In this document: piece by piece, positions 1-64,000 of the stretch
How positions within the stretch are numbered: the first letter of the stretch is position 1
How the letters are laid out: each line of letters starts with the position of its first letter
Assembly (NCBI GenBank): GCA_001464795.1
Contig: LNEB01000012.1
Location: 1 to 64,000 of the forward strand
Source: Bdellovibrionales bacterium Ga0074139
GTDB lineage: Bacteria > Bdellovibrionota > Bdellovibrionia > Bdellovibrionales > Bdellovibrionaceae
Reading direction: 5' to 3'
Length of the DNA stretch: 64,000 nt
Program-made: the position numbers and the translations under genes
The notes under the pieces: model-generated
What the model was told of the DNA's origin: nothing
The model's database searches: none
What the model saw: the letters and a program-made list of their open reading frames with translations, nothing else

Positions 1-486
1 ATTTACTAAAATTGAAGCTGACGTTTGATTATTCACCGCAAGGGGTGCCATAGCGACTGTCAGCACCGGAGCTGTAGAGTCTTTTCGAAAAATTCTTACA
101 GTCTCGCCGATCATTCCAGAAACGGTTTCAACTACGATTCGCACGCGGTGCTCTCCGTCAACAAGTTGATTCAAAACTAACGACCTGCTGGAGCAATCAA
201 CCACTGGCATTTGATTGAGCTGACACGTAATACTTCTAACTTCAGAGTCTTGCACATTAGCCAATCGGAAAGCTAATGTGTGGGTGGGAGTGTTGATCAG
301 AGTTGGAGTTGTGCTTTCAAAAGTGACAGAAGGCATTTGCAAAACTGACTGTGATGCAAGGTCTGCGGTTTCGGTATTGACTTGAAACTGAGAACCACAA
401 TTTTGAAAGGAAAAAAGAACGAAAAACGAGAAGAACCAAAACAAAACAATACGAGCCCCGAACCTTTTAGAAAAAGTCACACCCAT
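1..486 (-). CDS. Partial lipoprotein with Ig-like region (5' end only)
   Basis: The frame is open from an ATG at 486 leftward to the window edge (162 codons), so the C-terminal part is outside. The protein starts with a basic stretch, a hydrophobic segment at about residues 12-27 and FQNCG at 27-31, which looks like a lipoprotein signal although Asn before the Cys is not canonical. After it come Thr/Ser-rich sequence and a stretch ending VRIFRKDSTAPVLTV, a phrase style typical of bacterial Ig-like repeat surface proteins. It is probably an exported, lipid-anchored surface protein. No function can be assigned from this fragment. Confidence 0.6.
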   Translation of the reverse strand, partial: MGVTFSKRFGARIVLFWFFSFFVLFSFQNCGSQFQVNTETADLASQSVLQMPSVTFESTTPTLINTPTHTLAFRLANVQDSEVRSITCQLNQMPVVDCSSRSLVLNQLVDGEHRVRIVVETVSGMIGETVRIFRKDSTAPVLTVAMAPLAVNNQTSASILVN

Positions 487-606
487 GGATTCCCCCAAGT
501 CTTAATTTTGTGCCGGATAACATGACGAATCAAGCTCACATCTCAATTTGGTACAGCTGTAAAACAAGAAAGTGTTTTCTACTGGAAAACTTGCCTCGGG
601 TTAGGA

Positions 607-1779
607 CTAATGACTTGTCAGCGTAGCCTCATAGATTCGAATGACTTCAGATATTTGAGCATTCTTTTTAAAACGTTTTTTAAAATCCAACCAAAAATTT
701 TTAAATTCGGGGCTTGTTTTAAATAGTCTTTGGAAATCCTGAAGTTGATGCTTTTGAATTGTCATCCAATCGGCCTTCGCTTTTTCATAAACAAGAGGAT
801 TGGTCTTTGGCATCGTAGCTCTTGGTTGATCTATGAAATAGGTCAGTAGAGTTCGTAAGTGCATATCATCGATGGCAACTGAATGGGAATCCTCGTGATC
901 AATTCTATATAGTAAATCTTCGTAATTATCTTTTAGAACTTGCGAGTAGTTTTGGTCTAAAAAAATGTCATCAATGAACCCAATCACTTCCAATCTTCTT
1001 TTATAAAAAGCAGGAATTTCTTCAGCGCTAAGATAAAGAATCTCTGCCACATCTGCACTCGAAGAGCGCCCCGCATGAGCACTCCAATCATGAATCAAAA
1101 ATTGATAAGGCGACATGTCTCCACCGTCTGCAAATTCTGATCTTACTGTAATTCCCACCGAATAAAAAAATGCATTACGAGAGCGTACTAAATCAAGTTT
1201 CTCGCTCATACCCATCACTGGCAGCAGGTAGCCAAACCGGGGGTGGCTTTTTAAAAAATTTTCGTTAAAGGGATTTTTCATCGAATTTTGCCGAGCGATA
1301 TCATCTTCTAAAAAAAGAGTGCCGAACTGGGGATCGATGGTCATGACCATGCTGTGCCAAAGACTCAAAACCAGTAAGTCATCGTAGCGATAAGAATCAT
1401 TGATCGTTCGGTCGGCGTGATCAATGGCTTTCTTGGCAAATTCAAGTAAACTATTTTTGGTATTCTTTTGAGTTAAAATCTGAAGCCGATCGGTAAGATT
1501 GTTTTTCATCTGCAGCACCTGTGAGCTCATCACACCTTCAGTACTAAACCCAAAGGGTCGATTTGGATCTCGAATTTCTTGTGCCCGGTGCCTTTGATAA
1601 AGCACATTATGCGCTAAAAACGGATCCATACTGATTTCTTGGTAAGCGTAGGATTTTTTGGTTGAAACAACTGCTGTGCATTTAATTGGCTGTTCAGCGC
1701 CACTCAATTGACCAAAAAATTGACACACAATCAATGCGATTGCTGCTAGATTTAAGTTTAAAAGCTTCTTGGTCATCAT
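607..1779 (-). CDS. Unknown secreted protein
   Basis: A 390-residue protein with a clear N-terminal signal peptide: MMTKK, a hydrophobic core at about residues 7-24 and a likely cleavage after LSGA. The mature part is hydrophilic and has no motif I recognise. A YRIDHEDSHS stretch and several Asp/His pairs are present but do not form a known metal site. It is monocistronic and divergent from the kinase gene at 1848, with a 68-bp shared upstream region. The two adjacent Met codons at the start cannot be separated. Export to the periplasm or outside is inferred; the role is unknown. Confidence 0.6.
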   Translation of the reverse strand: MMTKKLLNLNLAAIALIVCQFFGQLSGAEQPIKCTAVVSTKKSYAYQEISMDPFLAHNVLYQRHRAQEIRDPNRPFGFSTEGVMSSQVLQMKNNLTDRLQILTQKNTKNSLLEFAKKAIDHADRTINDSYRYDDLLVLSLWHSMVMTIDPQFGTLFLEDDIARQNSMKNPFNENFLKSHPRFGYLLPVMGMSEKLDLVRSRNAFFYSVGITVRSEFADGGDMSPYQFLIHDWSAHAGRSSSADVAEILYLSAEEIPAFYKRRLEVIGFIDDIFLDQNYSQVLKDNYEDLLYRIDHEDSHSVAIDDMHLRTLLTYFIDQPRATMPKTNPLVYEKAKADWMTIQKHQLQDFQRLFKTSPEFKNFWLDFKKRFKKNAQISEVIRIYEATLTSH

Positions 1780-1847
1780 GCTTTGGGGTTAGCAATTTTG
1801 ATGACTAAAAAATCACAAATGGACCTTCTTGTCAGCACTCGGACGAC

Positions 1848-2375
1848 ATGCTATTTGATGTCATGCATTTTGAGAGTCAAAATAGAATTTTCATCTTAGG
1901 CAATAGCGGCTCTGGAAAAACCTGGTTGGCCAATGCTCTAAATGCCCATTTAGATGTTAAAATAATTTCCTTAGACGAAGTTTGCTGGGAACCCGGTGGG
2001 TACTACAAACGTCGATCACAAGATGCCATTGAGTCTGATCTTAAAAGAATTTCACATGATGCAAACTGGATCACCGAGGGTGTTTACGGAGATCTTGCCG
2101 AGCTTCTATTCCCCAGATTGACCCATTTCCTATGGTTAGATTTAGACCCTGCACTTTGTTCAGAATATGTTTCAACCCGGGGCTTTGAAAATATCCCCTG
2201 GATGGATAGCTCTGAAAAAATTCAAAGCTATTTAAGTCACATCAAATCCTACGCTAAGAATTCTGGACCGATGTCACGGGATCATCATGAGCTCCTATTT
2301 AATTCATATTCTGGAAAAAAAATGGTTTTCAAATCACGTTTAGATATAAACAAATTTATTGAAAGCTTTGAATGA
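1848..2375 (+). CDS. P-loop kinase, adenylate kinase / FlaR-like
   Basis: A 175-residue P-loop NTPase. The Walker A motif is GNSGSGKTW near residues 18-26, after a short beta strand (RIFILG). LDEVCWEPGG at about 45-54 and WITEGVYGDLAELLFPR further on match the arrangement in small 'topology modulation protein'/FlaR-like kinases, where the Asp and Arg residues bind substrate. WLDLD near residue 100 is in the place of a second strand. The substrate of this family is not firmly known. The 3' end overlaps the next gene by 4 bases, so the two are probably translated together. Start could be the Met at codon 1 or codon 6. Confidence 0.7.
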   Translation: MLFDVMHFESQNRIFILGNSGSGKTWLANALNAHLDVKIISLDEVCWEPGGYYKRRSQDAIESDLKRISHDANWITEGVYGDLAELLFPRLTHFLWLDLDPALCSEYVSTRGFENIPWMDSSEKIQSYLSHIKSYAKNSGPMSRDHHELLFNSYSGKKMVFKSRLDINKFIESFE

Positions 2376-2908
2376 ATTTACAACCGACTTTGATTGGAAA
2401 ACGAATAAGCCTTCGTCCGCTTCAACAAGAAGATTTTGATAATTTATTTCTCGCAGCCTCTGATCCCAAAATCTGGGAAGCACATCCGATTCCTGATCGC
2501 TATTTACCAGAAACTTTCAAAACCTATTTTGAAAAGCTTCTAGATTCAAAAGGGGCACTTGTTATTACTGACAATCAGAATTCAGAGGTGATTGGCACTT
2601 CAAGTTTTTATGACTATCTCGAGCACGAAAAGTCAGTGATCATCGGCTACACGTTTTTAACCCGTAAGTACTGGGGTGGAAGCTTTAACCATGAGCTCAA
2701 AAAATTAATGATGGATTATGCTTTTCACTTTGTCGAAACCTGCCTATTTCACGTTGGTGCTGATAATATTAGATCTCGAAAAGCCATGCTGAAAATTGGG
2801 GGCGTACTTTTCGATGAATTTGAAAAAATCGGCTTTCGAGGGAAGCTTTATAAGAATGTAGCTTACAAAATTGAGAAGCCTAAGAAAAACACGACCGAAC
2901 AGTATTAA
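2372..2908 (+). CDS. GNAT acetyltransferase, RimJ/RimL-like
   Basis: A 178-residue GNAT-family N-acetyltransferase. The N-terminus GKRISLRPLQQEDFDNLF is the usual RimJ/RimL opening, and the core IGTSSFYDY ... IGYTFLTRKYWGG and the late NIRSRKAMLKIGG match the acetyl-CoA-binding and final helix segments of that family (NxxSxxxxxKxG). Such enzymes acetylate ribosomal protein N-termini or small amines; the target here is unknown. It overlaps the upstream kinase gene by 4 bases and probably shares its transcript. Confidence 0.75.
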   Translation: MNLQPTLIGKRISLRPLQQEDFDNLFLAASDPKIWEAHPIPDRYLPETFKTYFEKLLDSKGALVITDNQNSEVIGTSSFYDYLEHEKSVIIGYTFLTRKYWGGSFNHELKKLMMDYAFHFVETCLFHVGADNIRSRKAMLKIGGVLFDEFEKIGFRGKLYKNVAYKIEKPKKNTTEQY

Positions 2909-2981
2909 ACTGACTTCGGTTGAGTCTAAGATCACAATTCGGTACTTCATTTGTGTCCACAAATCAAAACAAGGAGACAAA

Positions 2982-3509
2982 ATGAAGTCCGTGATTCTTA
3001 TTTTCAGTTTACTGACTACCCCTCTTGCTTTTTCTCAAGAAAATCGAACTGAGTTCGATATCCGTGATGACAAAAAATACGGCGTATTTTTAGGACTCGG
3101 ATCCCCCTACCCTTCGCTTATTGGAATTAATTTGGGCTACAATATTCAAGATCTTCGCATCACAACTGGTTTTGCAGAAGTTGAAACCACTTCAAGTCTT
3201 TCCTTTGATGGTCAAGGCTGGACCTCAAAGAAAATGAAGGCCACCTCTTATGATGTTGGCTTAGAACATTATTTCGACCGTGGCGCTGCACTTCGTCCTT
3301 TAGTCGGAGCTCATATGGGATATGTGGAGATCAGCGGCAGTGGCGAACTCGAAATTCAAGGCTTTTCAAAAGACACCCTCCATAGCTACATCAATGTTGG
3401 CTTAGATTATATGAGTGAAACTGGATATCAGGTGGCCTTTGGTTTCAATCAAGGACTCGTTAACAACTCAAAAAGTAGCATTTACATCAATACCGGGATG
3501 TTTTTCTAA
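2982..3509 (+). CDS. Small outer-membrane beta-barrel protein (predicted)
   Basis: A 175-residue exported protein. I place the start at ATG 2982 because it follows AAGGAGAC at 2971-2978 and begins a clean signal peptide (MKSVILIFSLLTTPLAFSQ); an upstream in-frame ATG at 2871 would lie inside the acetyltransferase gene. The mature part has alternating aromatic/glycine strands (GVFLGLGSPYPSLIGINLGY, YDVGLEHYFDR, GAHMGYVEI, INVGLDYMSETG) and ends in YINTGMFF, an aromatic-terminated last strand typical of outer-membrane barrels. It is probably a small 8-stranded barrel; the function is unknown. Confidence 0.65.
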   Translation: MKSVILIFSLLTTPLAFSQENRTEFDIRDDKKYGVFLGLGSPYPSLIGINLGYNIQDLRITTGFAEVETTSSLSFDGQGWTSKKMKATSYDVGLEHYFDRGAALRPLVGAHMGYVEISGSGELEIQGFSKDTLHSYINVGLDYMSETGYQVAFGFNQGLVNNSKSSIYINTGMFF

Positions 3510-3524
3510 GTTTAGGCTTCTGTT

Positions 3525-5561
3525 TTGCAAATACATATCAGCTATATGGTATTGAATTTGGCAGGCTTTAACTTGAACAGACATTGGACATCAAGAGACA
3601 TTTTCAGGCTTTCGAAATGTTTCTTGATGTTAGCTGTGGTTTTTAACTGCCAAGTGTCTCATTCTGAGACATTTAATAACGAAGCTTTATTTCAAAGAGC
3701 CTTTGATAGCAGCGCTTTTGTTTTACATGTTGTAAAAAACAATCCGAAGTTTTTAAAAGAGCTCAGTCCTAAAGAGCACCACACATTGATCAATCTGCAA
3801 CCCATCGTTGAAAAAATAACGACCTACAATTGGCTGAAAAAAAACAAGTTTCACGAGTACGCTGATCAAAGTCAAAAAACATTTTACCATGTTACAAGCA
3901 AAAACCAAGTCCGGTCCGTTTCGTTTCCTTTAAACTTTGGTGTTAATCTTCGTTTTTCAGATCAAATCCAAGTCTTTGATTTAAAAGATGGCAGCCCCAC
4001 ACGCACAGCTGTGACGACGGATTCTTTAAGTGATGACATTTTGATCAACCGCAAGAAGATCAATCAAAAAGGCAGCCTGCTTACTTTAGGAGATGCCTTT
4101 GCTTTGATCTTACACGAGTTTGGACATAAGCTTGGAGATCAAAAAGACCAAAATGCAGTGGACTCCCTTGCAAGCAAAATTAAAAACTTTATTGAACAAA
4201 ACACAACGAGGTTTCAATTTCCATCTGGCCAAGTTCAAATCTTTAAATTAAAAAATGCCCCATTTGATCCCTGGGCAGAGGCCATTAGCTACGGTCTTTA
4301 CCAAGGTGTTAATATCCCATTTACATTCGCAAATTTTTCAGCCTATCACCAGGAAGGTGTATGGGTTTTGATTGAAAATCAATCATCCGTTCAGGATGCC
4401 ACATCTTTAATATTTAAACACATAGACCCTATCGTCGATTATGTTTCTGATCCGGGCTACAACTGGGCCACTATGAGTTGGTATTTAGCTAACGAAGTCC
4501 AAGTTGTCGAAAAAGCTCCATCGCAGTTTTCAATCGAGTTGAACATGAATCATCTGCAATTTGTCGTTCCGTTCGTAAAACCAGATTCTCCCCACCCTCA
4601 AACTGTAAACCTCTATGAAAATTTATTTCGTATGCAATCTTTTACAGGAGATTTTATTAGCCAATCAACTGTAATTGAAAACAAGGGGTCACAACTCAAA
4701 GTTCTAAGTCAAAATCCAAAACCTCACCGTTTTCAAGATCCCACCATCGAAGTTCAAACACTCCCTTTTCTGTGGCGAAATCAAGATCTTGTTTTTCAAT
4801 ATCAAATTAAGGGACAACATAGAAATCCCATTCAAGAAAATAATGGAATCCCACTTCGGGCGATGTTAATTATTGACTACAATGGACAACGCTTAGAGAT
4901 TTTGTCTAAGAAAAAACTAACTCATGATATCCATGAATTTGTGATTCCTGAAATGCAAAAAAAGGGACAAGGAACACTTCAAGTTGTATCCTTAGAACTT
5001 GTACCGGAGACTCCGGATCTGACAAAGCTCAGTTCATTTCGTGTGAAACTCTTTCTTGAAAAATTGGACTCCATTCAACTATCTGGAAAAGTAAACTTTC
5101 CAAAGCCACAAATGATTTCTCATGAATTGCATGGCTCAAAACTTGTTTTAAAGCTTCAGGCACAAGAAAAACTTCATTCACTTACACTTCTGCAAAAATA
5201 TGAACTTATAAGCCAATTCAAATCTGTTCTTTTTCCCAATCGACCCGAGGAAAGACAAGTTGTAGGACCAAAAAATATTTCGAAAAAATGGATTTGGCTT
5301 AATTTTAGTCAGCAAAATATGGTTCAATCTCTAGAAGCTGGCGTATTAAAAATTGAGATCGATTTAGATCAAAACGCTAAAATTCAATCTCAAGTGACCT
5401 ACCCTATTTATGCAGGACCCATTCTTGTCAGTCAGGAAACTCAGCATCACTTTGTCGAAGGCCCTAGATCCATCGAATCCATCGAAGTTATTACAGAAAG
5501 TTTGCAAAGCCTTTTGCCTAAAAATGGTAAGGGCGCTATAAAATGCCGTCTTATTTTGTAG
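3525..5561 (+). CDS. Large secreted HExxH protein, putative metalloprotease
   Basis: A 678-residue protein with HEFGHKLGD at about residues 197-205, a zinc-binding HExxH placed after a hydrophobic helix (FALIL). Asp residues follow closely, but the third ligand cannot be assigned; the position expected for a metzincin is Lys. Residues about 30-47 form the hydrophobic part of a signal peptide ending near VSHSETF. The C-terminal 300 residues are beta-rich and hydrophilic. The start is uncertain: TTG 3525 has a weak AGG upstream, ATG 3546 has none, and both give an unusually long N-region. Secretion is inferred and peptidase activity is unproven. Confidence 0.55.
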   Translation: MQIHISYMVLNLAGFNLNRHWTSRDIFRLSKCFLMLAVVFNCQVSHSETFNNEALFQRAFDSSAFVLHVVKNNPKFLKELSPKEHHTLINLQPIVEKITTYNWLKKNKFHEYADQSQKTFYHVTSKNQVRSVSFPLNFGVNLRFSDQIQVFDLKDGSPTRTAVTTDSLSDDILINRKKINQKGSLLTLGDAFALILHEFGHKLGDQKDQNAVDSLASKIKNFIEQNTTRFQFPSGQVQIFKLKNAPFDPWAEAISYGLYQGVNIPFTFANFSAYHQEGVWVLIENQSSVQDATSLIFKHIDPIVDYVSDPGYNWATMSWYLANEVQVVEKAPSQFSIELNMNHLQFVVPFVKPDSPHPQTVNLYENLFRMQSFTGDFISQSTVIENKGSQLKVLSQNPKPHRFQDPTIEVQTLPFLWRNQDLVFQYQIKGQHRNPIQENNGIPLRAMLIIDYNGQRLEILSKKKLTHDIHEFVIPEMQKKGQGTLQVVSLELVPETPDLTKLSSFRVKLFLEKLDSIQLSGKVNFPKPQMISHELHGSKLVLKLQAQEKLHSLTLLQKYELISQFKSVLFPNRPEERQVVGPKNISKKWIWLNFSQQNMVQSLEAGVLKIEIDLDQNAKIQSQVTYPIYAGPILVSQETQHHFVEGPRSIESIEVITESLQSLLPKNGKGAIKCRLIL

Positions 5562-5594
5562 TATTTCTTTTATCTCTGCAGAAACTTCGAAAAG

Positions 5595-5608
5595 AAAAAA
5601 TTGGTCGG
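5595..5608. repeat. Candidate left attachment site (14-bp repeat of tRNA-Pro 3' end)
   Basis: AAAAAATTGGTCGG here is identical to 10919-10932, where it forms the last bases of tRNA-Pro (CCGACCA on the minus strand) plus the downstream T-run. This copy lies 38 bp beyond the 3' end of the recombinase gene. Similarity continues weakly (GCGAC against GTGAC). It is a good candidate for the duplicated half-site left by integration at the tRNA 3' end, though 14 bp is short. Confidence 0.5.
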
Positions 5609-5645
5609 GGCGACGTTTTTAAGCGTAAACCCCTGAAACCATTCG

Positions 5646-6761
5646 TTATCGAATTCCGCGAGAAGCATAGGGAAGAAACGAGATCACATTAGGTCCATTA
5701 CTCTTCGGAAGCCCGTATCCTAGCTTGTCGGTTCCACCAAGGACATCGACTCCGGCCTTTCTTAAGTAACCGTTCGTTGTCTTGAGCTGACTGTGCCCGA
5801 CAATTGCCATGACTCTTGCTAAAGCTTCACCGCGCGCCAAAAGATTCGTGATGAATGTTGCCCGAAGGTCATGGAATTTTACTTCCGTGATTCCAATAGC
5901 AGCACAGAATTCTCGGGTCACTCGCGCTTGTTCCCCCGAGGTCCATTCTATGAGCCTCGGTAGAACGAAGTCGCTAGAGTCAGTACTTTTGATTCGAAGT
6001 TCCTTTAAAAAATCTAAAAGATCATTCGAGATGGGTACCACCCGTGACCTCTGCGTTTTTGTGGGGCCGATTCCATTCTTTGACGACCACGCTTTAGAAA
6101 TCGAAATCGTTCTTCCTTGAAGATCAATATCGGTCCACTTCAGAGCATAAAGCTCACCTGATCTGCATCCCGTCAAGAGTGCCATCACCCATGCGAAATA
6201 GAATCGATGATTCGTAACTTTGGCTTCATGAAGGAAAATTTCAACTTCTGCATTGGTTAAAACTTTTCCTTCGACATCAGGCACCTGTACCGAAATTCCA
6301 TTACATGGGTTTCGATCAAGAATTCCTTCTTCAACCGCCATCTCAAAAATTCTTCGCGTAAGTTTCAGAATCGTTCTTCGAGAGTTCGGTGTCACAATCT
6401 CTTTACACTTTTCAAAAATCATTTCATGAACATCTGATTTAGAAATTTTATGAATTTCGATCTGATCCCAATGAGGATTCACCCAGACGTTCAAGCGATC
6501 ATAGTTGATGATTGTGGAAGGCTTTTTGGTAAGTTTCATCTGATTTAAACAGACGACTCTCCATTCTCCCCATCGATACGGAACTTTTTCTTCTCGTCGT
6601 TGTGCAAGCTCGCGCATGAGCTCGAACTCGACGGACTCTGCTTTCTTACGAGTTTCAATTCCGCGGCGTTTGCGCTGAATTCGAATTCCTCGGTTATCAA
6701 AGCCGTTCACGTAAACTTCGAAAAATGTTTTTTCACTTTCTAGATATGTTCGTATTGCCAT
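5646..6761 (-). CDS. int: Tyrosine recombinase / phage-type integrase
   Basis: A 371-residue site-specific recombinase. Catalytic residues of the family are visible: Arg200 in TGCRSGEL, Lys235 in PTKTQRSR, His297/Arg300 in FHDLRATF, His323 in VGHSQ and the nucleophile Tyr332 in TTNGYLR. The N-terminal 60 residues resemble an arm-binding domain, followed by a helical core-binding domain (about 65-160). It is 2 bp downstream of an excisionase-like gene and 38 bp from the candidate attachment repeat, as expected for an element integrated at a tRNA. Local GC is higher than in the chromosomal neighbour: by hand count 34 of 60 bases at 5701-5760 against about 22 of 60 at 4921-4980. The gene appears intact. 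Confidence 0.9.
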   Translation of the reverse strand: MAIRTYLESEKTFFEVYVNGFDNRGIRIQRKRRGIETRKKAESVEFELMRELAQRREEKVPYRWGEWRVVCLNQMKLTKKPSTIINYDRLNVWVNPHWDQIEIHKISKSDVHEMIFEKCKEIVTPNSRRTILKLTRRIFEMAVEEGILDRNPCNGISVQVPDVEGKVLTNAEVEIFLHEAKVTNHRFYFAWVMALLTGCRSGELYALKWTDIDLQGRTISISKAWSSKNGIGPTKTQRSRVVPISNDLLDFLKELRIKSTDSSDFVLPRLIEWTSGEQARVTREFCAAIGITEVKFHDLRATFITNLLARGEALARVMAIVGHSQLKTTNGYLRKAGVDVLGGTDKLGYGLPKSNGPNVISFLPYASRGIR

Positions 6762-6763
6762 GT

Positions 6764-7045
6764 TTAAAATCCTTGTCTTTGGACCAAGGCACGGCAGTCG
6801 TTTAAACTAAACCTAAGACGTCGTCCGAATTTTGCGAAACGAATCTGATCCCGGTGGACCATGATTCTAAGCGCATTTTCGGTGATCGCTAAAAAGTGAG
6901 CCGCTTCTTTTGTTGTTAGCCACTCGCGTTCAATTCGATTTTCAAAGAGCTTCGAGCTAGACAGCTCGCGGACGTTGTTCTTGAGATGCACATTACTTCC
7001 GTTCAGCAAACCCTTCAAGGCTTGCAACAGAGTGATATTTCTCAA
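6764..7045 (-). CDS. Excisionase-like HTH protein
   Basis: A 93-residue protein whose C-terminal half, WLTTKEAAHFLAITENALR followed by basic sequence and FAKFGRRLRFSLNDC, is a MerR/excisionase-type winged helix-turn-helix. The N-terminal 40 residues are not recognisable, and the start could be internal. It is encoded just upstream of the recombinase with a 2-bp gap, so the two are very probably cotranscribed. The likely role is directional control of excision and/or repression of the element; this rests on the domain and position. Confidence 0.75.
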   Translation of the reverse strand: MRNITLLQALKGLLNGSNVHLKNNVRELSSSKLFENRIEREWLTTKEAAHFLAITENALRIMVHRDQIRFAKFGRRLRFSLNDCRALVQRQGF

Positions 7046-7137
7046 TTCAGATGGCGCAGTTTTTCATTTTAGATTTCTATTTTTTCGCTTCCCATCCCCA
7101 CATTCTATTTCCTAAATCCCAGTCAGTTTGTTTTTAT

Positions 7138-7241
7138 CCCCGCCGCTCCCCATTTCATTCCAGGCTTGAGGCCCCTTTCTCGTAACATCGTGGAGGGGGA
7201 GGGGTCTCAAGCCGATCAGGGATGAAATCTCTTGCGGCGGG
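7138..7241. other. Large imperfect hairpin (about 104 nt)
   Basis: Three nested complementary segments are stacked in register. CCCGCCGC (7139-7146) pairs with GCGGCGGG (7234-7241), ATTTCAT (7152-7158) with ATGAAAT (7222-7228), and a 13-bp stem GGCTTGAGGCCCC (7163-7175) with GGGGTCTCAAGCC (7201-7213), including one G-T wobble. The apical loop is 25 nt. This could be a structured RNA, a DNA hairpin used in replication or transfer, or a transcription barrier. No family is recognised. Confidence 0.6.
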
Positions 7242-7304
7242 TCCCTAAGTCTTTGATTTTCTTTGCCCGCTTTTTGATTTCGTATTCGTGCGCCACGCGA
7301 GTTT

Positions 7305-7332
7305 CGTAGACGCGGTCTACGATTCGTCTACG
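7305..7332. promoter_or_regulatory. Helically phased GTCTACG repeats
   Basis: GTCTACG occurs at 7315-7321 and 7326-7332 (11-bp pitch), and its inverse CGTAGAC at 7305-7311 (10-bp pitch). The first pair makes a perfect 7-bp inverted repeat with a 3-nt centre, and the outer pair CGTAGACG/CGTCTACG an 8-bp inverted repeat. One-turn spacing suggests protein binding on one DNA face, plausibly the excisionase-like protein or the recombinase. Confidence 0.4.
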
Positions 7333-7382
7333 TTTGTGGAGCGCATACCTCTCATAATATGGGAACTGGGTGACATCGTTTT

Positions 7383-7478
7383 ATGATTGAGCCAAAGGCG
7401 AGGACCAATCCTTGGGGTGTTTATGTGACGCGTGAGCGAGAGAATAGGTTTGCGATGACGATGTTAGATTCCTTATGA
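7383..7478 (+). CDS. Possible 31-residue ORF
   Basis: ATG to TGA frame of 31 codons containing a NPWGVYVTRERENRFAM stretch. There is no clear ribosome binding site, no signal peptide and no recognisable family. It is listed only because it lies in the otherwise unexplained control region of the element; it may be chance. Confidence 0.15.
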   Translation: MIEPKARTNPWGVYVTRERENRFAMTMLDSL

Positions 7479-7517
7479 GAGCCTAAATTAAATGTTAAAA
7501 AGTAATAGGATTTATAA

Positions 7518-8357
7518 ATGAAAATTCCGCCACTTTTTCCGCCTCCTAAAGAAGGTGATCATCAACTCTTTAGAAATATAGCTCGGCTTAAAGTTGAATT
7601 TACGAATCCGGCCACTGGTGATATTTTCAAGACCGAGGCGACGGCATTTAGTTAGAGTGTTGGCTTAAAAAGCTGGGTCGTTACTAATAGACATTGCCTC
7701 GATGTTCATTATGGCGATCGAAAAGGAAAAGGGCTTGTCCTAACAGCACTTTGGATTATTTATCCTGGTCCGCGAGATGGAAATAAGTTCTACCAATTTT
7801 CTTGTGATCTAGATCGTGTGGAGTTTTCTTTTTGCGACGAGGGAGATCTAGCAGGCATACCTTCTGATGCTTTAACAACCGGACCAGACGGAGGTTACGC
7901 AACTTTCAATCTGTATGATCAGATCGTTGTGAATGATTCATTTTTTGACAATGTGTCCGTCGGGAGCGAAGTCGTTTTTATAGGTTACCCAGCCAGGCTG
8001 TGGGACCAAAACAATCATCTGCCAATTCTAAGAAACTCTTCGATAAGCAGTATCCCTTCGTTCAATTATTCTATTGAAGATCAAGTGGATGAACCCCGAG
8101 TTTTAGTTAGCGGGATGTCTCTGGGTGGAAATAGCGGTAGTCCGGTATTTTTTCAGACGAAGGTTTCGTTGGTATTGGTCGGTGTGATGTCTGGTCATTA
8201 TTTTTCGGATGCGACTCACAAGTGGACGTCAGAAATTGTGGATGCCGAACAGAACGCTTCTCACGCTCTTCGAACCCACACGGGATTGTCCTACTTTGTG
8301 AAATCGCACCTGCTCCATAAGATTGCAAGTTGGCCGAAAAAAAGTCGTCACGGATAG
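7518..8357 (+). pseudogene. Trypsin-like serine protease interrupted by in-frame TAG
   Basis: ATG 7518 follows AGGA by 7 nt and opens a frame that runs to 8357, broken only by TAG at 7653-7655 (codon 46). Both sides read as one protein. Downstream of the stop, VVTNRHCLD carries the catalytic His (codon 59), a GDLA segment (codons 109-112) may hold the Asp, and GGNSGSPVF holds the nucleophile Ser (codon 206). The stop sits just before the His strand, in TAFS-stop-SVG, where relatives often have an aromatic residue, so a Tyr-to-amber change is plausible. No signal peptide is present. Alternatives are readthrough, a sequencing error, or a truncated product from GTG 7818, which would lack the His. 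Confidence 0.7.
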
Positions 8358-8377
8358 TCTACTTGAGCAAACAATAA

Positions 8378-8395
8378 CCCTCCAGCAAAGGAGGG
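8378..8395. terminator. Hairpin between convergent genes
   Basis: CCCTCC (8378-8383) and GGAGGG (8390-8395) form a 6-bp GC-rich stem with a 6-nt loop, between the protease gene and the leftward metalloprotease gene. There is no T-run on either side, so it is at best a Rho-independent-like stop or a transcript-end stabiliser. Confidence 0.35.
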
Positions 8396-8414
8396 CCGAT
8401 GAATCCTATTCTTT

Positions 8415-9464
8415 TTAAAGCGGAATTTTTTCTTTTAGTAAATCGCGATTAATGTCGGCACCGCGATTAAAAATTTTTTCGATAAAAATTCTTTTTTTTG
8501 AGAACTGCGGACTTTCGATCTTCTTCATGTAGTCATAGATGTATTGATTTCCAACGTGGACTTTAAAAACTGCAGCTGGAAAGGCTTTTTGAAGTGTCAA
8601 CTGCGCCACACTCTCAGCGAAGTCTTCATCAGCGCTGGCGGCTGAGTAGAGACTAATAAAATTGCTATCATAGAGAGTTTTATATAGCTGAGCCACATCG
8701 TTGACATCAGTCAAATTCTTCGAGAGATCGCAAGAATTGTCATAGTAGCAAATTGGCTTGTCTTCCGGAAAGCCACTTTCTCTTGAGGGATCTTCAAAAT
8801 TTTTCCAGCTGAGTCCTTGCCAAGGATATGTCTTATTCGCACAAGTTAGTTTGTCGTAGCTGCCAGTAATGCATCTGTGAGACACGCTTGACTCAAAAAT
8901 TTTATCTAAAAAGTGGCCCAGCTCATGAGCCATGGTTACGAATAGTTTTACATCGAACTGAGCGCTGTGACTTAAATCTATCTCGTACTGAGGAATTAGA
9001 TGGCTATAGCTTTTTCCCAACTCAAACCATTTATCTTTTGGTTTAGGATAAATTAACAAATGGCTATCATAGCGAGAGTAAATTTCATTGACGCTTACGT
9101 TTGCCTCTAGCATTCGTCTTGAATAGGCAACACCGTAAAACGATTTGCCCTCTTGGTTTTTGTAATAGAATGCGTTCGCAACAGACACATGGTTGTCAAC
9201 GATAACAAAAGCATCGAGCGAACACATTATTCGCTGTAAGGCGCTCGGTAGTTTTAAATAAGACTCGGTGACCTTTCGAACTAGTTCATTTGCAGAAGGT
9301 CTTTCGCACCTAGCATTCATATCTTGATAACCGATATTCTGAGATGATTCGCAGACCATGTTTTGTACATGCTCAAGGCACTGCTGATCAACAGTTTTGC
9401 TTTGGGCCAGCAAACTCGTTGGTACCAAGAGAAGAGTAAAAAGGATCTTAATAGAATTCAACAT
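8415..9464 (-). CDS. Secreted HExxH metalloprotease-like protein
   Basis: A 349-residue protein with a signal peptide (MLNSIKILFTLLLVPTSLLA, cleavage near residue 20-21). MAHELGHFLD at about residues 178-187 gives a zinc HExxH site, and DEDFAESVAQL about 100 residues later offers Glu/Asp candidates for a third ligand. Several Cys in the mature part suggest disulphides. Its start codon lies 17 bp inside the upstream gene for a TIKI/ChaN-like protein, so the two are translated as a pair. It is cargo of the probable integrated element. Peptidase activity and target are inferred. Confidence 0.65.
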   Translation of the reverse strand: MLNSIKILFTLLLVPTSLLAQSKTVDQQCLEHVQNMVCESSQNIGYQDMNARCERPSANELVRKVTESYLKLPSALQRIMCSLDAFVIVDNHVSVANAFYYKNQEGKSFYGVAYSRRMLEANVSVNEIYSRYDSHLLIYPKPKDKWFELGKSYSHLIPQYEIDLSHSAQFDVKLFVTMAHELGHFLDKIFESSVSHRCITGSYDKLTCANKTYPWQGLSWKNFEDPSRESGFPEDKPICYYDNSCDLSKNLTDVNDVAQLYKTLYDSNFISLYSAASADEDFAESVAQLTLQKAFPAAVFKVHVGNQYIYDYMKKIESPQFSKKRIFIEKIFNRGADINRDLLKEKIPL

Positions 9465-10467
9465 TCGTGTCTCTAAGTGACTTCTCTAGAATCTCATTCT
9501 CTTTTTGGCAGTTTGAAGTTTGACATGAGTAAATGATGGTCCCTTCGAATTCTCCGAAAGTTCCGAGGAACGTATTATCTCTTGCTAAATACGCTACTGG
9601 AATATTTGTCGGCTTATTGAAAAACGCGAAAGGTTTTTGCGGAATGGAAAGATTCTCTTTGCACATAATTTTATCTGCCGCAGTTGCCAAACTTGAGACG
9701 GTGCCATTGACCCACATTAATCCAGAATTGATGAGAGAGTAGCCACTATTGGCTTGAAGATTCGCAGAGTTTCTTCCTGCAATAAGAAGTAGTAATTCAG
9801 AGGTTTTGAGCCCCTTTTCTTTAAGTTGGCTTTTAAGTTCATGTCTATTATTTGCTTTTACCATGTGAGAAGCCCCGACAGGATAAATCGCGGCTTTGCA
9901 TTGACCGGATTTCTTTAATTGCGTGATATATTCCGCCATATAACTGTCTCTGGCATTGAGCCATCTTAATGAATCTTCCTCTGTCTCAAGTGGCATCGTG
10001 TCTTTACCCGGATAGTCCACATAGTAAATTTTTAAACCCTGTTTTTTAAGAGCAGAAAAGAGATCGTAGGCCCAATTAAGTTTTAGTTTTAGTTTTTCTT
10101 CAGCGCCAGGAACGTTTTGGTTAAACTGATGAATAATCTCAGTATCGGCTTCGCCAATGCTATCCTCCATAAAAAAGCAGTCTACATTTCGAGACTTATT
10201 TTTGATCATTCTTGCGAGAGAGGGATAAAACTCTGCTTCAAAGTTTCCATGCTCGACACCGATCAAGATCACATCGTCTTTTTCGCTAACCACCGAGTTA
10301 ATCATTTGCTCAACGGAAGTGGCGCTTTGTTTTGCACTTTTTAAGTAGTCGTTTTTGGCTGTACAGGCTCTTTCAATATTAAGATGAGAGTCAGCAACAG
10401 ACGAATGCACGTGTCCAACTGTCAAAAAGCTAAACAGGAATAGCGCTGCAAAGTGGTTCTGGCTCAT
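9448..10467 (-). CDS. Secreted TIKI/TraB/ChaN-like protein
   Basis: A 339-residue exported protein with a signal peptide (hydrophobic at about 6-19). Spaced motifs resemble the TIKI/TraB/ChaN/EreA superfamily: GVEHG at 70-74, FFMED at 98-102, ARDSYMAEYI at 172-181 and PVGASHM at 196-202. These positions hold the acidic and His residues that form the metal or catalytic site in the superfamily, whose members include metalloproteases, heme-binding proteins and esterases. GAGG lies 8 bases upstream of the ATG. It overlaps the downstream metalloprotease gene by 17 bp. The specific activity cannot be told from sequence. Confidence 0.6.
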   Translation of the reverse strand: MSQNHFAALFLFSFLTVGHVHSSVADSHLNIERACTAKNDYLKSAKQSATSVEQMINSVVSEKDDVILIGVEHGNFEAEFYPSLARMIKNKSRNVDCFFMEDSIGEADTEIIHQFNQNVPGAEEKLKLKLNWAYDLFSALKKQGLKIYYVDYPGKDTMPLETEEDSLRWLNARDSYMAEYITQLKKSGQCKAAIYPVGASHMVKANNRHELKSQLKEKGLKTSELLLLIAGRNSANLQANSGYSLINSGLMWVNGTVSSLATAADKIMCKENLSIPQKPFAFFNKPTNIPVAYLARDNTFLGTFGEFEGTIIYSCQTSNCQKENEILEKSLRDTNVEFY

Positions 10468-10925
10468 ATAGATACCTCAAAGGATTGATCAGCAATTTCT
10501 GTGCTCTCAAGGGCTTAGATTTGTGGCAAGGTAAGTATTGGGAATCTTAGGTTTTTATTAATCTCTGCAGGCGGAGCGCCACTCTTCGGGTCGGCAGTCA
10601 GTAACAACCAACGGCATCACTCTAAATCATTCTGCTGGCAGACCATCTTCAGAGCCTGGCCTTAATATCCCCGAGAGAACATGATTCTTTTCCTCAAAAA
10701 AAAGCCCCGGCATCTTCGAAAAAATCCAAAAACACCGAGGCCACAAACGCACGTCAGCGCTCGAAAGAAAAAGAAGCAACGAAGAAGCATAAAAGAAGCA
10801 AACTCAGGAAATTCAGCGAAACGAAATGAAAGATTCAGTTTGAAGGACCGCGTGCCGGTCGGTGTTTTCAACCACTTAGGGTTGCTGTGTTTTTTGGAGA
10901 ACTCGCGAAATTTACGATAAAAAAT
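10468..10925. other. Intergenic region next to tRNA-Pro, with Lys-rich coding remnant
   Basis: No intact gene is convincing in these 458 bp. A + strand frame open from 10626 to TGA 10829 reads as a Lys/Ser/Thr-rich tail (KKAPASSKKSKNTEA, then KEKEATKKHKRSK) but has no ATG, so it may be the end of a decayed histone-like or other basic protein. Other frames here are open by chance. The right candidate attachment repeat begins at 10919. Confidence 0.35.
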
Positions 10926-10932
10926 TGGTCGG
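10919..10932. repeat. Candidate right attachment site inside tRNA-Pro 3' end
   Basis: The second copy of AAAAAATTGGTCGG. It covers the last seven bases of the tRNA (CCGACCA on the minus strand) and the following T-run. With 5595-5608 it would bound a 5.3-kb insert lying downstream of the tRNA and leaving the tRNA intact. Confidence 0.5.
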
Positions 10933-11002
10933 CGTGACAGAATTTGAATCTGCGACCCCTTGCACCCCAAGCAAGTGCGCTACCAGGCTGCGCCACACGC
11001 CG
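10926..11002 (-). tRNA. tRNA-Pro (anticodon GGG)
   Basis: A 77-nt cloverleaf on the minus strand. Acceptor CGGCGTG pairs with CACGCCG, followed by discriminator A and an encoded CCA. The D-arm contains AGCCTGGTAGC, the anticodon arm CTTGC-TTGGGGT-GCAAG places GGG at positions 34-36, and the T-arm is GCAGATTCAAATTCTGT. All stems are complete. Its 3' end is the apparent integration target of the element to its left. Confidence 0.97.
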
Positions 11003-11042
11003 ACACTTTGAACGTCTAACTTAAATTTTTATACTTAAAGTG

Positions 11043-11552
11043 TCACTTAAAAAGTTGTCTGAGCTTTCGGATATCGCCAGCCACACCTTCTAGTCGATCT
11101 GAAAAGTTCACTGATAAATTTTGGAACTTCTTCACCACGTGAATATAGTCTTTTTCTTTTTTTACGTGATTTTTGAGATCCTTCATCGCATTTCTTGCAC
11201 CTTCGATGGAAAATCGGTCCCGGTGAAGAAGCTTCCGAATCAAGTAAGCATTTTCCACATCACGCTTGGTGTACAAACGCTGGTTGTTGGTGGCTTTTCT
11301 GGGTTTTAATACGTCAAATTCAGTTTCCCAATACCGAAGAACATAGGCTTTAATTTGCAGAAGTTCTGCCACATCACCAATTTTAAAACCCATTTTATCT
11401 GGAATGGATTTCAATTCTTCCATCAATAAATCATCACACAAAGCTGCTGGCAGTGTTTCAGGATTTTCTGCTTGTTTGGTTTCAATGAAATCGAGATCTT
11501 TAAGTTGAAGTTCTCCTTCAAGTTCTATCTCATTCATCATCATCCTCGTCAT
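11043..11552 (-). CDS. MerR-family transcriptional regulator
   Basis: A 169-residue protein with an N-terminal acidic region (about 1-55) followed by a MerR winged-helix domain: FKIGDVAELLQIKAYVLRYW, then PRKATNNQRLYTKRDVENA and a helical RFSIEGARNAMK segment. No metal- or drug-binding C-terminal domain follows, only a short coiled segment. This short MerR type is the one commonly found just after ihfA in the pheST-ihfA cluster of proteobacteria. It overlaps ihfA by 23 bp, and the exact start among Met1, 4, 5 and 6 is uncertain. The target genes are not evident. Confidence 0.8.
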   Translation of the reverse strand: MTRMMMNEIELEGELQLKDLDFIETKQAENPETLPAALCDDLLMEELKSIPDKMGFKIGDVAELLQIKAYVLRYWETEFDVLKPRKATNNQRLYTKRDVENAYLIRKLLHRDRFSIEGARNAMKDLKNHVKKEKDYIHVVKKFQNLSVNFSDRLEGVAGDIRKLRQLFK

Positions 11553-11877
11553 CTGTTAGACCGGTGATGTCCTCGCCGTTCAGCATGGCCTTTAATACTT
11601 GAGAAGGTCTAAATGTTAAAACTCTGCGCGCTGAAATCATAATCTGTTCGCCCGTTTGTGGGTTACGTCCCACACGCTGACTTTTTCCACGCACAACAAA
11701 ATTTCCAAAGCCCGAGATTTTTACTTTTTGGCCTGTGTGCAATTGATCTTTGAGAGTTCCAAAAACCATTTCAACAAGCTCTGATGCTTCCTTTTTCGAG
11801 AAGCCAATTTTTTGGTAAACCTTTTCAACGATGTCTGCTTTTGTCATCGTAGATTTACTCACGTTTTGTCCGCTCAT
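11530..11877 (-). CDS. ihfA: Integration host factor alpha subunit (HU/IHF family)
   Basis: A 115-residue HU/IHF DNA-bending protein. MTKADIVEKVYQKIGFSKKE gives the dimerisation helices, VKISGFGNF the signature strand, and GRNPQTGEQIMISARRVLTF the beta-arm with the Pro that intercalates in the minor groove, then RPSQVLK. An acidic tail (DDEDDDE) follows. GAGG lies 6 bases before ATG 11877. Its position directly after pheT identifies it as the alpha subunit type. It probably acts in nucleoid organisation and, if the nearby element is active, could assist its recombinase. Confidence 0.9.
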   Translation of the reverse strand: MSGQNVSKSTMTKADIVEKVYQKIGFSKKEASELVEMVFGTLKDQLHTGQKVKISGFGNFVVRGKSQRVGRNPQTGEQIMISARRVLTFRPSQVLKAMLNGEDITGLTDDEDDDE

Positions 11878-11938
11878 GAAATGCCTCTTTCATCATCAAT
11901 TTCTTTAAAAAGAATAAGACAAACCCTTGAAATCCTTC

Positions 11939-11960
11939 AAGCTTTTTATCTAAAAAGCTT
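11939..11960. terminator. Palindrome at the pheT stop
   Basis: AAGCTTTTTA-TC-TAAAAAGCTT is a perfect 10-bp palindrome overlapping the pheT stop codon, followed on the minus strand by a second hairpin CTTGAA-GGAT-TTCAAG (11926-11941). Neither has a long T-run, so they may attenuate or process the transcript between pheT and ihfA and need not end it. Confidence 0.3.
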
Positions 11961-14400
11961 AACGAAGTGCAACAGGAAGGCTTTTCGTTAATTCCTCCAC
12001 CAACTGCGCTTGAAGCTGACTGACAGCTTCTTCTAGCAAAGTCTGAGTGGGATCCTGCCAAGTCAGCCTGACCGATAAAGACTTCTTACCAGCTTCCAAA
12101 GGTGCACCCTCAAAAACATCTAAAATTTTATATTCAGAAAGCTTGGGTCCTGCCTTTTGTTTAATCACTTTCAAAACTTCACCGGCTGCAAAATCCTTTG
12201 GCAGTACCAGGGCGATGTCTCGGGTGACAGCTGGGTACTTGGACGGTGTGGTGATTTTTTTCGTTCCACCCAAAGCCTGGATCAACAAAGGCAACTCAAT
12301 TTCCAGCATGGCCACTTGGGCTCTGACTTTTTTATCGCTGAGTATTTGCGGGTGCAAAGTTCCCATCCATCCAATGGCCTGATTTCTAAATTCCACCACC
12401 GCCCACTGACCCTGATGTAAAAAAGAAGGTACTGGGTTTGTGTCAGTGGCTGATTTCAAACTTAAGGACAACAAATTCCATTTTAAATTCAAATTTTCTA
12501 AAAAAGCCTTCAATTGATAAACAGGATGCACCGGATTTTTGGCTTCCCATAAATTATCACTTTCACCCCAGGCCGCCATGGATAGCCTTAAGGTTTCCTT
12601 CATCACTCCCGCTTCTTGGTAAAAGCACTGACCGGTTTCAAATAATTTTCCCTGCTGATTTCCGTAGCGATAATTATTTAAAACATTGTTCCATAAACTT
12701 AAAGAAAGACTTGAACGCATCACATTCAATTCTTCATTTAAGGGATTCACAAGTGGAATGGATTCATCTGAGATTTTAAAATTGAGTTTCTTTAAATTTT
12801 CTTTTGCGCCTAAAAATTCAGACTCCTGAGCCTTCGAGCAAAAAGCAAAATTGAGGCTTTGAGAAAATCCACTGGCCACAGCTAAATGCGCTAAGCTTCG
12901 AGTGGCTAGAAATTGCGGATCATGGGGTGTGGGACTGACTTTTAAAGCTGGCAAAGATTCAGGGATTTTTTCATAGCCATCAAGTCTTGCGTACTCTTCT
13001 ACGAAATCCATGGGATGAGCCATATCATGACGAAATGAAGGGGCTACTAAAACAAGTTTGTCCGCTGATTCACTTTCAATTTTAAAATGCAATCTTTCAG
13101 CAAAGCTTTTCATTGTCTGAAAGCTAGCCAAGTAACCCAATCTTTGGGTAATGAGCCCCACAGAGACTTCAATTTTATTTTGTTTTAAAACCCTGGAATC
13201 CAAATCCACATAATCTTCAGCCGCTTTTCCACCTGTCAGCTCTTCGATTAATTGCGTCGCTTTTTGTAAAGCTAGAGCTGTCATTTCAGAGTCAATGCCT
13301 CTAGAAAATCGGTAAGCCGAATCAGAATCAAGCCCATGCTGCCGAGAGGTTTTTCTAACGGATTCAGAAACAAAATAGGCCGCCTCTAAAAAGACCGTTT
13401 TTGTATCCACTGTGGTTCCAGAGTTCAGTCCCCCCATGACACCTGCTAAGCATAAGGGTCTTTCAGAATCCCTGATCGTTAAACTATCGACTGTTAATTT
13501 TAATTTTTTCTGATCTAGGGTTGTGAACTCTTCACCTGCAACCGCCCGATCAATGATAATGTGCTGAGCATGAATTTGATCCGCATCAAAGGCATGCAAA
13601 GGCTGACCGAGCTCCATGAGTATTAGATTCGTCACATCCACCACATTGTTGATACTTTTAAGACCTACGGATTCCAGTCTTTTTTGTAACCAAGCAGGAC
13701 TGGGTTGAACGCGCACATTGTGAATGGTGCGCCCCATGTATCTTGGACAAAGCACCGAATCCTTTACTGTGACTTGCACCTCACCGCTTTTATTTTTTTT
13801 CTCGCCTGTTAAGGGCTTTAAAATCATTTTCATTGGGCGCTGCAAGAGGGCTGCGATTTCCCGGGCTAAACCTAGATGGCTTAAAGCATCGGCTCTGTTG
13901 GGGGTCACTTTCAGCTCAAAAATCACATCATCCAAACCCCAAAATTCAGAAAAGGATTTTCCTACAGGGGCTGAGGAATCTAAGATTGCGATCCCTTCAC
14001 TGGGGCCTTCCAGTTGTAATTCTTTAAACGAGCACAGCATGCCAGAGCTTTCCACTCCCCTAAGGGCTGATTTTTTAATTGCAAGTCCCCCTGGAAGCAC
14101 AGCACCTGGTAAGGCCAGCACCACTCGGTCGCCCACTTTATGGTTTTGCGCTCCGCAAACAATTTGATGCACTTGATTTTGTCCTGTGGCGACCCTGCAC
14201 ACAGAAAGTTTATCCGCGTTAGGATGCTTTTCTTTTTCTAAAATGTGCCCCACCACCACTTGATGATACAAAGATCTAGCATCATGAGTGGCTTCCACCT
14301 CAAAGCCCGCTTTAGTTAGAAGATCCGATAATTCTTGGGGCTTTGATAAATAATCTTCAACTTGTACAAATTCTTGAACCCATTTTAAAGAAAGTTTCAT
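11959..14400 (-). CDS. pheT: Phenylalanine-tRNA ligase beta subunit
   Basis: At 813 residues this is the normal length for the beta chain of the alpha2-beta2 synthetase that charges tRNA-Phe. Domains in order: an EMAP-like tRNA-binding domain (about 40-150, with HPNADKLSVCRV), the B3/B4 editing region (about 210-380), B5 (about 405-475), the catalytic-like core, and a C-terminal ferredoxin-fold anticodon-binding domain (about 715-812, PSKYPAVTRDIALVLPKD). It follows pheS by 13 bp and precedes ihfA, the classic order. It looks complete. Confidence 0.97.
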   Translation of the reverse strand: MKLSLKWVQEFVQVEDYLSKPQELSDLLTKAGFEVEATHDARSLYHQVVVGHILEKEKHPNADKLSVCRVATGQNQVHQIVCGAQNHKVGDRVVLALPGAVLPGGLAIKKSALRGVESSGMLCSFKELQLEGPSEGIAILDSSAPVGKSFSEFWGLDDVIFELKVTPNRADALSHLGLAREIAALLQRPMKMILKPLTGEKKNKSGEVQVTVKDSVLCPRYMGRTIHNVRVQPSPAWLQKRLESVGLKSINNVVDVTNLILMELGQPLHAFDADQIHAQHIIIDRAVAGEEFTTLDQKKLKLTVDSLTIRDSERPLCLAGVMGGLNSGTTVDTKTVFLEAAYFVSESVRKTSRQHGLDSDSAYRFSRGIDSEMTALALQKATQLIEELTGGKAAEDYVDLDSRVLKQNKIEVSVGLITQRLGYLASFQTMKSFAERLHFKIESESADKLVLVAPSFRHDMAHPMDFVEEYARLDGYEKIPESLPALKVSPTPHDPQFLATRSLAHLAVASGFSQSLNFAFCSKAQESEFLGAKENLKKLNFKISDESIPLVNPLNEELNVMRSSLSLSLWNNVLNNYRYGNQQGKLFETGQCFYQEAGVMKETLRLSMAAWGESDNLWEAKNPVHPVYQLKAFLENLNLKWNLLSLSLKSATDTNPVPSFLHQGQWAVVEFRNQAIGWMGTLHPQILSDKKVRAQVAMLEIELPLLIQALGGTKKITTPSKYPAVTRDIALVLPKDFAAGEVLKVIKQKAGPKLSEYKILDVFEGAPLEAGKKSLSVRLTWQDPTQTLLEEAVSQLQAQLVEELTKSLPVALR

Positions 14401-14413
14401 TTTATTTAATTAC

Positions 14414-15445
14414 CTATGATTGTTCGTTGAACTGTTTAAGAAATCTTAAATCATTTTCAGGAAAAAGCCTGATGTCTTCGATTCCGTATTTAATAATGGC
14501 CATTCTTTCAATACCAAAACCAAAAGCAAAACCCTGCCATTTGCTAGTGTCCACTTTGGCGTGCTCAAAAACTTTCGGATTAATCAGGCCTGCTCCGCCA
14601 ATTTCAATCCAACCGCTGTTATTACACATCGAGCAGCCTTGACCTTTACACACAGGGCATGAGCAATCGAATTCAGCCGATGGTTCTGTGAACGGAAAAA
14701 AACTGGGACGAAAGCGAGTTTTGAGTTCGCGGCCAAAAAATTCTTTAATGAAATAGGCGATGGTTCCTTTTAGATCTGCCATCGAGATATTTTCATCCAC
14801 ACACATGCCTTCCACTTGATGAAAATGCGGAAGATGAGAAATATCACTGTCACAGCGGAACACAGGCCCCGTTCCCATAATTCGAAGCGGAAGCTTTTCA
14901 TTTTCTAAACTGTGCACTTGAATGGGCGAGGTATGAGTTCTTAGAACATGGGTTTTATCCACAAAAAAAGTATCTTGCATGTCACGAGCCGGATGGTTTT
15001 CTGGCAAATTCAAAGCTTCAAAATTGTAATAATCTTTTTCTATCAAGGGGCCAGTGCGCAGTGAATAACCCAGTCTTGATAAAACTTTAAAAATCTCTTC
15101 GGTGACCACTTGAATGGGATGCAAATGTCCCATGACCGTTTGGCTGCCAGGCAAAGTAAGATCTAGTTTTTCATTTTGCATGCGAAACTGAATTTCTTTT
15201 TGTTCCAGCTGGGATTCCAAATGCACATAAAGTTTTTCTAAAAGGTCTTTCACTTCATTTACTTTTTTACCAAAAACAGGCTTCTGATCCTTGGGCATGG
15301 AGGCCATGGATTTCATGATTTCAGTGAAGGCTCCGGTCTTACCCAGGTACTGAACCTTGGCGTTGTAAAGCTCTACGCGGTTTTGGGCCTTTTCGAAGTC
15401 ATTCAATGCGCTTTTTTTGATTTCATCTAATTGATTTTGTGACAT
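14414..15445 (-). CDS. pheS: Phenylalanine-tRNA ligase alpha subunit
   Basis: The catalytic subunit of phenylalanyl-tRNA synthetase, 343 residues from ATG 15445; a TTG three codons upstream is possible, but ATG is favoured with GGA just ahead. The N-terminal coiled coil (about 1-85) binds tRNA. Class II motif 2 is seen as [18 protein letters not shown], and motif 3 as [18 protein letters not shown] near the end. [18 protein letters not shown] is a Cys-rich insertion of four CxxC-type pairs present in some family members and may bind zinc. It is first gene of pheS-pheT-ihfA-merR. Confidence 0.97.
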
Positions 15446-15522
15446 ATTTTCCAATATGCTTGGGGTTTCAGGGATTTACAATATTTGGAGATCTTGACGA
15501 GTTGTGCTAGAACCTGATCCCC

Positions 15523-16317
15523 ATGGCCCATAAAAATAAAACCAATTTCAGCGCCTACACTGCCAGGCAAAGCCCAAGTTCCGGGGCTTCTAAGCCTCTC
15601 AGAGGATTTCACCGAAGACCCTCAACCGTTCACTCTGTGCAAGAGGCGAACGACAGACTGTATGACTTATTTCGTAATCACGAAGCCCAGTTCATCACCC
15701 ACGAACAAAGACAAAAATTGGCCGAATTTTATTCAATACTGATGAATGAACAGGGCCGAAATAATTTTACAAGACTGATGACTTTAAAAGATGTGGGCCT
15801 CAAACATTTCTTGGATTCCATTCTGGTCACAAAACTCACGAAGTTGCAGTTCCCTTTGATGGACATGGGAACCGGGCCAGGATTTCCGGGTATTCCTTTA
15901 AAAATCATGCACCCCAAAGAAAAAATTCTTTTAGCAGAAGGTGTGCAAAAGCGAGTGGAATTTTTAAAAGTGGCCAGGGAAAATTTAAAACTAGAAAACC
16001 TGGATATCATTGGCCGCAACATCGATGAGAACTTCGTCTACCCGCTTCAAGGTGTGATCACCCGGGCCGTGGAAGATGCGTCGAATTCGCTAAGAAATGT
16101 GTCCCAGTGTTTGGAAGTGGGCGGAAGGCTTTATTTGATGAAGGGCCCCAATGCCGAGCCTGAATTGAAATTAGCCGCCACCATGAAAGAGTATTACAAA
16201 CTTGTGGAAGATCATAAGTATGAAATTCCCAACACTCCTCACCTACGTAGACTTCTAGTTTTTGAAAAATTAAAAAATATTCCAAGACTGACACCTGATG
16301 AAGACGAGGACCTATGA
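15523..16317 (+). CDS. rsmG: 16S rRNA (guanine-527-N7)-methyltransferase
   Basis: A 264-residue SAM-dependent methyltransferase of the RsmG/GidB family, which methylates G527 of 16S rRNA. The SAM-binding motif DMGTGPGFPGIPL is at residues 114-126, preceded by NNFTRLMTLKDVGLKHFLDS, the usual N-terminal helix region, and followed by ITRAVEDAS. The first 40 residues are a basic Ser-rich extension beyond the normal family start. It overlaps the next methyltransferase gene by 4 bases and is divergent from pheS. It is not next to mnmG here, unlike in many bacteria. Confidence 0.9.
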   Translation: MAHKNKTNFSAYTARQSPSSGASKPLRGFHRRPSTVHSVQEANDRLYDLFRNHEAQFITHEQRQKLAEFYSILMNEQGRNNFTRLMTLKDVGLKHFLDSILVTKLTKLQFPLMDMGTGPGFPGIPLKIMHPKEKILLAEGVQKRVEFLKVARENLKLENLDIIGRNIDENFVYPLQGVITRAVEDASNSLRNVSQCLEVGGRLYLMKGPNAEPELKLAATMKEYYKLVEDHKYEIPNTPHLRRLLVFEKLKNIPRLTPDEDEDL

Positions 16318-17051
16318 TTGACTTAATAACGTCTTCACAAAACGTCAAATTTCAACTTTGGAAAAGCCTTTTGAAATCAAAAGGCATCAAAGAGCACGGT
16401 CTTTTTTTATTGTCTGGCGAAAAACTGATTTTCGAATTTTTAAAAGACTCTGAACTTGATATCGTAGCAGAGCTTATCACTCCGGGGCTTCAACCTAAGC
16501 AATCAAGGGCCTCAACTTTTGAATTATCAAAAGATCTTTTTCAAGAACTTGATGTGATCGGCACCCATTATAATTTGTTTGTGGTGAAAACTCCAAAAAT
16601 TTCTGTGATATCCTTTGATCAAAAACCTCAAGGCTTAGAAGTGATCACTCCTGTGGGGGATCCCTTAAACCTAGGGGCTATGATTAGAAGTGCTGTGGCT
16701 TTTGGTGCTAACAAAATTATTTTAACCTCTGAAAGTGCCAATCCTTTTTTGCCACGCTCGGTGAAAGCCAGCAGTGGCAGTGTTCTAAGTGCCCCACTTT
16801 TTTCATCAGGCCCGCTGAGCGATTGGGACAGCACCTGGACCCACGCCCTTGATCAAACAGGTACGAGTTTAATTAATATGGAAATCCCTGAAAACTTTCG
16901 CATTCTTGTAGGTGAAGAAGGTCCAGGTTTAGGAAACTTACAAAATGTAAGAAAAATAAAAATTCCCACCATGACAGTCGAGTCCCTGAATGCCACAGTG
17001 GCCGCCAGTCTTGTGATGTTTGAATACGTCAAAATCCGGACCGGACCATAG
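16314..17051 (+). CDS. SpoU/TrmH-family RNA methyltransferase
   Basis: A 245-residue knotted (SPOUT) RNA 2'-O-methyltransferase. Motif 1 is GDPLNLGAMIRSAVAFGA at residues 115-132, motif 2 ILVGEEGPGLGN at about 201-212, and motif 3 ESLNATVAASLVMFEY at about 224-239. The N-terminal 100 residues resemble the substrate-binding domain of 23S rRNA methyltransferases such as RlmB. Which nucleotide is methylated cannot be decided. It is translationally coupled to rsmG by an ATGA overlap, making a two-gene rRNA-modification unit. Confidence 0.85.
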   Translation: MIDLITSSQNVKFQLWKSLLKSKGIKEHGLFLLSGEKLIFEFLKDSELDIVAELITPGLQPKQSRASTFELSKDLFQELDVIGTHYNLFVVKTPKISVISFDQKPQGLEVITPVGDPLNLGAMIRSAVAFGANKIILTSESANPFLPRSVKASSGSVLSAPLFSSGPLSDWDSTWTHALDQTGTSLINMEIPENFRILVGEEGPGLGNLQNVRKIKIPTMTVESLNATVAASLVMFEYVKIRTGP

Positions 17052-17096
17052 TCACGATTCGCTCAAATTAAAAATTAAAGTAACCGATGAAGCTTC

Positions 17097-18668
17097 ATGG
17101 TTCATCAATACTTTATCAAACTCCTAGTATTAATTTGTTTTTTTAGCTCTCACGTTTTTGCTCAAAGCACACCTGATTACTATAAGTGTAATAACCGTGT
17201 GGGTGGAGAGTGGAACTACGGAAGGGCCCCTGCTGCCTGTGACAGCCAATCCTTTGGCGATGACCGCGTGGTGCTACAAGATTACTCACCACTTATATTT
17301 AATGATCTTGTGAATATCACTTCCGAGCGGTCCAGGTACATGAACGAGCTGAACGCTGTGATTAAAGCGGCTGCTGTTTATTACTTAAAAAAACGAAAGC
17401 CTCAAGCCTCAGTTGGTGAACTGGATGCCTGGACATTAGGTATTTTAACGACCGCCAGCCAAGAAAGTTACTGGAGTCATTACCGAATGGCTTCTGATAA
17501 AAGACTGAAAATGATGCGCGGTGATTTTGGCCATGGTCACGGCATCATGCAAGTGGATGACCGAGCCCACTTTAATGCCATTGAAAAAGGGATCGGTTGG
17601 AATTTAGCGGCCCACATCACTTATGCCATGGATATTTATTATGCCGCCTGGTCCAGAACGCCCACACAAAAATGTGTGCGCGGAGAAACTGATTATTTAG
17701 CTAGAATCAGATCCGCGTGGTCAGCATATAACGGTGGCCCTTCAAGAATTTGCAGATGGCAAAACCCTAACGATAAATGGGCAAAAAACGACAAAAATTT
17801 CTATAATCAAATCACAAACAAAAGATGGCAAGCTTTTGTAAAAGACCAAAACAAAACGCCAAGTGTGAATATCGCTTGTCTGATGGAAAAAGGAACTAAC
17901 TGCACGGGTTCTGTTCAACCTCCAAAGGATCAACCCTTTGAGTTCCTACCTAATCAACTTTATTTAGTACAAAATCAAAAGGCCTGCGTGATGACTGAAA
18001 ATGGTTTGCAGTGCATGGAGGATCAAAAGGACCGGGCCTGTTTAACAGCGCTAAGTTCTGTGAACACAGAAAAATCCGTTCAATTGGACGAGAAAATATT
18101 TAATCAAACAACCGCAAAAATTTGGAACCGTCACGAACTTTGCAAAATCTTTGAACCCAATTTGTTTGGCACAGGTGAAAACATTCAAGTGCAGAAAAAT
18201 ATTAACCTCAGAAGTTCTGTGGGTGCCGGCGTGGTGGGCACATTGCCAGCGAAAACCGTGGTGGCAGTCCTTGATTTTGAACTCAGAAATTCCAACACAA
18301 AAGATCGCTACTACAAAGTTCAGTACCAAAATAAAACAGGATTTATTTTTGCTGGCAACACAGGTGATCAAGAAGACTGGGTCATTCGCTACTTAGCTCC
18401 CACTCCCCCACTTTCCAGTGTGGCGCAAGTGAATCAAAAAATTAAAATTGTCATAGCCTCTGGAATTAACTTACGTGTTTCTCCCACCGGAAAAGTGATC
18501 ACAGCGATCCCTGAAGGGGCCGTATTAACAGTTGAAAAAGTCATCACGGAAGGTGTGGATAATAATATCTACTACCAAGTTCGCTACCAAGGAAAAGTAG
18601 GAACTGTGTACTCTGGAAAATTAAAACCTCTGGACACTGTGAAATCATGGACCGCCGTCATCAAATAA
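17097..18668 (+). CDS. Secreted lytic transglycosylase-like protein with two SH3 domains
   Basis: A 523-residue protein with a signal peptide (cleavage near FAQ, residue 23). Residues about 85-250 look like a lysozyme-fold transglycosylase: candidate catalytic Glu123 in TASQESYWSHY, GHGHGIMQVD at 145-154 in place of the GLMQ motif, and SAWSAYNGGPSR in place of AYNxG. Two SH3b modules follow: INLRSSVGAGVVGTLPAKTV (about 363-382) and INLRVSPTGKVITAIPEGAV (about 458-477), each with a KVQYQ/QVRYQGKVG ending. It probably cleaves peptidoglycan in the periplasm or in prey. It overlaps the next gene by 22 bp. Confidence 0.75.
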   Translation: MVHQYFIKLLVLICFFSSHVFAQSTPDYYKCNNRVGGEWNYGRAPAACDSQSFGDDRVVLQDYSPLIFNDLVNITSERSRYMNELNAVIKAAAVYYLKKRKPQASVGELDAWTLGILTTASQESYWSHYRMASDKRLKMMRGDFGHGHGIMQVDDRAHFNAIEKGIGWNLAAHITYAMDIYYAAWSRTPTQKCVRGETDYLARIRSAWSAYNGGPSRICRWQNPNDKWAKNDKNFYNQITNKRWQAFVKDQNKTPSVNIACLMEKGTNCTGSVQPPKDQPFEFLPNQLYLVQNQKACVMTENGLQCMEDQKDRACLTALSSVNTEKSVQLDEKIFNQTTAKIWNRHELCKIFEPNLFGTGENIQVQKNINLRSSVGAGVVGTLPAKTVVAVLDFELRNSNTKDRYYKVQYQNKTGFIFAGNTGDQEDWVIRYLAPTPPLSSVAQVNQKIKIVIASGINLRVSPTGKVITAIPEGAVLTVEKVITEGVDNNIYYQVRYQGKVGTVYSGKLKPLDTVKSWTAVIK

Positions 18669-19387
18669 TAATTTTTATTATCTTAAGCGTCCTTGCTTTA
18701 GGGGTCACTATCGATCAGTGGCCTGAGGCTTCACCGCACAAAGAACTTGCAACAAATTCTGATGAAACAAAGATTTCACCCATAAGGGTTCCTCAAAGCG
18801 AACCTTCAGTGACAGAAAAAATCAAAAAAATTAATGACACCGAAGCTTGTTATCAATCTTTTACTTGCCCCTTCCCGCAAGACGACCCCCGAGCCTACGA
18901 CATTGCTGTCGGTAAGGAACTTGCAAAAAACATCAAAGATTTTCATAACCAGTACGGTGGTAATCCTAAAACAGAATTAATTTTAAAAGAGCTGGGTTTA
19001 AGGTTTTTTAAAAATGAAAACGGCTTTGTGCAAGAAGCGGCATTAGATATCTTAAAAGATTTCAATCCTGATCAAGAAATTCTGCAAGCAATGATTGAAG
19101 GCTTAGAGAATACCTACAACCCTAAAATCACAGAACTTAGCCTACCGGAACTCGCCAAATATTTAGGTGGTGAAAACGAAGCTCAAGTGCATGGCCTATT
19201 AGAAAAACTGATGCTGGGGGCCCACTTTTCAGGTGAGGCCACGTCCGCACAAATTTTAAATTTTATAAATGAAAAAAGTTACGGCTTTTATCAAAATTTA
19301 CTTAAAAGCCTAAGCCCCAGTTCTAAAAATTATCAGAACCTCAAAAGTGCCCTGAGTGAATACGAAAAACGTCAGTCTGGCGGGTAA
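18647..19387 (+). CDS. Unknown membrane-anchored protein
   Basis: A 246-residue protein with a single N-terminal hydrophobic segment (IIIFIILSVLALGVTI, about residues 6-21) and a hydrophilic, helix-rich remainder. SFTCPFPQDDPRAYD contains one of two Cys that could form a disulphide. The helical stretches from about residue 110, repeating hydrophobic/Leu patterns, might be HEAT-like. No family is recognised. It starts inside the transglycosylase gene and is likely made with it, suggesting an envelope role. Confidence 0.55.
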   Translation: MDRRHQIIIFIILSVLALGVTIDQWPEASPHKELATNSDETKISPIRVPQSEPSVTEKIKKINDTEACYQSFTCPFPQDDPRAYDIAVGKELAKNIKDFHNQYGGNPKTELILKELGLRFFKNENGFVQEAALDILKDFNPDQEILQAMIEGLENTYNPKITELSLPELAKYLGGENEAQVHGLLEKLMLGAHFSGEATSAQILNFINEKSYGFYQNLLKSLSPSSKNYQNLKSALSEYEKRQSGG

Positions 19388-19439
19388 AATCCATCACAAT
19401 TAAGAACAGCTGGCACCGGCTTCGCACATTTATATAACC

Positions 19440-19994
19440 ATGGTGCGAAATCTCAAAATGATCCATTTGTTAGTATTTCTAATTTTTATTCAACCAGCCT
19501 ATGCTTCCCCGTGCTTTGATAAAAACGTCACAAAAATATTTCAAGCCAACTTCCATAACGATTCGGTTTATAAAAAAGGTTCCTGCCCCACAAATGTTTG
19601 GAATTTTTTAAAAATTTTAGAAAATTGTCAGGTTCCTTTAGCTGATATGAAAGTGATCTTTATTACCGAGGACAATTTTAATATTACCCTTGATCAAGGG
19701 CGCGGCGGAGCTGATTCCTGGTTTTTCCATGTGGTCTTATCTTGGAATGATTTCATTTTAGATTTTGATTACACAAATGAACCCCAAGTGATCGATAAAA
19801 AAAATTACTTTAAAAAGGCCCTTGCGACACAAGCTACAATGAACTGGTCAGGAATCAGGCTTCGAATCCTACCTGCCCCACTTTACTCAGAAAAATACGA
19901 AACGGATAACACAGCCGCTTACGGATTTTATTACTGGCTACTTCCGGAACGAAGTTCTTTTCCTGAAACAACAATTCTAGAATTTATTAATTAA
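19440..19994 (+). CDS. Exported NTAQ1-like (WDYHV) glutamine amidohydrolase
   Basis: A 184-residue protein with a signal peptide (hydrophobic 8-22, cleavage near AYA-SP). The pattern SCPTNVWNFL (Cys49), KVIFITEDN (71-79), WFFHVVLSW (His97) and FILDFDY (Asp108/110) parallels the eukaryotic N-terminal glutamine amidohydrolase NTAQ1, whose Cys-His-Asp triad sits in CxxNVW, YHVVLL and YDLDT. The spacing is close. It probably deamidates or hydrolyses a Gln-like substrate outside the cytoplasm. Met7 (19458) is an alternative start. The gene ends tail-to-tail with mevalonate kinase, overlapping by 8 bp. Confidence 0.55.
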   Translation: MVRNLKMIHLLVFLIFIQPAYASPCFDKNVTKIFQANFHNDSVYKKGSCPTNVWNFLKILENCQVPLADMKVIFITEDNFNITLDQGRGGADSWFFHVVLSWNDFILDFDYTNEPQVIDKKNYFKKALATQATMNWSGIRLRILPAPLYSEKYETDNTAAYGFYYWLLPERSSFPETTILEFIN

Positions 19995-20886
19995 CTGAAG
20001 CTTTTAAAAAAGTAACACCATCTAATGGCTTTGGCATTGAATCCCAAAGTGAAAGCACAAATCCACCCCCGCCAGAGCCTGTGGGTTTCATGGCAATGGC
20101 CCCATGATTTTGCAACAGATCCATATGCTGCTTTAACGCTGGAGTCACAAGTCCCCATTGCTCAAAACATTCTCGACCCATATCAAGGGCTAATTGCAGC
20201 TGTAAACTGGATTTCATTGAATTGGATTCCAAAGCTTCTTTGCAAAGTTTTGTCACTTGCATCATTTGCTGATCAATTGAATTAAATTTTTTTGGATCCT
20301 TGGCTTCCAAGGCTTTCACTTTATTCACGCACTCTTTGGTAATACCTTTTTCGCCGGAATGACTTAAGTACCACTCAGGCTGGTACTGGGGCTTAAAGCT
20401 TACTGGCTGCTCGTTTCTTTTATAAATCAAACCACTTTCCGATAATACCACGGCCACGTCGACTCCGCTGCTTTCGCCGTGGAATACATCTTCCAATTGT
20501 TTTGCAAAACTAAAAGCATCCCCGGATCCCACCAATCCCATTTCTTGAAACCACCTGGTCAAAGCCACACATAATGTGGCTGAAGCCCCAAGCCCCGAGC
20601 CCACGAGGATTTGTGCACGCATTTCTAGGGATCCATAAAATTGATGGTTCTGTGCATGAGACAAAATGCAGGCCTTTTCAAAAACACTATAAAATAAAAG
20701 TTTAAATTCCTCTGGATAGCCCTGGGGGATCACCACATTCAGTGACCCTGCATTCTGGTCAGGAATGAATTTCCAATCCAACCACTGGGATTTGAGAGGG
20801 AACACCAAGGCTTCCCCACCCCGAAGCACTGTGTGCTCGCCGGATAAAATCCATTTGCCAAAAGTTCTTGTGGAAAAGGGGCTCAT
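19987..20886 (-). CDS. mvk: Mevalonate kinase
   Basis: A GHMP-family kinase of 299 residues that phosphorylates mevalonate. FGKWILSGEHTVLRG near the start matches the mevalonate kinase GKxILxGEHxVxxG signature, GSGLGASATL is the phosphate-binding GHMP motif 2, and MKPTGSGGGGFV is motif 3. I choose ATG 20886 because it overlaps the mvaD stop as ATGA; an ATG four codons upstream also exists. It is the last gene of the fni-mvaA-pmk-mvaD-mvk run. Assignment as mevalonate rather than phosphomevalonate kinase rests on the GEH motif. Confidence 0.8.
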   Translation of the reverse strand: MSPFSTRTFGKWILSGEHTVLRGGEALVFPLKSQWLDWKFIPDQNAGSLNVVIPQGYPEEFKLLFYSVFEKACILSHAQNHQFYGSLEMRAQILVGSGLGASATLCVALTRWFQEMGLVGSGDAFSFAKQLEDVFHGESSGVDVAVVLSESGLIYKRNEQPVSFKPQYQPEWYLSHSGEKGITKECVNKVKALEAKDPKKFNSIDQQMMQVTKLCKEALESNSMKSSLQLQLALDMGRECFEQWGLVTPALKQHMDLLQNHGAIAMKPTGSGGGGFVLSLWDSMPKPLDGVTFLKASVN

Positions 20887-21833
20887 TTTTGATCCCAAGA
20901 ATTAATCACCGTATAATTATTAAATTGTTTCATATAGGTTTTTGCCCATTTTAAATCTTCATCATTAAACAGTAAGTGGATGTTAGGACCCGCATCTAAA
21001 GTGATCCAAGGCCCATGATTTTGTTTTTTCCACTGGCTTTCAAGAGCTGATAAAATTTCTTTGGATTCATCGGTCAAATAAGTAAATCCAGGCTTAGCTG
21101 TGTGAAACAAATCATGCATATCCCAAAGCTCATCCCAAATGATGGAAAAACTTTCTTTCCACGTCTGAGCTTGAATGGAAATCATGAGATCTTTGAGTTT
21201 TAATTCTGCCCTTTGTACCCGGCCTTGAAACCTGGGGCTTGTTAAAACTCGGACGTGAGCTTCTGAAGAAGAAACAGATTTTTTTCCGCTCTCTAGAATC
21301 ACAACACTGGAGTGAAGCTTCTGAGTCAGTGGAACGCTTTCTGCAAATTCTTCTTTCCATAAAGCCCATGGTGCATAAAAAGACCGGCAAGAAGAGCCCG
21401 AGCCCTTTCTTGATAGTTTTGATAATTCTTTTATGTCTTCACCAAAACTTTGCGGATTTATTTTTTGAAAAACTTCAGCTGCAGCCAAAGTCAGTGCTGA
21501 AAAACTCGAAGCCGAGCTTGCCAGACCGCAATCAGAGGGAAAGTTATTTCCTGATTGGATTTTAAAAAATTGATTGTCAATTTTCCACTGGTTTTTTAAA
21601 AACCGGAAGTGATTCAAAAACTTTTCTTGGCCTTTATCACTTAAATTTAAAGTTTGAATTTTATCTGCTTGTAGAGGAGACCAAGAATCTATTTTCACTG
21701 AGGGCTGAATTTGAATATAGGTTCTTAAGTGATCCAAAGTATAGGACAGCGAAGCATTGGTGGGCTTATTGCCACTGCCTTCAATTTTTCCCATGTATTT
21801 AATTAAAGCAATATTGGAAGGGCTCGAAATCAT
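20883..21833 (-). CDS. mvaD: Diphosphomevalonate decarboxylase
   Basis: A 316-residue GHMP enzyme that converts 5-diphosphomevalonate to isopentenyl diphosphate. The family signatures are plain: SNIALIKYMGK at the start (canonical NIALxKYWGK, here Met for Trp), PTNASLSYTLD, SDCGLASSASSFSALTLAA, RKGSGSSCRSFY carrying the substrate-binding Ser/Arg, and TLDAGPNIHLLF with the catalytic Asp. It is coupled by 4-base overlaps to the kinase genes on both sides. Confidence 0.9.
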   Translation of the reverse strand: MISSPSNIALIKYMGKIEGSGNKPTNASLSYTLDHLRTYIQIQPSVKIDSWSPLQADKIQTLNLSDKGQEKFLNHFRFLKNQWKIDNQFFKIQSGNNFPSDCGLASSASSFSALTLAAAEVFQKINPQSFGEDIKELSKLSRKGSGSSCRSFYAPWALWKEEFAESVPLTQKLHSSVVILESGKKSVSSSEAHVRVLTSPRFQGRVQRAELKLKDLMISIQAQTWKESFSIIWDELWDMHDLFHTAKPGFTYLTDESKEILSALESQWKKQNHGPWITLDAGPNIHLLFNDEDLKWAKTYMKQFNNYTVINSWDQK

Positions 21834-22666
21834 TTTGATTCAATCACCTTGAGACCGTCCAAGGACACATCCAAGTTCGTGAGTACTTTTTTAAAAAAAG
21901 GTTTTACAAAATTAAGCACTGAGTTTCTGTGATTTTCCTTAAAGATAAAAAACACATTATCAGAACCCATAGCACCGCAACCCTTGGCAACCAGCACATG
22001 ATGGTTAATTTTTCGAATCACTTGCGTAGTGGTTTCGGCCTCTAAGCCAGAGTCCAATAAAAACTGCCGCCATTTTTTTAAAGCGTACTGAAAAGCATCG
22101 GGATTTTTATTTTGAAAATGATCTTTTAGACTGTAAGACATCTCTTCGATTTTTTTCCAGTCCAATTTGTTAAAATCTGTTTTTAAGTGCTCATGGGTTT
22201 TTAACTTATTTCCCGTTAAGCCCAAACCCCAACTGTATCCAGAAAAAGGCCAATCACTGGCTGTGATTTCTTTTCTTTGAACGTCTGTGACCACATAGCC
22301 CCCATGAAGCTGAGTCAGCATGTCGACTCCGCTGGGAACATTGTCCTGGCCTTGAAAAAGCTTTTGGTAAGATTCTAAAGTTTCCCAGGCCTGGGGTATT
22401 TGGCCTTTATTGTTCAGCATGGTTTGCATTAAAAACTCAGCCGTACTTAAACCCATGCCACCCACTCCATCGTAGGGATCCATGATTTCAGCTTGTGCAG
22501 AAGTTTTCGCAATTTTGCCAGCCGGACTTTCCGGGTGAAATTGCAAAGATTTTTTAGAGGTCTTAAGCAAGAACTCAGGCTGCATGGCCACTGTGATTGT
22601 GGGTAAACCTCTCAGTGCTGCGTACTCTCCGGACAAAAAGAATTTTCCTGGCACTGATAGATTCAT
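21830..22666 (-). CDS. Phosphomevalonate kinase (GHMP)
   Basis: A 278-residue GHMP kinase. VPGKFFLSGEYAALRGLP carries the GEY form of the first motif, which distinguishes phosphomevalonate kinases from mevalonate kinases. GVGGMGLSTAEFL is the ATP phosphate loop, in a variant with Gly-Leu-Ser-Thr, and VAKGCGAMGSDNVFFIF is the position of motif 3. PSGVDMLTQLHGG is also typical. It is shorter than the usual 330-460 residues of the family, so it is a compact version. It lies between mvaA and mvaD in the mevalonate operon. Confidence 0.75.
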   Translation of the reverse strand: MNLSVPGKFFLSGEYAALRGLPTITVAMQPEFLLKTSKKSLQFHPESPAGKIAKTSAQAEIMDPYDGVGGMGLSTAEFLMQTMLNNKGQIPQAWETLESYQKLFQGQDNVPSGVDMLTQLHGGYVVTDVQRKEITASDWPFSGYSWGLGLTGNKLKTHEHLKTDFNKLDWKKIEEMSYSLKDHFQNKNPDAFQYALKKWRQFLLDSGLEAETTTQVIRKINHHVLVAKGCGAMGSDNVFFIFKENHRNSVLNFVKPFFKKVLTNLDVSLDGLKVIESK

Positions 22667-22672
22667 AGTGTT

Positions 22673-23968
22673 TTATAACCTGGTCGCACGAAGTTCTTTA
22701 AGAACTTCGATGGCGTTAGAAAGTGATATTCTTTTTCGAAGCTGCAAAATTTCTTCCAGGCGCTTTTGAAGTTGCGGCATTTCCTCATCTTTGGCACCCG
22801 CACCAAGGGATAAGTTTTTAATATGAAGCTTCATATGACCTTCGATGATTCCCACTGTGGTCAATGCTTTTAAAGCCCCTAAATTTTGTGTCAAACCCAC
22901 GGCTGCACAGATTCGGGATAAGTGACTCGAGTTTTGAATGCCCATCATCTTCATAGCAATTTTGGCTGTTGGATGTAAAGTCGTGACCCCGCCCACAGTG
23001 CCCACGATCAAAGGGGCTTCAAAAATTCCGTGAAGTTCATTTGCACCCGTTTTTCGCCATTTGGTGATGGACTTATAGCGTCCACTTTGAGCGGCATAGG
23101 CATGAAGTCCTGCCTCCACCGCACGCCAGTCGTTGCCTGTGGCAATTAAAATGGGATCAATGCCGTTCAGTACACCTTTATTGTTGGTAGCAGCCCTGTA
23201 AGGATCAAGTTCAGCAAACAGCGATGCCTCTTGAATTTTTTCTGCCAAGTCTGAATCTATATTTTGAATATTGATTTCAGCTCGGGTGATTTTTGTATCC
23301 ACAAGGTTGGATAAAATGCACATGGTGACTTTTTCACCCGTTAAACTTTGTAAATGATCTTTTAAAAATTCACAGACTTGATTGATGATGTTGGCACCCA
23401 TGGCATCCACAGGATCAAGAAGCACATGCACCACACCCATGAAGCTAGCTGATTCTTCTTCACGGTCTACAAATCTGACGGTGATGTCAGTGACACCCCC
23501 ACCACGAGCGACAAGGCCAAAAGCCACTTCGCGGTTCGCAAGATCAATTAAATATTGTTTCTGGCTTAATACGTCTTTTTTAAACTGTTCAGGGTTTTTG
23601 ACTTTTGCAAACTGAACCTGACCAATGATGTTTTTGCCGACCACTTCCGTTTTGATGGATCCTGATTCCCGGACCCATTTGGCTGTTTTGCTGGCTGCGG
23701 CTACGATGGAAGTTTCTTCGACAGCCATAGGGATAAAATAATCCTCCCCATCGATTTGAAAATTAGTGGCGATCCCCATGGGAAGCTGGAAGTAGCCCAC
23801 TACGTTTTCTACGAACTTTTCGCCTAAACCAGAATCTTTAAGCCCGCCGGATTTTAAGTAATTGGCTTCTTCAGAACTCAGGACTCCGGCTTCCATTAAG
23901 GATTGCAATCTTTCAGAAAGATTCAGTTTGGAGAAGCCCTTAAAAAGGTTCGAGAAATTGTTTTTCAT
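22673..23968 (-). CDS. mvaA: Hydroxymethylglutaryl-CoA reductase, class II
   Basis: A 431-residue enzyme making mevalonate from HMG-CoA. Class II features: PMAVEETSIVAAAS at 80-93 with the catalytic Glu, DPVDAMGANIINQVCE (nicotinamide cofactor DAMGxN motif), AATNNKGVLNGIDPILIATG with the catalytic Asp region, GTVGGVTTLHPTAK, and a late His in KLHIKNLSLGAG. The length is normal for bacterial class II enzymes. It follows fni by 45 bp and precedes the phosphomevalonate kinase by 6 bp. HMG-CoA synthase is not in the window. Confidence 0.93.
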   Translation of the reverse strand: MKNNFSNLFKGFSKLNLSERLQSLMEAGVLSSEEANYLKSGGLKDSGLGEKFVENVVGYFQLPMGIATNFQIDGEDYFIPMAVEETSIVAAASKTAKWVRESGSIKTEVVGKNIIGQVQFAKVKNPEQFKKDVLSQKQYLIDLANREVAFGLVARGGGVTDITVRFVDREEESASFMGVVHVLLDPVDAMGANIINQVCEFLKDHLQSLTGEKVTMCILSNLVDTKITRAEINIQNIDSDLAEKIQEASLFAELDPYRAATNNKGVLNGIDPILIATGNDWRAVEAGLHAYAAQSGRYKSITKWRKTGANELHGIFEAPLIVGTVGGVTTLHPTAKIAMKMMGIQNSSHLSRICAAVGLTQNLGALKALTTVGIIEGHMKLHIKNLSLGAGAKDEEMPQLQKRLEEILQLRKRISLSNAIEVLKELRATRL

Positions 23969-24013
23969 AGTACTAGTAGTATCTCATGTTCGAGGCGGTT
24001 TGCTGTAGTTGTA

Positions 24014-25051
24014 TCATGACAAAGTGGCCTTGGATATTCGCCCTTTGAGATCCTGTATTGTCTTTGCACCTGTACAAAAAAGAGACGTTTTTAATTCCAA
24101 TTCGAATTGAGCATAAAGCTTTTCTAAGGCTTCTGAAGACAGGATCGCAGCTTCCAGCCAAGGTCTTGCCGTTCCGACCATTTCGGCGCCCAAAGCTAAG
24201 GCTTTAGCCGCATCCACGCCGGATCTGACCCCGCCCGAGACCCATTTTTTCATTTTTAAACTTTGCACTTGGACTTGTTCTAAAACATCCAAGGAAAAAT
24301 AACCCCATTCATTAAAATGGCCAGAGGCTTTTTCATAAATTTCATTATTGGACCTGAGGCCTTCAATTCTTCCCCAATGGGTCCCTGATTTTCCGCTGAT
24401 GTCTGCAATTTCCACACCTATGTTTTGGAGGCGAATCAGCGTCTGGGGCCCAAGGCCTGAGCCCACTTCTTTCACAACAATGGGAACTGATGAAAGCTTC
24501 ACCAGTTTTTCCAGTGCCGCCAAGCCCCCACGAAATTGCGGGGTGCCTTCCACTTGTAAAGCTTCCTGCAAAGGGTTGGTGTGAACGATTAAAGCTTCGG
24601 CTTGAAGACTTTCAGTTAATTTTAAAATTTGTTCTGGACTATGAGTGATCACCTGAGTGATTCCGATGTTTCCCATCAATCTTGATTTCGGATATTGTTT
24701 TTTAACGGATTTCCATTCTTGTTGAGCTGAGGAATCCGAGAGCTCTTTTCGCTGCGAACCCACCCCCATAAGAATTTGTTTATTATGCGACAACTCGGCA
24801 AGCCTTTGATTGATCTGAACACCACCTTCATGACCTGCCGTCATGGAGCTAATGAACAGTGGCATTGTTGTTACTTTGCCAAAGATATTTGTATTCAGGT
24901 TGATTTCGTCAAAGTTGAGTTCAGGAAAAGCTTCATGGTGAAGCTGATAGTGATCCCAGGCGTAGCGATTGGAAGCCTGGGACTGTGAAGAGAGAGACAG
25001 TCTTATGTGTTCTTGCTTTCTTAGCTCGAACTGGCGGTTTTGATCGGCCAA
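24014..25051 (-). CDS. fni: Type 2 isopentenyl-diphosphate delta-isomerase
   Basis: A 345-residue FMN-dependent TIM-barrel isomerase that interconverts IPP and DMAPP. Typical segments are FISSMTAGHEGG, LMGVGSQRKEL, VVKEVGSGLGPQT, DISGKSGTHWGRIEGLRS and SGGVRSGVDAAKALALGA, which line the FMN and substrate site. It is the first mevalonate-type gene after rplT, 36 bp downstream, with no terminator visible between. It completes a route from HMG-CoA to DMAPP with its downstream neighbours. Confidence 0.92.
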   Translation of the reverse strand: MADQNRQFELRKQEHIRLSLSSQSQASNRYAWDHYQLHHEAFPELNFDEINLNTNIFGKVTTMPLFISSMTAGHEGGVQINQRLAELSHNKQILMGVGSQRKELSDSSAQQEWKSVKKQYPKSRLMGNIGITQVITHSPEQILKLTESLQAEALIVHTNPLQEALQVEGTPQFRGGLAALEKLVKLSSVPIVVKEVGSGLGPQTLIRLQNIGVEIADISGKSGTHWGRIEGLRSNNEIYEKASGHFNEWGYFSLDVLEQVQVQSLKMKKWVSGGVRSGVDAAKALALGAEMVGTARPWLEAAILSSEALEKLYAQFELELKTSLFCTGAKTIQDLKGRISKATLS

Positions 25052-25087
25052 GACTGACTCTCCTTGAGTAGATGATTATTATTTAAA

Positions 25088-25435
25088 TTACTTCATCGCG
25101 TGCTGACACAAAGCTTGGAAGCTTTTCATGTCATGAATTGCAAGTTCGGATAGATTTTTGCGGTCAATTTCAACCCCAGCTTTAATGAGTCCACCCATTA
25201 AACGAGAGTAAGTTGTTCCACAAAGACGAGCCGCTGCATTGATACGCTGATTCCACAAAGCACGAAATTGGCGCTTACGCATCTTACGATGTTTGTAAGC
25301 GTACACCATCGCTCTGTCGTCCATCTCCACTGCGTGAGTGTAGGCACGAGAGTTCGCTGAGTAACGACCTTTTGCACGTTTGAGAACTTTTTTATGTCTT
25401 GCACGATTTGTTTTACCGGATTTTACACGAGCCAT
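25088..25435 (-). CDS. rplT: 50S ribosomal protein L20
   Basis: A 115-residue L20 of normal length. RVKSGKTNRARHKKVLKRA is the basic N-terminal extension that enters 23S rRNA, followed by the helical core KMRKRQFRALWNQRINAA and ending in the globular C-terminal domain. It is an early assembly protein of the large subunit, and in other bacteria binds its own operon mRNA to repress it. It is 18 bp downstream of rpmI and just upstream of the mevalonate genes. Confidence 0.97.
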   Translation of the reverse strand: MARVKSGKTNRARHKKVLKRAKGRYSANSRAYTHAVEMDDRAMVYAYKHRKMRKRQFRALWNQRINAAARLCGTTYSRLMGGLIKAGVEIDRKNLSELAIHDMKSFQALCQHAMK

Positions 25436-25453
25436 TTTCTACCTTCTCTTTTT

Positions 25454-25645
25454 CTAGAACACTAAAGTTCGGCTGGTTTGGTACATATTGGCATCATCTA
25501 CGTAAGATCCTTTGCCAAGCTGACGTTTAGTTTTTGAACTCATGTGTGAGTTCAAGTGTCGCATCCCAACGGATTTCTTTTTTACTTTTCCACTGGGGAG
25601 AAGCTTCATGCGCTTTTTAGCACCTGAATGGGTTTTCTGTTTCAT
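25454..25645 (-). CDS. rpmI: 50S ribosomal protein L35
   Basis: A 63-residue L35 of normal length. QKTHSGAKKRMKLLPSGKVK is the conserved opening, followed by the HLNSHMSSKTKRQLGKGSYV segment. It is the first gene of rpmI-rplT and, by spacing, of the whole rpmI-to-mvk run. In many bacteria infC precedes it; here infC is about 13 kb away, and an L,D-transpeptidase gene takes that place. Confidence 0.96.
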   Translation of the reverse strand: MKQKTHSGAKKRMKLLPSGKVKKKSVGMRHLNSHMSSKTKRQLGKGSYVDDANMYQTSRTLVF

Positions 25646-25670
25646 GATAGACTTTCCACCGAAAAGGCGT

Positions 25671-25748
25671 TTGAACCGTTATGGTTCAACACTTGTAATG
25701 AGCCGTTTTCAGAACATGAGGTCAAAAGTATTAACAAACCTTGACCTC
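25671..25748 (-). promoter_or_regulatory. Two hairpins in the rpmI leader
   Basis: TTGAACC (25671-25677) and GGTTCAA (25683-25689) form a 7-bp stem with a 5-nt loop about 26 nt upstream of rpmI. GAGGTCAA (25718-25725) and TTGACCTC (25741-25748) form an 8-bp stem with a 15-nt loop close to the transpeptidase stop. The outer one may end the upstream transcript; the inner one is where an L20-type autoregulatory site would be expected. Both roles are inference. Confidence 0.4.
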
Positions 25749-25761
25749 TATGTAAATGAAA

Positions 25762-26877
25762 TTACTGGTACTTGTAAGAGACAGCACTTTCATAATAGGG
25801 ATCTGCGTCTCGAACGGGGCCTTCTTGCACAATAAGGAGTGCGCTGTAAGAGGCACGCACCTCTTCGGGAGCCATTTGCGAGCGAGAAACCGAGGGATTA
25901 CGCTGAACTAATTTCAATTGACCATTCGTGTCATACTCGGGGTTTCCGAATACGTCGAGCTTGGGAATGGGATACCCACGGGTGGATAGAATTCTCTCAA
26001 ACAAATCAAAGGCCGTATTGGGGTCAAGTCGGGTGCAACCACCGGAATCACGAGTTCCCAAATTTCCGATTTTAGTCGGCATCGCTGCGTGCAAAGCTAA
26101 ACCACGGGTGCGGTTATAAAACATCGCATGCGGCATATCCGCGTCGTAGCTTTTTGATTTATAATCGCGAGCCAGAACTTCAAAGTTGTAATAACCGGGC
26201 TCTGTGTAGGTGTGGTAGGACTCAAAGGGCTTTTCACAATGAGGCTTTCGACCCCGCAACTGAAAACTACCTCGGCCTGTGGACACTTGGGTTTTTCTAA
26301 TTAATTGTCCGCGCTGGTAAATTCTGATGGTTTGGGACTCTTGAACATTGGATCTGACCGGTACCATTTGGCCTCGGCTGTTACGCTCTCTGACCACTTC
26401 ACCAAATCTTCTGACCTTGTCAGCTTCAGGTCCATAATACTGTAAAAAGGCAGCAGCAGCTGCTCTTTCGCTGTCGCCCACGATGGAGTTAGTTTTAGTG
26501 ATATCAGGAAAACCAAAGCCTTCGAAACGAATGGGAATATTAATAAAGGGCAAAACTTGCGGAAATTCGGTGTGATGAACATACGGGCTGTCCGTGTTCA
26601 CAACAATGACGTACTCGTAGGCCGACAACCAAGGTTTTCGTCTTAAGTCTGTTTCTAAAAAAGGAACGATCTGTCTTTTGAAGCCCTCTGGAAGTGGCGT
26701 GGATAAACGCTCATGCTGAGCCACTGCGAAATCGATGGGATCTTTAAAATTCCATTCACAGCCTGCATTGGTCGCATCATTGATGCCTCTGAAGATGGCC
26801 CCGAGGAAAGCTTGTGACGGGGAAGTTAATGCTGTGATCGCAGCAAATGCCAAAAGCGGAAATGGATTGAGTTTCAT
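25762..26877 (-). CDS. Secreted L,D-transpeptidase (YkuD-type)
   Basis: A 371-residue exported protein with a signal peptide (cleavage near SQA, residue 23). The YkuD catalytic signature is visible as ALHAAMPTKIGNLGTRDSGG followed by CTRL, with His263 and nucleophile Cys281 (SGGCTR). IRIYQRGQLIRKTQVSTG at about 185-201 is the entry strand of the domain. It should form 3-3 peptidoglycan cross-links or attach proteins to the wall, in the periplasm. The N-terminal 180 residues are not recognised. Bdellovibrio-type predators are known to remodel walls with such enzymes, so a role in self or prey wall is possible. Confidence 0.8.
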   Translation of the reverse strand: MKLNPFPLLAFAAITALTSPSQAFLGAIFRGINDATNAGCEWNFKDPIDFAVAQHERLSTPLPEGFKRQIVPFLETDLRRKPWLSAYEYVIVVNTDSPYVHHTEFPQVLPFINIPIRFEGFGFPDITKTNSIVGDSERAAAAAFLQYYGPEADKVRRFGEVVRERNSRGQMVPVRSNVQESQTIRIYQRGQLIRKTQVSTGRGSFQLRGRKPHCEKPFESYHTYTEPGYYNFEVLARDYKSKSYDADMPHAMFYNRTRGLALHAAMPTKIGNLGTRDSGGCTRLDPNTAFDLFERILSTRGYPIPKLDVFGNPEYDTNGQLKLVQRNPSVSRSQMAPEEVRASYSALLIVQEGPVRDADPYYESAVSYKYQ

Positions 26878-27099
26878 AACAGGACCTTTCGTTGATTAAA
26901 GCCACCTTAAAGCAATCTGGTGAAATCACACCTGTTAGAATTCTAGACAGTAAAAAAGTAAGGAGTCTTTCGTCACATCGTCTAAAATTGATACATCTTA
27001 CACGGTTGATAACGAATCTAACAGGGGGTGACTCTGGCACTTGGATCGCAACGAGCCTCGGAGTGGTCATGAAATATTTTAAAGAAATGGAAACTTAAA

Positions 27100-27816
27100 A
27101 TGAAAAAAACTTTTTTGAATCTTACAATTTCAACAGTTGTTATGATCGGAGCCTCTACAAGTTTTGCTAATACCCAAAAAAGGAACGAGGAAAAAGCGGC
27201 TGGCCTTGTGATGGGAAAAGTCTTAGCTGCCATCGACTTTAAGTCTTCACAATTTTCTCTTAATTTTTTTGAAGGTGCATTTTTTAAGAAAAATAAAGAC
27301 ACCAAATCTTCATTGAGAATTGATTCCATGCATGCAGATGCCTCTATTAAATTTAAAAATGATGTGATTATTGATACACAGGATTTTTCCAAAGAAATGT
27401 CTGCTGAAAAAAAGCAAAAAAACCAGGAATGGCAACCTAAAATATCTTTGCTTTCAAAGGATCTGTCTGTGCTATCGGCCTTGGATGCAGACAGCAACGA
27501 CAAACTTAAACTAACCATCTTCTTTAAAAAAGCGAATGATAAAGCTGACAGTGGACTTAAAATATTAGTGGGAAACAGTTACAACCAAGAGCTGATCAAC
27601 ATGAATCTGGTTTCGATCAATGTGATATTAATTACAGACCCCAATTCCACGGCAATGAATGTCAGAGGATCTTGTTTGGCTCGTAAAAAGATAGCAGGTC
27701 AGATGCAAGATATTCCTCAGTGTACTTTTAGCGGTGTGGTGGATTCAGAAAATGACACCTACAATATTAACGTTAATTTCGGTGATAAAAAACAAGCCAC
27801 TCAAAAGCTCAACTAG
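27100..27816 (+). CDS. Unknown exported protein
   Basis: A 238-residue protein with a signal peptide (MKKTFLNLTISTVVMIGAST, cleavage near SFA-NT). The mature part is Lys-rich with beta-prone segments and a single CLARKK...PQC pair of Cys that could form a disulphide. It has no recognised domain. It is the first of three exported proteins encoded in a row (27100, 27834, 28613) and probably acts with them. A weak GGAA precedes the start. Confidence 0.6.
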   Translation: MKKTFLNLTISTVVMIGASTSFANTQKRNEEKAAGLVMGKVLAAIDFKSSQFSLNFFEGAFFKKNKDTKSSLRIDSMHADASIKFKNDVIIDTQDFSKEMSAEKKQKNQEWQPKISLLSKDLSVLSALDADSNDKLKLTIFFKKANDKADSGLKILVGNSYNQELINMNLVSINVILITDPNSTAMNVRGSCLARKKIAGQMQDIPQCTFSGVVDSENDTYNINVNFGDKKQATQKLN

Positions 27817-27833
27817 TTGGGAAACGTAAATAA

Positions 27834-28616
27834 ATGAAACAGGGCTTGGTTCTTATTTCAACACTCATTCTTTTAGGGCTTCCAGCCTGGGGAACCAATG
27901 ATGGCCAGCCTTGGCCAGAAAAAGCTTTGACTGCAGAAAGCCAGCCAATCAGTTACCAAATTATTAAATTGGCCTTTTTCAATTTTGAGAAATTTTTAAA
28001 AGAAACGCTTAAAATGGAAAGCCAAATTTGCCAGTACACAAGCTTGGTACAAAATAAAACCTATAATTATCCAGAGACCGGAGCCTGCATTTATCGATTG
28101 TTGCTGGATTCGGTGAAGTCTCAAAGTCCACAGTCCCCGGTTTTTATTTGGGCTAAAACCATCGAAGGCCAACCGCTTTTGCTACGTCTTGACTGGCATC
28201 CTCAATTCAATAATTTTATGGAAGTTTATACTCAATTAATGGAAATGAAGTTTGAAAAGCCCATTCATTACTATAATAAGCGCGCCATGAAATTTCTTAA
28301 AATTGATTTTGAAAAAAGGGGTTACGGTTCCTCAACTTCTTTGGTCGGACAAATTTCAATCACGCTTAAAAGCCAACCTGAAACTGTACAAAATTTGATG
28401 GCTCTTGTTTCAGACCCCTTAGCTCAGCACATAAAAGTTGATAAAATATCTGTGGAATTGAGTCCTCATGGAAGACACAAGGACTACTTGAATCACAAAA
28501 TTTCAGTCAAAATCTGGCCCTCTGAAACTTCGGAATTTTCACACTTTCAGCTGACAACTAATGTTAATCTGCTGGATCCCAGTCGCACCTTCATTATCAG
28601 GCAGGACTCAAAATGA
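27834..28616 (+). CDS. Unknown exported protein
   Basis: A 260-residue protein with a signal peptide (MKQGLVLISTLILLGLPAWG). The mature part has a QICQYTSLVQNK...GACIYRLLLDS region with two Cys, then a C-terminal half of alternating beta segments (VDKISVELSPHG, KISVKIWPSET, HFQLTTNVNLL) that is similar in style, not in clear sequence, to the next protein. It ends by a 4-base overlap with the next gene. The function is unknown. Confidence 0.6.
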   Translation: MKQGLVLISTLILLGLPAWGTNDGQPWPEKALTAESQPISYQIIKLAFFNFEKFLKETLKMESQICQYTSLVQNKTYNYPETGACIYRLLLDSVKSQSPQSPVFIWAKTIEGQPLLLRLDWHPQFNNFMEVYTQLMEMKFEKPIHYYNKRAMKFLKIDFEKRGYGSSTSLVGQISITLKSQPETVQNLMALVSDPLAQHIKVDKISVELSPHGRHKDYLNHKISVKIWPSETSEFSHFQLTTNVNLLDPSRTFIIRQDSK

Positions 28617-29329
28617 AACAACTTTTAAGTCTCCTTTTTCTATTGAGTTCTCAGGCTTCACTGGCTGCGAACTTCCTGCCATGCTTTTTAAGTGGTCAGG
28701 AAATTTTAGACAAAGCCACAGAAATCAAATCTCAACACAGCGAATTTCCAGAAGCTTATATGAACCAAATTGAACTGAGTATGAATCTCTCTAATTTAGG
28801 ATCCTCTTATTCCGGTGTTGTTGAGGGATTCTACCGTCCAATAAAAACACAAACTTTTTCCGTCATCCCTGAAACCATTATCGGAGTTGAGCTCAATAAA
28901 AAAAGTCATTTGGTTTATGTTTGTGCCCAAGTGGATTCGGATAAAAACTATGCCATTGATATTTTCTTTTTAGGTCACAAACCTCATATGGATGAAATCA
29001 TTCCTGTTTTTAATTCTTTACTTCTCAGTGACCAGGTTAGAATTAGCCCCCTACAGATTCGTGTCCTAAATATTGATTCGGGAACTGATAATAAAATTAT
29101 TAATTTCCTAAAAATGCTGTTTTTGCCTATTTATTTGCAACTTAAACTTTTCAATCAATTTGCTAATATTTTTACCGGAGCCTTTGGCGTCAGTATCGAG
29201 CGGGTCCGTATTATGAATAATATCGTTGAAGTTTCAGGTGGCATAAACATGAAAAATCCTGATCAACCACGATTTTTTAAGCGCATCGATTTGAAGTCCA
29301 AGGAAGCGGAAATCATCAAAGCTGACTAG
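28613..29329 (+). CDS. Unknown exported protein
   Basis: A 238-residue protein with a signal peptide (MKQLLSLLFLLSSQASLAAN). The mature part holds NFLPCFLSGQEILDKA and a later VYVCAQVDS, giving two Cys. A hydrophobic stretch NFLKMLFLPIYLQLKLFNQF at about residues 162-181 could be membrane-associated. It is translationally coupled to the preceding gene and ends 113 bp before the acyltransferase start. No family is recognised. Confidence 0.6.
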   Translation: MKQLLSLLFLLSSQASLAANFLPCFLSGQEILDKATEIKSQHSEFPEAYMNQIELSMNLSNLGSSYSGVVEGFYRPIKTQTFSVIPETIIGVELNKKSHLVYVCAQVDSDKNYAIDIFFLGHKPHMDEIIPVFNSLLLSDQVRISPLQIRVLNIDSGTDNKIINFLKMLFLPIYLQLKLFNQFANIFTGAFGVSIERVRIMNNIVEVSGGINMKNPDQPRFFKRIDLKSKEAEIIKAD

Positions 29330-29400
29330 TTAGCATGACAAAAAAAGGCCACTCGTCTAATGAGGCACACTATTTTCAAATAGGTTGCTGCCCGGCATGG

Positions 29401-29439
29401 CATACAACTCGCAATGTAATATTTACATCGAGGTGTATG
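29401..29439 (+). promoter_or_regulatory. Hairpin covering the ribosome binding site of the acyltransferase gene
   Basis: CATACA pairs with TGTATG, CTCG with CGAG, and ATGTAA with TTACAT, around a TAT loop; one A/G mismatch and a 2-nt bulge interrupt 16 pairs. The AGG at 29431-29433, about 9 nt before ATG 29443, lies inside the right arm. If formed in the mRNA it would hide the binding site. It could instead be a weak terminator for the upstream operon, but no T-run follows. Confidence 0.45.
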
Positions 29440-29442
29440 TTT

Positions 29443-32355
29443 ATGAGACACGTGCGTTTAATATTAAATCTGGCTCTTTCCATTACAAGCTCTCTTGTCA
29501 TGGCCTCTGATTTTGATTCTTACCGCAATTTTAAAGCATTAACAGACACACCCGGTATGACTTTCTACCATCCAGGATTGTTCTTTGCCGGCGAAGTTGA
29601 AATCAAAGAAATTCCTGAACTCCCCTACCTCAATTCTAAAACAAACAACGACATTCAAAAAAGTGCCTGGTTTCTTGAGTCCATTGGAGTTGCTACTGCC
29701 GTGGGCGATAATTCGGGTCGCGATAGCCAATTTGATCTTTACAATCCAGTTTCCATCGACATCGGCCGCAATGAACCATCAGTGGAACTTTCAGTTCCGC
29801 AAAAGTCCCGTGAAGCAGAAGTGGGAAAATGGCATTTTGGAACCCATGATGCTTGGCACTTAGCTTACATCCCTGGTCCCAGACTCAGCGACATTTCTAC
29901 TCCAGAGAAAATAAGAGCTTCAAAAGATAGACTCGTTCATCATTTACTACTGATCGAAAGCTATGCCACCACTTTAAGCGGAAGTCGCCATGCCAGGGAT
30001 TACTGGAATTGGAGAAACAAAGTTAACGGAGCTGAAAACACAGAAGAGTTTGAAAGATTGAATAAGGGTCTTTATTCTATTTCGAATATGTCCGAGTCTG
30101 ATTTTTTTGACATCATTAAAGCTGTTATGTTTGGTGAGGTCAGAAATTTTTCAAAAACCTGGAATCAAAATTTTGATGCAAAACTTTATGATGAGTCTAG
30201 AAAAGCAGGTGTTCCCATGCTTTTCCCAAGTTTTCAAAAAACGCTTGGTGATAAAGGTGAAAAATTATTTCTTAAATATGGATTTGGTACTGTTGCAGGT
30301 CTTGCTAACTATTTAGCTCCAGCCAGTGGCTACGGATACCAAATGTTTAAAGCTTACGCTCGAATGCAAGCCGATTACTACTTGCAGCCTTGGTACGTGA
30401 AATGGGCTGATATGTATCAAGTGGGATTAGATTTTGATGCCGCTGATGCAAGGCTTGCAAAAATCATTCAAGACTTACGCAATAATCAAGTGATGCATGA
30501 TGTGAAAAAGCCAGAAGCCGGTGTTTTTGAAATGATGCATACGAAAAACTCCAGTGAACAACTGGGTCGAAGAATCATTGAGTTTTTAGAGCTTGTAAAA
30601 AATAACCCCTCTGAATTTCCTAGGGATTTGAATCAAAAATTGGAAGGTCTTTTAAAATTAAGCCACAACTTGCATAACGAAATTCTAAAAGAAATCAAAG
30701 GCCACACACGTTTTTCTCAAGAGCAGGTTAATTATTTCCGCAATGCTTACAGCGAACTGACTCAAATGGCCGAGCAACAAATTCCCATCGAGAAATCCTT
30801 ACCCTTAAAGCTTCGCCTACCCATGGCTGATTATAAAACCTATTGGAACAATGCCTACGGTGTTATTTTACCCAGACCCTCAGGAATGACAAAATTTTTA
30901 TCAGCTCGTGGAATCTGGGAATCCGCAAGAAAACAAAGAGCCGCTAGAATTCGCTCTGAACTTAAGGGTGTTCCTTTTGTGAATGTGATGCCTGAGGGTG
31001 AAACCATTGATGATATCGAAAAAAGAATGGGAATAATTTATGACGGTCGTCGTTCTGGCCGTCCTGTGAATGTTAATAGCTCAAGTGATGCGAGTGAGTA
31101 CCTTAATTCCATAGATAGAATCAAAATGACTTTTGCCTACCAAGCCCGGCAAATATTTCTTGGTCAAATCAGAGAATACAGTGAACTTTCGACACAAGAA
31201 ATTAAACAGGTCTATGAAGCGACTGAATCACTTGTTCAATCCATGGATTTAGCTTTAGAACAACATAAATCCAATTATAAAGCTGTCTTTGTCAGCCGAA
31301 ATGCAAGCTCTCAAGTCAAAGCCGATTTTTTACGAATGGAAGGCAATCTGAAATGGGCCACTGATCAGACTTTGTTTATGATGGCAGACATTTTAGATCT
31401 CAGTGATTTTGGAAAACCAGTTAAAGCTATAAAAAAATACTTGAGCTTTGCTAATCAAATGACAACAAAATTAAACTCTAAAACTGGGTTTATTATCCCC
31501 AATTTTAAAAGTTACGCAAGCTACCTTTTCCCCAAAGACACTTCCAGAATTAAATCACTTTGTTCGATGCTGACTCGGATGTGTTTTAACTCCAACATCA
31601 GTGACATCGTTAAAAGTGTATCCAGTGATTTGAAAATAGCTCAAGTTGCCAATTTGAACCTTAAAGACATTCCAAAAAATGCAGCTCTGATTTTAATCAT
31701 TAATCATGACTCACCTATCGAAGATATACGAATGGCTCAACTTGTAGCTGAAAAAATGGGGCTTAAAGAAAACAATGCCATTTTAACAAGCAAAAGAAAT
31801 TGGCCACAGCAAAAATTATTTTCTAATTCTGACAAAAGTATCCTATTTGCAGATGATGCCAATTTATCTGCTCAAGTTTTAGAAAAACTCTCCTCCCAGA
31901 GGGCCTCTCCGTCTGTAACAATATTTCCTGAAGGCAATACTCCAGGTCAACACTCTCAGTTTCCATTATCAGTGAAGCCTGGTGCCTTCTCATTAGCTAG
32001 GAAAGCGGCTGTGGCTTTAGCTGAAGTGAAACCTGTCTATTTGGTGACGGTCACGACCAATATGCTAGCCCACGTTACAGCCCATGCTGAGCTTTCAGTT
32101 TCTGTCACTCAGGTGACTCAAGTTCCTACTCATCCCATCAGCTCCAATGACGAATGGGTCAGCAGCCAAAGACTCGCCTTTGAAAATGCCGTCTCTATAA
32201 TGCGAGGCCAATCACAAGTGGATCTCATTCACCGCAGCCGAACAGGTTCAGGAACTCGTTTCGCAACAAAAGTGAAAGAGTATATTCCAGGAACCCAAGC
32301 GATGGAGACCATCGGGGATTCTTGGAAAAAAACTTGCCGTGAGGTTGTTAAGTAA
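29443..32355 (+). CDS. Large exported protein with C-terminal PlsC-like acyltransferase domain
   Basis: About 970 residues from ATG 29443, chosen because it starts a clean signal peptide (RHVRLILNLALSITSSLVMAS) with AGG 9 nt upstream. The first 700 residues are mostly helical and unrecognised. At about residue 753, ILIINHDSPIED replaces the NHxxxxD block of glycerolipid acyltransferases with HX4E then D, and at about 827 VTIFPEGNTPGQ resembles the FPEGTRS block. The C-terminal 250 residues are therefore a deviant PlsC-like domain, apparently exported rather than cytoplasmic. Its 3' end overlaps a patatin gene tail-to-tail by 8 bp. Acyl transfer, and its target, are inferred. Confidence 0.6.
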   Translation: MRHVRLILNLALSITSSLVMASDFDSYRNFKALTDTPGMTFYHPGLFFAGEVEIKEIPELPYLNSKTNNDIQKSAWFLESIGVATAVGDNSGRDSQFDLYNPVSIDIGRNEPSVELSVPQKSREAEVGKWHFGTHDAWHLAYIPGPRLSDISTPEKIRASKDRLVHHLLLIESYATTLSGSRHARDYWNWRNKVNGAENTEEFERLNKGLYSISNMSESDFFDIIKAVMFGEVRNFSKTWNQNFDAKLYDESRKAGVPMLFPSFQKTLGDKGEKLFLKYGFGTVAGLANYLAPASGYGYQMFKAYARMQADYYLQPWYVKWADMYQVGLDFDAADARLAKIIQDLRNNQVMHDVKKPEAGVFEMMHTKNSSEQLGRRIIEFLELVKNNPSEFPRDLNQKLEGLLKLSHNLHNEILKEIKGHTRFSQEQVNYFRNAYSELTQMAEQQIPIEKSLPLKLRLPMADYKTYWNNAYGVILPRPSGMTKFLSARGIWESARKQRAARIRSELKGVPFVNVMPEGETIDDIEKRMGIIYDGRRSGRPVNVNSSSDASEYLNSIDRIKMTFAYQARQIFLGQIREYSELSTQEIKQVYEATESLVQSMDLALEQHKSNYKAVFVSRNASSQVKADFLRMEGNLKWATDQTLFMMADILDLSDFGKPVKAIKKYLSFANQMTTKLNSKTGFIIPNFKSYASYLFPKDTSRIKSLCSMLTRMCFNSNISDIVKSVSSDLKIAQVANLNLKDIPKNAALILIINHDSPIEDIRMAQLVAEKMGLKENNAILTSKRNWPQQKLFSNSDKSILFADDANLSAQVLEKLSSQRASPSVTIFPEGNTPGQHSQFPLSVKPGAFSLARKAAVALAEVKPVYLVTVTTNMLAHVTAHAELSVSVTQVTQVPTHPISSNDEWVSSQRLAFENAVSIMRGQSQVDLIHRSRTGSGTRFATKVKEYIPGTQAMETIGDSWKKTCREVVK

Positions 32356-33070
32356 ATTGAAGTGCCTTTTTGGTTTGCGCGTAAGAAAGCCGAATGGCAT
32401 CACTGGCCAAGTGCATGCGGTTCGGCCCCATACTGATGGACTCATCCTGCTGAAAGAAAAACGTGTTTTGAGTTTTTCTTTTGAATGAACTTTGAATAAT
32501 AATTTTTTTTCCAAAACCATCAGGTTTTAGAAAGTGCACAAGGGTGCGATTCTTGTAATAGGGATTTTTTGTGCCAGTCCAGTCTGTTATTCCACCGTCC
32601 ATATAATATTTGCCAGCGATTTGAACAGGTTTAAAAAGTAACGGAAAACAGCATGATGCTCGAACCGGTTCAATTAAGTCACCCGTTTGAAAACTTCGAG
32701 TGCTGAGTGATTTCACTTCAAAAGTAGAAACACTTAATGGAATTTCTAACTGATTAAAATCAGCAACTAAATACTGCGACAAAAGTTTTTTAAACTTTTG
32801 ACCTTCAAGAATACCCATTCCTGGTTTAAAATCCCAAAAATCTTTTTTTTGAATACGACAAAGTAGCTCTTCGATGGATTTTGAATCTTGACCGGAAGCG
32901 AGTAAGCTTCCAATCAAAGCCCCGGCACTGGAACCCATGATGGCTTTAGGGCGATAGCCCTCTTCAAGAAGGGCTTTAACAAAGCCACAATGAGAATAAA
33001 AACCAAAAAAACCAGCTGATAAAGCCAGTGAAAAATCACCTTGTTCGAGCCACTGCCGTAAGTGTGTCAT
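32348..33070 (-). CDS. Patatin-like phospholipase
   Basis: A 240-residue patatin-domain protein. The nucleophile elbow is MGSSAGALIG (Ser48 in GSSAG) and the Asp of the dyad is in YMDGGITDW. The oxyanion region reads LSAGFFGFYSHCGFVKALLE, departing from the usual GGGxRG. DFWDFKPGMGILEG is typical of bacterial members. No signal peptide is present, so it is cytoplasmic or delivered by another route. It should release fatty acids from phospholipids. It lies convergent to the acyltransferase fusion and divergent from the phospholipase D-like gene. Confidence 0.85.
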   Translation of the reverse strand: MTHLRQWLEQGDFSLALSAGFFGFYSHCGFVKALLEEGYRPKAIMGSSAGALIGSLLASGQDSKSIEELLCRIQKKDFWDFKPGMGILEGQKFKKLLSQYLVADFNQLEIPLSVSTFEVKSLSTRSFQTGDLIEPVRASCCFPLLFKPVQIAGKYYMDGGITDWTGTKNPYYKNRTLVHFLKPDGFGKKIIIQSSFKRKTQNTFFFQQDESISMGPNRMHLASDAIRLSYAQTKKALQFT

Positions 33071-33106
33071 TTTGATATTGAGCCCCAGAAAGACCTCATT
33101 GTCAAA

Positions 33107-33139
33107 AATTGGCTTTGGCGAATGTTTGATCAGCCAATT
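33107..33139. promoter_or_regulatory. Inverted repeat between divergent lipase genes
   Basis: AATTGGCT (33107-33114) and AGCCAATT (33132-33139) form a perfect 8-bp inverted repeat with a 17-nt spacer in the 132-bp region shared by the patatin and phospholipase D-like genes. It is a possible operator for a dimeric regulator. No regulator gene is adjacent. Confidence 0.35.
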
Positions 33140-33202
33140 GTACTTTATTCAACCTTGGGCTGGAACAAGAATCGCAAGTGAATAGGTAACTCGAGGTATT
33201 CA

Positions 33203-34675
33203 TTGAAATTGACTCTTATACTGCCCCTCTTCTTAGCTTTAACGACTTTTGCAAGTCCACCGGCCATTGATTGCAGAATTTCGGTCAATGAGAAAAAATC
33301 CATTGTTTCGCAAAACTTAGTTGACCCTGAGACATTTGTTTTATCAAAACCCATTCCCGTTCGTGCCCAAGACATACATTTACAAGTACTTCCTAAACAG
33401 GCTTATCAAGATCAGATTTTTGCACTGACCGGCGAGTATTTACCACAATCAGTCATCGACTCCTCAAATTTAAATTATAAATTCAAATTTGACAATGCTC
33501 CCAAGCTAGATCTTGTTGTTCTCTCAACTTTGTACGCACGCTATGATTTTACCAGCCACTATTTCGCTCAGGCTTTGAAGTATCACGTTGATCAAGGAGC
33601 TATGGTCGTATTTGCAGCAGCCAAAAGTGTGATCGATTTTGCAAAACTCACTTCGCCTGGTAAAGTCCCTGTGACAACTCAAAAAGATATTGATTTTATG
33701 AAGTACCTCTCTGATATGGGAGTTGAGGTTCATGTCCTTGGTCCCAATGATGTGGTGCCAAACAGATTTAATAAAATTCAAGGCTTTTTAAAAGCCATGC
33801 ATGCAAAAGCTTTTGCTGTGTTTTCACTTTCAGAGCCAGAAAAAAGTCAGGTTTTCATTGGCGGTCGAAACAAAGCCGATCCCTATTACTTGGAAAACTG
33901 CCCTGACCTCAGTCAATGTGCACATATGCTACAGTATAAAACAGAATCAGACTGGATGAATGTGGCTGACTTTGATGTTTCCATAAAAGATCATCAATTC
34001 ACTCGCCAAGTGATTGAAGACTTCGGTCTTATATTTCCCGATTCTACAAAACAAAAACTTAAAAAAATAACTGAAAAGCCCGCCTCAACCCAAGTGAGCC
34101 GTAAAGTTGAGGATTCAAAAAATGTAAAGATAACAAACTTTTTATCAGTTTCAGGAAAAGACTTAGAACTGCTTTATGTGAACACCATTGATAGCGCCAA
34201 TGAAAAAATAAGAATTTTGACACCTTACTTTAATCCAACAAAAGAAATAGCTAAGGCATTGAACCGAGCCCTGAAAAGAAATGTGAGTATCGAAATCGTC
34301 ACCAATATCTATTTGCACGGTGATGATTTTTCTCCATTGATCGTCAGTGCCATCGAGTCTTTTAATCAAATGGGACTTTCTAAATTAGGTAAGGGTGTCA
34401 TTCTTAGGAACTGGGAAGCTCCTAGTTTATTTCACTCCAAGGTCTTGCAAGTGGACAAGGACACCATGATGGTAACAAGTGTAAATATTAATAATCGAAG
34501 CTTCAAAAAAGACATTGAAAATGGTGTTGTCATTGAAGGTAAAGAAGTCAGTGATCAATTCAACAAAGAAGTTTTTGAAAAACATATCTTACCTCACACT
34601 CAAGTGATTGATGGTTTTAATCAGCCAAAACTTCTTTATCGATTACTGTATTATTTTTTTGGTCATCACTCTTAA
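33203..34675 (+). CDS. Exported phospholipase D-like protein
   Basis: A 490-residue protein of the PLD/cardiolipin synthase superfamily with a signal peptide (MKLTLILPLFLALTTFAS). Two HKD-type sites are visible. HAKAFAVF (His200, Lys202) lacks the usual Asp four residues on but is followed by IGGRNKADPY. HSKVLQVD (His411, Lys413, Asp418) is complete and followed by TSVNINNRSF. The start is TTG 33203, 6 nt after GAGG. It probably acts on phospholipids or nucleic acid outside the cytoplasm; the substrate is open. Confidence 0.8.
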   Translation: MKLTLILPLFLALTTFASPPAIDCRISVNEKKSIVSQNLVDPETFVLSKPIPVRAQDIHLQVLPKQAYQDQIFALTGEYLPQSVIDSSNLNYKFKFDNAPKLDLVVLSTLYARYDFTSHYFAQALKYHVDQGAMVVFAAAKSVIDFAKLTSPGKVPVTTQKDIDFMKYLSDMGVEVHVLGPNDVVPNRFNKIQGFLKAMHAKAFAVFSLSEPEKSQVFIGGRNKADPYYLENCPDLSQCAHMLQYKTESDWMNVADFDVSIKDHQFTRQVIEDFGLIFPDSTKQKLKKITEKPASTQVSRKVEDSKNVKITNFLSVSGKDLELLYVNTIDSANEKIRILTPYFNPTKEIAKALNRALKRNVSIEIVTNIYLHGDDFSPLIVSAIESFNQMGLSKLGKGVILRNWEAPSLFHSKVLQVDKDTMMVTSVNINNRSFKKDIENGVVIEGKEVSDQFNKEVFEKHILPHTQVIDGFNQPKLLYRLLYYFFGHHS

Positions 34676-34700
34676 TGCCAATTTGTCACGGGATGGCATT
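34674..34700 (+). terminator. Probable terminator after the phospholipase D-like gene
   Basis: AATGCCA (34674-34680) and TGGCATT (34694-34700) form a 7-bp stem with a 13-nt loop, followed by TATTTG. The hairpin begins at the stop codon. Confidence 0.45.
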
Positions 34701-34772
34701 TATTTGTAAATTTATTGCGTTCTACTGACTAGCTCAATAACCTATTTCTGATCCAATGCGATTGGAGACAGG

Positions 34773-36116
34773 TTGATTAACAGACGGCATTTTTTAAAAG
34801 CAGCAGGCCTTATCAGTATCGGTGCTATGGTTGATGCAGATGTCACAACTGAAGAAACCGAACAACCCATTGATCTTGATGCCTTGGTATTTTCCCCCAC
34901 GCAAATCCGCTTTGTTCAAGGTGCCACCAATGCAAATTCCACACTCATTTCAATTCTTGCCCATAAAGACTATGCGGATAACATTGATATTTTTGATCAA
35001 AATAAAAACTCCATCGCTTTTCAGCATAAGCTGATCGACTTCAAACTTTCTGAATTTGTCATTCATCAACTTTTTATTGACGGTTTATCCATTCAGAACG
35101 AATACAGTCTTCTTGTGACAAGTAAAAAATTGTCCACTGCCAGCCAGAAAAATTTCAAAACCTTGGATTGGAATCGTCAGGACTATAAAATTGCTTTCTT
35201 AAGTTGCTCAAGCCACAACCACGGCGAACCCACTGTCATGAGCAATATGGAAAAAAAATTGAATCAATCCAATTCCGACGTACTGTTCTTTTTAGGTGAC
35301 GCAGTTTACGCTGACACCTCCAGAGATGTGGTCGCCGGTCGTCCAGCCACTCCTGAAAATGCCTACAAGCTTTATGTCAAAACACTGATGGAACTGGGAC
35401 TTTATAGTTCCGATCGATTAAAGCCAATTTTTGCCATCTTTGATGATCATGATTTAGCTTATAACGATGCGGATTCTAACCATCCCCATCTGAATCTAAT
35501 GACTCAAATATTTCGTGCGATCTACCCCGTTGATCATCGTATCAACGGAATTTCCATGGGGCCTGGCTGTGCTTTTTCCATGAAGGCTTTTGGATGGCGC
35601 TTTGTTTTTATCGATGGTCGCAGCTTCCGAGATGGCAACAGATCTGTTTTCCTGGGTCCTAGGCAAATGAATTGGTTAAATACACTGTTGCAGAATGATA
35701 GCTCACCTTGCTTTTTTATTTCGTCTCAACAATTTTTTAATTATAAATTCTTTTCTGAATCCTTTGAAAAAACTTCTCCTGAAGAACTTTCTGAATTCAT
35801 AAAATTCATTAAAAATCATCCCTCTCCTTGCGCTTTTATGGCCGGAGATGTTCACTATTCGCAAATTCATGAAATTGACAAGTCCACGTTTGGATATACG
35901 ACCTACGAACTCAGCTCGAGTGCTTTTTTTAGTCTTTCAGCCAAACAATTTGGAAAAAGATCCGTCAGAAATGGACAACTGGCCTACTATGGCTACCCCA
36001 ATTTCATTGAATTTAAACAAATCAATAATACGGCTAGCAGTATTCAATTCCAACTGACCTGTGTATCGGAAAAAAATTCGAAGGAATTTGAAATGCAACT
36101 CAGTATTACTAAGTAG
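34773..36116 (+). CDS. PhoD-like metallophosphatase, Tat-exported
   Basis: A 447-residue protein starting at TTG 34773, with GGAG 5 nt upstream. INRRHFLKAAGLISIGAM is a twin-arginine signal. Metal-site blocks match PhoD-type alkaline phosphatases/phosphodiesterases: FLSCSS at the domain start, FFLGDAVYAD, FDDHDLAYND and FMAGDVHYSQI. Such enzymes release phosphate from phosphodiesters in the periplasm and work with phospholipase D products. Neighbouring genes are lipid-active. The 3' end overlaps an esterase gene tail-to-tail by 8 bp. Confidence 0.85.
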   Translation: MINRRHFLKAAGLISIGAMVDADVTTEETEQPIDLDALVFSPTQIRFVQGATNANSTLISILAHKDYADNIDIFDQNKNSIAFQHKLIDFKLSEFVIHQLFIDGLSIQNEYSLLVTSKKLSTASQKNFKTLDWNRQDYKIAFLSCSSHNHGEPTVMSNMEKKLNQSNSDVLFFLGDAVYADTSRDVVAGRPATPENAYKLYVKTLMELGLYSSDRLKPIFAIFDDHDLAYNDADSNHPHLNLMTQIFRAIYPVDHRINGISMGPGCAFSMKAFGWRFVFIDGRSFRDGNRSVFLGPRQMNWLNTLLQNDSSPCFFISSQQFFNYKFFSESFEKTSPEELSEFIKFIKNHPSPCAFMAGDVHYSQIHEIDKSTFGYTTYELSSSAFFSLSAKQFGKRSVRNGQLAYYGYPNFIEFKQINNTASSIQFQLTCVSEKNSKEFEMQLSITK

Positions 36117-37122
36117 TTAAAAAACGTAACCATTCTTTGCGAAATTTTTGTCCAGCCATAGAATACAACGAAACATCAAATCCGTGGGTTTGATAAGGAA
36201 GTGTTAAAGACTTCACCGAATGATTCGTTTTATCTAAACTTTCTGCCAAAAGGACCGAATGGACCGGATCAACGAATGGGTCAAAATCCCCACTCAAGAT
36301 AAAAAACTTTCTTGTCTGGGGCTGTATGGCTTTCGTCAAATCAGGATAAGTTGGCGTTTCATTTATTAAAAGTTTTTTAACGATTTGCTCTGATTTTAAA
36401 ATGGCATTGGATCCAGGCTCTTGGGACCACGCCATGATATCAATAATCGGATAGAGCAAGGAAACAGATTTTATTTTTTCTTCAGAGGCCAGCGAATGAG
36501 AAAGCTGTCCTGCCAAGTAGCCACCAGCCGATCGACCTAGCAGATGAAACTCTTGAGGCAAAAAGTCAGCCCTTTTCAATTCCATGACTTCCTTTGTACC
36601 TTCAATGAGATCATTTAAGGGACGTGGCCAAACACCATCAGGAAGATTTTGATAAGGTAAGGCCACCACATGAAAGCCCTGACTTCTTAAAAAGCTTTGT
36701 AAGTAAGAAAGCTGACCAGGACCCTCAGCTATAAATCCACCACCAAAAATAACTAGCACACAGGGAGACTGTGGACTTGGTCCTCGGTAAAAGTGAGCCT
36801 TACCACTTTTTAATTTCCATATTTCATTGGGCCGAGACCAAAAAGCAGGAAGATAGAAAAACATCGAGAACCAAGAAAAAGGTCTATCGAATCTATACTT
36901 AAAATAAACAATTAAAACATGCCCCACAAGTACCGCAATCGAAACAAAGTGAAATTCACTGGGCCTTACAGCGAATATTAGAAGGTTCAGAACCAACAGT
37001 GGACCATAAAAACAACTGGCGAATAAGGATAAACCCCAAGTCAGCCTTGTCATGGGTTTTATCCAACAAAAAAGAACGGAAATTAAGGTTAAACTACTGA
37101 TGAGCTGAATCAAATAAATCAA
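36109..37122 (-). CDS. Membrane-anchored alpha/beta hydrolase (HSL-like esterase)
   Basis: A 337-residue protein. The first 75 residues hold two or three transmembrane segments, and the rest is an alpha/beta hydrolase with IFGGGFIAEG at 125-134 (oxyanion HGGG-type motif, here FGGG), nucleophile Ser198 in LLGRSAGGYLAG, an Asp candidate in SGDFDPFVDP and His in QTHGFDVS. The layout fits the hormone-sensitive lipase family of esterases. It is probably tethered to the inner membrane; the side of the membrane is uncertain. Confidence 0.75.
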   Translation of the reverse strand: MIYLIQLISSLTLISVLFCWIKPMTRLTWGLSLFASCFYGPLLVLNLLIFAVRPSEFHFVSIAVLVGHVLIVYFKYRFDRPFSWFSMFFYLPAFWSRPNEIWKLKSGKAHFYRGPSPQSPCVLVIFGGGFIAEGPGQLSYLQSFLRSQGFHVVALPYQNLPDGVWPRPLNDLIEGTKEVMELKRADFLPQEFHLLGRSAGGYLAGQLSHSLASEEKIKSVSLLYPIIDIMAWSQEPGSNAILKSEQIVKKLLINETPTYPDLTKAIQPQTRKFFILSGDFDPFVDPVHSVLLAESLDKTNHSVKSLTLPYQTHGFDVSLYSMAGQKFRKEWLRFLTT

Positions 37123-37181
37123 TTAAACCCTCGCTCCAGAGTTCACTGGACATGGAAATAAAATCTTATTAGCTTTATATT

Positions 37182-37613
37182 ATGACTAATAAAAATAAAC
37201 TTTCATCCCTTTTGTCAGAATATGGTCTTTCTCATGAAAACCCTGTGAATCAAAAAATCCACAAAGTTTGTGTACCGCTTATTTTACTTAGTTTACTTGG
37301 ATTATTAGGCCAAATACCAGGGCCTTCCCATTGGGCTTCTTACGCTCTTATTGCTTTAGGACTTCTTTACTACTCTCAGTTCAAAAACTTAAGTGTGTTT
37401 GTGGTCATTCTATCGCAAGTGATCCCGATGATGGTGGTGATCCACCTTTTAAGTCATCACAGCTATCAGTTATGGCTTGGAATATTCATTGTGGCTTGGA
37501 TCGGGCAATTTATCGGGCACAAGATTGAGGGCAAAAAGCCCTCTTTTTTAAAAGACATTTTCTTTTTACTGATTGGACCTCTGTGGGTCTCTAAAACATT
37601 TTTGAAATATTAA
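37182..37613 (+). CDS. Mpo1-like / DUF962 membrane protein
   Basis: A 143-residue protein with four to five hydrophobic segments. YGLSHENPVNQKIHKVCVPL near the start and WIGQFIGHKIEGKKPS near the end match the YxxxHxxxxNxxxHxxGxP and QFIGHxxxExxxP signatures of the DUF962 family. The yeast member Mpo1 is an iron-dependent dioxygenase in alpha-oxidation of 2-hydroxy fatty acids, and the conserved His residues are its likely metal ligands. A fatty-acid role fits the lipid-enzyme neighbourhood. It ends overlapping the lipoprotein gene at 37610 by 4 bp. Confidence 0.8.
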   Translation: MTNKNKLSSLLSEYGLSHENPVNQKIHKVCVPLILLSLLGLLGQIPGPSHWASYALIALGLLYYSQFKNLSVFVVILSQVIPMMVVIHLLSHHSYQLWLGIFIVAWIGQFIGHKIEGKKPSFLKDIFFLLIGPLWVSKTFLKY

Positions 37614-37915
37614 GAATTAATACAATAGCCGCGCATACGAATTTTATTAGTCCAACTGAAAAATCCTAAAGATGTACTATAGCGTGTATTAATGCCCTCA
37701 ACTCGCCCTTTAGGACATTGTTGTTTCAATTGATCATAAGCCTGGTTCACGTAGTTGGTTTCCTGAGCAAACCCTAGAATCACTTTTTGCTGAGTCATCG
37801 CTTCGATCAACTGACCTGAGCCTCCGTTTTGATCAGTGGCTTGGTAGAGATGCACACTGTGAGCACAGGCTGAAAGAACTGAAAAAGCAAAAAGAAGAGA
37901 TAATTTTTTTAACAT
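37610..37915 (-). CDS. Small lipoprotein, paralogue 3 of a tandem trio
   Basis: A 101-residue lipoprotein: MLKKLSLLFAFSVLSACA gives a lipobox LSAC. The mature part ends LKQQCPKGRVEGINTRY...GYCINS, shared with the two genes upstream (QCPKGRVEGI block, and GYC near the C-terminus), so these are diverged copies. The two Cys may form a disulphide. It is the last gene of the thrS-infC-lipoprotein run. The function is unknown. Confidence 0.7.
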   Translation of the reverse strand: MLKKLSLLFAFSVLSACAHSVHLYQATDQNGGSGQLIEAMTQQKVILGFAQETNYVNQAYDQLKQQCPKGRVEGINTRYSTSLGFFSWTNKIRMRGYCINS

Positions 37916-37924
37916 TTTAAATCC

Positions 37925-38233
37925 TTAATTTTTTGCTACACAATAGCCGTCGGCAGAGGCCTTCAAATTATACGCAAAAAGTGGAAAGTAAGTTATGACT
38001 TCATACTTTGTTAAAATGCCTTCGACTCGGCCTTTAGGGCACTGTCTGGCCAAATCCATCACCATATTGTCCACATACTTGTTATCAAAATTAAATAACA
38101 TAAACATGAAACGCTCTCCCACCGCACTGACGGGTTTTGACCGCTGAGTGGGAATGGCCGATGTGGAGACACTTGATAAATGAGTGCAAGACATCAGAAA
38201 AAAAGCGCTTAAAATTAATAATAGACTTTTCAT
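37925..38233 (-). CDS. Small lipoprotein, paralogue 2 of a tandem trio
   Basis: A 102-residue lipoprotein with MKSLLLILSAFFLMSCTH (lipobox LMSC). The C-terminal half has LARQCPKGRVEGILTKY and ends DGYCVAKN, parallel to its neighbours. A short N-terminal mature stretch is Ser/Thr-rich. It lies 9 bp from paralogue 3 and 2 bp from paralogue 1, so the three are surely cotranscribed. The function is unknown. Confidence 0.7.
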   Translation of the reverse strand: MKSLLLILSAFFLMSCTHLSSVSTSAIPTQRSKPVSAVGERFMFMLFNFDNKYVDNMVMDLARQCPKGRVEGILTKYEVITYFPLFAYNLKASADGYCVAKN

Positions 38234-38235
38234 AA

Positions 38236-38670
38236 TTAAGATCCTTTTTGGCAGTAGCCAGTAATGCGGACGATTTCCCCGCTGACAACCGGGTATTTGG
38301 CCGTTTCACGAATGGATGTCAGTCCACTGATTTTTCGACTAGGACATTCGAGCTGGATGGCTCGCATGATGGAATCCGCGTATTTTTCATTGAAAACCAT
38401 ATTGCCTGTGCGTGGCCCCATTTGAAACATCGATATGATATCGTTGATCTGTTGCATTTCTTTTCGAGTTTGCTGGCTTTGAGTGAAAAGTTTGGCCGTA
38501 TCCGCTGCTTCTTGTAAATTCACGCCAGTTTCACTGACTATGATCTCAAATTTTTTACCAGTCATAACGGCTTCTGAATCAATGGAGCTCATTTGAAACT
38601 GGTGTAAAAAAGCACAACCATTTAAAAATAAAACAGCTAAGGAAAGAAGAACAAGATTATTCTTCTTCAT
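38236..38670 (-). CDS. Small lipoprotein, paralogue 1 of a tandem trio
   Basis: A 144-residue lipoprotein with MKKNNLVLLSLAVLFLNGCAF (lipobox LNGC). The C-terminus IQLECPSRKISGLTSIRE...GYCQKGS is the most diverged version of the CPxxxxxGI/GYC block. It has about 40 more residues between anchor and block than its paralogues. Its start lies 14 bp inside infC, so its translation is tied to that of initiation factor 3. The function is unknown. Confidence 0.7.
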   Translation of the reverse strand: MKKNNLVLLSLAVLFLNGCAFLHQFQMSSIDSEAVMTGKKFEIIVSETGVNLQEAADTAKLFTQSQQTRKEMQQINDIISMFQMGPRTGNMVFNEKYADSIMRAIQLECPSRKISGLTSIRETAKYPVVSGEIVRITGYCQKGS

Positions 38671-39337
38671 CTTTTTCTGCTTTCAAATCACCTGGCGCTG
38701 CCGCCTGTGCTTTTTTAACAGCATCAGGATGAGCTTTAAGATAATCTTTTACTTTTACTGGATCTGGAGCGATTAAAGTAAACATTTGTTTACCTTCCAT
38801 TTTAGGCTGACTTTCAATCATGGAAAGATCGGCCACAAATTCCATCGCTTTACGCATCAACTGAATTCCAAATTCTTGGTGAGCCATTTCCCGACCCAAA
38901 AAGCGCATATTGATTTTGACTTTATCACCTTCAAGCAAAAATCGTCTTGCATGACGCATTTTAGTTTCGAAATCATGCTGATCCGTTCGTGGTCGCATTT
39001 GGATTTCTTTGATTGTGACGATCACTTGTTTTTTACGAGTGGCCGCGTCTTGCTTTTTCTTTTCGTATTTATACTTACCATAATCCATGATTTTACATGT
39101 GGGAGGCGTCGCATTCGGCACAATTTCAATCAGATCAAGTCCTCGATCTTCGGCAATTCTTAAGGCCTCTGGAACAGCCATTACACCAATCATTTGTCCG
39201 TTATCATCGATGACTCGAATTTGTGGAGCTCGGATGTCACGATTGACTCGCAAACCATCTCCACGTTTTTTGTCTTTAAAATTTCCACCGGGTCCACCAG
39301 GACCACTCTTCATTCCTTTTTCAAATGGAGCAGCGAT
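38657..39337 (-). CDS. infC: Translation initiation factor IF-3, probable ATC start
   Basis: About 226 residues. The N-domain has RVNRDIRAPQIRVIDDNG and the linker and C-domain have PPTCKIMDYGKYKYEKKK, VTIKEIQMRP and RFLLEGDKVKINMRFLGRE. A charged tail (PGDLKAEKDEEE) exceeds the usual end. The first ATG (39313) has its AAGGA touching the start codon, whereas AAGGAGG at 39344-39350 sits 6 nt before an in-frame ATC at 39337, eight codons upstream. Non-ATG starts are the known basis of infC autoregulation, so ATC is preferred. It follows thrS by 26 bp. rpmI-rplT, its usual partners, are about 13 kb away. Confidence 0.9.
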   Translation of the reverse strand: MAAPFEKGMKSGPGGPGGNFKDKKRGDGLRVNRDIRAPQIRVIDDNGQMIGVMAVPEALRIAEDRGLDLIEIVPNATPPTCKIMDYGKYKYEKKKQDAATRKKQVIVTIKEIQMRPRTDQHDFETKMRHARRFLLEGDKVKINMRFLGREMAHQEFGIQLMRKAMEFVADLSMIESQPKMEGKQMFTLIAPDPVKVKDYLKAHPDAVKKAQAAAPGDLKAEKDEEE

Positions 39338-39350
39338 TGTATACCTCCTT
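39338..39350 (-). promoter_or_regulatory. Strong Shine-Dalgarno deciding the infC start
   Basis: On the minus strand AAGGAGG is followed by the spacer TATACA and then ATC GCT GCT CCA in frame with infC. The spacing is ideal for ATC 39337 and far too long (30 nt) for ATG 39313. Confidence 0.7.
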
Positions 39351-39363
39351 CAAGGTCGTTTTT

Positions 39364-41307
39364 TTAACTTTCAAGCGTAAGTGCTTTTCTATTTTTAATT
39401 TCAGCTGTGATATGATTCACAAAAGAGTTCATTTCAATACCATTGATCATTTTTCCATCTCGAAGCCTAATGGAGACTTTTCCATTCTGGGCCTCTTGAT
39501 CCCCTACAATGATCATATAGGGAATTTTTTGCATTTGCGCTTCACGAATTTTGTAATTCAATTTTTCATTTTTACGGTCAAATTCCACACGGACGTTTTC
39601 TGCCATTAAGTTTTTTTGCAAAGTTTCGCAGTAGTCATTCACCCGGTCTGTCACATTGAGTATCATCACTTGCACAGGTGACAGCCAAACAGGTAAGTGC
39701 CCAGCTGTGTGCTCGAGGTAGACTCCGATGAATCTTTCCAGTGAACCCAAGATCGCACGGTGAAGCATCACAGGTCGATGTTCTGAATTGTCTTCACCCA
39801 CGTATTTCAGCTGAAAGGCTTCAGGTAAGTTAAAATCACACTGCAAAGTACCTAACTGCCACAAGCGTCCGATGGCATCAGTAAATTGAAAATCCAATTT
39901 CGGACCGTAGAAGGCTCCGTCTCCGGCGTTGATGTGATACTTCAAGTTCAAATTTTTTAAAGACTCGGCCAGTGCTGTTTCAGCTTTATCCCAAACCTCA
40001 TCAGAACCTAATCGGGCTTGAGGCCTGGTGCTGAGACCAATTTTATAATCTGTCATTCCAAGAATTTGATAAACATCATTAAACAAATTCATGAAGTTTT
40101 GAATTTCACCTTGCAACTGATCCATTGTACAAAATACGTGAGCATCATCTTGGCAGAATGTTCTGACCCTTGTGAGTCCTGACATGGCTCCTGATTTTTC
40201 ATAACGGTGAAGTCTTCCGAAATCGGCCATGCGAATGGGAAGATCTTTATAAGAATGATGAGTAGACCCAAAGAGCAAACAATGGGAAGGACAGTTCATG
40301 GGTTTCACACCGAACTCACGCTCGTCCGCTTGCATGAAGTACATGTCTTCTTTGTAGTTTTGGTAGTGACCTGATGTTTTAAATAAAGAAACATCAAAAA
40401 TTTGCGGCGTGATCACTTCTTGATAATTGTACTGTTTGTATTTATCCCGGATCAGTCTTTGCAGCTCATTATAAACAATTGTACCCTTACCAGTAAAAAA
40501 CGGAGAACCTGGTGCCCATTCATGAAACATGAAAAGCCCAAGCTCTTTACCTAGTTTCCGGTGGTCTCGTTTTTTGGCTTCTTCTAAGTTTTGTAAATGC
40601 TTTTCAAGTTCTTTTTTATCCTGAAAAGCAGTTGCATAGACCCGTTGAAGCATCGGATTTTTTTCATCCCCGCGCCAGTAGGCCCCCGCCACACTTAAAA
40701 GCTTAATGGCTTTGATTTGCCCTGTTGTTTGGACGTGAGGTCCACGGCAAAGATCAAACCAATCCCCTTGATCATAAATGCCCACGACAGTTTCGCCTTT
40801 AGCTTTCAGATCCTGGATAATTTCTACTTTGAAGCGCTCTTTCATTTTTGTGAAAATTTGGATGGCTTCATCGATTGCGATATTTTTTCGAACCAGTGGG
40901 TAATTGGCATCTAAGATTTTTTGCATTTCCTTTTCAATTTTTTCAAAATGCTCTTCGGTAAAATTAAAAGAAGAATCAAAATCGTAGTAAAAACCATTTT
41001 CAATCACAGGACCAATGGTGACTTTGACTTCGGGCCAAATTCTTTGCACCGCTTGCGCCATCACATGGGCTGCACTATGTCTGATTACCTCGTTGGCGTC
41101 AGAGCTGCGAGTGGTAACAAGCTCAATTTTTGTACCATCAGTGAGGGGCAGCCTAAGATCTTGAATCTCATTTGAACCATTAATCTTCACACCCAAAGTT
41201 TCTTTGGCTAGCCTTGGCCCGATGGATTCAGCCACTTCGAGAGCTGTAGGTTCGTGATCAAAAGTTTTTACGGAATTATCCGGCAGAATAATCTGAATAT
41301 GCGACAT
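39364..41307 (-). CDS. thrS: Threonine-tRNA ligase
   Basis: A 647-residue class II synthetase of full length. Domains are TGS (about 1-62), the editing domain (about 65-225, with NEVIRHSAAHVMAQAVQRI containing the HxxxH-type site), the catalytic domain with MNCPSHCLLF near 333-342, TRVRTFCQDDAHVFC, and MLHRAILGSLERFIGVYLEH, then an anticodon-binding domain (about 545-640). The zinc ligands Cys/His/His of the family are present in those blocks. It heads the thrS-infC-lipoprotein unit. A possible minus-strand -35 TTGACC is at 41392-41397, but no convincing -10 goes with it. Confidence 0.97.
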   Translation of the reverse strand: MSHIQIILPDNSVKTFDHEPTALEVAESIGPRLAKETLGVKINGSNEIQDLRLPLTDGTKIELVTTRSSDANEVIRHSAAHVMAQAVQRIWPEVKVTIGPVIENGFYYDFDSSFNFTEEHFEKIEKEMQKILDANYPLVRKNIAIDEAIQIFTKMKERFKVEIIQDLKAKGETVVGIYDQGDWFDLCRGPHVQTTGQIKAIKLLSVAGAYWRGDEKNPMLQRVYATAFQDKKELEKHLQNLEEAKKRDHRKLGKELGLFMFHEWAPGSPFFTGKGTIVYNELQRLIRDKYKQYNYQEVITPQIFDVSLFKTSGHYQNYKEDMYFMQADEREFGVKPMNCPSHCLLFGSTHHSYKDLPIRMADFGRLHRYEKSGAMSGLTRVRTFCQDDAHVFCTMDQLQGEIQNFMNLFNDVYQILGMTDYKIGLSTRPQARLGSDEVWDKAETALAESLKNLNLKYHINAGDGAFYGPKLDFQFTDAIGRLWQLGTLQCDFNLPEAFQLKYVGEDNSEHRPVMLHRAILGSLERFIGVYLEHTAGHLPVWLSPVQVMILNVTDRVNDYCETLQKNLMAENVRVEFDRKNEKLNYKIREAQMQKIPYMIIVGDQEAQNGKVSIRLRDGKMINGIEMNSFVNHITAEIKNRKALTLES

Positions 41308-41489
41308 AGAATTAAAATGAGGTCATTGTGGATAGAGCAGTTAATAAAGATTTTTGACGCATTAAATATAAATTAGCCAGCAGGCCTTAGAGGGTCAAAT
41401 AAAAACCCAAACATCTTGCGTTAACAGGGCTATTTATCTGTGTTCAATGCTAATTGACCTTTAAAACCAACACCTACCCAGGAGTCCTC

Positions 41490-41849
41490 ATGAAAAGCAT
41501 CCTTCTTTTAACCCTATCACTTATTTCTACCCAAGCTTTGGCGGGAAATATCCAATGTGTTTTGCAGGAATTTGACGATCAAGTTAATATCCAGCAAGAA
41601 ATGATTCTCGAGAAATCTGACGATCCCCATGGCTCACTCATTAACTTTAAACTTCAAGTATTGACCCAGTTTAACGGATTTGTGGCTTTGTCTAACGATG
41701 TGATCGTGATTCACTTGTATGATGCAATAACGAATTCAGCCATCTCGACCCAGAGCTATGGTTCAGCTGAAAAGTACGCAAGACTTCAGTACTTGCTACC
41801 TTCCGATCAATTGCTTGATGCTATTGTGATTGAGTGTTTAGAGAAATAA
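41490..41849 (+). CDS. Small unknown exported protein
   Basis: A 119-residue protein. ATG 41490 is chosen because AGGAG lies 5 nt upstream and a signal peptide starts there (MKSILLLTLSLISTQALAGN); an in-frame start 12 codons earlier lacks one. The mature 100 residues are acidic with two Cys (QCVLQEF and VIECLEK) that could pair. No family is recognised. It is a single gene, ending at a strong hairpin shared with the actF end. Confidence 0.6.
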   Translation: MKSILLLTLSLISTQALAGNIQCVLQEFDDQVNIQQEMILEKSDDPHGSLINFKLQVLTQFNGFVALSNDVIVIHLYDAITNSAISTQSYGSAEKYARLQYLLPSDQLLDAIVIECLEK

Positions 41850-41854
41850 ACTAA

Positions 41855-41890
41855 ACGGACTCAGCAGCAAAACCAGGTAGCTGAGTCCGT
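41855..41890. terminator. Bidirectional hairpin between convergent genes
   Basis: ACGGACTCAGC (41855-41865) and GCTGAGTCCGT (41880-41890) form an 11-bp perfect stem with a 14-nt loop, midway between the + gene ending at 41849 and actF ending at 41911. T-runs are absent, but the stem is the strongest in the neighbourhood. Confidence 0.6.
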
Positions 41891-41910
41891 AAACCTGTAA
41901 CTTACACCAA

Positions 41911-43113
41911 TTAGTAGGTCACATGATGATTAACAGCCTCGTGAAGGCGTGGATCCTTGATCGCAACGATGCTGTTCTTTGATAAAAACGAAGACACTGA
42001 ATAAAGAAACATTCCCGCAAAACCAGCAAACATTCCCACTTCGATAAAACCAAAGGTCACATGACCGTGGAAGAAGTTAGGATACACCATCCAGTAAATG
42101 TCTACGTACTGCATGATTAAGATCAGCGAAGACACGAGAATCACATGATTTTCGTTTCGCTTAAGACCCCGTGGCAACAAAGCTAAAAAAGGCACAATAA
42201 AACGGAAAATAAGCAGTGCCATCGAAATCATGATCCAGCCACTGTTTTGTGAACGCATCAAATAATACTCAGTTTCTTCGGGGATGTTCGCATACCAGAT
42301 CAGCATATACTGAGAAAATGCAATGTAGGCCCAAAATACAGTGAAACCTTTTAAAAATTTCACCACATCATGAAGATGCTCGACAGTGATGTAGCCTTTT
42401 ACAAAGTTGGATCGCTGCATGAAAATAATCATCAATGCTAAAAAAGCTAAAGAGGATTGAAAGAGGCCCGCGAAAGTATAAATACCAAAGATAGTTGAAT
42501 ACCAAGTTGGTAATAAACTCATCAGTAAATCCATACTGAATAATGTAAAGGAAATTGAAAAGAACAAAATAAAGCCAACTGACAAACCCACATTTTTATG
42601 GGTCAAGTTCACATCACCTGATTGATCCTGCTTGAGAGAATTTCCAACAATAAAGTATCTAAAGGCCAACCAGCCTACGCAGAATAATAAAAGCCTGACT
42701 GCAAAAAATCCCACATTAAGATAACCGGTCTTTGCTGCAACAAGTGGTACTGATTTTACAACTTCTTCATTCGCCCATGGAAACAGGTAGTGCATTCCAA
42801 TCAATAAAATAAGACCGGTCACTAAGATGTAGGGAATAAATGAGGTCATGGATTCAGATAAACGTCTGATGGATGTGGACCAACCGGCTTTAGCAATGTG
42901 CTGAATGGCTGTAAAAAAGAGGCCACCAAGACCCAAACAGGAGAAGTAAAAGAAAGCCGTTAAGTACGCAGGCCACAATCTTTCGGGGGACCTTAAACCA
43001 ATAATAAAAGATAAAACACCCAATGCGATTAATACCCACATGGCTGTTTTAAGATTTGCTGAAGCGACAAACTTTTCTACTTTAAGTTCGAGTTTGTGTT
43101 GGGATCCTGCCAT
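41911..43113 (-). CDS. actF: Alternative complex III subunit F (NrfD-like quinol subunit)
   Basis: A 400-residue polytopic membrane protein with about ten hydrophobic segments. It belongs to the NrfD-like quinol-interacting subunits of alternative complex III; the segment FFYFSCLGLGGLFFTAIQH followed by the SIRRLSESM loop resembles the same region in actC (SVARTAEAM). With ActC it forms the membrane core where menaquinol is oxidised. It is the last gene of actA-F, 33 bp after actE. No cytochrome oxidase genes follow, which differs from the gene order in several other phyla. Confidence 0.85.
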   Translation of the reverse strand: MAGSQHKLELKVEKFVASANLKTAMWVLIALGVLSFIIGLRSPERLWPAYLTAFFYFSCLGLGGLFFTAIQHIAKAGWSTSIRRLSESMTSFIPYILVTGLILLIGMHYLFPWANEEVVKSVPLVAAKTGYLNVGFFAVRLLLFCVGWLAFRYFIVGNSLKQDQSGDVNLTHKNVGLSVGFILFFSISFTLFSMDLLMSLLPTWYSTIFGIYTFAGLFQSSLAFLALMIIFMQRSNFVKGYITVEHLHDVVKFLKGFTVFWAYIAFSQYMLIWYANIPEETEYYLMRSQNSGWIMISMALLIFRFIVPFLALLPRGLKRNENHVILVSSLILIMQYVDIYWMVYPNFFHGHVTFGFIEVGMFAGFAGMFLYSVSSFLSKNSIVAIKDPRLHEAVNHHVTY

Positions 43114-43146
43114 AATCTAACCTTGCCTTTTTATTTCTAATTTAAA

Positions 43147-43686
43147 TTACTTCTGTAAGTGACGGATATAATTCACAACTTGCCAACGGTACTTGGCTGG
43201 GATGTGAGACGCATAAGGACCCATCACACCTTGCCCCATGGTGATCACATGATAAATCTGTCCATCCGTCCAGCCTTTGATTTTATCCGAAATCATGGGT
43301 GGTGGTTTAAGGGCCATCAATTGAGCGACAGTGGCTTTTTCAGAACCTTCGCCCTTCATGCCGTGGCAAACCATACATTGAGTGTTGTAATACTTCTGTC
43401 CTGTCATCAAAACTTCTTCGCTCATGTCACCAATAAGTGGATTTTTATTATTTGTGGCGGCTTCAAAGTCATTGCCGTAAGGGTAAGGCTCAAATCCCCG
43501 AGGCACTGTGCCAGCAGGAGGAACTCGGGCGCTGATTCCATTGGGAGCATTCACGTCGTACTCTTGAGCTTTAATCGAAGGAGATTCCATCATGTCTTGT
43601 ATCAATTCGATGTTGGGCTTTGATTTATCACCGCAAGCCACAAGGGAAAACGAAAGTGCAAGAAGTGAAAGTTTAAATAATTTCAT
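43147..43686 (-). CDS. actE: Alternative complex III subunit E (monoheme cytochrome c lipoprotein)
   Basis: A 179-residue lipoprotein (SLVACGDKS, Cys18) with one heme c site CMVCHG at residues 104-109 and a likely distal Met ligand in GQGVMGPYASH. The fold is a class I cytochrome c. ActE carries electrons from the Fe-S/heme part of the complex toward the oxidase or a soluble cytochrome. It is 2 bp from actD and 33 bp from actF. Confidence 0.9.
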   Translation of the reverse strand: MKLFKLSLLALSFSLVACGDKSKPNIELIQDMMESPSIKAQEYDVNAPNGISARVPPAGTVPRGFEPYPYGNDFEAATNNKNPLIGDMSEEVLMTGQKYYNTQCMVCHGMKGEGSEKATVAQLMALKPPPMISDKIKGWTDGQIYHVITMGQGVMGPYASHIPAKYRWQVVNYIRHLQK

Positions 43687-43688
43687 AA

Positions 43689-44216
43689 TTAAAACTCCGC
43701 CACTTTTTTAGTTTCAATGGCACCCATGCTTTTGAAAAGCTGGTCCAACTTGGTTTCATCATAACCCATATCATTTTCAGGAATAAATATCGCAAACTTG
43801 TGTGATGTAAGATCAGGATCAATCACTGGTGGATCCACCTGAGGAAGTTTACATAATACAAATAAGGCTCCGACAGAGGAAAGCGCTGCAAATAAAATTG
43901 TTAATTCAAAAATGATAGGGATAAAAGCCGGTAAACTAAAAAATGGTTTACCACCCACATTGATCGGCCAGTTCACAGCCGAAGTCCACCATGTGAACCA
44001 AAGACCACCTAACAAGCCAAAGGTTCCTGCACCAAAGGTTACGTAAGGGATCATAGAGCGTTTGATTCCACAGGCTTCTTCCATTCCGTGTATAGGATAG
44101 GGAGAAATGGCATCAAACTTTGAAAAACCCATAGAGTGAACTTTTCTAGCTGCCTCAACAACTAAGTGTTCATCTGTCCAAATTCCTGCATAACCACCAA
44201 TTCGTTTTTTTGCCAT
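43689..44216 (-). CDS. actD: Alternative complex III subunit D
   Basis: A 175-residue inner-membrane protein with two transmembrane segments (about 58-80 and 99-124). The N-terminal soluble part has VHSMGFSKFDAISPYPIHGM, the conserved block of the family. It is an accessory subunit that packs on the ActC/F core. It is separated from actC by one base and from actE by two. Confidence 0.9.
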   Translation of the reverse strand: MAKKRIGGYAGIWTDEHLVVEAARKVHSMGFSKFDAISPYPIHGMEEACGIKRSMIPYVTFGAGTFGLLGGLWFTWWTSAVNWPINVGGKPFFSLPAFIPIIFELTILFAALSSVGALFVLCKLPQVDPPVIDPDLTSHKFAIFIPENDMGYDETKLDQLFKSMGAIETKKVAEF

Positions 44217-44217
44217 A

Positions 44218-45591
44218 TTAGTGATGACCTCCGCTAGATGGTTCTAAATCTTTACGACCCACATGAAGTACTGGTTTAACTTCTGCGATAGAAACCGCAG
44301 GGAATAAACGTAAGTAAAGTAAGAACAAGGTTAAGAACATACCGAAACTTCCAAGCAGAACGGCACTATCGAAGAACGACCAGGCGTACTGTCCCCAGTT
44401 GGAAGGTAAAAAATCCCGGTGCAAAGATGTGATTGTAATCACATAACGCTCGAACCACATTCCGATATTAACAAAAATAGAAACAACAAACATCACAGGA
44501 ATGCTACGACGAAGAGCTTTAAACCAGAAGAGTTGCGGGATGATCACGTTACAAGTGACCATGATCCAATAGGACCAACCGTAAGGACCAAACGCACGGT
44601 TGATAAACACAAATCTTTCGTACTGATTGCCAGAGTACCAAGCTATGAAAAACTCGGAAGCATAGGCGTAACCCACCATCAAACCTGTGGCCATGATGAT
44701 TTTGTTCATAACTTCCATATGATCAATGGTAATGTAATCCTTGAACTGAGGAATACCGATTCTTACCAAAGTCATTAAAGTCACAACCATCGCAAATCCA
44801 GAAAAAATCGCACCGGCCACGAAGTAAGGAGGGAAAATGGTTGTATGCCAGCCAGGCAAAGAGGCCACAGCGAAGTCAAAGGATACGATGGTGTGAACAG
44901 ATAAAACCAGCGGAGTCGAGAGACCTGCTAATATTAAATAAAGCATTTCGTAGTGGCTCCAGTTACGAGCCGTTCCCCGCCATCCCAATGACAAAGCTCC
45001 GTAGGCCAGTCTTCTGAATTTATTTTTTGCGCGGTCTTTAATTGTTGCAAAGTCAGGAACAAGACCGATGTACCAGAACACGATGGAAACTGTTGCGTAA
45101 GTAGAAACCGCAAACACGTCCCACAATAAAGGAGATCTAAAGTTCACCCACAATGGGCCTCGTTGATTGGGATATGGAAACAACCAAAAGTCGAGCCATG
45201 GTCGACCCGTGTGAAGTAAAGGAAAAAGACCTGCTGTCATAACTGCAAACACAGTCATGGCTTCAGCCGTTCTTGCCACTGAAGTTCTCCACTTTTGACG
45301 GAACAAAAAGAGAATCGCAGAAATCAAAGTTCCTGCGTGACCAATACCGATCCAGAAAACGAAAGTGATAATCATCGTTCCCCATCCATTTGGATGGTTA
45401 ACGCCTAGCAAACCCATACCGTTAGCGATGATGATTCCTAAGATAATCACATAAAAAATTAACAATGTTTTCGCACTTAAAAATAAGGCGACCCACCCTT
45501 TTGAAGGAAGAGTTTCCACCGGCTTACAAATATCTTCGGTGATATCAGCAAGAGTTTTATTTCCTAAGATCAGTTGATTACGCTTCAGCAT
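44218..45591 (-). CDS. actC: Alternative complex III subunit C (NrfD-like)
   Basis: A 457-residue polytopic protein of the NrfD/PsrC family, about ten transmembrane helices. Recognisable pieces are [40 protein letters not shown] and [20 protein letters not shown]. It binds quinol and probably contributes to proton movement with ActF. The start overlaps the end of actB by 14 bp. Confidence 0.93.
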
Positions 45592-48500
45592 GAGCGCCTC
45601 CGTCTTTGCTTGCGGACTCTTGATCGTTGTTACGAATCTTAGTCATGTACCGAACACTAGGCTTTGCGCCCCACTCTTCGAGTAATCCGTAAGATCTTGG
45701 TTCAGCAAAAGCTTTTGAAACTCGAGAATTAGGATCGTTCATATCACCAAAAATAAGTGCATCCGTTGGGCAAGAAGTTTGACATGCCGTTTTCACATCG
45801 CCATCTTTTAAAGGACGACCTTCAAGCTTCGAAGTGTTTCTGGCTGCACGAATTCTTTGAATACAGAATGTGCACTTTTCCATAACTCCACGGATCCTGA
45901 CTGTTACATCAGGATTAAATGACATGTGAACAGGGTTAGGAATTTCTTTTCGGTAATTGAACCAATTAAAGCGTCTGACTTTATAAGGACAGTTGTTTGA
46001 GCAATAACGAGTTCCTACGCAACGGTTGTAGGCCATATCATTAGTACCTTCGTCACTGTGAACAGTTGCAAGGACCGGGCAAACAGTTTCACAAGGAGCG
46101 TTATCACAGTGCTGACACATCACAGGCTGGAACACAGCTTCTGCATTGGCCATATCACCTTTGTAATAACGATCGATACGAATCCAGTGCATTTCACGGC
46201 CCTGAAGAACGTAAGCTTTTCCAACTGCAGGGACATTGTTTTCCGTTTGGCAAGCGATCACGCAAGCCGAACATCCTGTGCAAGAATTCAAATCAACGGC
46301 AAGTCCCCATTTGTTTCCGTTGTACTGATGTCCACTCCACATGGACCAAATATGATGCTTGTGAAGGCCTGCAGCTTGATCTTTTTTGAAATCTTTAATG
46401 GTAGCTTCAGCAACAATCTGACGGCCTTCCATTGTGTGGTGACCCGCAGTGGTTGCCAACTGAACTCGTTTTCCAAGTTTAGTGATACCCACATTTTGTC
46501 CAGAGAACTGGATGGAATCTTTAGAAATGTTAGCAAACTGATAAGCGTTTTGACCAACGCCATTCGCAATGGAGCCTGCGTGAGTTCTGCCGTAACCAAC
46601 AGCCACAGCAAGAACAGAATCATGCAAACCTGGTTGAATATGCAAAGGTAAAGTCATATCACGAGTGCCCACGGTGATTTTAACTAGGTCGCCTTCTTTG
46701 CACTTCAACTTTTCAGCAGTTGCCATTGAACAAGAGACATAGTTGTCCCAAACGATTTTAGTCACAGGATCTGGGAGCTCTTGAAGAATGGCGATGTTGC
46801 TTTGTGAACCATCAGCTAGTTGCACGGTGGGGTAAAGCACAAGTTCATAACCATCAGTGGCTGCTACTTTTTTAACTTGGTTCAATGCTTCAGTTTTAAA
46901 AGATCTTGAGCCAGCACCCTGTGGAGCGGAACCCACGTAACCGTTTTGTAGAAGTTCCTGCCAGAAAGTTTCGAAGTTTTTACCTTTACCCGCTTGAGGA
47001 TAAATTTCTTCTTTCCAATAATTTTTTAAATAATCAAAGTAGGATTCATAAGCCAGTAAACGCTTAGGTCCACGGTCTGCCAAATATGCCCAAGTCATGA
47101 GACTTAATTGAAAGGATCTTGTGTCCCATAATGGTCTGAGTGTGGGCTGATGAATGGATAAAAGACCTGTGGTGGATTCGATGTCTCCCCAGTTTTCCAT
47201 GATATGATTATCCGGTGCTACATAGTGAGAATGCTGAGCCACTTCATCCATGCGGTCACTGGTTGTGATAATCACATCCACTTTTTTCAAAGCTTCTTGA
47301 AAACCTAAGGAGTCAGGCAAAGCGTAAACTGGATTCGTTCTGTGAATCACAAGGGTCTTCACTTGTCCGGCTTGCATCTTTTCGATCAATGCTAAAAGCC
47401 CGTCCCAAGAAGCTGACAGTGAATTAGACCAATCAAATTTGTAATCGATTGTTTTTCCGTCATTTCCTAAAACAGCGTTCAGAAAGTTCACAGCAATTTG
47501 AAGGCTAGATTGTTGACCGTTCATTGTGGGAAGACCACCGGCCACAACCACAGATTCACCGCGACTGTCCCAAAGATTGTTGGCGACTTCTGCAAAAACA
47601 GCAGGATCAATTCCCAAGTCAGCAGCCGCCGTGCTGAAATTTTCTAGAGTTGATTTAACAAGAGAATTTGAAGCGTAGGAAGACTTTCCTTGTTTCACAA
47701 TTAATTCATAGGCAAGACCCATGGCCACTGTGATTTGCTGGCTGGGTTTAATTTTAAATCGGATGTCTGAGTTAGCACCCGTTAAAGAATAATTAGAATC
47801 AAATGTAATAAGCCTAGACATCTTGTCGACATTTTTTCTGCCTTTAGAAAACTGTCTGGAATTCGTAACTGGAGTATGCCAAGCACCTAAAAAGTCCGCA
47901 TCAATGGACACGATGGTTTTTGCTTCATCAAAATGATAATAAGGAATGGCAGCTTCACCGTAGGAAAGCTTTTGTCCAACTGATACGTCAGATAGATTCA
48001 AAGGCTCCCAAGAGTAGTGCTGACCACCGAAAGCTTGGCAAAATTCTTTGATAATCGAGCGAGTCGAGGGACTTGGTAGGGATCCCGTTAAAACGGCCAC
48101 TTGACCTTTTTTAAGCTGTTCGACAATTTGATCATCAAGATCGTCCCACTTGATTTGAATGGTATCTTTATTGGATCTTTTTTCGTTAAAAATATTTTTT
48201 CTAGGACCTTTGATTCTTTCAGGATCATAAAGACTTAAAAGAGCCGCCTGAGATCTTGCAGAAGTACCACCTTCAGAGAGAGGAAATTCATGATGACCTT
48301 CCACTTTCAGTGGTCGGCCTTCTTTAGTTTTAACAAGAACGCTTAAAGGTTCGAGGCCATCATAGAATGCGGAGGTGTAATAATTGGCCACACCCAAAAC
48401 AACTTCTTCAGGTTGTTTATTATAAGGAACAATTTTTTGCACAGGTCTGCGGATACAGCCAGCAGAGGCCATGGCCACTGAAGCTCCCATCAATTTTAAA

Positions 48501-48715
48501 AATTCACGGCGAGCCCAGCCTTCTTCTTTTTCACCACGCAAAGGTGATGATTGAAATTCAGCTTCCGCTGCTTTCCAGAATTCAGGATCATTGTTGTACT
48601 GCTCGAGGTTCGCCCAGTATTTATTGTCGCGTTGAATATCAGGACGAGCCGCTTTCTTTTGCGCTAAAATTTCTTCGGATTCTTCATGATCGTGATCGTG
48701 GTGATTGTTTTGCAT
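45578..48715 (-). CDS. actB: Alternative complex III subunit B (iron-sulfur, molybdopterin-like)
   Basis: A 1045-residue fusion. [20 protein letters not shown] followed by C is a twin-arginine signal with a lipobox-like Cys. The first 750 residues resemble a molybdopterin oxidoreductase domain, known in this family to lack the cofactor. The C-terminal part is a four-cluster ferredoxin domain: [38 protein letters not shown] and [11 protein letters not shown] with CQTSCPTDA. It transfers electrons from quinol to the heme subunits. The length is normal. Confidence 0.95.
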
Positions 48716-48744
48716 GTTTTCTTATTCCTCGATGAAGAGATAAA

Positions 48745-49311
48745 TTAATAATGGCAAGTGGAACAGTTAAGGGGAGCTTTACTAGATTGTTCGCGGTGAC
48801 AGTTGATACACCAGCCCATGGAAAGATCAGAGTACTGGTAAACCACCTGCATCTTTTCGATTTCCCCATGACAGGTTTGGCAGCTAACACCTTTATTCAA
48901 GTGAGCCGAGTGATTGAATCTAACGTGATCAGGAAGCATGTGAACTTTCACCCAGTTGATGGATTGGCCAGCGTCGTAAGCTTCACGAATTTTCGTTATA
49001 TAAGGAGAGTCTGTCTTCACCTGCAAGTGACAGTTCATGCAGCTTTGCAGAGAGGGAATATTGGAGTGAGTGGATCTTTCCACCTGGTTGTGACAGTACT
49101 GACATTGAATATTGTGTTTACCAACGTGAAGGGAGTGATCAAAAGGAATCGGCTGTTCGGGTTGATAGCCCTTGTTGTAGCCGATTCCGTATTGAAATTT
49201 ACACGCCGTTAAAGACAATCCCATCACGACCAAGAGAATAAATTGAGCCATAGCCATCCACACCTTATTATAAAAAAGCGAAGTGATTGATATAATTAGT
49301 TTCGTTGCCAT
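48745..49311 (-). CDS. actA: Alternative complex III subunit A (pentaheme cytochrome c)
   Basis: A 188-residue multiheme cytochrome with an N-terminal anchor or lipobox (VVMGLSLTACKF). Five CxxCH heme sites are seen: CQYCH, CMNCH, CQTCH, CINCH and CSTCH. A set of His residues between them (HVGKH, FNHSAH) can serve as distal ligands. Heme attachment needs the ResB/CcsA proteins encoded just upstream, 45 bp from this start. Confidence 0.95.
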   Translation of the reverse strand: MATKLIISITSLFYNKVWMAMAQFILLVVMGLSLTACKFQYGIGYNKGYQPEQPIPFDHSLHVGKHNIQCQYCHNQVERSTHSNIPSLQSCMNCHLQVKTDSPYITKIREAYDAGQSINWVKVHMLPDHVRFNHSAHLNKGVSCQTCHGEIEKMQVVYQYSDLSMGWCINCHREQSSKAPLNCSTCHY

Positions 49312-49356
49312 TTAAAGACTTTTATGGCGAAGGCGCAAGCAGTTTTTTTTAAGGCA

Positions 49357-51000
49357 TTACTGATGTTTTTGTCGTTCTCTGCGAACAAGTGCCACATAAA
49401 TGATCAGTATAAAGTGTGCGATTACAAAGGCGGATACATATTCCACTCCACCCGCTCCGAATCCATAGGAATGCAAACCTGCACCCAACACGAAGTTCAC
49501 CCCGTACCAAGCCATGATGACCAAAGAAAAAGTCGCAACTCCGCCGGCGATCATTCCAAAATCACGGACCAAGCCAACAAGACGACCATGAAGGACACCC
49601 AAATATCCCAAGGCCGCAATCAATGCCCAAGTTTCCTTCGGATCCCAACCCCAAAATCGACCCCAGGAATAATCAGCCCAAATACCGCCTAAAATAATTC
49701 CTGGAATTAAAAAAGCTAAGCCAATTTGCATAGATCGATAAACACTTTGAGCAATGGCTTTAATTTCACTAGCAAACTTTTTCTCGCCGCGAAGATAATA
49801 AATCAGTCCGATGTCCCCCAAAGCCATGGCTAAGAAGAAGGCTGAGTAAGAAACAGTGATGGTTAAAACGTGAATGGTCAGCCAATAGTTACTTCTAAGC
49901 ACGGCTTCAAGTGGCTGAATGGAATCATCCAAAATCACCGGCGCGTTATCGGCCACGATCATACAAAGAGTGGCCACCATGGCTCCGCCCACCATGAGAA
50001 ATTTATTTTTCATATAGTAGGCTAAGATTCCTGCAAAGACGACAGCACCAAAGGCCACCCAAACCACAGTCTCATACATATTGGTCACTGGCGGATGCCC
50101 GGTCAGATAAACCCGAATGGCAAAACCATAAGTGTGCAATAAAAAGCCAACGCCTAAAAATCCGTGGGCAATAGTTTGCATGATTGGCTTCGTCATGACC
50201 CACACTAATATATAGAGAAGTAACGAAAGCCCGTAGAAAACGGCTGACCAGCGAAAGGGATGAAATTCATTAAAATGAACTTCAATATTGAATGACGATC
50301 CAGTGGGATACAGTCCCGCACTTTTTTCCTGAGCCGCCTTTTTGAAATTCAGAACGGCCTGATCAAGAGTTTTTAAAGCTTGAGCTTTATCAGCAGAACT
50401 TCCACCTTCCACCTGGGTGCCAATGGAAGAGATAAAAGACTTGGTAATTTCAGCGAACAAACCTTGGAATTCGGCAGGTAATTCAGCCACTGAACCCCAA
50501 ACTTCTTGGCCTTCCATTGGAAGGACTTTTAACATTCGGCCCGCAGCGATTTCAGTAAAGATAAAGTACTGATTTTCAAGCCTTTGCAAAGCTTGATAAT
50601 AAGGCGTCAACTTTTCTTTTGTTTCTCGTTTGTCACGAAGCTCTACCATAAGGTCAGTAAATGCTGGGTTTCCAAACAAGTCTTGGCCCTTGTAGCGCTT
50701 TCCATCTTCTTTAAGCCCTAGGCGCTTTTTCACATCCAAGTTAGAAACTTGAAAAATTTCTTTTTCTGCCCATGCTTCCGGAGTCAGCATCCAAGTGAAA
50801 ATAACTTCATAAGCAGGGCGGCCTTCAAAACTCGTTTTGCCGTAAACAAGCTCTAGGTTTTCACGAGCAAAACTGTCGAAAGGCTTTTGTCTTCCTCCGT
50901 CTTGGACTGGCAAAACTTGAAGTTCAGTGACTGCAAAAGTTAAGCAATTAAAAAGGAAAACAAAACTAACTAAGGCTTTTTTGAAAAAGGCCATGACCAC
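49357..51000 (-). CDS. ccsA: System II cytochrome c synthase subunit CcsA (with N-terminal extension)
   Basis: A 547-residue membrane protein. The heme-handling tryptophan motif is WADYSWGRFWGWDPKETWAL, with flanking transmembrane helices and His residues (HVLTITVSYSAFF, GLHSYGFG). Residues 20-235 are a periplasmic extension not found in short CcsA proteins but present in fused versions of some Bacteroidetes and delta-type bacteria. With ResB it ligates heme to CxxCH sites such as those of ActA and ActE. The start overlaps resB by 31 bp. Confidence 0.9.
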   Translation of the reverse strand: MVMAFFKKALVSFVFLFNCLTFAVTELQVLPVQDGGRQKPFDSFARENLELVYGKTSFEGRPAYEVIFTWMLTPEAWAEKEIFQVSNLDVKKRLGLKEDGKRYKGQDLFGNPAFTDLMVELRDKRETKEKLTPYYQALQRLENQYFIFTEIAAGRMLKVLPMEGQEVWGSVAELPAEFQGLFAEITKSFISSIGTQVEGGSSADKAQALKTLDQAVLNFKKAAQEKSAGLYPTGSSFNIEVHFNEFHPFRWSAVFYGLSLLLYILVWVMTKPIMQTIAHGFLGVGFLLHTYGFAIRVYLTGHPPVTNMYETVVWVAFGAVVFAGILAYYMKNKFLMVGGAMVATLCMIVADNAPVILDDSIQPLEAVLRSNYWLTIHVLTITVSYSAFFLAMALGDIGLIYYLRGEKKFASEIKAIAQSVYRSMQIGLAFLIPGIILGGIWADYSWGRFWGWDPKETWALIAALGYLGVLHGRLVGLVRDFGMIAGGVATFSLVIMAWYGVNFVLGAGLHSYGFGAGGVEYVSAFVIAHFILIIYVALVRRERQKHQ

Positions 51001-52361
51001 TTCCTTTTAAAATAGAAAAGTAGAATAATTCCTATGCTGACAAGTAAAGATCCTAAATACTTTAAAACTCGACCCGGATCATAGTTAACACTTAAAACTG
51101 ATGAAATGGGTTTTCCCATTTCATCTTGCTGGAAGCTGGCTTGATAAAAAGTGAGCCCTTTAAACTTCAATGGCTCATTCATAGAAATCACATGGTTTTC
51201 AATGGTGGGAACATTCACGATGCTTTTGTATTCCATGGCCTTATTAACGCCTTCATACTTTACCATCTCAAAATCTTTAAGCTGCACAGAGAAATCAAGT
51301 TCAAAGCGCTTCTGTCCGTAGGTCAAAATATAGACAGCATTTTCTGAGAATATTTTTAAAGTGTCGTTTTGCAAGACCCATTGATCTTTGTTTTTATAAT
51401 TAATTTTTGCAGCTGCCACAGTCAGCGGAGTCGGTCCGTCTTTTTCTTGAAAGTCCCAGGATTCTTCAGCTTTGGGTAGCACCCGAAGAAGCTTCAGCTC
51501 AAACCCCATCCAGTCCAACTGCAGTGAGTCCGATTCTTTAGCCATCCACCGACGATGCAATTGCTGTTCGCCCTTTTTATAAGTGGTCACAATAAGTTCA
51601 TCGTTTTGAAATTCAAAATGCAAAATATTTTGGCCGACCAATTCTGGCTTAATGGGACCCATCACCACATTCATAAGTCCCATGGGCTTTATATCAGACA
51701 GTTGAGAGCTTTTCTGGTAAACCCATTCCACAGCTTGGGTCTGATTGTTTTTAATTTGAAAGCGAACGGCTCGTCCGCTGTTTTCATTGTCGGACGGAAG
51801 AATGTCGCGCTTGGGCACAACGAAAGGTTTGAACTCGGTGAATTTGAGCTCACCTTCTTCAAGCTTAAACACAAGAGGCTTTTCCGGAGTGGGTGGATTG
51901 GAAATAAAATCCACATCTTGACGGTAAAGCCGGGTGTATTGAACAGCATCAAATGAAGAGTACACCTGAACTTCTGTTTTTGAAACCGTCACAAATTTGT
52001 TTTCAGAACCGATATTGATATTCATGGTGCCATCAAGGCCGTAGTTGTTACCCACCCACTGACCCAGTACCAACATAATAAGACCCACATGGGCTAAAAT
52101 AAAAGACGAGTGCTTGGCCTGCCAAGGCCATCGATCCAAAATTACAGCTGTCAAATTGGTAACGAAAAGAACCATCACTGCAATCATCCAGTAGGATTGA
52201 TAAACTAATTTTTGCGCGTGCTCGAGTCCGAGTTTAGCTTCAACGAAAGTGCCCACAGCAGAAACCACGGCCATCAACGCCATAGTGAAAACAGCTAGCT
52301 TCAAAGAGGCCATGGGTTTTAATAATCGACGGTAGAGACTTCTAGGTTGTGGTGTGTTCAC
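50970..52361 (-). CDS. resB: System II cytochrome c biogenesis protein ResB
   Basis: A 463-residue protein with four transmembrane segments (about 18-38, 65-85, 92-115 and a last one at 435-452) and a large periplasmic domain between the third and fourth, the ResB/Ccs1 layout. VFTMALMAVVSAVGTFVEAK and LTFYQASFQQDE are family-like. It partners CcsA in exporting and attaching heme. It is first of the resB-ccsA-actA-F run. Confidence 0.88.
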   Translation of the reverse strand: MNTPQPRSLYRRLLKPMASLKLAVFTMALMAVVSAVGTFVEAKLGLEHAQKLVYQSYWMIAVMVLFVTNLTAVILDRWPWQAKHSSFILAHVGLIMLVLGQWVGNNYGLDGTMNINIGSENKFVTVSKTEVQVYSSFDAVQYTRLYRQDVDFISNPPTPEKPLVFKLEEGELKFTEFKPFVVPKRDILPSDNENSGRAVRFQIKNNQTQAVEWVYQKSSQLSDIKPMGLMNVVMGPIKPELVGQNILHFEFQNDELIVTTYKKGEQQLHRRWMAKESDSLQLDWMGFELKLLRVLPKAEESWDFQEKDGPTPLTVAAAKINYKNKDQWVLQNDTLKIFSENAVYILTYGQKRFELDFSVQLKDFEMVKYEGVNKAMEYKSIVNVPTIENHVISMNEPLKFKGLTFYQASFQQDEMGKPISSVLSVNYDPGRVLKYLGSLLVSIGIILLFYFKRKWSWPFSKKP

Positions 52362-52410
52362 TATGTATTAATACTACATAAGCCTTTATAAATTGAGAAG
52401 TCCAATCGGC

Positions 52411-52438
52411 TGACGGCTTACAGCATTGTGCACCGTCA
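52411..52438. terminator. Weak hairpin after the amidohydrolase gene
   Basis: TGACGG (52411-52416) and CCGTCA (52433-52438) form a 6-bp stem with a 16-nt loop overlapping the amidohydrolase stop codon. There is no T-run. It lies in the 74 bp between this gene and the resB start. Confidence 0.25.
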
Positions 52439-53224
52439 AAGTTGCAGTATTTTTTTAACAATTCCTGACAAGGCTGACTCAAGCTGAGACTGAATTTTAG
52501 CAATATCAGGGTTCAATTTTTTAGTCGTTTCGTTCATATAAAGTGACCGATTGAGTTCGACTTGCAGGGTGTGATGGCCGGCCTGGGGCTGACCATAGGT
52601 TTCCGTTACCCTTCCGCCCACATAGGGCCAGTTATAACCCACTTTGAAACCAGCTGTCACAAAACTTGTAATCACCAAATCACGAAAACCAGTTGAGGCA
52701 CTTTTTCCCAATTGATCACTTATGACGATATCTGCTCGTTGTTCGCCCGGGTCCTTGTGCTGTGCCGTTCCCACCGACGGCATGCTATGCAGATCCAAGT
52801 GGTAGCAAGGTTTTTTAAGTGAGTTTTTAAGCTCATGAATTTTTTCATGGAACGGTTTATAAATCAATTGCACCAGTTGATCGTGAGTTTCTTGAGTCAT
52901 GGGCTCGGGCATCAAGATTTCTTCTTTGGTTGTCATCATCCAATGAAAACCTCTGACATGCGGCCCCTTTGGAGTTTTATGATTTAACACGGTGCTGGCA
53001 TCCACATCCGTGTCAAAGCGATTTAAATCTCCTGCATAGCGATGCCACTGGGTTTTCACAAACGGAATGTTCAGCTTTTTAAGAGCAGGTTCGTAGAGAA
53101 CATCAACATAGCGATCCACATCTTGCATCAAAATCGTTTCAGGCAGAACCTTGAGCCAAGGAGTTTGCTCTGGAACTTTTTCGCCCGAATGTGGAATGGT
53201 CACCATCAATGATTGACTTGTCAT
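52436..53224 (-). CDS. N-formylglutamate amidohydrolase family protein
   Basis: About 263 residues from ATG 53224; longer starts would run far into the divergent adenosyltransferase gene. VTIPHSGEKVPEQ is the family opening, DVDRYVDVLYEPA, AGDLNRFDTDVD, CYHLDLHSMPSVG and VGYNWPYVGGRVTETYGQP are the conserved blocks, with His and Glu residues expected to bind zinc. Members deformylate N-formyl-glutamate (histidine breakdown) or related substrates. No hut genes are nearby, so the substrate is uncertain. Confidence 0.8.
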   Translation of the reverse strand: MTSQSLMVTIPHSGEKVPEQTPWLKVLPETILMQDVDRYVDVLYEPALKKLNIPFVKTQWHRYAGDLNRFDTDVDASTVLNHKTPKGPHVRGFHWMMTTKEEILMPEPMTQETHDQLVQLIYKPFHEKIHELKNSLKKPCYHLDLHSMPSVGTAQHKDPGEQRADIVISDQLGKSASTGFRDLVITSFVTAGFKVGYNWPYVGGRVTETYGQPQAGHHTLQVELNRSLYMNETTKKLNPDIAKIQSQLESALSGIVKKILQL

Positions 53225-53251
53225 AGCTGTAGCATGAATCATGAAAAGACC

Positions 53252-53830
53252 ATGAGTCAAATTCCTAAAGCAAGTGTGTATACAAAAAAAGGTGATCTGG
53301 GTTCCACAAGTCTGGTGGATGGCCAAAGTGTTTCGAAATATCATCCCCGGGTTCAGGCCTACGGCGATGTGGATGAACTGAATTCCTTTATTGGATCCTT
53401 ACGTGACTCATTGAATTCACAAATGGATGCGGTGGACGTCACAGTTTTACAAAAATCATTGTTTCGCATTCAAAATCATCTTTTTAATATCGGCTCTCGG
53501 CTGGCCTGTGAAAATGAACAGATCATTGCCAAACTTCCAAGCTTGGATGATTCCCATATCGAATGGCTGGAAAAAGAAATTGATTTTCTTAATCATCCCT
53601 TGCCGAAATTAAGTTCATTTATTCTTCCCGGCGGACACCCTTCAAGCTCTTGGGCTCACCTGTGCCGTACCGTCTGCCGAAGGGCTGAAAGACATGTGGT
53701 AGGCCTTGGAGAGAAAAATTCTCAGGAACTTGTTTACCTCAACCGGTTGAGTGATTACTTTTTCACCTTAGCCAGATGGATTCATTTACAAACAAAAGCT
53801 CCCGAAGTGATTTGGGATGCAAAAGCATGA
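53252..53830 (+). CDS. Cob(I)alamin adenosyltransferase, PduO type
   Basis: A 192-residue enzyme from ATG 53252. VYTKKGDLGSTSLVDGQ is the ATP-binding N-terminal motif, followed by YGDVDELNSFIG, and the helical bundle blocks PGGHPSSSWAHLCRTVCRRAER and LNRLSDYFFTLAR appear later. It makes adenosylcobalamin from corrinoid and ATP. Weak GAAAAGA precedes the start. It is divergent from the amidohydrolase with start codons 28 bp apart, and overlaps the next gene as ATGA. Confidence 0.9.
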   Translation: MSQIPKASVYTKKGDLGSTSLVDGQSVSKYHPRVQAYGDVDELNSFIGSLRDSLNSQMDAVDVTVLQKSLFRIQNHLFNIGSRLACENEQIIAKLPSLDDSHIEWLEKEIDFLNHPLPKLSSFILPGGHPSSSWAHLCRTVCRRAERHVVGLGEKNSQELVYLNRLSDYFFTLARWIHLQTKAPEVIWDAKA

Positions 53831-54957
53831 TCCTTGAAATTGCCAGACCCGAGCACAGTTGGGAACTGAAACAATTTTTTGGTCAATTCACTATGGGCGA
53901 ATTGATAGAGCTCAAAATAGATCGCCACGATGATTTTTTTCTTCCCTACGACATTCAATCTGATCAGCACGTGACCTACACTTTGCGAGATCCAAAAGAT
54001 AAAAAATTGCAAGGTGTGGCCACCTTTGTGATCCAAAATATGTGGTTGGGTGGAAGACTGCAAACAGTGGCCATCGGTCGTGATCTTCGTATTAATAACA
54101 ACCGAGGAGCCATTCTCGCTTGGGGTCAGCACTTTCAACCGGTTTTAGATGAAATTCGCAAAGCCTACGATGTGGATCATTTTTTTTCGGTGCTGAATGT
54201 TTCAGATGCTAAGGTTCTGAATACTTTTATTCGTCCGCGAAATACCAAAAGACCCTGGCCTCGCTATCATTTGTTTCGAAGGTTTAATATCGTAAGCCTT
54301 CATGGAACGCTGCCAGGTGCAAGAAATCCACTGCCTCGATTAAGAATAAAAAAAGTGGATGAAACCTTAGAAGAGGCATTGCTTTATTACATCTTACAAA
54401 AGAAAAAAGACCGGGATTTATCGGCGATTTATGATCGCTCCTCCACAGAAAATTGGATAGCAAGATGGCAAGGCCTAAACTTAAAAGATTTTTATGTAGC
54501 AGTAGATGCTAATCAAAATATCATTGGCTGCGTGGCCCCTTGGTCCGCTGCTCAAGTTCAAGAATACATTCCTTATCAATACAATCAAGTGGCGCATAAT
54601 TTTCGCCAGTTTTTAAAGTTTGGCAAATGGTTAGGATGGACCAGAACTTTGACAAAACCTGTTCACCGACTGAAACAGGAAGCTCCACTTAATTTTCGCT
54701 ACTTAACGGGACTGCTGGCTGATAACGAAGATATTTTTGAGTCTCTGCTGTGGCGTGTTTATAATGAAATTCATCCCCATGAATTTTTAGTCTACTTACA
54801 GATGCGCAATGATCTACATATGCGGGCCCCTAAAGGCTGGGTCAGCACGAAACTTCCTTATGGTCTTTATTGCTTACTGAAAACTGATCAAAGCTTACCG
54901 GATTTTTTACACCCGTCCAATGACCGCGTTTGTGACTGGGAACCTTTTTATGTCTAA
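53827..54957 (+). CDS. GNAT-like acyltransferase
   Basis: A 376-residue protein; ATG 53827 is chosen for the ATGA overlap with the adenosyltransferase stop. LEIARPEHSWELKQFFG and LQGVATFVIQNMWLGGRLQT, then VAIGRDLRINNNRGA, look like the beta strands and acetyl-CoA loop of GNAT enzymes, and KDFYVAVDANQNIIGCVAPW reads as a second, partial GNAT fold. A two-domain GNAT is plausible. Substrate is unknown. It runs 8 bp into the next gene. Confidence 0.6.
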   Translation: MILEIARPEHSWELKQFFGQFTMGELIELKIDRHDDFFLPYDIQSDQHVTYTLRDPKDKKLQGVATFVIQNMWLGGRLQTVAIGRDLRINNNRGAILAWGQHFQPVLDEIRKAYDVDHFFSVLNVSDAKVLNTFIRPRNTKRPWPRYHLFRRFNIVSLHGTLPGARNPLPRLRIKKVDETLEEALLYYILQKKKDRDLSAIYDRSSTENWIARWQGLNLKDFYVAVDANQNIIGCVAPWSAAQVQEYIPYQYNQVAHNFRQFLKFGKWLGWTRTLTKPVHRLKQEAPLNFRYLTGLLADNEDIFESLLWRVYNEIHPHEFLVYLQMRNDLHMRAPKGWVSTKLPYGLYCLLKTDQSLPDFLHPSNDRVCDWEPFYV

Positions 54958-56320
54958 AAAGACTGTTGTTTTAACAGGGCTTTTTCTTCTTGTTTATTTC
55001 CTCACACTTTTACTTAACGACGGCTTCATGGGAACGGACGAGTACTGGACAGGCATCACTCGCTACGTTCCAGCGCAAACTCAAAATGTGCATAATATTT
55101 TAAAATCAGATGATGTGAAATCCCCTTCACAAATTCTACCCTTGCTGGCCACCTCACATTTGGCTTTGCAAATGGGTGTAACTTCTCCTTACGGTCAGTA
55201 CCGCTTTGTGCAATTTTTTTGGGGATTTCTTTCTATAGGTCTTTTACTGTTTTGTTTGCTGTATTTTATACCTCTTCCCGACCGGAATCTTTCATTATTA
55301 GTTTTTACTTTTTATTTTGCAGCTCCCTTTGTTTTCACTCGCCCCATGTATGAAAGCTTGTCAGCTCCCTTTCTGCTTTTAAGTGCACTTTCTTTAAATA
55401 AATACCTGGATGGTAAAAAAATATTTTTCCTGTTCTTATCCGTGCTGGCTGTCAGCCTGGCCTTTGGGTTTCGTCCGCAAACGGGAATTGCAGCACTAGG
55501 GCTATTGGGCCTAGTCCTATGGAAATCATCAAAAAAAGATTTTTTTATCAGCAGCAGTTTAGGACTTCTATTATTTGTGGGTTATGGCTTTTTTGATTTT
55601 TGGATTTTAGGCGAGTGGCATAAATCCTTAAAAGATATTCTATTTTATAACGTCCAGTTTGGCTCACTTTATGCCGTGCAACCCTGGCACTTCTACATTC
55701 CATTGTCTTTGTTTTTACTGATGACACCTTTTTTTATCAGTCGCTCTTGGTGGAAAGTCTTTAGGCAAAACCTTCCCAAACAATGGCCCTATTGGTTCTA
55801 CATTGTCTTGATCCTGGCCTTGCATTCTTTTTTCCCACAAAAATGGGAGCGTTTTGTGATTCCCGTTATTCCTCTGATTCTTTTAATTTTGATTGATTGG
55901 ATCAAAAATTTTCGGTCGCATAAAATCAGATTAAGCCTATTATTAGCTTTTAATTTTATACTGATGATCCCTGCTTCTTTTTTTCCTGCCCAAACCAACA
56001 TCATTCAGTTCTCTCGGTATTTAAATGCCAAACCTGAAATCGAAACTGTCATTCGTCTGAACAATAATCCTCAGTGGATCACTGAGGTTTTTATTGAAAG
56101 AACCAATTGGCAATGGCAACCCACCACTGAATGGCCTGTTACCATGACATGCAATGAGCGCTTGGTGATGAACCAGAATGACTTTGAAAAGCAAAAATCA
56201 GATTTTGTGATTGAGCAAATCTTTGAAACCAATTGGATTGAAAAATTAGCTTACCGTTTTAATCCCTCAAAAAATGTGCGCCGCACACCGCTTTTTCTTT
56301 TGAAAAGCAAAAACTGTTGA
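54950..56320 (+). CDS. GT-C type membrane glycosyltransferase
   Basis: A 456-residue polytopic protein from ATG 54950, the first Met placed just before the first transmembrane segment (KKTVVLTGLFLLVYFLTLLL). GTDEYWTGITRYVP soon after carries the acidic DE pair that GT-C mannosyltransferases (Alg9/PIG-B group) place in their first extracytoplasmic loop. About nine further hydrophobic segments follow. It probably uses a lipid-phosphate sugar donor for envelope glycans. Confidence 0.6.
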   Translation: MSKKTVVLTGLFLLVYFLTLLLNDGFMGTDEYWTGITRYVPAQTQNVHNILKSDDVKSPSQILPLLATSHLALQMGVTSPYGQYRFVQFFWGFLSIGLLLFCLLYFIPLPDRNLSLLVFTFYFAAPFVFTRPMYESLSAPFLLLSALSLNKYLDGKKIFFLFLSVLAVSLAFGFRPQTGIAALGLLGLVLWKSSKKDFFISSSLGLLLFVGYGFFDFWILGEWHKSLKDILFYNVQFGSLYAVQPWHFYIPLSLFLLMTPFFISRSWWKVFRQNLPKQWPYWFYIVLILALHSFFPQKWERFVIPVIPLILLILIDWIKNFRSHKIRLSLLLAFNFILMIPASFFPAQTNIIQFSRYLNAKPEIETVIRLNNNPQWITEVFIERTNWQWQPTTEWPVTMTCNERLVMNQNDFEKQKSDFVIEQIFETNWIEKLAYRFNPSKNVRRTPLFLLKSKNC

Positions 56321-56363
56321 CCCAGGAACCTGCCTTTGAGTCAATGTTAGCAGGAGAATTAAA

Positions 56364-57266
56364 ATGAAAATTTATTTATTACTTGTCAGTGTTTTTTTTC
56401 ATAGCCTTACTGTTCATGCCAAATTTTTACCTGATAACGAAATCCTTCCTCTTTCTTTTTTGCAAGTGGGCCCTAGCAACACCTCCGAGCAAAAATTTAA
56501 AGAAGTTCTGAACGAAATTCAAAAAATCTATGAACCCGTGGTAGCCACACATGGCGGAAAACTTCGTATTTCTGGTAACTGGCGTGACGAAAAGCTCAAT
56601 GCAGCAGCCAATCAATTGTTTGGCTCATGGAATGTGGTCATCACAGGTGGCTTAGCAAGAAGACCCGAACTAACCACCGATGGATTTATTCTTATTTTGT
56701 GCCATGAACTGGGACATCACTTAGGCGGCGTGTCCTTTGCCAGCAACGGTCCACCCATCGGTGGCACTTGGGCGGCTAACGAAGGTCAATCTGATTATTT
56801 TGCCACACAGTCCTGCGCAAGAAAACTTTGGAACTCAGAACTTGTTGAAAATGAAAAAAGTTATCAAGAATCCAGTTTAGAAATTCGTAGCCAGTGTTTT
56901 AAAGCCTGGAGCGATCAAGACTCACAAAATTTATGTGCACGAATTTTATTAGCTTCCCAATCCGTGGCCTTCACCATGCAAGCTTTAAAAGGTGAAACTC
57001 AGGCTCCTAGCTTTAGCACTCCAGATCCCAAAGTTGTGGCAAAAACAGATTCTAATCACCCAGCCACCCAATGCCGAATGGACACTTCCATGCAAGGGGC
57101 TTTATGTACAAAAATTTTCAATGAAAATTTTATTCCGGGAAAAAATGTGAAGGAAGGGGCTTTTTCAAAACAAGCAGAAACGGAAACAGTGCCTTTCACT
57201 TGTCACCAAGCCGCTGAAGACTTGATAGGTCTTCGTCCCGCTTGCTGGTTTAAATCTTTACTTTAA
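56364..57266 (+). CDS. Secreted HExxH metalloprotease-like protein
   Basis: A 300-residue protein with a signal peptide (MKIYLLLVSVFFHSLTVHAK). ILCHELGHHLGG at about residues 111-122 gives the zinc site, and WAANEGQSDYFATQSC follows about 22 residues later, where Glu140 or Asp144 can be the third ligand. Several Cys suggest disulphides. It resembles gluzincin-type proteases but no family is assigned. AGGAG lies 8 nt before the start. Confidence 0.65.
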   Translation: MKIYLLLVSVFFHSLTVHAKFLPDNEILPLSFLQVGPSNTSEQKFKEVLNEIQKIYEPVVATHGGKLRISGNWRDEKLNAAANQLFGSWNVVITGGLARRPELTTDGFILILCHELGHHLGGVSFASNGPPIGGTWAANEGQSDYFATQSCARKLWNSELVENEKSYQESSLEIRSQCFKAWSDQDSQNLCARILLASQSVAFTMQALKGETQAPSFSTPDPKVVAKTDSNHPATQCRMDTSMQGALCTKIFNENFIPGKNVKEGAFSKQAETETVPFTCHQAAEDLIGLRPACWFKSLL

Positions 57267-57283
57267 TTTTAAGGAGGTCTTTT

Positions 57284-58189
57284 ATGATTTTATCTTTATT
57301 ACTTAGCTTAATCCTTCATGCACCTGCTCAAGCTCAAAATTTACCCAGACAACCCGAACTTCCTCAGCACCCCTCCAGTGCTGATTATGATTACGATCTT
57401 AAAAAAGAATCCTGGACGGAAAATGGCAGGAAAATGGATTTGTATTTACCTGTTAGCAAATCAGGACAGAAGAAACTTTTTCCCGTGGTGGTTTTCGGTC
57501 ATGGCCAAGCCACCGATGTAACAGGTTATGATCTCAGCTTCCAGCATTTGGCTAAAAAAGGAATCGCAGTCCTTCACCCCATGTATGATTCTGGTTTTTT
57601 TGATCAGAAATGGCGGCGCATGGCTGATGATTTTAACCAGCTGACTTTGGCTGCGCTTAAAAAATTTCCTGATCAGCTGAATCCCCGAGAGTTGATTTTT
57701 TCTGGACACTCTAAGGGCGGCTATATTGCTCTGATGGCAGCTGGTGCCCCCAGCCACAATACCTTAGAGATGCGGGCGCAAAAAGTGATCTTGTTTGCAC
57801 CAGCAGGTTTTGATGCCGAGTACTTGAAAAACATGGACATCAATACACCGGTCACTTTGGTTTATTCAGACAGTGACACTATTATCAAACGCCCTGCTAT
57901 GAACGATCTGTATGCAAAACTTAACTCGAGGTTTAAACAATTTATTGAAGTTGTCAGCTATCCAGAATTAAAAGCCGATCATTTTTACCCACTAAGTAAA
58001 TCTTTTTTCTTTGGTGGCACGGACGGAGTTTCTGCTCACCACTTTTATGCTTCATGGAAGTATTTGGTCTCTGCTGGCAATGAAGTTAAAAACGGATCCC
58101 CGCTAAAGGATCCCTATTTGTATGGTGATCAGGCCTTGGACACCGGAGTTTCAGGACTTCAACACAAGCGACTAGAGAAAAGTTTTTAA
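57284..58189 (+). CDS. Secreted alpha/beta hydrolase
   Basis: A 301-residue protein with a signal peptide (MILSLLLSLILHAPAQAQ). FPVVVFGHGQATDVTGYDLS at 66-85 contains the oxyanion region, and the nucleophile Ser143 lies in IFSGHSKGGYIALM. The Asp candidate is in LVYSDSDTIIK and the His candidate in KADHFYPLSK. The layout fits dienelactone hydrolase or chlorophyllase/PET-hydrolase-like esterases. It has a strong AAGGAGG upstream and lies 18 bp after the metalloprotease gene, likely cotranscribed. Confidence 0.75.
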   Translation: MILSLLLSLILHAPAQAQNLPRQPELPQHPSSADYDYDLKKESWTENGRKMDLYLPVSKSGQKKLFPVVVFGHGQATDVTGYDLSFQHLAKKGIAVLHPMYDSGFFDQKWRRMADDFNQLTLAALKKFPDQLNPRELIFSGHSKGGYIALMAAGAPSHNTLEMRAQKVILFAPAGFDAEYLKNMDINTPVTLVYSDSDTIIKRPAMNDLYAKLNSRFKQFIEVVSYPELKADHFYPLSKSFFFGGTDGVSAHHFYASWKYLVSAGNEVKNGSPLKDPYLYGDQALDTGVSGLQHKRLEKSF

Positions 58190-58192
58190 ATT

Positions 58193-58216
58193 TTTTGTCC
58201 GGAACACCGGACAAAA
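58193..58216. terminator. Hairpin between convergent hydrolase and cysK genes
   Basis: TTTTGTCCGG (58193-58202) and CCGGACAAAA (58207-58216) make a 10-bp stem with a 4-nt loop. The T-run precedes and the A-run follows the GC core on both strands, so it may be a transcript-end hairpin without the classical T tail. Confidence 0.5.
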
Positions 58217-58222
58217 CGAGGG

Positions 58223-59206
58223 TTAAAACGTGCCCGGTACCCCTAAAAGGTTTTTGGATTTCAGGAATTCTGGGTTAAAGATTTTTGATTGATACCTCAA
58301 AGCGGAGTCACACAAAACAGTGACAATTTTTTTGCCACTGTTTTTATTTTCCATCCCGTACTGATAGGCACCAAACACATTGAGGGCGGCTGAGGTGCCG
58401 ATCAGAAGCCCTTCTTTTTTAGCTAAATAATAAAGCATGAAAAGCATATCTTGATCACTGACTTGAACAGCATCATCGATGATGGCTTTTTTAAAGTTAG
58501 CGGTTTCTCTCATGATGCCGATACCTTCAGTGATGCTGGATCCACTGGATTGCATTTTTTTATTTTGCACCCAATTGTAAAGTCCCGAGCCCATGGGATC
58601 CACAAGTCTGATGTGAACTTGCTTGTTTTTTTCTTTCAAAAATTGAGACACTCCGGCGATGGTCCCACCGGTTCCCACAGCAGCCAAAAAAGCATCGACT
58701 TTGCCTTCGGTTTGTTGCCAAATTTCGGGTCCCATGGTGTCCCTATGAGCTTGGAAATTAGCTAAGTTTTCAAATTGATTCACCCAGAAAGTATCGGCAC
58801 GTTCAGCGGCTAATTTTTTTGCTGTGTGATAAAAATGATTTTCATTGGCAAAAGGAACAGGATCCACTTTCACAAGCTCAGCACCCAAAGCATTCAAAGC
58901 GTCGTATTTTTCTTGGGATTGATTGTTGGGCATTACGATCAAACATTTATAACCCCGCGAGGCTGCTAGCGTGGCCAAGCCAATTCCCGTGTTCCCAGCA
59001 GTGCCTTCCACTAAAGTGAAACCTTTTTTTAAAAGTCCGTCTTTTTCTGCCTGCTGAATCATGCCCAAGGCGGCCCGGTCTTTTACACTTCCACCAGGAT
59101 TTAAAAATTCCGCTTTGCCAAAAATTTCACAACCTGTGACTTCAGATAAAGAGGAGATTTTAATGAGCGGTGTATTGCCAACGAAATGGGATAGGGATTG
59201 ATTCAT
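58223..59206 (-). CDS. cysK: Cysteine synthase / PLP-dependent beta-replacing enzyme
   Basis: A 327-residue PLP enzyme. LNPGGSVKDRAALGM holds the PLP lysine (Lys42), EGTAGNTGIGLATLA the substrate-binding loop, VGTGGTIAGVSQ the phosphate loop and GTSAALNVFGA the C-terminal Ser site. It makes cysteine from O-acetylserine and sulfide. Some PLP enzymes with this sequence (cystathionine beta-synthase type) use serine and homocysteine; no C-terminal CBS domain is present. It overlaps the preceding small gene by 4 bases. Confidence 0.88.
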   Translation of the reverse strand: MNQSLSHFVGNTPLIKISSLSEVTGCEIFGKAEFLNPGGSVKDRAALGMIQQAEKDGLLKKGFTLVEGTAGNTGIGLATLAASRGYKCLIVMPNNQSQEKYDALNALGAELVKVDPVPFANENHFYHTAKKLAAERADTFWVNQFENLANFQAHRDTMGPEIWQQTEGKVDAFLAAVGTGGTIAGVSQFLKEKNKQVHIRLVDPMGSGLYNWVQNKKMQSSGSSITEGIGIMRETANFKKAIIDDAVQVSDQDMLFMLYYLAKKEGLLIGTSAALNVFGAYQYGMENKNSGKKIVTVLCDSALRYQSKIFNPEFLKSKNLLGVPGTF

Positions 59207-59529
59207 CGAACGTCAAACAGGGATTCGCATGCGGTTAATGCCACTTCCCACCTTTGAGCACTCCATTTTTTTGAAAACACTCCACAATGAAAAACGGAAG
59301 CTCCAGAGGTTCCATTTTTCTGCGCTAGAACTTCGGCTTCTAGTAAATACTCTTGTTTAGCAGAATCAATTAAAGACAAATCAATCCACTTTAAATTTTG
59401 AATTTTTCTATCAGAGGATTTGAAATACTGAGACAAAGAATGGGTGGCTTCTTTTTGTAAACTTGAGCCTCTGGATTTTGCAAAGGCCGGGTGGCTTAGT
59501 AAAGCAATAATGATGACTAAGGTTTTCAT
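59203..59529 (-). CDS. Small unknown exported protein
   Basis: A 108-residue protein. ATG 59529 is chosen because it starts a signal peptide (MKTLVIIIALLSHPAFAKS); a longer version would put 12 non-signal residues in front. The mature part has two Cys, in VFHCGVFSKKW and ALTACESLF, likely paired. It is coupled to cysK by a 4-base overlap (ATGA). Role unknown. Confidence 0.55.
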   Translation of the reverse strand: MKTLVIIIALLSHPAFAKSRGSSLQKEATHSLSQYFKSSDRKIQNLKWIDLSLIDSAKQEYLLEAEVLAQKNGTSGASVFHCGVFSKKWSAQRWEVALTACESLFDVR

Positions 59530-59561
59530 TCCATGGTTTAAAACAAAACCACAGCCGAGGG

Positions 59562-60071
59562 TCAATGGTATGCAGCGTCAACTTCCTCGCGGCGTGGAGT
59601 TTTTCGCCCATCTTTTTTTCTTAGCTCCGCCCAGAACCAAGTCAGCTTGGGATCCACACCGATCACATCACAGAAGGTCACATCACAGGAAAGTCGGAAC
59701 TCATTTTGCAATTTTTTAATGTGTAAATGAAGATCGTCGTAACCAGGTCCCACCACAAAAAATTCCACTTGATCCTTGGCTTGAAGCATTGGCAGTAGCA
59801 AAGCATGAAGTTTATCACCTTCAAGTTGGTCACGCCTGACCAGGCCAGAGTATTTAAAACCTTGGCGTCTTAAGCGAGCTTGGATTCCCCGTTGGATGAC
59901 TCGCACCCAAGGTTGCCAAGCAGAATCGCAGGATAAAAAGGCAATCACAGGATCGCCGCGGAAACCTTTTGTCTTTTTTATTTCCGTCAGCACTTCAGGA
60001 ATACGCACAAGCTGCTCACGAAGCTCTCGTAATTCTAAGTTTTGTCCTGCTGTGAAATAAAGTATTCGCAT
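59562..60071 (-). CDS. Unknown cytoplasmic protein
   Basis: A 169-residue protein with no signal or membrane segment. MRILYFTAGQN, VIAFLSCDSAWQPWVRVIQ and VEFFVVGPGYDDLHLHIKKL look like the beta-alpha units of a Rossmann-type fold. The C-terminus is basic. No family is recognised. It is the first gene of the leftward group with cysK and divergent from gspC. Confidence 0.5.
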   Translation of the reverse strand: MRILYFTAGQNLELRELREQLVRIPEVLTEIKKTKGFRGDPVIAFLSCDSAWQPWVRVIQRGIQARLRRQGFKYSGLVRRDQLEGDKLHALLLPMLQAKDQVEFFVVGPGYDDLHLHIKKLQNEFRLSCDVTFCDVIGVDPKLTWFWAELRKKDGRKTPRREEVDAAYH

Positions 60072-60124
60072 ATAATTATTAAGACACAGTTTTAGGTGTT
60101 TAGGGCTGACACAAATTCAAGAAT

Positions 60125-60172
60125 CCAGACTGAGGTCGGGTCTGGTTTTTCGTGCTATCACCCAGACTTTTT
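60125..60172 (+). promoter_or_regulatory. gspC leader with two overlapping terminator-like hairpins
   Basis: CCAGAC (60125-60130), GTCTGG (60140-60145) and CCAGAC (60162-60167) can pair in two mutually exclusive ways. The first stem has a 9-nt loop and is followed by TTTTT (60146-60150); the second has a 16-nt loop and is followed by TTTTT (60168-60172). Both point toward gspC, and no + strand gene lies directly upstream. Confidence 0.5.
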
Positions 60173-60188
60173 GGTAAGTTTTTAAGTA

Positions 60189-60211
60189 ATAAGTTTATGG
60201 ACTGAACTTAT
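60189..60211. promoter_or_regulatory. Inverted repeat upstream of gspC
   Basis: ATAAGTT (60189-60195) and AACTTAT (60205-60211) form a 7-bp inverted repeat with a 9-nt centre, about 24 nt before the gspC start. TAAGT also occurs twice more just upstream (60175-60187). It is a possible operator. Confidence 0.3.
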
Positions 60212-60234
60212 AGATGACTTCAGGGAAGAGGATC

Positions 60235-61137
60235 ATGAGTAAAAACTTTTTAAAAGGCTCTGAGGGTCGGCATTGGACATCCGTGTATGCTCCGCTGTTG
60301 TTTATTCTGCTGGCCAGTTTTTTAGCGGCTGATTTAGCTGTTCTTTATGCCAGGCAATTTCTTCTTCCAACGGCCTCACCCACTTTACGTGCCCAATCTT
60401 TTCAAGGTCCTACGACCCCTGACCGTAGTCATTATGAAGTGATTGTATCTAGAAATTTATTCAGTGGCGATAATATTATTCCTGACCCAGTTAAAGGTGA
60501 AGGCGCTAACCAACAACAAGAACAAGCCCCTGTGCTTTCTTCGCTCCCTTTGGGTTTGATCGGCACACTTGTGCATTCCAATCCTGAAAAATCCTTAGCA
60601 GCTGTGGAAGCCAAAGGTAAAAATCAAGTGGTGTCCTACGCAGTCAAACAAAACATCGAAGGTGTAGCCATCTTAGAAAAAATTGAACGTGGTAAAATTA
60701 TTTTTCGAAATACGGCCAATGGTCGCTTGGAATACATAGAGCTGCCACAAACAGGGAAACTCGCCTTTGAATCCGCAAAACCCAGTGATGCAGGTGCCAT
60801 TAAAGCTGTTGCAGAGGGCCAGTATGAAATCAACAAAGTGGAACTGGATAAAGTTTTGAATAATATTTCAAGCGTGGTGCAAGAGGCCACCTCGGTTCCT
60901 GCCAGAAGACCTGGAACCGGTGAAGTTTATGGGTTTAGAATTTTAAGTGTGCAACCCACAAGTATTTTGTCACAATTGGTGAAACCCATGGATGTGATTA
61001 CAGCTGCCAATGGCTCTCCGGTAACATCCATTCCACAGGCCATGGAACTTTATAATTCTTTAAAAAATCAATCACGGGTTTGTATCACGGTCGAGCGAGA
61101 TGGTCGCTTAAAAGAAAATTGTTATTCAATTAAATAA
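60235..61137 (+). CDS. gspC: Type II secretion protein GspC
   Basis: A 300-residue inner-membrane protein of the type II secretion system. ATG 60235 is chosen because it follows GAGG by 4 nt; an upstream start lacks one. One transmembrane segment (about 18-38) is followed by the homology region (VSRNLFSGDNIIPD, LPLGLIGTLV), which contacts the secretin N-domain, and a C-terminal PDZ-like domain (about 225-300, MDVITAANGSPVTSIPQAM). It is directly followed by gspD, 8 bp away. Confidence 0.85.
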   Translation: MSKNFLKGSEGRHWTSVYAPLLFILLASFLAADLAVLYARQFLLPTASPTLRAQSFQGPTTPDRSHYEVIVSRNLFSGDNIIPDPVKGEGANQQQEQAPVLSSLPLGLIGTLVHSNPEKSLAAVEAKGKNQVVSYAVKQNIEGVAILEKIERGKIIFRNTANGRLEYIELPQTGKLAFESAKPSDAGAIKAVAEGQYEINKVELDKVLNNISSVVQEATSVPARRPGTGEVYGFRILSVQPTSILSQLVKPMDVITAANGSPVTSIPQAMELYNSLKNQSRVCITVERDGRLKENCYSIK

Positions 61138-61145
61138 GGGGATTT

Positions 61146-63407
61146 ATGACAAGCTCTAAAATTATGTCCACGCTTCTGCTTTCAAGCCTGACCTTGAACC
61201 CCTTAATTGGTCTTGCTCAAGCACCGGTCAGTGCGAATTTGACAAAAGCTCAGCAGGAAAAATTTGCTAGAAGTGGCTTAGAAGATATCACCAACGAAAA
61301 TTTTCCTGAAACCATTGAAAGTTTTGATTTTCCAAATGCCGATATCGCTGACATCGTAAAAGCCATTAGTGAATTGACAGGGCGAAATTTTATTTTAGAT
61401 CCTGGCGTGCGTGGCAAAGTGACCATCATTGCACCTTCTAAAATCACTGTGGCTGAAGCTTACAAAATGTTTTTGTCTGCTTTAGCTATTCATAGCTACG
61501 CCATTGTTCCAAGCGATGGTTATTATAAAATTAAAGCCGCCCGTCAGGCTCAGCGAGACAGCATCGAAACTTTCTCTGGCAGTTATTATCCCAACAGTGA
61601 TCAGATGATTACAAAAATCATACACCTGAAATATATTTCAGCCGATGAGGTTTTAAAACAGTTTCGAAATATCACCACAAAAGATGGCGATATTAATGCC
61701 TACAATCCAACAAATTCCATCATTGTTTCTGACTATGGATCCAATGTGGACCGATTGGTGAAAATTATTAATCAGCTTGATGTGCCTGGATTTGAAGACC
61801 AAATTGAAGTGGTCCCCGTTCGCAATGCAAAAGCAAAAGACTTAGCGGATCTGATCGAAAAAATTGTTAACAAAGGTCAAACTCCCAATCGTACCGGTGC
61901 TGGTGGAATTTCCAGTGGCTTTCAAGGCAATGTCAATCGCTTCACAAGACCTGGGACGCCCTCAGCAGCCAGCACAAATCAACAAGGTGGCTCTTACTTC
62001 ATGGCTTTCCCTGATGAAAGAACCAATGCTTTGATAGTGGTTGGTAACAAAGCAGGAATCCAGCGAGTCAGACGCTTAGTCAATCAACTCGATATTGGCT
62101 TGAATGCTTCGGCTGCTGGCGGTGTTTATGTCTATTACGTGAAACACGGAGACGCGGAAAAAATTGCTCAAGTGATCAACGGTGTGGCTAAAGATGCCAA
62201 TCCCGCCAGTGGATCAAGACCTGGATCTCCCAATTCATTTATTCCCCCTGGATTTTTAAATTCAGCTCCCCCTGCAGATTCCACAAGCTCCGCACAAATT
62301 TTTGGTGGTGATGTGAAAGTCACGGCCGACAAAAGTTCCAATTCGTTGGTGGTGGTCGCAAGCAAACAGGATTATCAAAAGGTTTTGAATTTACTTTCCC
62401 GCATCGATATTGCTCAAGATCAGGTTTATGTGGAAGCTGTGATAACTGAGATGTCTGCTGATGATCGAAACGAATGGAAAGTGGGCTACTACCAGTATGA
62501 TGACAGTGGTTTTGGTAAAGGTGGTTTTAACACTTTCACTGGCGAGGAATTATTAAGCCTGACTTCTTTAACAGGTGGAAACGGTGTGATCATTCCTTTC
62601 GCAGGAAAAAAGACTGTGAACTTTCAACAGTTCAATGCTTCAACAGGAGCCACAACATCCACTGCCATTCAGGTTCCTAACATTTTGGGCTTTATTAATT
62701 TCTTAAAAGGCCAAGGAAAAGCCAATATTTTATCCACGCCAAGAATTATGGGTCTTAATAACCAAGAGGCCCAGATTAAAGTGACTCAACGAATTCCTGT
62801 TGGCCAACAAAACCAAACCACCACCGGTGGAAATGTGCAGCAGTCTTTGCAATTTGAAGATGCGGGTATAGATTTAAAAATTAAACCTTTTATTTCTCCA
62901 TCCAGTAATATCATCAGAATGGAAATCACTCAGTTGGTGTCTCAACCTGCAAGGGCTGCCAATGTGCCAGCGGCTTTAGCTTCACAAGCGACTATTATTG
63001 GAAAGCGTGAAATTAAAACCAACATCGTGATGCGAAGTGAAGACACAGCTGTTCTTGGAGGCTTAGCCCAGGATCAGGAAACTGAAAGTGAAACCAAAGT
63101 TCCTGTGTTAGGTGATATTCCTGTGATTGGTTGGTTATTTAAATCAAAAACAGTGAGTAAATCAAAAACCAATTTAATGGTGTTTTTAACTCCTAAAATT
63201 ATTCGTAACCCCAGTGATCATAACCAGGTGTTAACAAAAACTATGGATGAGAGAACAGAATTCATCAAAGACTTGGGTGGTTTGGATCCTTACGGTAAAA
63301 AGATGGATGAAATTCGTAAATACAAAGCCAACGCCAACGGCGATGTGGTAGCACCTGAAAAGCGTGAGCCCACTCCGGCCGAACTTGAAGACTCAAGTGT
63401 TGAGTAA
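61146..63407 (+). CDS. gspD: Type II secretion secretin GspD
   Basis: A 753-residue outer-membrane secretin with a signal peptide (cleavage near GLAQA). N0 begins at SFDFPNADIADIVKAISELT; N1-N3 repeats follow with IINQLDVPGFEDQIEVVPV and NALIVVGNKAGIQRVRRLV. The secretin core has VYVEAVITEMSADD, ILSTPRIMGLNNQEA and VPVLGDIPVIGWLFKSKT, ending LMVFLTPKIIR. It forms the gated pore through which folded proteins leave the cell. Many exported enzymes here could be its cargo. AGGGG lies 5 nt before the start. It overlaps the next gene by one base. Confidence 0.95.
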   Translation: MTSSKIMSTLLLSSLTLNPLIGLAQAPVSANLTKAQQEKFARSGLEDITNENFPETIESFDFPNADIADIVKAISELTGRNFILDPGVRGKVTIIAPSKITVAEAYKMFLSALAIHSYAIVPSDGYYKIKAARQAQRDSIETFSGSYYPNSDQMITKIIHLKYISADEVLKQFRNITTKDGDINAYNPTNSIIVSDYGSNVDRLVKIINQLDVPGFEDQIEVVPVRNAKAKDLADLIEKIVNKGQTPNRTGAGGISSGFQGNVNRFTRPGTPSAASTNQQGGSYFMAFPDERTNALIVVGNKAGIQRVRRLVNQLDIGLNASAAGGVYVYYVKHGDAEKIAQVINGVAKDANPASGSRPGSPNSFIPPGFLNSAPPADSTSSAQIFGGDVKVTADKSSNSLVVVASKQDYQKVLNLLSRIDIAQDQVYVEAVITEMSADDRNEWKVGYYQYDDSGFGKGGFNTFTGEELLSLTSLTGGNGVIIPFAGKKTVNFQQFNASTGATTSTAIQVPNILGFINFLKGQGKANILSTPRIMGLNNQEAQIKVTQRIPVGQQNQTTTGGNVQQSLQFEDAGIDLKIKPFISPSSNIIRMEITQLVSQPARAANVPAALASQATIIGKREIKTNIVMRSEDTAVLGGLAQDQETESETKVPVLGDIPVIGWLFKSKTVSKSKTNLMVFLTPKIIRNPSDHNQVLTKTMDERTEFIKDLGGLDPYGKKMDEIRKYKANANGDVVAPEKREPTPAELEDSSVE

Positions 63408-63631
63408 TGGATCCACTTGAAGGTAAAACTTTAAAAATGATTTTAGAAGAGTTGGTGGAAACCTACGGCTGGGAGTTCTTAGGCGGTAAGATTCGAATCA
63501 ACTGCTTTCTAGAAAATCCCAGCGTTCAATCCAGTCTTATTTTTTTAAGAAGAACTCCTTGGGCGCGCAGCAAAGTGGAAAGATTTTACCTTAGACATTT
63601 GAAGAAAAAAGCTAAGCCTTCAAAAACTTAA
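63407..63631 (+). CDS. VF530-family (DUF2132) small protein
   Basis: A 74-residue protein. LEGKTLKMILEELVETYGWE, INCFLENPSVQSSLIFLRRT and PWARSKVERFYL are the family blocks. VF530 proteins have a DNA-binding-like helical fold; the role is not established. Its ATG overlaps the last base of gspD, so it may be read through. Its 3' end overlaps the helicase gene tail-to-tail by 20 bp. Confidence 0.8.
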   Translation: MDPLEGKTLKMILEELVETYGWEFLGGKIRINCFLENPSVQSSLIFLRRTPWARSKVERFYLRHLKKKAKPSKT

Positions 63632-64000
63632 AGTCCTTCATCAAAGTTTTTTCTGTGGCATCCACCAAAAACTTTTTTATTTTTCGATAAGTTCTCTCGT
63701 CTGCAGGTGTGACAAAAGTGATGGCTTCTCCACTTCGACCTGCTCTTGCCGTGCGGCCGATCCGGTGTAAGAAATCTTCAAATTTGTAAGGCAGTTGATA
63801 ACTTATCACCGTCATCACATGATCCACATCAAGACCACGTGCCAGCAGATCCGTTGATACTAAAATGGAAAATCTTTTCTCTCGAAATTCCCGTATAATT
63901 CGGTTTCTGTGGCCGGCATTCATATCACCGTGGATAAAGTCATTTTTAAATTGATGATGGGTCAAAAACCTTGCGATTTCCACGCAGCTTTCTTGGCTGT
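63612..64000 (-). CDS. DEAD-box RNA helicase, C-terminal part (runs off the window)
   Basis: The frame is open past base 64000, so at least the N-terminal RecA domain is missing. Visible are motifs of the C-terminal RecA domain: FIHGDMNAGHRNRIIREF, ILVSTDLLARGLDV (motif V), VISYQLPYKFEDFLHRIGRT and ARAGRSGEAI (motif VI). RhlE-like enzymes have this set. A short acidic and basic tail follows. The true start lies outside; the apparent GTG start inside the window is not real. Confidence 0.9.
   Translation of the reverse strand, partial: SQESCVEIARFLTHHQFKNDFIHGDMNAGHRNRIIREFREKRFSILVSTDLLARGLDVDHVMTVISYQLPYKFEDFLHRIGRTARAGRSGEAITFVTPADERTYRKIKKFLVDATEKTLMKDFKFLKA

Follow-up and report, generated by a model that had tools for sequence, protein, structure and literature searches.

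An exported HX5D acyltransferase with recurrent esterase and patatin neighbours in a Bdellovibrionaceae accessory island: a candidate acyl-exchange module

Six genes in an accessory island

We analysed a 64,000-nucleotide stretch of contig LNEB01000012.1 from Bdellovibrionales bacterium Ga0074139 (the window), in which six neighbouring genes carry domains of lipid-active and phosphatase families (Table 1). All six assignments are Pfam matches above the Pfam cut-offs and the catalytic motifs are present, which bears out a previous sequence-only reading that had named these domains on alternating strands. The same reading had counted three exported products. Export and topology were called here from hydropathy rather than SignalP, and the predictions agree: ACYL and PLD have signal-peptide-like N-terminal stretches, and PhoD has a twin-arginine motif. 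Since the genes fall into at least five transcription units on alternating strands, they do not form one operon. ACYL/PAT and PhoD/HSL overlap convergently by 8 bp, and because of the alternating strands and the placement of PLD and PhoD between HSL and ACYL/PAT, co-expression is not evident in the window.

Table 1. Features of the island and its lipid-active genes
Feature	Positions	Strand	Description
Accessory segment (island)	27000-38650	.	Between L,D-transpeptidase (YkuD) gene and infC
Three exported proteins	27100-29329	+	Family unassigned; directly upstream of ACYL, same strand
ACYL	ORF 29335 (likely start ATG 29443)-32355	+	Exported two-domain acyltransferase; PF01553 E 1.1e-8
ACYL N-terminal domain	HDxxH motif 29842-29859	+	No Pfam match
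ACYL C-terminal acyltransferase domain	NHDSPIED (HX5D) 31702-31725; FPEG 31924-31944	+	HX5D pair H755/D761, numbered from ATG 29443
PAT	32348-33070	-	Patatin-family lipase, no signal peptide; Patatin E 8.8e-31
PAT motifs	GSSAG 32921-32935; DGG 32588-32599	-	GSSAG, nucleophile
PLD	33203-34675	+	Exported phospholipase-D-superfamily protein, two HxK motifs; PLDc_2 E 1.3e-22
PHOD	34773-36116	+	PhoD-like phosphatase, twin-arginine signal; PhoD E 5.4e-11
HSL	36109-37122	-	Hormone-sensitive-lipase-type alpha/beta hydrolase; Abhydrolase_3/HSL E 6.5e-13
MPO	37182-37613	+	Mpo1-like/DUF962 membrane protein; E 3.7e-16
Three small lipoprotein-like ORFs	37610-38670	-	Common C-terminal motif; between MPO and infC

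The segment holding these genes is an accessory island. Both same-genus genomes lack the entire 27.0-38.6 kb and have the L,D-transpeptidase gene adjoining infC. The GC content of the island is about 0.37-0.42, compared with 0.38-0.46 outside. No tRNA was found at its ends and no integrase was noticed, and none of the loci fetched for comparison contained relatives of the three exported proteins upstream of ACYL.

The sequence-only reading had treated the six genes as a single system for digesting prey membrane, in which patatin, PLD, PhoD and Mpo1 act step by step and the chains are then re-used by the acyltransferase, and had named beforehand, as one ground for refutation, the lack of a shared gene order among close relatives. 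Although the presence of all six domains, the three predicted exported products and a host from a predatory lineage fit such a pathway, the six-gene unit was found in none of 60 relatives, and neither the set nor its order is conserved among them, which refutes the six-gene set by that test; the island is also absent from the genus mates. The patatin lacks an export signal, HSL and Mpo1, both membrane proteins, are predicted to act in the cytoplasm or the membrane, and PLD, PhoD and Mpo1 belong to common families located elsewhere. Moreover, within the Bdellovibrio genus g6 the majority of genomes lack the acyltransferase, which rules out a general prey-digestion pathway. We consider six-enzyme digestion highly improbable.

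PLD, PhoD and Mpo1 share the island with the other three genes by position only and are not parts of the module described below. Linkage of any of them to that module was found in none of the 60 relatives. The PLD protein has both expected motif blocks (HxK...GGRN and HSKxxxxD...NRSF) and its family is common in Bdellovibrionota; a pattern search of genome contigs with the PLD protein alone returned no relative. The PhoD family is likewise common, with a second copy on another contig (C14) of the same genome. Mpo1 homologues occur in 19 of the 60 relatives, at other places, and a search of the accessible literature returned no report of Mpo1 in Bdellovibrio. The proposed head-group, phosphate and odd-chain steps find no support.

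The acyltransferase and its hydrolase neighbours

By profile, the C-terminal domain of ACYL resembles PlsC/AGPAT enzymes. PF01553 matches residues 775-906 with 35.3 bits against a cut-off of 23, and the homologue in G361 scores 34.7 bits; for the Bdellovibrio MAG_58 homologue, no match was reported. A catalytic H..D pair and an FPEG block are shared with PlsC/AGPAT, whereas ACYL differs in its signal peptide, its long N-terminal domain and its TIGR00530 score, which at 21.2 bits lies far under the curated cut-off of 102.95. The PlsC-type HX4D motif is also absent; the family of ACYL (AC) has HX5D instead, and almost all complete AC proteins contain NH[DE]xxxxD and P[EQ]G. The HX5D form of the acyltransferase motif is known to be functional: fungal GPATs use it (PMC4207751), as does the sulfur-aminolipid acyltransferase SalA, which also has an FPEG-type second block (PMC8319176). 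Unlike for ACYL, export of SalA is not described in the accessible part of that source, and the locus here has no head-group genes. Two AlphaFold models reached pLDDT values of 45.6 and 47.1, too low for inspection of the active site or fold, and profile searches against solved structures gave nothing meaningful.

The two hydrolases carry their catalytic motifs. The GxSxG serine and DGG dyad of PAT are invariant across eight aligned relatives. HSL has a complete set comprising FGGG (HGGG-type oxyanion loop), GRSAGG (GxSxG), DFDP (Asp) and THGFD (His), preceded by three membrane-like segments at the N-terminus. According to hydropathy, neither protein carries a cleavable export signal. PAT is a conserved neighbour of ACYL/AC in Bdellovibrionaceae and HSL of the exported acyltransferase; relatives of both also exist apart from it.

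We ran the window HSL and PAT as blind queries on the 60 genomes. In G030, both matches lay within about 1 kb of an acyltransferase, and in G053 an HSL match lay within 5 kb of two acyltransferases. Acyltransferase, HSL and PAT occur together in four Bdellovibrionaceae loci with differing orders: the window, Bdellovibrio sp. UBA4095 (HD-AC-HSL-PAT, overlapping genes), B. bacteriovorus kdesi (AC-HSL-PAT-HD) and Bdellovibrio MAG_58 (PAT-ACYL fusion-HSL). The UBA4095 cluster, near a contig end, adjoins a tRNA-Met and a phage-type integrase. An HSL-like gene was present within 6 kb of an acyltransferase or N-domain gene at 7 of 18 loci, compared with none among 102 control loci (p 5e-7); when the loci seeding the HSL profile were left out, the count was 3 of 14 (p about 0.001, calculated by hand). 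Other AC copies adjoin a GDSL lipase (G056) or a serine-hydrolase-like exported protein (G053), or lie between sugar-nucleotide genes (G302). No HSL or PAT adjoins the N-domain or AC genes in the G053 fusion, G100, G361, G302 and G056, some of which are at contig ends.

These genes could also have gathered by chance as unrelated hydrolases in a variable island. Alternating strands, the unlinked PLD, PhoD and Mpo1, and free-standing PAT and HSL relatives would be expected in that case; however, ACYL, HSL and PAT recur together, rearranged, in three other genomes, and the N-domain, an acyltransferase and HSL recur in another family of the phylum. A chance gathering is improbable overall: it is disfavoured for the trio and stands for PLD, PhoD and Mpo1. 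Judged from gene content and neighbourhood, ACYL, HSL and PAT constitute a predicted recurrent, patchily distributed Bdellovibrionota module inside the island. The notion of an undescribed lipid-active system therefore survives for the acyltransferase with HSL, and in part patatin, as neighbours in other Bdellovibrionota, but not for the six-gene set.

The N-terminal domain and its HDxxH motif

In distant Bdellovibrionota, the N-terminal domain of ACYL is found again, this time next to an HSL-type hydrolase and an exported acyltransferase of another family. In G209, G211 and G218, it is a separate exported protein whose gene overlaps or adjoins that of an exported Acyltransf_2 protein (NHPLSGxD, also HX5D), and an Abhydrolase_3 gene lies next to the pair. 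Membership of these neighbours and that in G164 in the AC family was not supported (2% in profile comparison); three are Acyltransf_2 by Pfam. Homology between the N-domain and the HD protein of UBA4095 and kdesi likewise found no support, with a profile probability below 1% even with 16 HD sequences. Most N-domain proteins carry HDxxH, as do all the aligned HD proteins, and the motif is degenerate in the G053 and G089 fusions; what the two groups have in common is a likeness of motif only.

The nearest published proposal is CapCone-2, a set of two-gene systems of the Lipocone superfamily proposed for Bdellovibrionota (PMC12419801), whose hallmarks are shared only in part. As in that clade, N-domain and HD proteins have xD three residues ahead of the histidine (HDxxH), and alpha/beta-hydrolase, patatin or acyltransferase genes adjoin (the clade's neighbour classes also include an outer-membrane barrel). 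In contrast, the glycine six residues upstream of the helix-2 histidine is present only in the window protein, its relatives having Leu or other residues and the HD family lacking it. Of the S/GxxSxx before the helix-4 aspartate, the window has SNMSESD and relatives keep only Ser/Thr/Ala-x-x-Asp/Glu. The four-helix cone with its beta-hairpin clasp would have to be sought in the low-confidence models described above, and CapCone-2 comprises two genes, compared with three or more plus an acyltransferase fusion here.

This comparison bears on the possibility that ACYL, with the HD protein in UBA4095 and kdesi, is an interspecies weapon, namely a toxin akin to Lipocone/CapCone-2 or an effector that breaches outer membranes, with hydrolase, patatin and acyltransferase secreted alongside it as further effectors, as has been proposed for Bdellovibrionota (PMC12419801). 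The shared HDxxH and a patchy, island-like distribution are consistent with such a role. Nevertheless, most members lack the glycine at -6, the serine preceding the acidic residue of helix 4 is retained only in part, PAT and HSL lack cleavable export signals and no immunity-like partner was seen, making a weapon unlikely.

A possible role in acyl exchange

From the domains, motifs, recurrent neighbourhood, patchy distribution and absence from genus mates, we infer, tentatively, an accessory module that works outside the cytoplasm and swaps the acyl chains of envelope lipids. Its core would be the exported HX5D acyltransferase, the HDxxH N-terminal partner domain and the membrane-anchored HSL-type esterase, joined in Bdellovibrionaceae by the patatin-type lipase. 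In the periplasm or on the outer membrane, ACYL may transfer an acyl chain to a lipid or to some other acceptor with a hydroxyl group. Neither acyl-CoA nor acyl-ACP is expected beyond the cytoplasm, so a phospholipid would serve as donor, making the reaction a tafazzin-like transacylation. On the inner side, HSL and patatin, whose predicted position is in or facing the cytoplasm, could strip acyl chains from products in lyso or over-acylated form, so that the net effect would be an exchange of acyl chains on the envelope lipids of the predator itself or of its prey. The earlier idea that the acyltransferase re-uses chains fits the trio to the extent that it pairs with deacylating enzymes, but not as a step in a six-enzyme series.

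Tafazzin carries out phospholipid transacylation in the mitochondrial intermembrane space. Transacylases of this type offer an analogy only: they are PlsC-like, act at an acyl-CoA-free site and exchange chains between phospholipids, but have HX4D, are mitochondrial and lack companion HSL or patatin genes. To our knowledge, few bacterial examples are documented of acyl transfer that proceeds outside the cytoplasm and free of CoA or ACP.

A rather unlikely alternative is that the genes make a special envelope lipid (an acylated amino-, sulfo- or glycolipid, or a wax- or sterol-like ester) instead of remodelling or digesting existing ones. The HX5D signature of SalA, the sugar-nucleotide genes flanking the G302 copy and an island-type distribution suited to an accessory surface lipid point this way; however, head-group synthesis genes are absent from the four core clusters, and export is unusual for a biosynthetic acyltransferase.

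Returning to acyl exchange, we suggest, with a little more reserve, that the module may be an undescribed extracytoplasmic system, in which an exported HX5D acyltransferase, joined to a new HDxxH lipid-active domain by fusion or by coupling, works alongside a patatin and a membrane esterase, different acyltransferase families having been independently recruited to one domain. If this is true, predators would have a means of exchanging the acyl chains of envelope lipids within the periplasm or bdelloplast, and a domain without a Pfam model would gain a role. The trait is accessory and occurs in a few Bdellovibrio strains, including kdesi with its complete chromosome, which makes it experimentally tractable.

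The six genes and their conservation

The sequence-only reading had suggested that six genes at 29443-37613 could form a set for digesting prey-membrane phospholipids. All six ORFs carry the domains it assigned (6/6 over the Pfam curated cut-offs), and the expected catalytic motifs were found in the acyltransferase, patatin, PLD-like, and HSL proteins. Hydropathy predicted signal-peptide-like N-termini in the acyltransferase (start 29443) and the PLD protein, and membrane-like stretches in the HSL (three) and Mpo1 (two) proteins, with none in the patatin; the PhoD protein carries a twin-arginine signal. The genes, on alternating strands, span at least five transcription units, with 8-bp convergent overlaps between the acyltransferase and patatin genes and between the PhoD and HSL genes.

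Each of the six proteins was searched singly in 60 relatives, and 17 fetched neighborhoods were afterwards checked for every window protein. The complete set was found in no genome across these relatives and neighborhoods. Homologs of PLD (~25–33% identity, mostly open frames of ~590–790 aa), PhoD (42/60 genomes; the window genome has a second copy), and Mpo1 (19/60) were common and located elsewhere. We therefore rejected a six-enzyme pathway.

A recurrent, putative acyltransferase, hydrolase, and patatin module

Comparative genomics supports a putative three-part module consisting of an exported acyltransferase, an HSL-type hydrolase, and, in Bdellovibrionaceae, a patatin. The acyltransferase family is rare, occurring in 12/369 genomes of the phylum, two of these by weak matches only. 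When the window HSL and patatin were used as blind queries, their matches in one Bdellovibrionota genome (G030) lay ~1 kb or less from its acyltransferase, and the HSL match in another (G053) lay <5 kb from two acyltransferases. G089 has the gene content of G053, scattered over contig ends. The HD protein, predicted to be exported, contains the motif HDxxH and matches no domain in Pfam.

Gene arrangements (AC, acyltransferase; PAT, patatin; HD, HDxxH protein) and the variable site in the window
Genome or site	Arrangement	Position	Remark
Bdellovibrio sp. UBA4095	HD-AC-HSL-PAT		gene ends overlap
B. bacteriovorus kdesi	AC-HSL-PAT-HD		
Bdellovibrio MAG_58	patatin divergent from 998-aa acyltransferase fusion, then HSL		HSL at contig end
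G053	HSL, two HD, two AC, two exported GxSxG-type proteins		
Variable site, window genome	between L,D-transpeptidase (YkuD) gene (left) and infC (right)	27000-38650	~11.6 kb

The N-terminal domain of the window acyltransferase (residues ~1–520) recurs in 10/369 genomes. G209, G211, and G218 encode it as an exported protein of its own. There, its gene overlaps or lies next to one for an exported acyltransferase from a different Pfam family (Acyltransf_2, NHPLSGxD), and an Abhydrolase_3 gene stands beside them. The gene that follows it in G164 encodes a protein bearing GLSGG, a serine-hydrolase-like motif. One partnership built from different acyltransferase families is the best evidence of a functional link. 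At 7/18 loci, an HSL-like gene lay no more than 6 kb from an acyltransferase or N-domain gene, versus 0/102 control loci (p = 5e-7); the HSL profile was partly built from tested loci, and leaving these seeds out gave 3/14 (p ~0.001, by hand). The G211 hydrolase fell below the profile threshold, yet is Abhydrolase_3 by Pfam.

MAG_58 grouped with the window protein in the acyltransferase tree (support 88/94) and with UBA4095 and kdesi in the patatin tree (99/94). Since its two proteins have different partners, the parts may have been reshuffled yet kept together, tentatively given the long branches.

The gene context strikingly matches the CapCone-2 two-gene systems of Bdellovibrionota described in PMC12419801, whose count may include the present N-domain or HD proteins. 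The HDxxH pattern is present. Because the glycine at -6 is absent from most members and the helix-4 motif is partial, we describe the module as resembling such systems, without assigning it to them.

The UBA4095 cluster adjoins a tRNA-Met gene and a phage-type integrase near a contig end (L090:9694-11110). The kdesi patatin ORF (L125:7658-8326) apparently lacks the usual in-frame N-terminal stretch upstream of the nucleophile, possibly reflecting a frameshift or divergent start. Free-standing HD-family genes stand beside apparent short-chain dehydrogenase genes in several Bdellovibrionota (loci L262, L266, L268, and L270), with a patatin-like gene also nearby in L270.

Predation and catalysis

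The acyltransferase is absent from G036 and most genomes of the same Bdellovibrio genus (g6); therefore, the module is not a general requirement for prey-membrane digestion. A motif common to the acyltransferases, NH[DE]xxxxD, exceeds the HX4D of PlsC by one residue. HX5D is present in the SalA aminolipid enzyme (PMC8319176) and characterizes fungal GPATs (PMC4207751). We infer a biochemical role for the module; transacylation from a phospholipid would be the most economical mechanism for the exported acyltransferase, because acyl-CoA or acyl-ACP cannot be counted on outside the cytoplasm.

The accessory island

The accessory island in the window is real. The two same-genus genomes have the L,D-transpeptidase gene and infC side by side (gaps of 365 and ~220 bp) with no segment between, reflecting either insertion in the window genome or loss in both genus mates; gain is favored because the acyltransferase is rare. 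Island GC is slightly lower than that of the left flank.

Three consecutive same-strand genes for exported proteins of unknown family (27100-29329) run straight into the acyltransferase gene; no homologs occurred in the loci fetched for the acyltransferase comparison. Three small consecutive lipoprotein-like ORFs (37610-38670), also without relatives in those loci, share a C-terminal motif ending GYC (e.g., QCPKGRVEGI...GYC).
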